Source of the DNA: Candidatus Bathyarchaeota archaeon
Lineage (GTDB): Archaea > Thermoproteota > Bathyarchaeia > 40CM-2-53-6 > CALIRQ01
Direction of reading: 5' to 3'
NCBI GenBank assembly: GCA_028275385.1
Contig: JAPWUR010000004.1
Coordinates: 1 to 34,591, forward strand
Length of the DNA stretch: 34,591 bases
This document shows, piece by piece, positions 1 through 34,591 of the stretch (positions are counted from its first letter, which is position 1; every line of letters starts with the position of its first letter). Under the pieces are notes generated by a model. It searched no databases, was not told the origin of the DNA, and saw nothing but the letters and a program-made list of their open reading frames with translations. The translations under genes and the position numbers were made by a program.

Positions 1-91
1 TTATCGCCCCGCCCGGCAGCCCGAATATCACCGATACGCCTTCCCTCTCGAGGGCCTTCACGAGGGCCCTTGAACCGGATAGTTCTAACAT
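1..91 (-). CDS. ilvB: Acetolactate synthase large subunit, N-terminal fragment (runs off window)
   Basis: Reverse-strand translation MLELSGSRALVKALEREGVSVIFGLPGGAI matches the ThDP-enzyme N-terminus (ALVKALExEGVxxxFGxPGGAI). SD GGAGGTG lies about 11 nt upstream of the ATG. Not in the supplied ORF track. Confidence 0.85.
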   Translation of the reverse strand, partial: MLELSGSRALVKALEREGVSVIFGLPGGAI

Positions 92-110
92 CTTTCACAA
101 AACACCTCCA

Positions 111-150
111 AGCCCAGCGCAGGATTGCGAATTTTGATCCGCGCTGGGCT
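111..150 (-). promoter_or_regulatory. Perfect 10-bp inverted repeat (plus 4 bp inner stem) just upstream of the ilvB SD
   Basis: AGCCCAGCGC (111-120) / GCGCTGGGCT (141-150), with inner GGAT/ATCC. Confidence 0.6.
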
Positions 151-426
151 CACGCAAGCAATACTACGAGGAGCGCGATCGCCAAGGGAGCCAAGTCTAG
201 GGCTCTGGGGGCAAGGATCGATTGGCCGAGGCGATCGTTGGACATTTGTCCTGTCGGCTCCTCTGGAGCCTAAGGGAGGGGGGATTCCCTATATAAATGT
301 TAGCGAATCCTGGCCGATGGGATCCCCCGGGGCCCCAGCGCAACGCTCCCAGCGGCGCGCCCGCGGGCCCGCTCGAGCAATCTCTTTAAGGGGAAGGGGG
401 ATTTATCTGAACCGAAAGTGATCCCG

Positions 427-1638
427 ATGAAGGAGCTCATAGTCCTCGCCTACTCGGGCGGTTTGGATACGTCCGTTGCGATAAAATGGATCCAGGAGAA
501 GTACGGCTTCGACGTGGTCACAATGACCCTCGACCTTGGGCAGGGGTCTGATTTCAAGCTCATAGAGGAGAAGGCCCTCAAGCTCGGCGCCGTGAGGCAT
601 TATTCCATCGACTCAAAGGAGGAGTTCGCGAACGAATACATATCGAGAGCCATAAAGGCCAATGCGCTTTACGAGGGCAAATACCCCCTCAGCACGGCGC
701 TCTCGAGGCCCCTGATATCCAAGAAGCTCGTGGAGATAGCTTGGAAGGAGGGGGCTGTTGGCGTGGCCCATGGATCCACCGGCAAGGGCAACGACCAGGT
801 CAGGTTCGAGGTCACCGTGAGGGCCTTGGACCCGAGCTTGAGGATAATAGCCCCCATAAGGGAGTGGGGGCTCAGCAGGCACGAGGAGATGGAATACGCG
901 AGGAGGCACGGCATACCGCTAAGCGAGGAGCTCGGGAAGACGTTCAGCGTTGATAAGAACCTTTGGGGGAGGTCCGTGGAGGGGGGGCCGCTCGAGGATC
1001 CGAGCGTGGAGCCCCCCGAGGGGGCCTTCGAATGGACGAGGGCGCCCTGGGATGCGCCGGATTCTCCCGCCTACGTTGAAATAGGCTTCGATGGCGGCTT
1101 GCCGGTGAGCTTGAACGGGGAAAGGAAGGGGTTGGTGGATCTTATATCCGAGCTCAATGCCCTCGCGGGATCTCACGGGGTCGGCCGAATAGATCATTTG
1201 GAGGATCGATTGGTTGGCATAAAATCCAGGGAGGTTTACGAGTGCCCGGCCGCGTTGACGATCATAGAGGCCCACGAGGATTTGGAAAAGGCCGTCCTAA
1301 CTAGGCATGAGTTGGAGTTCAAGCAAATGGTCGACTCGGCTTGGTCGAGGCTCGTGTACAATGGGCTATGGGTCGATCCGCTCAGGGAGGATTTGGAGGG
1401 CTTCATAGAGAGGACGCAGGAGCGGGTATCGGGGATCGTCAAGATGAAGCTATATAAGGGCAGCGCCTCCGTAGTCGGGAGGTCCTCGCGATTTTCCCTA
1501 TACGATATTGGCTTGGCGACCTATGGGGTGGAGACTACGTTCGATCAGAGGCTCTCAGAGGGCTTCGTGGAGATATGGGGCTTGGCATCGAAGGTGGCCA
1601 ACGCCGTCAGGAGGAGGGCATCGGGAACTGGTGCTTGA
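427..1638 (+). CDS. argG: Argininosuccinate synthase (alternative GTG start at 418)
   Basis: LAYSGGLDTSVAIKWI P-loop motif, VAHGSTGKGNDQVRFE and ALDPSLRIIAPIREW are typical ArgG motifs. Confidence 0.97.
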   Translation: MKELIVLAYSGGLDTSVAIKWIQEKYGFDVVTMTLDLGQGSDFKLIEEKALKLGAVRHYSIDSKEEFANEYISRAIKANALYEGKYPLSTALSRPLISKKLVEIAWKEGAVGVAHGSTGKGNDQVRFEVTVRALDPSLRIIAPIREWGLSRHEEMEYARRHGIPLSEELGKTFSVDKNLWGRSVEGGPLEDPSVEPPEGAFEWTRAPWDAPDSPAYVEIGFDGGLPVSLNGERKGLVDLISELNALAGSHGVGRIDHLEDRLVGIKSREVYECPAALTIIEAHEDLEKAVLTRHELEFKQMVDSAWSRLVYNGLWVDPLREDLEGFIERTQERVSGIVKMKLYKGSASVVGRSSRFSLYDIGLATYGVETTFDQRLSEGFVEIWGLASKVANAVRRRASGTGA

Positions 1639-1641
1639 GCT

Positions 1642-3117
1642 TTGTCGGAAACGCTGAGGGGGGGAATACTCCCGTATATCAAACCCGAGGTCGTCGGGTA
1701 CATCTCCTCCGTGGATCAGGATGGGGGGATACTCGAGGAGCTGTTCGACATAAACATGGCGCATATCCTCATGCTCATCGAGGAGGGCATATTGGCCAAG
1801 GAGGTCGGGGCCAAGATCCTCAAGTCCCTCGCCGAGCTCAGGGGAACGATTAGATTGGATGGGGGCAAGGAGGATGCCTACGTTTGCATCGAGGACGAGG
1901 TTTCCACCATCGCGGGCGAGGGGGTAGGTGGGAACCTCAACTTAGCCAAGAGCAGGAACGATCAAATAGCGACCGCCCTCAGGATGAGGCTGCGCCGCGA
2001 GATCCTGGACCTGATCGGCCTGGGGGCTGACCTCCTGCGGGGGCTCTTGGAGCTCGCCGAGGGAGGCCTTTACTCCCTAATGCCGGGCTATACGCACCTC
2101 AGGGTCGCCCAACCGATAACCTTGGCCCATTACGCTATCGCCCAGTTCGATGCCCTCGCTAGGGATATCGAGAGGTTGATGGAGGCCTATGGGAGGATAA
2201 ACAAATGCCCGATGGGCGCCGCAGCGTTGGCGACGACCAGCTTCCCGATAAACCGCCATAGGGTCAGCGAGCTGCTGGGCTTCGATGGCCTCGTGGAGAA
2301 TTCATTGGATGCGGTCGGGGATAGGGATTTCGCCCTGGAGGCCCTAGCGGACCTCTCTATAATGGCTTGGCATTTGATCAGGTTCTTGGAAGACCTGATA
2401 CTTTATTCCACCCCGGAGTTCTCGATATTTGAGCTCCCGCCCGGCTTCTCCTCCACGAGCAGCATAATGCCCCAGAAGAGGAATCCGGACATGTTGGAGG
2501 TGATGCGGGCGAGGCTATCGGCGATCCTCGGGGATCTCGCGGCCGCTTTCTCAATCCTGAAGGCCCTGCCCTCGGGATATAACTTGGATTTCCAGGAGCT
2601 GACCCCAAGGCTTTGGAGCGGCGTGGATGAATTGAAGAGGGCCATCCCATTGCTCTCGGAGATGGTCCCGAAGGTCAAGGTCGTGGGGGGCGCTGAGGGA
2701 AGATTATCAGCGCAGTTCGCTACCGCCTCGGAGCTTGCCAACTTCCTATACTCCAAGCATCGGATACCGTTCAGATCCGCCTACAGGATAGTCGGCGAGA
2801 TATGCGGGATCCTATATGAAAGTGGAAAGGGGATGTCGGATCTCTCCCCGGAATTGCTCAAGGAGGTCGCCAAGAGGAGGGCCGGCGTGGAGCTTGATCT
2901 GGATTCTGGGGAATTGGGGCGGGTGATCGATCCCAGGAGGTTCGTGGAATCCCACAGGGTTATCGGCGGCCCATCCCCGGAGAGGGTGAGGGAGGCCATT
3001 GAGAGGAGGCGCGCGGGGCTTGAGAGGATCTCGGACTTCCTGGATCGGAGGAGGGAGGCTCTGAGGCGCTCCAAGGAGCTCCTTGAGGCGAGGGTCAGGT
3101 CGATAATAGGGCTCTGA
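1642..3117 (+). CDS. argH: Argininosuccinate lyase (TTG start)
   Basis: GGNLNLAKSRNDQIATALRMRLR, MPGYTHLRVAQPITLAHY and the signature SSIMPQKRNPD; directly follows argG. Confidence 0.97.
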   Translation: MSETLRGGILPYIKPEVVGYISSVDQDGGILEELFDINMAHILMLIEEGILAKEVGAKILKSLAELRGTIRLDGGKEDAYVCIEDEVSTIAGEGVGGNLNLAKSRNDQIATALRMRLRREILDLIGLGADLLRGLLELAEGGLYSLMPGYTHLRVAQPITLAHYAIAQFDALARDIERLMEAYGRINKCPMGAAALATTSFPINRHRVSELLGFDGLVENSLDAVGDRDFALEALADLSIMAWHLIRFLEDLILYSTPEFSIFELPPGFSSTSSIMPQKRNPDMLEVMRARLSAILGDLAAAFSILKALPSGYNLDFQELTPRLWSGVDELKRAIPLLSEMVPKVKVVGGAEGRLSAQFATASELANFLYSKHRIPFRSAYRIVGEICGILYESGKGMSDLSPELLKEVAKRRAGVELDLDSGELGRVIDPRRFVESHRVIGGPSPERVREAIERRRAGLERISDFLDRRREALRRSKELLEARVRSIIGL

Positions 3118-3961
3118 GGATCTCCAATACCCCGATCATGGAAAGGCCAGATAATATGGCGAGGGGCAATCCCGGGAAGATAGACCTCCTGTTGAGCGCC
3201 CTCAAGCCCGCCCAAAGGCCCGCTATTAAACCCAGGCTCGAGAGCAGGTAATGCAGGGGGCCGAAGTTCACCATGGCCCCCCCGGCCAGCATAGAATAGA
3301 AGACCAAATCCCCCATCCCGATTGTTACCCCCCGATAGGTCAGGGTCGCCCCCGGGAACTCCTCGAGGGGGGATATCTCGGCGATCTTCCCTATCGGGCC
3401 CCTGAAGACCGCCACCATATCGTAAACCGCCAGCGCTAGGAGCAGGGCGATCGAGGTAAGCAACGGGATGGAGCTCCCCAGGAAGGTCCCGATCATCGCG
3501 CCCAGCACTGCGATCGACGCCGCCTTAATGGGCTCGCCCCCCCTTAACGATCCATAGACCAATGCCGCGGCTATTGGCAACGCTATGATCGCCTTATCGG
3601 GCTCGGCGCTGGGCCAGAGCGCTTGGAGGAAAAGCCCAACGCTCCAATCTGAGGCGAAAAGGGAGACCAGCGCCACCGCGAGCCTCATTGAATATTTCAC
3701 TAGCTTGGAGAATCCGTACTTGAGCAGGAGATATAGCGCGGTCGCAGAGCCGGCCAGGATTGCTATGAAATAAACTGCGTTCAAAGCGGCCCCCCCAGGG
3801 CTCTCCTCGAAGATCGTTATGGGCTCTATCTCGAGCTTGGAATGATATATGGGATACGAGAGGAGGCCTGTGGTGAGGAGGGAGAGGATCGCCGGGCAGA
3901 TGTGCCGCGCATTGATCCTGAACTCCTCCGCCGGTTCGCTCAATTCGGGGCCGGCGCCCAA
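3095..3961 (-). CDS. Presenilin/SPP-like intramembrane aspartyl protease
   Basis: Polytopic membrane protein with YD motif (LAVYDMVAVF), GxGD motif (IGMGDLVFYSML) and a PAL-like motif (FPGLPLAI). Convergent 23-nt overlap with argH. Confidence 0.85.
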   Translation of the reverse strand: MGAGPELSEPAEEFRINARHICPAILSLLTTGLLSYPIYHSKLEIEPITIFEESPGGAALNAVYFIAILAGSATALYLLLKYGFSKLVKYSMRLAVALVSLFASDWSVGLFLQALWPSAEPDKAIIALPIAAALVYGSLRGGEPIKAASIAVLGAMIGTFLGSSIPLLTSIALLLALAVYDMVAVFRGPIGKIAEISPLEEFPGATLTYRGVTIGMGDLVFYSMLAGGAMVNFGPLHYLLSSLGLIAGLWAGLRALNRRSIFPGLPLAILSGLSMIGVLEILRALLST

Positions 3962-3973
3962 GGGTTCTCGCCT

Positions 3974-5245
3974 TCACCCAATCTTGTGGATATCCCCTGG
4001 CCTCGGCGCGTGGGCCTCCAAACCCAGTTCCCCGGAGGCCCAGCTGGCCAGCCTTTCGCAATTCCCCTCCGCGCCGTGTACCACGAATACCTTCGCCCTC
4101 CCATCCAGCTTCGAGAGGATGGTCTCCAGATCCGAACGACCGCAATGGGAGGAGAATGCGAACTTATCCACCTCGGCCAGGACCTTCCTCTCCTTTCCCT
4201 TTATAACGAACCTCTTCTTATCCAAAAGGATGCTCCCCGGCGTCCCCGGGATCTGGAAGCTTACTAGGTAAATGGCATTGCGCTCATCCTGGGAGATCGA
4301 TTCCATATAGAAGACGGCCGCCCCGCCTTTCAACATGCCGGCCGGGGAGATTATGACCGATGGCGTTTTCACGGCGAGCCTTCGCTCGCGCCAATCGTTG
4401 ATCCACCTCGCGTTCCTAACAGCCCTCTCGAAAAGCTCGAAGTCCCGAAGCGACTCCGGATGCCCCGCGAGCAATTCAATCGCATCCAAGGCCATCCCGT
4501 CCACGTAGACTGGGTAATCGAAACCGTGGGCCTCCAGTATCAGCAATACCTCCTGCGATCTCCCAACACCGAAGGCCGGGACGAGGACCGTCCCGCCCCT
4601 TTCCACGACCTCCCTGCACCTGGAGACGAACTCCTTCTCCAGCTCCTCCCTATCCGGGTGATCCTCGTTCGCATAGGTGCTCTCGATCACGATGGCGTCC
4701 AAATCCGAAGGCGCTCGATCGGCCCCGCTCAAGAGCCTGCTCGGCTTGGTGTTGAAATCCCCGGTATAGAGCAGCCTCTTCCCCTCCGCCTCTATTAGGA
4801 TTTGGCAACTCCCGGGTATATGCCCGGCGTTTAGGAACGTGACCTCGATCCCGTTTATCTCAAATGGCTCCGAATACCTATGCCCCACGGCGTGGCCCAT
4901 CATGCCCTTCAGGTCCACGTATTCGTATGGGAGATAGTAGCCGCTCAAATGGAGGAAATCCTTTATGAGGAGGTCCGAAAATTTGAAGGTGGGCTCCACG
5001 GCGTGGACCGGGATGCCGTTCCTTATGTAGAAGAGCGGGATCAGCCCGCTATGATCCAAATGGGCATGCGTAAGCAGGATCGCATCCACTTCCTTGGCCG
5101 GTATATGGGCCGGGAAGCCTATCTCATCGTCCAGCAATACCCCATAATCCATAAGGACGCATTTGCCCCCGGCTCGGAGGGCCACGGCGGACCTCCCCAC
5201 CTCGGAGCATGCGCCCAAGAATCGCAACTCCATCCGATATTCCAC
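3974..5245 (-). CDS. MBL-fold beta-CASP ribonuclease (archaeal CPSF-like, aCPSF2 type)
   Basis: LRFLGACSEVGRSAVAL, LLTHAHLDHSGLIP (HxHxDH), LLYTGDFN, IVIESTYAN, VLVPAFGVGRSQEVLLIL, and C-terminal VFVVHGAEGNC. Confidence 0.9.
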   Translation of the reverse strand: MEYRMELRFLGACSEVGRSAVALRAGGKCVLMDYGVLLDDEIGFPAHIPAKEVDAILLTHAHLDHSGLIPLFYIRNGIPVHAVEPTFKFSDLLIKDFLHLSGYYLPYEYVDLKGMMGHAVGHRYSEPFEINGIEVTFLNAGHIPGSCQILIEAEGKRLLYTGDFNTKPSRLLSGADRAPSDLDAIVIESTYANEDHPDREELEKEFVSRCREVVERGGTVLVPAFGVGRSQEVLLILEAHGFDYPVYVDGMALDAIELLAGHPESLRDFELFERAVRNARWINDWRERRLAVKTPSVIISPAGMLKGGAAVFYMESISQDERNAIYLVSFQIPGTPGSILLDKKRFVIKGKERKVLAEVDKFAFSSHCGRSDLETILSKLDGRAKVFVVHGAEGNCERLASWASGELGLEAHAPRPGDIHKIG

Positions 5246-5286
5246 CCATAATCATCCGCTTCCCTAGAGGGGGCGCCCCCTCGCGC

Positions 5287-6867
5287 TTAAATATGTTTTG
5301 CCGACCCCGTCCTTGCCCCGGTTCGGCCCCCAGGTCCCAAATCTACGTTAATTTCAAGCGGGATGCCCAACTCCTCGCAGATATCCTTGAGCCTTTGAAG
5401 GGGGCGCCCTGAGATCCGGAGCGATGATATCCTCACCCCCCTATTCCTCCTCAGGAACTCCCTGAAGACCGAGATCGCCTCCTCGGGGACCTCCTCAATG
5501 GTCCCCGATCCTTCCGTTTGAAACAGCGGGAACGATTCCAATAATTCCCATGGCACGAACCCATATGGGTTTATCAGCTTGAAGAAGCGGGTCCTCCGGA
5601 TCTCCTCCTCGCCCAGGCGCTTGATGGGATCGGATCCGGAGTATACGATCAATTCATCCACCCCCTCCGGGATTGAGTACCTTTCCAGGAAGCGCTTCCA
5701 ATAGCGCTGGATCTCGGGCCTCCAGATATCCAAGCGATCGAAGTAGAATATGCCGCCATCCTTGGTGGATGGCGAATGCCTCTCCAGCAGATCGGAATAG
5801 GAGCTCATCCCGGCGAAGGCCCTGAATAAGGCCGGGTGGGCCCTGGCCCTCTGCCCCAAGAGCTCCCAGAGGGAGCCGTCGGAGATCGCTTGCTTTATCC
5901 TGCGGAGCTCCTCGATGCACGCGTTTAGATTGTGCTCGGCCAAGAAGCGCTCGATGAAACCCTTATCGCATTTGAGCACCTCGGAGGGCTCGTACTCGGA
6001 GCAGGCGCTACAGGAGCAGGGGAAGTACTTGAGCTCCTCCAGCCTCATGGTGCCGTATTCCGTCATGTATCGCCCTTCCCTAGCGAATAGGGCATAGGAG
6101 GCGGAATCGAAGAGGTCGCACCCTAACGCGACGGCTAGGGAGAACATGGATGGGTGGCCAGCGCCGAAGAGGTGAAGGGGCTTCGATGGAGGTATTATCG
6201 ACCTAACGGTCGCTATCATCTTCGATAGGAGGTCGTACCTATATTGCTTCAGTATTTGCGTCGGGCTCCCGAGGGCGAGTATATGAAATGGGAGGGAGGA
6301 CATCTTCAGGGCCGAGGACGCGAGGAGGTCCAAGTGGGTCCCCCCTTGGATCGGGCCGATCCACAGCATATTCTCATCGGATATTATCCCGAAGGCCTCC
6401 TCCGCCCTCCTGTGGGTCTCCAAAACCCCGCGCTCGGCCTCCTCCCTATTTGCCCCATATGGCGTTGGTATATCCAAGATGACGCCTATATCGCTGCCGA
6501 TCGATTCCTGGAACCTCACTATCTCATCGGGGGCCGAATCGATTCCACCGTATACGAGGATCTGATAGGCCCCGGAGTCCGTCGCGATTATGCCGTCATA
6601 ATCGAGGAAGCGATGCACGCCCTTGTCAACTACGGCATCTCCGAAATTCTTCTTCAGGATATGCGCGTTCACCATTATCGCCCCGAGCCCGAATCGCTCC
6701 CTGAGCTCGCGGGGCGAGATCGGCTGCGTTAACGGGTTGACGACGGGGAACATATAGGGCGTTTCCAAGACCCCCCTCTCGGTCCAAAGCCTCCCGATCC
6801 TCCCCATCAAATCCTTCTCGGGGGTTTGCTCGAATGGATCGAGCCGGGGCCCATCCCGATCGGCCAA
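5287..6867 (-). CDS. tgtA: Archaeosine tRNA-guanine transglycosylase
   Basis: DYDGIIATDSGAYQILVYGGI, SDIGVILDIPTPYG, GPIQGGTHLDL, HLFGAGHPSMFSLAVALGCDLFDSASYALFAREGRYMTEYGT, zinc site CSCSAC. Confidence 0.93.
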   Translation of the reverse strand: MADRDGPRLDPFEQTPEKDLMGRIGRLWTERGVLETPYMFPVVNPLTQPISPRELRERFGLGAIMVNAHILKKNFGDAVVDKGVHRFLDYDGIIATDSGAYQILVYGGIDSAPDEIVRFQESIGSDIGVILDIPTPYGANREEAERGVLETHRRAEEAFGIISDENMLWIGPIQGGTHLDLLASSALKMSSLPFHILALGSPTQILKQYRYDLLSKMIATVRSIIPPSKPLHLFGAGHPSMFSLAVALGCDLFDSASYALFAREGRYMTEYGTMRLEELKYFPCSCSACSEYEPSEVLKCDKGFIERFLAEHNLNACIEELRRIKQAISDGSLWELLGQRARAHPALFRAFAGMSSYSDLLERHSPSTKDGGIFYFDRLDIWRPEIQRYWKRFLERYSIPEGVDELIVYSGSDPIKRLGEEEIRRTRFFKLINPYGFVPWELLESFPLFQTEGSGTIEEVPEEAISVFREFLRRNRGVRISSLRISGRPLQRLKDICEELGIPLEINVDLGPGGRTGARTGSAKHI

Positions 6868-6924
6868 CGTTTATTATCCCCATTGCGCATTGGATTTGCC
6901 ACGAAGCCGGGAACATGATCGGCC

Positions 6925-7650
6925 TTGCCTTATAAAGTGATTTCCCTATCGCCGGCCCAGATCGGGGCGCTCAGGGATCCGATCCTAGTGGAGGGGCTGC
7001 CCGGGGTGGGCTTGGTCGGCCATATGGCCGTGGAGCATTTGATAAAGGCCTATAGGGCAAGGCCCATTTTCCAAATCCTGTCCACGGAGTTCCAGCCGAT
7101 CTCGATGGTCGAGGATGGGGACTTGAGGCCGCAGAGGAACGAGCTATACCTCCTCAGCGATGCCTCAATCCCCAGGGATCTAATATTGCTATTCGGGAAT
7201 GCCCAAGCCAGCAATCCGAGCGGCCAATACGAATTGGCGGAATGCGCTTTGGAGTTGGCCAAGGGCATGGGATGTCGCCTCGTGATCACGCTCGGTGGGT
7301 TGAAGAGGGATTCCATAACGATGGCGCCGCGGATCTTTTGCACGGCCACGGACCCCAAGTTGCTAAGCATGGCCCTTTCGAAGGGAGCGGGGATACTTCA
7401 AGGGCGCGTATTCGGGGCCGCGGGCATATTGGTTGGATTGGCGGAGTTGATGGGGATATCCGGGCTTTGCCTATTGGCCGAGACCCCGGGCTTCTTCGGC
7501 GATGCCATCGCGGCCAAGGCCATCCTCACGTTCCTCTCGAGGCTCCTTGGCGCCGAGTTGGATATCGAGGAGCTGGACGCCAAGGCGAGGGGGCTGGCGG
7601 ATGCTCTGGAGAAAATGGCCAGGGCCGGCGAAGGGGCCGAGGTCGTCTAA
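6925..7650 (+). CDS. PAC2 family (proteasome assembly chaperone-like) protein
   Basis: PILVEGLPGVGLVGHMAVEHLIKAY and GAAGILVGLAELMGISGLCLLAETPGF match archaeal PAC2 proteins. Confidence 0.88.
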   Translation: MPYKVISLSPAQIGALRDPILVEGLPGVGLVGHMAVEHLIKAYRARPIFQILSTEFQPISMVEDGDLRPQRNELYLLSDASIPRDLILLFGNAQASNPSGQYELAECALELAKGMGCRLVITLGGLKRDSITMAPRIFCTATDPKLLSMALSKGAGILQGRVFGAAGILVGLAELMGISGLCLLAETPGFFGDAIAAKAILTFLSRLLGAELDIEELDAKARGLADALEKMARAGEGAEVV

Positions 7651-8078
7651 GCCGCCCTCGACCTCTCCCTTACGAACTCTTCGTATATCCTCTTAACCCT
7701 CTCCGCGGTCGGGCCGCTGCCCTCTATCAACCCGCTCTCGCCGACCCTGATCTTATCCATGACCACTATGGTCCCGGAGCCCTCGACGATCTTGACCATG
7801 CGCGGGAAAACCCTCTCCAACCTCATGGCCAGCGCTTCCAAGTCGAAGGGCTTCTCGGCGCTATATATCTCCAGGATCGCGCTGCCATTTATGAAGAGCT
7901 TGTGGATGCTCCTCCCGCTCTGATCCTTCGCATCGGTTAAGCAAACGCTCATGGAGCTCGCGTTGACGCCGGAGAGGATCCCGGAATATACTTTGCCGTT
8001 AACTGTTTCAACCGTTACATTTTTGTTCAGGAGCTGGGAAAGCTCCTCGAAGAACTTCCTTTCCCCCACCCCCGACAA
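7647..8078 (-). CDS. Lsm/Sm-like protein with C-terminal extension (SmAP3-like)
   Basis: N-terminal Sm fold (NKNVTVETVNGKVYSGILSGVNASSMSVCLTDA ... LFINGSAILEI), followed by an extra domain of about 70 aa. Confidence 0.75.
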   Translation of the reverse strand: MSGVGERKFFEELSQLLNKNVTVETVNGKVYSGILSGVNASSMSVCLTDAKDQSGRSIHKLFINGSAILEIYSAEKPFDLEALAMRLERVFPRMVKIVEGSGTIVVMDKIRVGESGLIEGSGPTAERVKRIYEEFVRERSRAA

Positions 8079-8095
8079 TTTCCGACCACCAAGCC

Positions 8096-8404
8096 CTATT
8101 GGGTCCCCCTCCTTAAATCCTTATGTCGGGAGGGGCCCGATCCGATCCCCCTCGACTTCAGGGCCCCCAGGATCTTGCGGATCTCCTCCGGGGATTCCGA
8201 GGAGGCTATCGGGGGATTGGTGGAAATCCTTTGCCTATGCCCGCAGGATGGGCAGGTGCGGCTGGCTGAGCCGGAGCGGGCCAAGGTCAACCTCCCGCAT
8301 TTCTCACATCGTATTATCAAATACCTTTTCGTCCCTGGGGCCAATTCCTCCTCCCCGACAGGTATCTTTCCAAGCACCCATCCCTCTCCAATGCCCCGAT
8401 CCAA
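8096..8404 (-). CDS. Small zinc-ribbon protein (start uncertain; probably begins nearer 8341)
   Basis: YLIIRCEKCGRLTLARSGSASRTCPSCGHRQRI, CxxC...CxxC; overlaps the 3' end of the kinase gene. Confidence 0.7.
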   Translation of the reverse strand: MDRGIGEGWVLGKIPVGEEELAPGTKRYLIIRCEKCGRLTLARSGSASRTCPSCGHRQRISTNPPIASSESPEEIRKILGALKSRGIGSGPSRHKDLRRGTQ

Positions 8405-8940
8405 TCTATCCCCAAGAGGGAGGGGGGCTTCCTCTTGCTCAAGACTTCCAGGGCCTCCCCAATGGCTTCCTCCAAGCTCAATTCGGTCATATCGATCTCA
8501 TGGATCCTCGATGCCCCGAGCCTATCCAAGGCCTCCAATAGGCATGAGTCAAGGATCTCAGCCTCGACGTTCTCCAACACCTTATCCTCCCCGTATCCCC
8601 TGTCCCTGAGCCTCTTCTCCAAGACCCTGGGGTCGCACCTCAGGACGAGCGCTAGCTCCACCTCCTCCGGCGGGACCACGGCATGCGCGTAATGGCCGAC
8701 CGCTATTATATTGGAATTGGAGGCCCTCAAAAGGCGCATTATCGCCCGCCCCAGGCGCCCCTCGTCGATCACCCAAGTCCCCCGCGATTCATCGTAGCCT
8801 TTCAAAAAACCCTCCCTTAATGAGAGGTCGCTCAGGTCCAGGGCGATCCAACCCAGCCTATCGGCCAGCGCCCTAGCCAATGACGATTTTCCGACACCGG
8901 GGGTACCCGTCACCACGATTATCCGCTTCCGATCGCCCAA
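8317..8940 (-). CDS. AK6/Fap7-type adenylate kinase (NTPase)
   Basis: Walker A GTPGVGKSSLARALADRLGW; VLRCDPRVLEKRLRDRGY; NVEAEILDSCLLEAL, typical of archaeal AK6 homologues. Confidence 0.88.
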   Translation of the reverse strand: MGDRKRIIVVTGTPGVGKSSLARALADRLGWIALDLSDLSLREGFLKGYDESRGTWVIDEGRLGRAIMRLLRASNSNIIAVGHYAHAVVPPEEVELALVLRCDPRVLEKRLRDRGYGEDKVLENVEAEILDSCLLEALDRLGASRIHEIDMTELSLEEAIGEALEVLSKRKPPSLLGIDWIGALERDGCLERYLSGRRNWPQGRKGI

Positions 8941-9083
8941 GGAACGCCCCGGCCTCCGCTTTTTTCGCCCGCCAGGCCTTTTTAAGCTACCGATGGGGCT
9001 CGGGCGGCTTTCCCAAAAAACCAGACCCGAGGGCCAGCTTGCCTTCGATGAAGGGGATAAAAGCCGTGGTGCTCCGGGCGGGA

Positions 9084-9102
9084 TTTTCAGCCCGTGGAGG
9101 CA
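9084..9102 (-). other. 19-nt tRNA intron in the T-loop (about 59/60)
   Basis: BHB: outer GCGGG/CCCGC, central UUCA/UGAA, 3-nt bulges AAU and AAU, inner GCC/GGC. Splicing at AA^U and AA^U restores a 7-nt loop UUCAAAU. Confidence 0.85.
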
Positions 9103-9123
9103 TTTGAACCCGCGCCCCTGGCT

Positions 9124-9138
9124 CTCTCCGAGGATCCG
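9124..9138 (-). other. 15-nt tRNA intron at canonical 37/38
   Basis: CUGGC-CUCU-CG^C ... GGAG-AG^A-GCCAG. Removing CGGAUCCUCGGAGAG gives loop CUCUCGA. Confidence 0.8.
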
Positions 9139-9219
9139 CGAGAGGCCAGAATACTTGACCGGGCTATACTACCGGAGCGGGTTGGGAAAAAGAAGTTGGG
9201 GAATAAAAGTTTTTGGGGA

Positions 9220-10869
9220 TTAGAACTCGGGCATCTCCGAGGATTCGCCGCCCTCGCCTTCGCCCTTGCCCTTCGGCGTCGGCGGCGGCTTCGCGGCCGC
9301 TATGACGTCATCGATCCTCAATATCATCGAGGCGGCCTCTACCGCGGACTTGATGCATTGCTCCTTGACGGCCAGCGGCTCTATGACGCCTAGCTTCATC
9401 ATATCGGCCACCTTGCCGCCGAACACGTCAACGCCCGCCCAAATGCCGCCTTCCCTCTCATGCGCCGATCTTAGCTCCACCATTATGTCCACGGGATCCA
9501 AGCCCGCGTTCTCGGCCAAGGTCCTCGGTATGACCTCCAAGGACTCCGCGAAGGCCTCTATGGCCAGCTGCTCCCGGCCGCCTATCTTGGCCGCATAGGA
9601 CTTGAGCCTCTTCGCGAGCTCCGCCTCAACGGAGCCCCCACCCGCGACGATCTTGTTCTTCTCTATTACGTCGGATACCACCGAGAGCGCATCGTGCACC
9701 GATCGCTCCAGCTCGTCGACCATGCGCTCCAAGCCGGCCCTGAGTAGGATCGAGACGGATCTCGGATCCTTGCATCCCTCTATGAAGACCATCTTGTCCT
9801 CCCCGATCTTCCTCTCGATGGCCAGCTGCGCCTTTCCGAGATCCTCGGGCTTTAGATCGTCCAAGTTCGTCACTATCTTACCGCCAGTCGCCCTGGCCAA
9901 TTTCTCCATATCCGATTTCTTTATCCTCCTGACTGCCATTATCCCCTCCTTCGCCAAGAAGTGCTGGACCATGTCATCGATGCCCTTCTGGCATAGCACC
10001 ACATTGGCCCCCGAGGCCTTTATCTTCTCGACCATCTCCTTCATCATCCTGGTTTCCTCGTCCAGGAAAGCCTTCATCTGCTCGGGGTTCGAGATCCTGA
10101 TCTCCGCGCTTATCTCGGTCTTCTCGATCTCGAGGGCCGCGTCTATCAGGGCGATCTTCGGGTTCTCGATCCTCTTCGGCATGCCTGGGTGGACGACCTC
10201 CTTGTCTATTATCACGCCCTTTATGAGCTGGGACTCCAGCAGGCTCTTGCCTATCTTTTTCACCAACTGTATGTTGTCTATGTCCGCGATGTAGCGATCG
10301 CCCCTCTTCTCGGTTATTTGCTTAACGGCCTCGACCGCTATCGAAGCGAAGTGATCCCTGGCCTCGCCGAGGCCCTTGCTCCTCATCGAGGTGAGGGCGA
10401 CCTTCCTCAGCGTCTCCGTATCGTTAATGTCCACCGGGACGGCTATCTCGTTCAGTATCTTTATCGCCTCTTCGCCAGCTTGTTTGTATCCCTTGACGAT
10501 CACCGTTGGATGTATGTTCTCATTGAGGAGCTCTTCGGCCTTCTCCAAGAGGGCGCCGGCCAGCACGACTGCGGTCGTCGTCCCATCCCCGACCTCATCG
10601 TCCTGGGTCTTGGCCACCTCCACCATCATCTTGGCGGCCGGGTGCTGGACGTCTATCTCATCCAGCACAGTGGCCCCATCGTTCGTGATCGTTATGTCCC
10701 CCAAGCTGTCGACCAGCATTTTATCCATCCCGCGGGGACCCAGGGTGCTCCTGACGACCTCAGCTATGACCTTGGCCGCGGTCATGTTGGCCCTTTGGGC
10801 ATCCCTTCCCCTGGTCCTGCTCGCGCCCTCCTTCAATATCAGGATCGGTTGCCCAGCCATGTAAGCCAT
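9220..10869 (-). CDS. Thermosome subunit (group II chaperonin)
   Basis: [63 protein letters not shown] and C-terminal [25 protein letters not shown]. Confidence 0.98.
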
Positions 10870-11115
10870 TTCACATCACCCTCCATCGATCCTCGAATCC
10901 ATTAATTTCGTACTTATCGACCCTTTTTATCGCCGGGGGGTGAAAAGGAAAGAATATCCCCTTAAAAATTTTTCGGGCCGCATTCGATGCCCTGAAAATC
11001 GGCATTGGGCCTTGTCAACGGTTCGCCCGCGCGAACCCGGAGGGGGGCTCCCGGGGAAGTTCGGAACCCCCGGTAGGGGCTCCGCCCACGTCCCCGCATC
11101 GGTGGGGGCCCTGGC

Positions 11116-11349
11116 TCATTCGCGCATTATCCTCTTCGTGGCTAGTTGTATATCCTCGACCTTGATGGTCTTCCTCCCCGCGTGGCTGGCCAGCTCTATG
11201 GCCTCCTTGCTTATCCTGAGCGCTATGTCCTCGACCACCTTGCCGAGCTCCCTTACGGCGTCATCCCCCACCCTTTCGGCCCCCGCCTTTTTTATGAGCC
11301 TGTGTATCGCGGCGGTGGAAAGCTCACCTTCCCTCATGGAAAACGCCAT
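11116..11349 (-). CDS. Archaeal histone
   Basis: 77 aa histone fold: STAAIHRLIKKAGAERVGDDAVRELGKVVEDIALRISKEAIELASHAGRKTIKVEDIQLATKRI. Confidence 0.95.
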   Translation of the reverse strand: MAFSMREGELSTAAIHRLIKKAGAERVGDDAVRELGKVVEDIALRISKEAIELASHAGRKTIKVEDIQLATKRIMRE

Positions 11350-11483
11350 TATCTGGCTTGAATCGAAAGGTATTAAAAATTTGCTTTTTTGGCGGGGAAA
11401 CCCTGGGATTTACCTCAGAAAAGCTTAAATAACCCCTAAAACCCGCTGACCGAAGCCGGGGGGTTCCCAATTCGCCCTACGCG

Positions 11484-12254
11484 GATTGCCACATCCACCT
11501 CTCCGATCCCGCTTATTCGACTCGCCTAGAGGCGGTCCTCAGGGAGGCCCGGGCCTCGGGGGTCGGGGCGATAATAACCAATGCCGTCGACCTCGGCACG
11601 TCCTTTGAGAATTTGAGGATCTCGGAAAGGTTCCCCGGCTTCGTTTACCCAGCCGTGGGCATCCATCCCCTCAGCATAAGGGAGGGGGAGCTCGACGCCC
11701 TCAGGGGCTTGATATCGGCATCGAGGGATCGCTTGATCGCTATCGGGGAGGTGGGGCTGGACGCAAGGGCCAAGGACCTCCCAGGCGGGGATAGGCAACT
11801 CCAAGTATTGAGGGCCTTCCTGGAGCTATCCAAGGAGCTCGATCTGCCAATCATAATCCACTCCAGGGGGATGCAAAGGGAGGCCTTCGAGGCGGTAGCC
11901 GAGGCCGGGGTCGAGAGGGCCCTCTTCCATTGGTTCACGGGGCCAGCGGAGTTGCTGAGGGAATTGATCCGATCGGGCTATGCGATATCCATCGGGCCCT
12001 CGATCTTCCATTCCAAGGGCGTCAGGGCTATCGCGAGCGAGGCCCCGATGGACCTCATCCTAACCGAGACCGATGGGCCGGTGTATTACAAGGGCGTAAC
12101 CGAGGGGGGCCTAACCTCCCCGGCCCTGGTACCCAAGGTGGTTTCGGAGATCGCGAAGCTCAGGGGGGTCCCGGAGCGGATCCTTAAGGAGGCCATCGAA
12201 GAGAATTTCGAAAGATTATTCAGGGTGAGGATCCCGGAGACCGGATTCGGCTAG
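11484..12254 (+). CDS. TatD-like metal-dependent hydrolase (5' end without a recognisable start codon)
   Basis: DCHIHLSDPAYSTRLEAVLREARASGVGAIITNAVDLGTSFE..., GEVGLDAR, PIIIHSRGMQREAFE, ALFHWFTG, LTETDGPVYYKG. The homologous reading extends upstream of the tracked ORF start at 11613. Confidence 0.8.
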   Translation, partial: DCHIHLSDPAYSTRLEAVLREARASGVGAIITNAVDLGTSFENLRISERFPGFVYPAVGIHPLSIREGELDALRGLISASRDRLIAIGEVGLDARAKDLPGGDRQLQVLRAFLELSKELDLPIIIHSRGMQREAFEAVAEAGVERALFHWFTGPAELLRELIRSGYAISIGPSIFHSKGVRAIASEAPMDLILTETDGPVYYKGVTEGGLTSPALVPKVVSEIAKLRGVPERILKEAIEENFERLFRVRIPETGFG

Positions 12255-12267
12255 CTAAATCGGCGAG

Positions 12268-12699
12268 GTGGGGCGAGGGCTGAGCTACTGGAGGACCTTC
12301 AGGGGGTACGGGGAGAGGAGCTTCGCGAATAGGTACCTCAGGGAGGCGCGGCTGGAGCTATCATTGGCAAGGGATGCCCAAAACCCCAGCCTCTCGAAGA
12401 GGCACGCGGCCATGGCGATCGCCAAGGCATATATGGCCTTGAAATGCGCATTGGGAAGCCAGCAATACCTGGAATCCTACCTGAGGGCCCTCCTATCGGA
12501 GGATAAGGCCCTGAGCCCAAAGCCGGTCAAGGAAATGGGATTGGTCGCCAGGGCCATCTTGGATGGTTCCCTCGCCCTTCGGAATGGGGAGGCCATCGGT
12601 TTGGCGGAGGGTTTGGTGAATATCGCCTTCGAAATAATCTCGGGCCTGGACGTGGGGAGCGTTGCGAAGGATAAAGGTGGAGCTCCTGGGGGCGCTTGA
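12268..12699 (+). CDS. Small predicted helical protein, function unknown (first gene of lipoate-associated cluster)
   Basis: 143-aa ORF in a packed gene string; overlaps the next gene. Confidence 0.6.
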   Translation: MGRGLSYWRTFRGYGERSFANRYLREARLELSLARDAQNPSLSKRHAAMAIAKAYMALKCALGSQQYLESYLRALLSEDKALSPKPVKEMGLVARAILDGSLALRNGEAIGLAEGLVNIAFEIISGLDVGSVAKDKGGAPGGA

Positions 12700-12955
12700 G
12701 GAGATCGCGGGGATCGATCAAATCGAGATCGATTCCGAGGGCCCCATGACCGTTAGGGATCTAATAAGGGAATTGATTGAAAGGATTGGATCGAGGGAGC
12801 TCGAAAGGGCCATATTCGCGCATGGATCTAGGGATCCGAGGTCTTATGCGCTGATATTGGTGAACGGCGTTGAGGTGGGATCCATGGATCTCTTGGACTC
12901 GGAGCTGGAGGATGGATCGAAGGTGACCTTGATATCGCTTTGGCACGGCGGTTGA
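12662..12955 (+). CDS. MoaD/ThiS-like ubiquitin-fold protein ending in Gly-Gly
   Basis: RRIKVELLGALEEIAG...MTVRDLIRELIER...ALILVNGVEVGSMDLLDSELEDGSKVTLISLWHGG*, a beta-grasp pattern with C-terminal GG. Confidence 0.85.
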   Translation: MRRIKVELLGALEEIAGIDQIEIDSEGPMTVRDLIRELIERIGSRELERAIFAHGSRDPRSYALILVNGVEVGSMDLLDSELEDGSKVTLISLWHGG

Positions 12956-12969
12956 GGTGGGGCCGCGGG

Positions 12970-13278
12970 ATGGCGATATTGAGGGGGGAATATAAGGTCC
13001 AAGGGGGGAAGCTGATCAGGGTCCTATTGGAGGAGGAGGGGGGGCGCATAGCCCGGATCAGGATAACTGGGGATTTTTTCCTCCACCCAGAGGATACGAT
13101 ATTCGAATTGGAGAAGGCTTTGGAGGGGGCCGAGCTCTCCGAGGCCCAATTGCTAGGGCGAATACAGGGTGTTTATCGAAGCGCCGGGGCATCTTCGATC
13201 GGGGCGAGCCCGGAGGATTTCGTTAGGGCGATATTGGGGGCGAGGGCATGGGCCTCCAGAGGATCAGGATCTCCTTAG
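12970..13278 (+). CDS. Lipoate-protein ligase accessory (C-terminal) domain protein, LplB-like
   Basis: GEYKVQGGKLIRVLLEEEGGRIARIRITGDFFLHPEDTIFELEKALEG resembles the LplA C-terminal domain; next to lplA. Confidence 0.85.
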   Translation: MAILRGEYKVQGGKLIRVLLEEEGGRIARIRITGDFFLHPEDTIFELEKALEGAELSEAQLLGRIQGVYRSAGASSIGASPEDFVRAILGARAWASRGSGSP

Positions 13279-14258
13279 GCACGGCGATATCATTGGGGCT
13301 CATTGAGGGGAGGGCGGCCGTCCCGCCGACCACCGCTTATTTATTGACGTATCACGAGGGGCGTTGTTCCTCGAATTGCGCCTTCTGCCCCCAAGCGAGA
13401 GGGGCCTCCTCCGATGCGGATAAGCTCTCCAGGGTCTCATGGCCGGCCTTCCCGACGGAGGACGCCCTCGCCAAGCTCGCGGCCGCGGGAAGGGGGGGAC
13501 CGTTCAAGAGGGTTTGCCTACAAGTCATAAATTACGAGGGGGCGTTCGAGGATTCGCTAAATTTGATAGCCCGCCTCCGCAGCTCGGGACTCCCGATCTC
13601 GATCTCCTGCCAACCCTTGAGCCCAAGTCGGCTTCGCGAGTTGAGGGGGGCCGATGTTGAGAGGGTCGGCATACCCCTCGATGCGGCCAGCGAGGAGGTC
13701 TTCGAAAGGGTCAAGGGGGAATTGGCCGGCGGCCCATATAAATGGGCCGAACATCTGCGATCCCTCAGGAGCGCCGTATCCATCTTCGGGAAGGGCATGG
13801 TGACCACCCACCTGATCGTCGGCTTGGGGGAGCGGGATGCGGATCTTTGCAAGCTCATCCAGGAGCTCAGCGATTTGGGCATATCCACGGCCCTCTTCGC
13901 CTTGAGCCCGATCAAGGGCACGGCCCTCGAAGGATCGGCGCCCCCGAGCCTGGCTCGCTATAGGAAGATCCAGCTGGCGAGGTATTTGATCGAGAAGGGG
14001 TTGTCCCGCTTCGAGCGGATGGGATTCGATGAAGGGGGCCGGATAATCGACTTCGGGATGAGGCCCCATGAGCTCCTGAAGGCCATGGGATCCGGGGAGC
14101 CCTTCGAGACCTCGGGATGCCCGGGTTGCAATCGCCCATTTTATACGGAAAGGGCCGGGGGGCCGATTTATAATTTCCCCAGGCCCCTCCGGGAGGAGGA
14201 GCTAAGGGAGGCTATGGCCATGGCGATTGGGCGCGATGGGATCGCTTGGGGTTGGTGA
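13248..14258 (+). CDS. Radical SAM protein, one half of a LipS1/LipS2-type lipoyl synthase
   Basis: CSSNCAFCPQA (Cx3Cx2C), C-terminal SGCPGCNRPFYTERAGGPIYNFPRPL; location between LplB-like and LplA genes. Confidence 0.8.
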   Translation: MGLQRIRISLGTAISLGLIEGRAAVPPTTAYLLTYHEGRCSSNCAFCPQARGASSDADKLSRVSWPAFPTEDALAKLAAAGRGGPFKRVCLQVINYEGAFEDSLNLIARLRSSGLPISISCQPLSPSRLRELRGADVERVGIPLDAASEEVFERVKGELAGGPYKWAEHLRSLRSAVSIFGKGMVTTHLIVGLGERDADLCKLIQELSDLGISTALFALSPIKGTALEGSAPPSLARYRKIQLARYLIEKGLSRFERMGFDEGGRIIDFGMRPHELLKAMGSGEPFETSGCPGCNRPFYTERAGGPIYNFPRPLREEELREAMAMAIGRDGIAWGW

Positions 14259-15031
14259 TGGAGTTGGGGGAAGTTTGGAGGTTGATCGGCATCGAGACCC
14301 ACGACGCCTACACGAATATGGCCATAGACGAGGCCCTCATGAGGCTCAGGGCGGTCGGAAGGGCCCCCAATACGATCAGGCTTTACAAATGGAGGCCATC
14401 GGCCGTATCGATCGGGTTCTTCCAAAGCGTTGAGGAGGAAGTGGACGTCGGGGCCTGCGCGGAGCTCGGGGTCGATGTGGTGAGGAGGATGACCGGAGGG
14501 GGGGCCGTGTACCACGATAGCGAGGGGGAATTGACCTATAGCCTGGTGGTGGACGCGGGGAACCCCAAGGTTCCGCCCGATTTCCTTGGCTCCTATAGGG
14601 TCCTTTGCGATGGGATAGTCCGCGGCCTGAGGTCGCTCGGCCTCGATGCCCGATTCCATCCGGTCAACGACGTCGTCGTGGGCGGTAGGAAGATCTCAGG
14701 TAGCGCCCAAACGCGAAGGATGGGGGCCATTTTACAGCACGGGACCGTGCTCATCCGCGCGGATGTTTCCAAGATGTTCAGGGTCCTGAGGGTCCCGGAC
14801 GAGAAGTTAAGGGATAAGATGATATCGGCGGCGCACGAGAGGGTCACGTCAATCGAGAGGGAGCTCGGGAGGGGCGTTGGGTTCGAGGAGGTCTTCGAGG
14901 CCCTGAGGCGGGGGTTCGAGGAGGCGCTCGGGATAGCGCTCGAGGGGGGATCCCTGAGCGAGGAGGAGCGCTCCCTGGCGATGGAGCTCAGGGGGAAGTA
15001 TTCGAGCCGTGAATGGACGTATATGCGATAG
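14246..15031 (+). CDS. Lipoate-protein ligase A catalytic domain (LplA/BPL family)
   Basis: NMAIDEALM, PNTIRLYKWRPSAVSIGFFQ, VVRRMTGGGAVYHDSEGELTYSLV, NDVVVGGRKISGSAQTRR, ILQHGTVLI. Confidence 0.93.
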   Translation: MGLVMELGEVWRLIGIETHDAYTNMAIDEALMRLRAVGRAPNTIRLYKWRPSAVSIGFFQSVEEEVDVGACAELGVDVVRRMTGGGAVYHDSEGELTYSLVVDAGNPKVPPDFLGSYRVLCDGIVRGLRSLGLDARFHPVNDVVVGGRKISGSAQTRRMGAILQHGTVLIRADVSKMFRVLRVPDEKLRDKMISAAHERVTSIERELGRGVGFEEVFEALRRGFEEALGIALEGGSLSEEERSLAMELRGKYSSREWTYMR

Positions 15032-15968
15032 GATAGCTCTGGGCCGGGATGCGGGCCCCTGCGAGCCGAAGCGGGCGATCGTATTCTACGAACCCAGCTT
15101 CGCCCCCGGGAGGCTGGGCATCGGGGGCCCCTCTCGATCGTTCCCATCGATTTCGATCACCGGCGCTAGATGCGCCCTGAATTGCAAGCATTGCGGCGGG
15201 AGGCTGCTCAAGGGGATGATACCGGCCGAATCCCCGAGGGAGCTATTGGCCATTTGCGAGCGGATAAGGGAGGGGGGCGGGATCGGATGCCTCATAAGCG
15301 GGGGCTGCGATCGCAGCGGCTCGGTGCCGCTGGCGGGCTTCTTGGAGGCGATCTCCAAGGCCAAGAGGGACCTGGGCCTCAAGGTCGTGGTCCACACCGG
15401 GATCGTTGGGGAGGAGGTGGCCGAGGGCTTGGGAAGGGCCGGGATCGATGCCGCCCTGATAGATTTGATCGGATCGGCGGAGGCGATACGAGAGATTTAC
15501 GGCATCGAGGCGAGCCCGAGGGATTATGAGGGGTCCATCAGGGCCCTGCGCAGCCATGGGGTCCCAGTCGTCCCCCATATATTGGTCGGGATCCATTACG
15601 GGCGGCTGGGGGGCGAGGTTAGGGCTTTGGAGATCGCATCCAAATGCGACCCCCAAGCGCTCACGTTCATAGTCCTGACCCCCATAAGGGGGACCGCGAT
15701 GGAATCAGTCGAGCCCCCGAGCCCCCTCGAGGTGGCCGAGCTCATCTCGATCGCCAGGTCCTCTATGGCCGATATCCCATTGAGCCTCGGCTGCGTCAGG
15801 CCGAAGGGGGATCACAGGGCCAAGCTCGATGCGCTAGCGATCGCGGCCGGGGTGGATGCGATCGCATTCCCCTCGGGATCGGCCATAGCCCTGGCCGAGT
15901 CGATGGGGCTGAGGGTTCGATTCTCCAATTCGTGTTGCTCATTGATCCATGAGGATATATCGATGTGA
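15009..15968 (+). CDS. Radical SAM protein, second half of a LipS1/LipS2-type lipoyl synthase
   Basis: ISITGARCALNCKHCGGRLLKGM (Cx3Cx2C), overlaps the lplA 3' end. Confidence 0.8.
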   Translation: MNGRICDRIALGRDAGPCEPKRAIVFYEPSFAPGRLGIGGPSRSFPSISITGARCALNCKHCGGRLLKGMIPAESPRELLAICERIREGGGIGCLISGGCDRSGSVPLAGFLEAISKAKRDLGLKVVVHTGIVGEEVAEGLGRAGIDAALIDLIGSAEAIREIYGIEASPRDYEGSIRALRSHGVPVVPHILVGIHYGRLGGEVRALEIASKCDPQALTFIVLTPIRGTAMESVEPPSPLEVAELISIARSSMADIPLSLGCVRPKGDHRAKLDALAIAAGVDAIAFPSGSAIALAESMGLRVRFSNSCCSLIHEDISM

Positions 15969-16130
15969 AAGAAATTGCGCCGGATCCCCAGAGAGATATG
16001 GGGCTAAAGAAGGTCGAGTTCTTTCCCGGGGTGGGGATTGAAAAATCAAAGGAATGGTCCGACCCGCGGGCGTTGATGCCGATCGAGGGCCAACTAATTT
16101 TTATTGGGCGCACGGCGAGATCCCTGCGGG

Positions 16131-17540
16131 ATGGCGTTGGCTATGAGGCAATTCGATTTGGCGATCATAGGGGGAGGGCCGGGAGGCTACGTGGCCGCGA
16201 TCAGGGCCTCCCAGCTGGGCCTAAGGGTGGCGTTGATCGAAAGGGATGGGCTGGGCGGAACGTGCACCCATAGGGGTTGCATACCCACCAAGGCGCTCCT
16301 CAGGAGCGCCGAGGTCTATAAGCTCGCGAGGGCGGGGGAGGAGTTCGGCGTAAGGGCGGATGGCGTCCGCTTCGATCTAAAAGCGGCCATGGCCAGGAAG
16401 GATAGTATCGTTTCGAGATTGGCGAAGGGCATAGAATTCCTTATGGCATCGAATGGGGTCGAGGTCCTCAGGGGGGAGGGGCACCTCCGGCCGGGCAGGA
16501 CCGTGGAGGTCAGGGGCGGGGAGGGCGCTTCGGAGATCCGCTTCGGGAAGTTGATAATCGCGACCGGATCCGCCCCAATGATGCTCCCGATCCCAGGCGC
16601 CGGATCCCAAGGCGTCATAACCAGCGATGAGGCATTGAGGCTGGACGAGGTGCCGGAGAGCCTCATTGTGATAGGCGGCGGGGCCGTCGGGCTGGAGTTC
16701 GCCGCGCTCTTCGGGGACCTGGGCTCGAGGGTAACGGTCCTGGAGATGATGCCGCAAGTGTTGCCAGGCGAGGATCGGGAGGCCGCGGAGGCGATGGCCA
16801 AGGCCTTGAGGCGAAGGGGCATAGCCATAGAGGTCGAGAGCAGGGTCTCCTCCATAGGGGACGGGCCCGATGGCCTGAAGATCGTAAGGGCCGTCGGGAA
16901 GGGGGGCGAAAGGGCCTTCGAAGGGCAATTGGTCCTGATGGCGGCCGGCAGGGTCCCGAATACCAAGGGCTTCGGCTTCGAGGAGGCGGGCATCGCGCTG
17001 GATCGGGGCGGCAGGATAATAGTGAACGATAGAATGGAAACGAGCGTTCCGGGCATATACGCGGTCGGCGACGCGGTCGGGAGGCAAATGCTCGCCCATT
17101 CGGCAATGGCCGAGGGAATCGTGGCGGCCGAGAACGCCGCCGGGCTCGATTCGAGGATCGATTACGCCCTCATCCCGAGGTGCGTTTACGGGGAACCGGA
17201 GCTGGCATCGGTGGGCCTATCCGAGGCCGAGGCGAGGGAAACCCATGGGAAGATCCTCGTGGGCAGGTTCCCGATGCTCGCTAACGGAAGGGCCCTAACG
17301 CTCGGGGAGCGGGAGGGCTTTGTGAAGCTCGTGGCCGACGCCGAATATAAGGCCCTTTTGGGGGCGCAAATAGTTGGCCCGAACGCCAGCGAATTGATCC
17401 ACGAGATAGCGGTGGCCATGCGCTCCGAATGCACCCTCGAATGCCTAGCGGAGGCCATTCACGCCCATCCGACCCTAGCCGAGGCCATTAAGGAGGCGGC
17501 CTTGGATGGGCTCGGGAGGGCCTTGCACATGCATAGGTAA
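16131..17540 (+). CDS. lpd: Dihydrolipoamide dehydrogenase (E3/L-protein)
   Basis: FDLAIIGGGPGGYVAAIRASQLG, GLGGTCTHRGCIPTKALL, IVIGGGAVGLEFA, AVGDAVGRQMLAHSA, AIHAHPTLAEAIKEAALD. Confidence 0.95.
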   Translation: MALAMRQFDLAIIGGGPGGYVAAIRASQLGLRVALIERDGLGGTCTHRGCIPTKALLRSAEVYKLARAGEEFGVRADGVRFDLKAAMARKDSIVSRLAKGIEFLMASNGVEVLRGEGHLRPGRTVEVRGGEGASEIRFGKLIIATGSAPMMLPIPGAGSQGVITSDEALRLDEVPESLIVIGGGAVGLEFAALFGDLGSRVTVLEMMPQVLPGEDREAAEAMAKALRRRGIAIEVESRVSSIGDGPDGLKIVRAVGKGGERAFEGQLVLMAAGRVPNTKGFGFEEAGIALDRGGRIIVNDRMETSVPGIYAVGDAVGRQMLAHSAMAEGIVAAENAAGLDSRIDYALIPRCVYGEPELASVGLSEAEARETHGKILVGRFPMLANGRALTLGEREGFVKLVADAEYKALLGAQIVGPNASELIHEIAVAMRSECTLECLAEAIHAHPTLAEAIKEAALDGLGRALHMHR

Positions 17541-17651
17541 GGCGCGCAGGATAAAGGCCGGAAGGGGGCAGTGCTCGCTCCCGTCCTCTACGATTGAAGC
17601 CCGCGACGGAGGATCGGCCTTAAAATCAAGGAAAGGAGATGCCAAAACTCC

Positions 17652-18830
17652 ATGCGACGGGGCGATCGAATGGCGCAACGCGAAGGGAGCGCCCGCTCCT
17701 TGGCGCTCATCTCCGCATCCCACGGCCTGAACCACTTTTATTCCCTCGTCCCGCCCATGGCCCTCCCGCTCTTCATGTCCGAGCTCGGCCTATCCCATTA
17801 CGCCGCGGGCCTAATAGTCGGCGCCTTCGGCCTCTCCTACGCATTGCTCCAAATACCCTTCGGGCACGCCTCGGAGGGGGTGGGCAGGAAGCGCATCATC
17901 GCCATAGGCCTCTTAGCTTGCTCGGCCGGCATGGCCTTGGCCGGGCTATCCCGGGACTTCTGGCAACTCCTGATAGCGCATCTATTGGCCGGGGCGGGGG
18001 GAGCAACTTATCACCCGGCGGGCATCTCGCTGGTCTCGGATCTCTTCGGGAGGAGGAAGGGGGAGGCGATGGGCTATCATCAAACCGGCGGCGCCATAGG
18101 GTCATTCGCATCCCCGCTCCTGACCGGCGCCCTGATGGCTTCCCACGGATGGAGGGCCGCCTTCCTAGCCCAATCGACCTATGGGGTCCTTATGGCGCTG
18201 ATCCTACAGCTTGTCCTCTCGGAGCCGGCCGGGGATCGCCCCGGATCGATCCCAAAAAGCAGGGCGAGCCTCCGGGATTTCGGCCCGGCCCTCGCGCTCG
18301 TGGCAGCCGCCACGATATACCTTTTGGGATATAGGGGGCTCACGGCCTTCGCCCCCGCGTTCTTCGTCGAAAAGCGCGGGCTCGATATCGCGGGATCGGC
18401 CGTGATGTTCTCGGCCCTTCAAGTGGCCGGCATATTCGGAGGCCCGATATGCGGTAGGCTATCCGACGCCATCGGAAGGGGGAGGCTCCTCGCTGCCCTA
18501 ATAGCGGTCCAATCCGCGCTCCTATTCGCAATAACGGCATCTTGGGGATGGGGCCTCCTCATCGCGCTGCTCCTCTATGGATTCTCGATATTCGGGATCC
18601 TGGCCATACAGGATGCGTTCGTGACGGAGCTCGCCCCCATGGCCATGAGGGGGGCCCTATTGGGCTTCTACGTGGCATCGAACTTCTTGACGTCGGCGAT
18701 CGTTCCGCCCTTGGCCGGCGGGATGATAGACCTATGGGGATATGAGGCGGCCTTCTTCGCGCTATCCTCCCTAACGCTCGCGGGGATACCAATCCTGATG
18801 CTTGGGGCGCGGGAGGGCCCGCGTGTATAA
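17652..18830 (+). CDS. Major facilitator superfamily transporter
   Basis: 12-TM-like hydrophobic profile, GxxxDxxGRRKGEAMG and GRLSDAIGRGRLL loop motifs. Confidence 0.88.
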   Translation: MRRGDRMAQREGSARSLALISASHGLNHFYSLVPPMALPLFMSELGLSHYAAGLIVGAFGLSYALLQIPFGHASEGVGRKRIIAIGLLACSAGMALAGLSRDFWQLLIAHLLAGAGGATYHPAGISLVSDLFGRRKGEAMGYHQTGGAIGSFASPLLTGALMASHGWRAAFLAQSTYGVLMALILQLVLSEPAGDRPGSIPKSRASLRDFGPALALVAAATIYLLGYRGLTAFAPAFFVEKRGLDIAGSAVMFSALQVAGIFGGPICGRLSDAIGRGRLLAALIAVQSALLFAITASWGWGLLIALLLYGFSIFGILAIQDAFVTELAPMAMRGALLGFYVASNFLTSAIVPPLAGGMIDLWGYEAAFFALSSLTLAGIPILMLGAREGPRV

Positions 18831-18915
18831 TTATGTTATCGTTGCGCAACGCCCCCACGATGCCCTACCAAGAGGGCTTGTGGTTCGGCGGGATGCGAGA
18901 GGCCACCCCAATGGC

Positions 18916-19638
18916 TCAGTAGACCTTCGTCTCCACCTTCTTCGCTGGGAGCTTTTCAAGCAGCGAGTCCCTCCGCTTGCTGAGGAATTGCCAATGGCAA
19001 AGGGCGAAGAGCGCATGGGGCGGGTAGAGGGCCATGAGGATCCTCAGGAGGTCGATCGAGGCATCCAAGGGGGAGCTCCGGTGGAAGAGGCTGGATATCC
19101 CGATCGCCCCGAAGATCAGGGGTAGGATCGTTCCCACTCCGCTGCCCGCCGTGCGTATCTCGCCCGTCTTCCCATTATAGAGCCTCATGCCCAAATCGTC
19201 CAATCCCCAAACGACCGAGAGGAGCAAGGAAACCAAGGCGCTCCCGAGCACGTATAAGGCTAAAGGGACCATCAAGGCCCTGGAGGCCCCCATGAAAGAC
19301 TCCAGCAAGTTCAGGAACCTCTCGGCGAAGATCAAGGAAAGCCCGATGCCCTGGAGGGGCCTTAGGACCCATATGGCGAGCCCGCTCGGATCCGGGCCCG
19401 CGTTCGATCCCCTGACGAGTTGCCCGAATAACCGCCCCTTCCTTGCCAAGTTTCCGGCCAGGGCCATGAGCCTGGGCAGGATCGGGATCGGCGCTACGAG
19501 GATCGATGTAACCAAGGCGAATCGCAAGAGGATGAAGAACGGGCCCCTCGCGCGCCCCGCGACCAATGGGGGGATTAGCGCTAGGGCCAGGACCAATAGG
19601 GCCGGGCAAGCCGCGAGCCATGCCTTCCGTACCTTCAT
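18916..19638 (-). CDS. Polytopic membrane protein, unknown function
   Basis: Several hydrophobic segments; likely start MKVRKAWLAACPALLVLALAL. Confidence 0.65.
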   Translation of the reverse strand: MKVRKAWLAACPALLVLALALIPPLVAGRARGPFFILLRFALVTSILVAPIPILPRLMALAGNLARKGRLFGQLVRGSNAGPDPSGLAIWVLRPLQGIGLSLIFAERFLNLLESFMGASRALMVPLALYVLGSALVSLLLSVVWGLDDLGMRLYNGKTGEIRTAGSGVGTILPLIFGAIGISSLFHRSSPLDASIDLLRILMALYPPHALFALCHWQFLSKRRDSLLEKLPAKKVETKVY

Positions 19639-19784
19639 CGCCCGGGGTGCCTCGAGTTGGGGATGTATCGGAAAGCATCCGCGGGGTATAAAATATGGGG
19701 CCATGGGGGCGAGGGAGAAGCCCTTTTGGGCCTCGGCGGAGCCAAATTGCGAAATGCCGCCTTATCCACCATTTGGGATTGCCG

Positions 19785-20225
19785 CTACGCCGCTTCGATC
19801 CTATAGCTGCTCGTTATCTCGGCCTTTTCGGCCAACATTGCCCTGACGGAGCAATATTTCCGCTCCGATAGCTCTATGGCGCGGGCCACCTTCGACTCAT
19901 CCAATCCCCTGCCCTTGAGCACGTATTCGACGTGTATCCGCTCGTAATAGCGGGGGTGCTCTTCCCTCCGCTCCCCGGAGACGTTCACCTCCAAGCCCGT
20001 GAGCTCCTGCCTCTGCTTCCTCAAAATGGATACGACGTCGATGCCAGTGCATGCCCCGAGGCCCATCAAAATGAGCTCCATCGGGCTAACGCCGAGCGTC
20101 CTGCCGTCCTTCTCTGTGGCATCGATCACTATCGATTGGCCGCCCTCGTTGGTAGCTAGGAACTTGAAATCCCTTATCCATTGAACGCTCACGGCCTTCC
20201 TGCTCAAAGCGATCCCCATTAGCAA
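19785..20225 (-). CDS. OsmC/Ohr family protein
   Basis: GVSPMELILMGLGACTGIDVVSILRKQRQELTGLEVNVSGERR...YCSVRAML is typical OsmC. Confidence 0.92.
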   Translation of the reverse strand: MLMGIALSRKAVSVQWIRDFKFLATNEGGQSIVIDATEKDGRTLGVSPMELILMGLGACTGIDVVSILRKQRQELTGLEVNVSGERREEHPRYYERIHVEYVLKGRGLDESKVARAIELSERKYCSVRAMLAEKAEITSSYRIEAA

Positions 20226-20279
20226 GCCGCGTAGGTTTTTATTTATCTTCGCTCAATCCCATTTTTTGGTGGCAACTCC

Positions 20280-21683
20280 TTGATCGAATCCGCCCCCACG
20301 GGGGTCGAGGGGCTCGACCAAGCCATCGGAGGGGGCTTCCCGAGGGGCTCCTTGGTAATCCTCGCGGGCAATCCGGGGACCGGTAAGACGACCCTTGGCG
20401 CGAAGTTCCTTTGCGAGGGGTGGTCGCGATGGGGCGAAAGGGGGGTCTACGTCTCCTTCGCCGAGAGCGCCGACTCCCTAAGGGCGATACTCGGGGGCAG
20501 GTTCGGGAAATGCTGCGATGAGGGGGGCGTGAAGGCCCTCGATTTCGTTTCCCTAAGGGGGGAGGGCGCTTCCGCCATATTGGAGGCGATCATGGAGGAG
20601 ATGAGCCCCTCGGGTGCCAAGAGGCTCGTCATCGATTCCCTGAATGCGCTGATCCAATCCATGGGGCCCGAGGAGGTCAGGATCCTCCTCCAGGCCATCT
20701 TCGGGAGGGCGGTTAGGCAGATGGGATGCACCACGATCCTTATCTCGGAGATCCCCCTCGGATCCGATAGGATAGGGCTCGGGATAGAGGAGTTCGTCGC
20801 AGATGGCCTAATCATATTGAGGCGCGGGGACATCGAGGGCCGCACGTTCAGGGAGCTCGAGATCGTCAAGCTCAGGGGCAGGAGGATCGATCGCCCCAGG
20901 ATGGCCTTCACGCTGGAAGGGGGGTTCAAGGCGTTCTCCCAGTTCTCCGGCGATTGGGCCGAGTGGCGCGGCGCTTTCGAGCCGATCCCCAACCCGAGGG
21001 GGAGGTTCTCGACCGGCAACGAGGGCCTCGATGCCCTGCTGGGCGGGGGTTTTCGGGAGGGGTCCTTCGCCCTCCTGGAATTGAGCCCCGATTTGCCGCG
21101 CGAGGCATATAACCTGATCAGGATCCCGATCTGGCTCAATTTCATCGCGAACGGAAATCGCCTGCTGGCGATCCCGAACACCAGCGCCAGCGCTAGGGCC
21201 TATAGGGCGATGCTGATAGGCTTCATAGAGGAGGGGGCATTCGATGGCAACGCGAAGATCGCGGAGTTCGCCCGAGGGGGACCGCGGGAACCCTATTCGA
21301 TAAGACTCGGGGGAGGGAGCCCATCCGCCGATTGGAGGATCCTTTCGCAAGCCTTGAGGGGGCTGAGGGGGAAGGATGGGAGGAAGTGCATGATCTACGT
21401 GGGATGGGACGCCATCGATCGATTCTACGGTGAGGGGGGTCGCAAGCTCCTCGCCCTCCTATACGCGGAGGCCAAATATAACGGGGACCTTTTATTCGGG
21501 GTCGTGAAGCCTGGAACATCGTTCATCGAGGACCTCAGGAGGAGCGCGGATTATCATCTGAAGCTATCGATCCCGGATGGCGCCCCCTGCCTTTATGGGG
21601 TCAAACCGCGTACTGGCGTATATCATTTCGAGAGGGACCCATCCAAGGGCTACCCCAGCTGCCTCTTCACGGAGATCGTTTGA
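20280..21683 (+). CDS. KaiC/RadA-like RecA-superfamily ATPase, tandem domains (second degenerate)
   Basis: TGVEGLDQAIGGGFPRGSLVILAGNPGTGKTTLGAKFL; second repeat TGNEGLDALLGGGFREGSFALLELSPDLPREAYN lacks GKT. Confidence 0.88.
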   Translation: MIESAPTGVEGLDQAIGGGFPRGSLVILAGNPGTGKTTLGAKFLCEGWSRWGERGVYVSFAESADSLRAILGGRFGKCCDEGGVKALDFVSLRGEGASAILEAIMEEMSPSGAKRLVIDSLNALIQSMGPEEVRILLQAIFGRAVRQMGCTTILISEIPLGSDRIGLGIEEFVADGLIILRRGDIEGRTFRELEIVKLRGRRIDRPRMAFTLEGGFKAFSQFSGDWAEWRGAFEPIPNPRGRFSTGNEGLDALLGGGFREGSFALLELSPDLPREAYNLIRIPIWLNFIANGNRLLAIPNTSASARAYRAMLIGFIEEGAFDGNAKIAEFARGGPREPYSIRLGGGSPSADWRILSQALRGLRGKDGRKCMIYVGWDAIDRFYGEGGRKLLALLYAEAKYNGDLLFGVVKPGTSFIEDLRRSADYHLKLSIPDGAPCLYGVKPRTGVYHFERDPSKGYPSCLFTEIV

Positions 21684-22849
21684 TGGGCCTGCGCCCGCCC
21701 GGGTGATGGGCCCCATATCCCTCGCAACAAAGCGGAGCCCGCGCTCGGGCCTATGATTATCGAGGCCAGGGAGAAGAGGACCAAGGCCGAATAAAGCGGA
21801 TCGCTTATTATCCCCATGGCCCTGCCAAGCTCGGTACCCGCCAAGGCCAAGCTCATCCTACTGCTGTGCAGGAGGCCCATCGCCAAGCCCTCCTTTGGGC
21901 CGAAGCCGAGGAGATTGGAGGCGATCCAAACCCCAAGGACCTTGCTCAGGAGCCCTATCGCAATCACCAGGAGCAGGGCCCAGAGCGCCCAAGGCGCCCC
22001 GTATAGGCGCGATAACTCCATGGAGCACCCCATCGAGACGAAGAAGAAGGGTATGAAGAAGCCGTGGCCGAATCCCATCAATTTCCTCTCGAGTTCCCCC
22101 CCGCTCTCCGTGAACTCCGAGATCACGAGGCCGGCGAGATAAGCGCCAAGGGTGAAATGGACATTCATGGATTCGGAGAGGATCGCCATGAAGGCCATTA
22201 TGGCGAAGCAGATCCTAACCTCCAACTGCAAATGGGACCTATCCTTCGCCCATTCCACCAATGGGAGGGCGGGCCTCCAGCGCCTCAATAGGAGGGGTAG
22301 CGCGAAGAGCGATGTGAACAGGGCCATGGTCGCGATCGCCTCCGTCCCCGAGCCCATGGCCATTTCCAGGCCGACCGATAGCAGCATCAGGCTAACGACC
22401 TCGACGATGACCGCCGATCCGAGCAGCGCATTGCGAAACCCGATATCGCATCGAATTCCCCTAACGCATACGTTGACCTCACCTAAGGACGTCACGGAGA
22501 ATATCGCGCCGAGTAGGATCGGGTTTATGTCGAATATCTGGGACAGATAAACGCCGGTCGCGAATGGTATAAATATCGATGGGAGCGCGATCCCGATCGC
22601 CCTCCCATAGTTGCCCTTTATGTCATAAATGTTCGCCTCCAATCCGCTCAGGAATAGCAGGTACGTGAGCCCGAAATACGAAATGAACTCCATGTGAGCG
22701 ACTCTTACTATCCCCAAGATTGATTTTCCGAGGATCACCCCGATCAGGACCTCGATCACGATCGTGGGGATCCTGAGCCTCTCGGAGATGAAGGGCGCTA
22801 TCAATATGGCCAACAGGATCGCGCCCAGGGACACGATCGTGGAGTCCAA
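21650..22849 (-). CDS. CPA2/KefB-type monovalent cation:proton antiporter-like membrane protein
   Basis: PTIVIEVLIGVILGKSILGI, YLLFLSGLEANIYDIKGN, HFTLGAYLAGLVISE. Convergent 34-nt overlap with the KaiC-like gene. Confidence 0.88.
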   Translation of the reverse strand: MDSTIVSLGAILLAILIAPFISERLRIPTIVIEVLIGVILGKSILGIVRVAHMEFISYFGLTYLLFLSGLEANIYDIKGNYGRAIGIALPSIFIPFATGVYLSQIFDINPILLGAIFSVTSLGEVNVCVRGIRCDIGFRNALLGSAVIVEVVSLMLLSVGLEMAMGSGTEAIATMALFTSLFALPLLLRRWRPALPLVEWAKDRSHLQLEVRICFAIMAFMAILSESMNVHFTLGAYLAGLVISEFTESGGELERKLMGFGHGFFIPFFFVSMGCSMELSRLYGAPWALWALLLVIAIGLLSKVLGVWIASNLLGFGPKEGLAMGLLHSSRMSLALAGTELGRAMGIISDPLYSALVLFSLASIIIGPSAGSALLRGIWGPSPGRAQAHQTISVKRQLG

Positions 22850-23084
22850 ATGCGACGACGACCTTCGATTTTCGGTCCCGCGTTATCGAAATTTAAAAAT
22901 AGCTGAGTTCATGCGCTCCATTTGACCTTTTTCGTCATTAATTTGGAATGAAATGTCATAAAAATCTATTTCGATGGCTTGAGTTCGGATCGATCATCGA
23001 GGGGCGTCGCCCGCGCCGGATTTCATTTCAGCGAGCGCATTCAATGGCAACGGCGCTCATAGGGGCGGGCCCCGAGGGCTGGGC

Positions 23085-23139
23085 AAAGCTTTATATGCTT
23101 AATATCCACACATTAGTTGTAAAACTACGTTAGATGTGT
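23085..23139 (+). promoter_or_regulatory. TATA-like element plus nested palindrome at the predicted start of transcription
   Basis: AAGCTTTATATGCTT about 40-50 nt upstream of the CDS; ACACAT(23108-23113)/ATGTGT(23134-23139) with inner TAGTT/AACTA. Confidence 0.55.
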
Positions 23140-23140
23140 T

Positions 23141-24745
23141 TTGGATTTGAGGAGCGGGAATAAATTCCGAAGCGCCCTTTTGATCGCCACAATAACCCTA
23201 GCGGTCATGGCATCCGTGGTCCCAATGGCCCGGGCATGGGACCTCCTCATAAGCCCCGGTTCAAGATCCACGGTCCCTGGTGGCACGGTGGCCTTCTCCA
23301 TCCAAGTCTCTGGGCCAGCCACGGCCTTCCCCATCCAGCTCTTGGTTTCGCCGCCCACCCTGGGGCTCACGGTGACCTTCTCCCATAACAACCTACCAGC
23401 CCCATATTCATCCGTGATGTACGTGCATGTATCGCCCTCCCAATCGCCCGGAACGTACCCCGTATACGTATGGGGCCATCCCTCTGGAACCCCGTTCCCT
23501 GGACCCGGGAACATAGGCAAAACGGTCTACGTGGTCGTCGGGTCCCCAATACCGACGACCGATTGGGAGGTCTTCAATCCCTACATAACGCCGGCCGCCC
23601 CGAAGGAGGGCGATCTGGTCTACTTCGGGGTTTGGATGAGGGCGCTGGCATCCACAGCTCCTTTCCCACAAACGGTTCGCATGATTATGTACTTCGCCGG
23701 GACGGCCATCCCCTTCACCGTATCATACCCAGGTCCAGCGGGCTTCCCATATAATTTGAGGATCACGACGCCTTGGACAGCCAAGGAGGGTTCCTATGTC
23801 GTCAGCTGGGCGATAGATCCATCGCCCTCTCAATACAACGACCCGAACAGGGCCAATAACATGGCCTCGTTGCCCTTCTCGGTCGGGGCGGCCCCGCCCC
23901 CCTTCAACTTCGCCATTAAGGCAACCCCGGAATCTCGATCCGTGAAGGCGGGGAAGTCGGCGACTTTCACCGTGTCCGTGATCCTCGCCTCCGGGACGGC
24001 CCAGCCGATATCGTTGAGCTTGGATGGGTTGCCCGACGATGCCTCGCATTCCTTCAGCCCGGCATCGGGCACCCCGACCTTCACCTCAACCCTGACCATC
24101 ACGACCGAGGCGTCCGCCCCGCCCGGGACTTATCAGCTCACGATAAAGGGGGAGGGGGGAGGCGTGGCGCAATATGCTACTGTCAGCCTCACGATCGAGA
24201 AGGCCAAGGCCGCGAGCTCGATATCGCTCTCAGTCAGCCCAGCATCGCTTAAGGTCGGGGAATCCGTTTCGGTCGTCGGAACGCTCTCCCCGCCCATAGC
24301 GACCGCCATAGAGCTCGTTTACCGCAGGCCCGATGGGGTAGAGCTCTCAAGGCAGATCGCCACCTCCGCATCGGGGGCCTTCTCAGATTCCTTCAAGCCA
24401 GATATGGCCGGGGCATGGTCCGTGAGGGCTCGCTGGGCCGGCGATGCGGACCGGGAGGGCTTCGAGGGCGCGCCCGCATCGTTCTCTGTCGAGACCCCGC
24501 CGCCCAAGCAATTCTGGGAAGAGGTCCCGGGCGGCGCGATGGGCCTGGCCGCGGTCTTGATCGCGCTGGCGATCCTCGTCGCGGCATTGGCCCTCAGGGG
24601 ACGGGGCGGAAGGGGCGGGGCCGGCCCCGCGCCGGCGGCCCCTCCGCCATCGACCCCTACCGCCGCTGGGTTATGCCCAAGCTGCGGCGCCGAATACCCG
24701 AAGGGCTCGGCCTTCTGCCCCAAGTGCGGGGAGAAGCTCCAATAG
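23141..24745 (+). CDS. Secreted/membrane-anchored protein with Ig-like (CARDB-type) repeats, C-terminal TM segment and zinc ribbon
   Basis: N-terminal signal segment (SALLIATITLAVMASVVPMARA), beta-rich repeats, TM AMGLAAVLIALAILVAALAL, then LCPSCGAEYPKGSAFCPKCGEKLQ. Confidence 0.8.
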   Translation: MDLRSGNKFRSALLIATITLAVMASVVPMARAWDLLISPGSRSTVPGGTVAFSIQVSGPATAFPIQLLVSPPTLGLTVTFSHNNLPAPYSSVMYVHVSPSQSPGTYPVYVWGHPSGTPFPGPGNIGKTVYVVVGSPIPTTDWEVFNPYITPAAPKEGDLVYFGVWMRALASTAPFPQTVRMIMYFAGTAIPFTVSYPGPAGFPYNLRITTPWTAKEGSYVVSWAIDPSPSQYNDPNRANNMASLPFSVGAAPPPFNFAIKATPESRSVKAGKSATFTVSVILASGTAQPISLSLDGLPDDASHSFSPASGTPTFTSTLTITTEASAPPGTYQLTIKGEGGGVAQYATVSLTIEKAKAASSISLSVSPASLKVGESVSVVGTLSPPIATAIELVYRRPDGVELSRQIATSASGAFSDSFKPDMAGAWSVRARWAGDADREGFEGAPASFSVETPPPKQFWEEVPGGAMGLAAVLIALAILVAALALRGRGGRGGAGPAPAAPPPSTPTAAGLCPSCGAEYPKGSAFCPKCGEKLQ

Positions 24746-24830
24746 GGCTGGGCTCCCTCCTCGAATGGGAAAAGGGATATTGGAAATTATGGACCCATCC
24801 ATCGACGCCGGATGGCGCGGATGACCGCCC

Positions 24831-25637
24831 ATGGCGAGGGTCGTCAGGATCGCGTCGGTTCAATTCCGATCGGCCAAGAGCAAGGCCGAGAACTTGGCCA
24901 AGGCGAGATCGTTCATCGGGAGGGCCGCCGAGTTGGGCGCCGAGCTCGTTTGCCTTCCCGAGTGGCTGCCCATGATAACTGTGGCGAGGGATTTCCCGAG
25001 GGTCGCGGAACCCTTGGACGGCCCCTTCGTGAGCGGCTTAAGGGAGGCGGCCGAGGAGGCCGGGATCTACGCGATCGCCGGCATATTGGAGGCATCGGGG
25101 AGCGAGAAAGCCTATAACGCGGCCATATTGATAGGCCCGGATGGCTCGATATTGGGGAAATATAGGAAGGCCCATTTGGCCGATATATTCGGCCATAGGG
25201 AGTCCGATGGGATCGCGCCGGGCGGGGAGCCCGGGATGATCCATAGGGCCGATTTCGGGACCATCGGCGCGATCCTATGCTATGACGTAAGGTTCCCCGA
25301 GCTCCCCAGGGCCCTGGCGATAAGGGGGGCCGAAATCCTCTTCGTCCCGGCCGCTTGGTTCAGCGGCCCAGCCAAGGAGGCGCAATGGGAGGTCCTCCTC
25401 AGGGCCAGGGCTATCGAGAACGGGTTCTTCGTGGTGGGCTCCTGCCAAGTCGGGGAGGGGTTCGTGGATGGGACGATGGTCGTCGATCCCCGCGGGATCG
25501 TCATCGGCAGGGCCTCGATCGGCGAGGGGATGATATGCGCCGATTTGTATTTGGATGAGGTTGGGGTTGTGAGGGAGTTGATCCCATGGCGATCCCATAG
25601 GCGGCCGGAGCTCTATTCGGCCCTGCTCGAGCGCTGA
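24831..25637 (+). CDS. Carbon-nitrogen hydrolase (nitrilase superfamily, omega-amidase-like)
   Basis: ELVCLPEWLP (Glu), GKYRKAHLAD (Lys), GAILCYDVRFPELPRALAIRGAEILFVPAAW (Cys). Confidence 0.93.
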   Translation: MARVVRIASVQFRSAKSKAENLAKARSFIGRAAELGAELVCLPEWLPMITVARDFPRVAEPLDGPFVSGLREAAEEAGIYAIAGILEASGSEKAYNAAILIGPDGSILGKYRKAHLADIFGHRESDGIAPGGEPGMIHRADFGTIGAILCYDVRFPELPRALAIRGAEILFVPAAWFSGPAKEAQWEVLLRARAIENGFFVVGSCQVGEGFVDGTMVVDPRGIVIGRASIGEGMICADLYLDEVGVVRELIPWRSHRRPELYSALLER

Positions 25638-25710
25638 GTCCAGCCGGGGAGCCGTCGCCTAACGCTTTAATTCCCCCAGCCCATTATTGATCCGCGCGGG
25701 ACGAGCGGAC

Positions 25711-26985
25711 ATGGGCAGGGTTTATTGGAGCTTCATAAAGGACCCCATTTATGGGTACATAAGGATCACCGAGGTCGAAAGGGACGTCATCGATAGCCTG
25801 CCAGTTCAAAGGCTGAGGAGGATAAGGCAGCTATCCGGCGCCGAGTACGTCTACCCGGCCGCGAACCACACTAGGTTCGAGCATTCCCTGGGGACCATGT
25901 TCCTCGCCGGGGCCCTGGCCGAATCCCTCCCGGTGGGCCTCAGCGAGTCCGAGATCCAAGAGGTCAGGCTCGCGGCGCTCCTCCACGATGTCGGCCACGC
26001 GCCGTTTTCCCATCTACTGGAGCCCATACTCATGAAATATTTCAACGTAAACCATGAGGTCATGACCAAGCGGATCGTGGCCGAGTCCGAGCTGGCGGAT
26101 ATATTGGAGAAGCGCGGCTTCGATGCGGAGGAGCTATCCAAGCTGGCGATAGGGGAGCTCTGCGAGCCCAATAGGAGGTTCTTGGATCAAATCATAAGGA
26201 GTTCGATCGACGTCGATAAGATGGACTTCTTGGTCAGGGATTCGTATCACACGGGCGCGGGATATGGCTATTTCGACGTATTCCGCTTGATATATACGAT
26301 GGACGTGCTCGACGATAAGCTCAGCGTCGATCTCACCGCACTCCCGACCCTCGAGGCGTTCATATTGGCGAGGTTCGAATCCTTCAGGGCGATTTATTTC
26401 CACAAGACCTCGAGGGCGGCCCAACTCATGCTCCTGAAGGCGATGGAGAGGGCGACGGAGGAGATCGGCCTGATGGGTTTTGGGGAATTGGATCGGTACT
26501 TGGCCGCCGATGACGCCTCCCTATGGGCGGCCCTTTGCAAATGCGAGGCATCGGCCCCTATAATGGAGGATTTGAAGCGCCGGAGGCTCCTGAAATGCGC
26601 TTACGAAAGGACCTTCTTCGCGGAGGACGAGCTAATATCTAGCATACTCACGAACGAGGGCGTCAGGGCCAAGGTGAGGGAGGAGATAGCCCAAGAGGCC
26701 GGCCTATCCCCTGACGACGTTTATATAGACGTCCCGACCCTCCCATCCGTGCCCTATAATCGGGCCATGGAGCTCGGCCCCATGGAGATACCGCTATTCA
26801 TCAGGGCCAAGGGGGGCAGGAAGATCGCCAAGAGCCTGTCCGAGGTATCCAAGGTCATCAGCGTCCTCAAGACCTTCATGAACATAGTCAGGATATATTC
26901 CCCGGAGCCCCATAGGGATTCCGTCGGGAGGGCCGCCGAGAAGGTGCTGGGGACCCCCCCGCTATCCAGCGTCGTATCTTATTAA
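25711..26985 (+). CDS. HD-domain phosphohydrolase (dNTPase/SAMHD1-like)
   Basis: YWSFIKDPIYGYIRITEVERDVIDSLPVQRLRRIRQLSGAEYVYPAANHTRFEHSLGTMFLAG and LAALLHDVGHAPFSH. Confidence 0.93.
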   Translation: MGRVYWSFIKDPIYGYIRITEVERDVIDSLPVQRLRRIRQLSGAEYVYPAANHTRFEHSLGTMFLAGALAESLPVGLSESEIQEVRLAALLHDVGHAPFSHLLEPILMKYFNVNHEVMTKRIVAESELADILEKRGFDAEELSKLAIGELCEPNRRFLDQIIRSSIDVDKMDFLVRDSYHTGAGYGYFDVFRLIYTMDVLDDKLSVDLTALPTLEAFILARFESFRAIYFHKTSRAAQLMLLKAMERATEEIGLMGFGELDRYLAADDASLWAALCKCEASAPIMEDLKRRRLLKCAYERTFFAEDELISSILTNEGVRAKVREEIAQEAGLSPDDVYIDVPTLPSVPYNRAMELGPMEIPLFIRAKGGRKIAKSLSEVSKVISVLKTFMNIVRIYSPEPHRDSVGRAAEKVLGTPPLSSVVSY

Positions 26986-27010
26986 GGGCCATCGGCCTCC
27001 CCGGCGGGCC

Positions 27011-27030
27011 GGAGCAACATTTATATCTGG
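27011..27030 (+). promoter_or_regulatory. rRNA operon promoter (BRE/TATA)
   Basis: GGAGCAACATTTATATCTGG about 260 nt upstream of 16S, just after the HD gene. Confidence 0.6.
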
Positions 27031-27220
27031 ATTCCCCCTAAGAGGGGGCTGGTGCTCGAGGGCCGGAAGGCCCAACCGCCCGCGGTCTTCCCGGCGGCGG
27101 CGTCAACCCGACGATGGGGTAAATCCCTTGGATGAAGGGTTGACCTCCGATCGCGGGCATAGTTATGAGGGCCCAAACAAAATCCGGGGCCTCTCCCCCG
27201 GGGAACGTTTGGGTCCAAGA

Positions 27221-27255
27221 GAGGCCCACGATCCCCGCCAAGCTCCGGCTTGGAG
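27221..27255 (+). other. 16S processing stem, 5' strand (pairs with 28958-28992)
   Basis: GAGGCCCACGATCCCC-GCC-AAG-CTCCGGCTTGGAG complements CTCCAAGCCGGGG-GGC-AAA-GGGGATCGTGGGCCTC, with opposing 3-nt bulges (BHB-like). Confidence 0.85.
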
Positions 27256-27287
27256 CGATTAGATTTGCGGCCGGACTCAATCGTCCC

Positions 27288-28947
<1,660 letters not shown>

Positions 28948-29065
28948 ATGAATAAGGCTCCAAGCCGGGGGGCAAAGGGGATCGTGGGCCTCCTCGCGTT
29001 CGCTGGATGCGGCTCCCGAGCCGCGCTCGGGGGCCAAGGGCGGAGCGGCCTTTTGGGCTCGCGAT

Positions 29066-29086
29066 GACCGCCGCGCATACGCCTTC
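29066..29086 (+). other. 23S processing stem, 5' strand (pairs with 32214-32234)
   Basis: GACCGCCGCGCATACGCCTTC vs GAAGGCGTATGCGCGGCGGCC. Confidence 0.85.
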
Positions 29087-29118
29087 AGGACGCCATTCGA
29101 GCGTGGGTTCCCGAGTAG

Positions 29119-32178
<3,060 letters not shown>

Positions 32179-32278
32179 CGAAAAAGGAGCCCGCGCTCGA
32201 GCGAAATCCGAGGGAAGGCGTATGCGCGGCGGCCATGGCGACGACAAGCTTATCCCACCGCTGGCCATTATGCCAAAT

Positions 32279-32586
32279 CGGGGCCGGCGAGCCGGTGGGC
32301 GGCCGTCGGGCCTTTGGGCCTGTGGAAACTCCACCCACGCTGCGGGGGCGCGGCGCCGCGAGGCGCCGGGCGAGAGCCCGTGGCCGGGCACAGAAATGGG
32401 ACCTGCCGCCGCTCGATGGGGATGGGGCGGCGACGCCGACGAGGCGGCGGATTAGGATGGAACCAGCCCGCCCGCGCCGTGAAAGGGCGAGTAGGCGCCG
32501 ATGAGCACCGCACGAGGCGCGGGTAGCCCGATCAGACGGATGCCGCCTAAAACAGAAGGTGGGTTACGGCCGGGACGCCGGCCCCG
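32279..32586 (+). ncRNA. rnpB: RNase P RNA
   Basis: 11-bp P1 helix CGGGGCCGGCG (32279-32289)/CGCCGGCCCCG (32576-32586). CR-I-like GGAAACUCCACCC pairs with CR-V-like ACAGAAGGUGGGUUAC (P4, bulged U). Internal GUGAAAGGGCGAGUAGG, GAUGCCGCCUAAAACAGAAGG. Confidence 0.88.
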
Positions 32587-32589
32587 CGA

Positions 32590-34077
32590 TCATCTCAAGG
32601 GGCTTTCGCCAATGGACCCCCGGGCCCGCCGCGGGCCGAGGTAGGCCCCCGCGATGAGCAATATCGAGCAAACGGCCGTCGACCAAAAGGCCGCGGGGAA
32701 GCCGAGCCAAGCCCCCCATACGCCGAATCCTCCGTAGGGCTTTGGGCCATAATAGAGCCACAGGAGGGTCGCGATGCCCGCGATGATGCCGGCGCCCGCC
32801 CCGATCCCATTCGCCCTCCTCCAATATAGGCCGGCAACGACCGGGACGAAGAGCACCGCCGCCATCGAATAGGCCATCGAGCCCAGATCCACCAAGAGCC
32901 CCGGGGGATTCATCGCGAGCGGCATCGCCGATATGGCCAGGAGGACCACTATGGCCCTGCCCAAGGCCACGGCCCTCCTATCGGAAACGCGGAGGACCGG
33001 CTTCAGGAAGTCGTTGGTCATTATCGCGCTGCTGGCGATCAATAGGAATTGGGCGGTCGATACGGCGGCCGCGACCGCGCCCGCGAGCAATGGGCCGCAT
33101 AGGTGCGGGATGAATTTCGCGGCCAGCAGCGGCAGGATGCTATCGGCCTGCCTCTCCGTCAAATCGGGGAATGCCAGCCTGCCGACCATGCCTATCGTGC
33201 AAAGGAAGAAGAGGTGCCAAAAGGGCATTATGAGCATCCAAGCCAGCGAGGTCCTCTTCAAATCCCCGGGGCCCCTCATGGAATACATGCTCATCCACAC
33301 GGTCGGGGTCATTATGATCCCCATTCCGTATATGATCGCCCATGAGAGGATCTGCTGGTGCGTCCAGAACTCATGCGGCCCGGGCAAGGAAAGCAATTGG
33401 GGAAATTCCGAGGATATCCGGGAATATATGCTCGAGATTCCGCCGAAGCGATTCAATAGCTCATAGGAGGCGAGGGCCAAAAGGCCCACTATCATTATGC
33501 CTTGTATGAAGTTGGTCCAAGTCGCGCCCCGCAGCCCCCCGAGCGCCACGTATACGGTCATCAGAGCTATGAGGAATACGATCCCCGCGATCGGCGGAAC
33601 CGCGCCCTCGGTCAAAGCGCTGAATATGATCCCGACTCCGGCCATCTGCACGACCATAAGCGGATAAGCGCACAGCAAGCCCGCTATGGCCGTGAGGGCG
33701 CCGGTCGCCCCGCCATACCTATGCCTCATCAGATCGGCCGGCGTGATGTAGCCGTGCTTCCTCCCCAGTTCCCAGAACTTCCTCCCTATGAAGGCGTAGG
33801 TCATCGGGTAAACTAGGTTTATGCTCCCAATAGTAACCGTGCCCAGCCCATGCCAATAGACGAAGCCCTGGAGGCCGAGGAACGCGAAGGCGCTTAGAAC
33901 GGTCGCCATCAAGGAGAACGAGGCTATGGCGAAGCCGATGGATCTCCTGGCGACGAAGTAATCCTCCGGCTCTGGCAACCCCCTCTTGTAGGCGTAGAAG
34001 CCTATTAGCAAAAGGGCCAGGGCCCATGAAAGGACTATGAGGAGGCGGAAGGCTACCTCATCCATCGAGATCGCCAC
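32590..34077 (-). CDS. Sodium:solute symporter (SSS) family transporter
   Basis: Polytopic; ALALLLIGFYAYKRGLPEPEDYFVARRSIG, GKKxGYITPADLM-like motif, STAQFLLIASSAIMTNDFLKP. Confidence 0.92.
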   Translation of the reverse strand: MAISMDEVAFRLLIVLSWALALLLIGFYAYKRGLPEPEDYFVARRSIGFAIASFSLMATVLSAFAFLGLQGFVYWHGLGTVTIGSINLVYPMTYAFIGRKFWELGRKHGYITPADLMRHRYGGATGALTAIAGLLCAYPLMVVQMAGVGIIFSALTEGAVPPIAGIVFLIALMTVYVALGGLRGATWTNFIQGIMIVGLLALASYELLNRFGGISSIYSRISSEFPQLLSLPGPHEFWTHQQILSWAIIYGMGIIMTPTVWMSMYSMRGPGDLKRTSLAWMLIMPFWHLFFLCTIGMVGRLAFPDLTERQADSILPLLAAKFIPHLCGPLLAGAVAAAVSTAQFLLIASSAIMTNDFLKPVLRVSDRRAVALGRAIVVLLAISAMPLAMNPPGLLVDLGSMAYSMAAVLFVPVVAGLYWRRANGIGAGAGIIAGIATLLWLYYGPKPYGGFGVWGAWLGFPAAFWSTAVCSILLIAGAYLGPRRARGSIGESPLR

Positions 34078-34328
34078 TATTCATAGAAGAATGCCAAGTA
34101 GACTATAAATGCCGCTTGCACCACCAACCACAGCGCCACCCAATAGAGGAGCCAATAGGGCATCCAGCCGAAGAACAGCGGCTCGTACGTGTCATATGGG
34201 ATGGGCGTGCAAAAGAGCAACGCCAGCCCTATCGCCATGACCGTGAGCAGGGCGACCTTCGCGGGCCTCCGACCCCCGCCCAAGCGAACCACCCTTGGCC
34301 TAGATTTGGATAAGCCCCGCCGCGCCAA
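34077..34328 (-). CDS. Small 2-TM protein, DUF3311-like symporter partner
   Basis: LLFCTPIPYDTYEPLFFGWMPYWLLYWVALWLVVQAAFIVYLAFFYE, 1-nt overlap with the SSS gene. Confidence 0.75.
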   Translation of the reverse strand: MARRGLSKSRPRVVRLGGGRRPAKVALLTVMAIGLALLFCTPIPYDTYEPLFFGWMPYWLLYWVALWLVVQAAFIVYLAFFYE

Positions 34329-34437
34329 TAATAGGTTTGCCCTCCTCCGATCCCGATCTCCGGAAGCGAGCTTAGGGCGGGCGCGGCGCTCCCTCCGAGA
34401 TATTTTATCAACCCCCTTTAACGAATGCCATTATGCC

Positions 34438-34591
34438 ATGGGCGAGTCCGGCCGGGCGAATCCCTGCGTTAGGGAGGCTTTGCTTTATCAAAAGCTCGAT
34501 GGAACGGTTCGATGCCGAACGTGCGAAAGGTTTTGCGAAATCGAGCCGGGCCAGCTCGGGTTCTGCAGGACCAGGAAGAACGTGGGCGGGA
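34438..34591 (+). CDS. AmmeMemoRadiSam-type radical SAM enzyme, N-terminal fragment (runs off window)
   Basis: MGESGRANPCVREALLYQKLDGTVRCRTCERFCEIEPGQLGFCRTRKNVGG; CxxC...C N-terminal motif of this family. Absent from the ORF track. Confidence 0.85.
   Translation, partial: MGESGRANPCVREALLYQKLDGTVRCRTCERFCEIEPGQLGFCRTRKNVGG

What the first reader, a model, noticed from the sequence alone, without database searches (positions are those of the whole stretch)
32326..32566. RNase P RNA with an inverted base pair in the catalytic P4 helix
The near-universal P4 strands AAG-U-CC.../...GGCUU appear here as AAC-U-CCACC (32327-32335) and GGUGG-GUU (32558-32565). The pairing and the bulged U are preserved, but the G68-C pair is flipped to C-G. 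This is a compensatory change inside the most conserved helix of RNase P.
Basis: partly seen in the sequence, partly recalled or inferred. Interest (0 to 1): 0.7.

Follow-up and report, generated by a model that had tools for sequence, protein, structure and literature searches.

The report
Ordinary archaeal RNase P RNA
The gene is a normal archaeal RNase P RNA (the RNA enzyme that trims transfer RNAs), and the flipped base pair in its active-site helix is the usual state in two of the large archaeal groups sampled, so it is not a surprise in itself.

Summary
Window 32287-32578 (+) is a full-length archaeal RNase P RNA (Rfam RF00373, 148.6 bits, single copy). E. coli pair G68-C is C-G here, with the bulged U kept.

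C-G was found in 26 of 27 RNase P RNAs from relatives of the same order or class (one bacterial-type contaminant excluded), in 65 of 67 clearly called sequences of the phylum sample, and in 50 of 50 from the phylum of Methanobrevibacter. The phyla of Methanothrix (30/30) and Thermoplasmata (29/30), and bacteria (65/65), carry G-C. A scan that left both positions free gave 115 matches, all G-C or C-G, none mixed. So this is a genuine but old, clade-wide compensatory change, and the Rfam consensus already prints the pair as variable.

The more unusual thing lies outside the window: 17 of 399 Thermoproteota genomes have A in place of the "universally conserved" bulged U. I report it as an aside. 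The window itself is ordinary.

The parts
32287..32578 (+). archaeal RNase P RNA gene (full length by the Rfam model)
   Evidence: RF00373, 148.6 bits, model 1-288; single copy in the genome
32327..32335 (+). P4 5' strand AAC-U-CCACC; C32329 is the E. coli G68 position, U32330 the bulged U69
   Evidence: sequence and CM alignment
32558..32565 (+). P4 3' strand GGUGG-GUU; G32563 pairs with C32329
   Evidence: sequence and CM alignment
29117..32180 (+). 23S rRNA gene; its 3' end lies 106 bases upstream of the RNase P RNA, same strand
   Evidence: RF02540, 2864 bits; the same linkage recurs in relatives

Best explanation
This is the single, ordinary RNase P RNA of a Thermoproteota archaeon, in the same class as named Bathyarchaeota genomes. 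With its archaeal protein subunits it cuts the 5' leader from pre-tRNAs, using metal ions held at P4 beside the bulged U (mechanism from established knowledge of the family). Its C68-G pair is the inherited state of its clade, produced by one or a few ancient two-sided changes that kept the helix paired. Since the metals are held by P4 backbone phosphates and by the bulged U base, a flipped Watson-Crick pair at 68 should leave the catalytic geometry largely unchanged (inference).
For: Full-length CM match. C-G in every same-order sequence with a readable P4 apart from one bacterial-type contaminant. C-G in 65/67 clearly called sequences of the phylum sample and 50/50 of the Methanobrevibacter phylum; G-C in 30/30 of the Methanothrix phylum and 29/30 of the Thermoplasmata phylum. 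In a scan with both positions free: 65 bacteria G-C, 29 archaea C-G, 21 archaea G-C, 0 mixed. Rpp30, Pop5 and Rpp29 genes are present in the genome. Metal ligands at P4 include phosphates of A50 and G51 and O4 of U52 in T. maritima numbering (PMC4919922). In M. jannaschii the active-site residues listed are G40, U41 and U42, and in yeast A91, U92 and U93 (PMC6565675), so position 68 appears to be U in those enzymes (my reading).
Against: No activity data for this RNA. Its CM score (148.6) is lower than that of many relatives. That phosphate ligation makes the base identity unimportant is inferred, not shown.
Confidence: 0.95

Rival explanations
1. The flip is a recent, lineage-specific change in the catalytic helix of this organism, possibly with altered catalysis.
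For: Differs from the bacterial and Halobacteriota G-C consensus.
Against: The same C-G pair is in the two other members of its genus, throughout its order, in nearly all sampled Thermoproteota families and in the phylum of Methanobrevibacter.
Confidence: 0.01
2. The RNA is a degenerate or pseudogene copy and P4 drifted.
For: Lower CM score than many relatives (148.6 against 190-235 bits).
Against: Only copy in a 96% complete genome, P4 and flanking conserved motifs intact, and its two congeners score alike at 154.4 and 149.7 bits.
Confidence: 0.02
3. The pair-68 flip reflects adaptation to the archaeal protein subunits or to temperature rather than neutral compensatory drift.
For: State is fixed by large clade, with no mixed pairs seen in the free-position scan.
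Against: Halobacteriota and Thermoplasmatota keep G-C although they are archaea too (shared archaeal-type proteins: general knowledge). By record titles, Methanobrevibacter from gut samples and marine Nitrosopumilus share C-G, which argues against temperature.
Confidence: 0.1

Closest known systems
Archaeal RNase P RNA (Rfam RF00373)
   Same: Full-length match, conserved sequence motifs recognisable, P4 with bulged U, C68-G as in most Thermoproteota and in the phylum of Methanobrevibacter
   Different: Nothing beyond ordinary sequence divergence was found
Bacterial RNase P RNA
   Same: P4 layout AAN-U-CC / GG-N'UU
   Different: Pair 68 is G-C in all 65 bacterial sequences returned by the scan
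M. jannaschii RNase P (PMC6565675)
   Same: P4 active site with bulged U42; same multi-protein archaeal design
   Different: By the residue list of that paper (G40, U41, U42) position 68 is U, not C (my reading)

Membership tests
Archaeal RNase P RNA (RF00373) | Covariance-model score above the family's gathering score over the whole model | tested here: met
   148.6 against 84 bits, positions 1-288
Archaeal RNase P RNA (RF00373) | P4 helix formed by CR-I and CR-V with a single bulged nucleotide | tested here: met
   Eight standard pairs around bulged U32330
Archaeal RNase P RNA (RF00373) | Conserved sequence ACAGAAA in the specificity domain and ACAGAA before the P4 3' strand | tested here: met
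   Seen in the CM alignment
Archaeal RNase P RNA (RF00373) | Archaeal RNase P proteins in the same genome | tested here: met
   Rpp30 53 bits, Pop5 47 bits (neighbours on one contig), Rpp29 86.9 bits, each one copy above cut-off; Rpp21 and L7Ae not searched
Archaeal RNase P RNA (RF00373) | Cleaves pre-tRNA 5' leaders | not testable with these tools
   Needs biochemistry
   C-G is the majority state in the host phylum and in the phylum of Methanobrevibacter

The most novel reading that the evidence does not exclude
Pair 68 is a deep two-state character in Archaea, and the C-G state is a permissive background: the 17 natural RNase P RNAs found with A instead of the 'universally conserved' bulged U sit on C68-G, so the flip would loosen the constraint on the metal-binding bulge. 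The window has the C-G background but keeps the U.
Probability: 0.15. Interest if true: 0.5.

Novelty: new member of a known kind. Interest (0 to 1): 0.12.

Why it matters
It corrects an impression drawn from bacteria. The G68-C pair of P4 is not part of the universal core: it covaries cleanly, and 29 of the 50 archaeal sequences in the free-position scan carry C-G. That is independent comparative support for P4, but it makes this window ordinary. The practical gain is the pointer to natural A69 and G68-A variants in other Thermoproteota, which bear directly on how universal the bulged U is.

Tried and rejected
A single-strand regular-expression pass missed reverse-strand loci and was redone on both strands. 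The first strict pattern missed P4 variants, so a scoring caller that allows them was used. Four loci fell below its cut-off: L029 is truncated; L056, L080 and L081 are real variants read by eye. L028 has a bacterial-type P4, sits in a 74% complete genome and scores below the family cut-off, so it was treated as contamination. Columns that change together with A69 were sought; none besides the bulge itself separated 17 A69 from 10 U69 sequences. The original paper on the universal core (Chen and Pace 1997) is not in the held library, so prior printed mention of the C-G state could not be checked there; searches of the open library did not show one. DPANN and Asgard phyla were not sampled on purpose.

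Full report
What is there. The stretch 32287-32578 on the + strand is a complete archaeal RNase P RNA: Rfam RF00373, model positions 1-288, 148.6 bits against a gathering score of 84. It is the only match in the 1.16-Mb genome. The covariance-model alignment assigns the same letters to P4.

Which organism. G276:C23 has the length and RNase P position of JAGTQB010000003.1 'Candidatus Bathyarchaeota archaeon JZ_bin_23'. G367:C120 corresponds to QMXE01000120.1, and G179:C12 to JAUWDY010000003.1, both Bathyarchaeota. So the window is probably from a Bathyarchaeia archaeon within Thermoproteota (inference from these matches). The genome encodes Rpp30 and Pop5 side by side, and Rpp29 elsewhere, so the usual holoenzyme is expected.

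Is C-G at pair 68 unusual? No. Among relatives of the same order and class, 26 of 27 readable RNAs have C-G; the exception is L004 (same class, G-C), and one further sequence, L028, is bacterial-type and probably contamination. Across a sample of the phylum chosen to cover many families, 65 of 67 clear calls are C-G; the others are one U-G (L069) and one G-A (L070). Three further Thermoproteota loci fell below the caller's cut-off; read by eye, L080 is C-G and L056 and L081 are G-A. In the phylum of Methanobrevibacter, 50 of 50 are C-G, including 20 taken from lower down the score ranking. In the phyla of Methanothrix and of Thermoplasmata, 30/30 and 29/30 are G-C. These samples favour high-scoring matches, so the percentages are approximate.

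Named sequences. No G-G or C-C pair was seen. This is clean covariation and confirms the pair, but it shows two common states. The Rfam consensus itself prints this pair in lower case, unlike the A and U residues next to it, so the variation is already in the curated alignment.

How it works. P4 holds the catalytic metals. In T. maritima numbering the ligands are phosphate oxygens of A50 and G51 and O4 of the bulged U52 (PMC4919922). G51 is E. coli G68, so the base there is not itself named as a ligand, and a flipped Watson-Crick pair should keep the backbone in place (inference). The M. jannaschii cryo-EM paper lists G40, U41 and U42 at the active site and A91, U92 and U93 in yeast (PMC6565675), which I read as U at position 68 in both. 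So structures of active enzymes already lack G68.

Surroundings. The RNase P RNA begins 106 bases after the end of 23S rRNA on the same strand. The same linkage, with the sarcin-ricin motif about 390-460 bases before P4, recurs in most relatives of the order whose contigs reach that far, and in some other families. Co-transcription with the rRNA operon is possible but was not tested.

An aside that may be worth more than the finding. A pattern for P4 with A in place of the bulged U, GGAARCACC then ACWGAAGNCGGGYTA, occurs in 17 of 399 Thermoproteota genomes, in 9 genera and 6 families, with no control matches. Each of those genomes has just one RNase P RNA match, and all pairs of P4 are kept (for the six of them called there). 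All are on the C68-G background; the pattern required that, but no A69 was seen among the sampled G-C sequences either. The M. jannaschii study calls this uridine universally conserved and reports that U42A greatly lowers activity (PMC6565675). Two further families have G-A at pair 68, or a shifted bulge (L070; L056 and L081). Whether these variants were described before in papers outside the held library is unknown.

Verdict. Observation confirmed, rarity refuted, ordinary member of a known family. Interest is low for the window itself.

Noticed in passing
L326-L342 (17 Thermoproteota genomes), also L057, L068, L072, L076, L082, L100: RNase P RNAs with A in place of the bulged U of P4 (E. coli U69), described in the literature as universally conserved; each is the only RNase P RNA match in its genome.
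   Followed up: partly
L070, L056, L081: P4 with G opposite A at pair 68, which can also be read as a shifted bulge (G68 bulged, U69-A paired).
   Followed up: partly
L073, L075, L076, L080, L100: The neighbouring A67-U pair of P4 is G-C, another two-sided change in this helix; L066 and L099 have U-A at pair 70.
   Followed up: partly
L003 and L030 (G039 contig C6, 92530-98204): Two different RNase P RNAs, about 69% identical, on one contig: one upstream of 16S, one just downstream of 23S, both scoring above 190 bits.
   Followed up: partly
window 27670-27820: About 155 extra bases in the 16S rRNA gene at the helix following CCUCCGCAA, foldable into a long stem; possibly an archaeal rRNA intron or an expansion.
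   Followed up: no
window 32180-32287 and relatives: RNase P RNA gene placed about 100 bases downstream of 23S rRNA, an arrangement repeated in most relatives of the order.
   Followed up: partly
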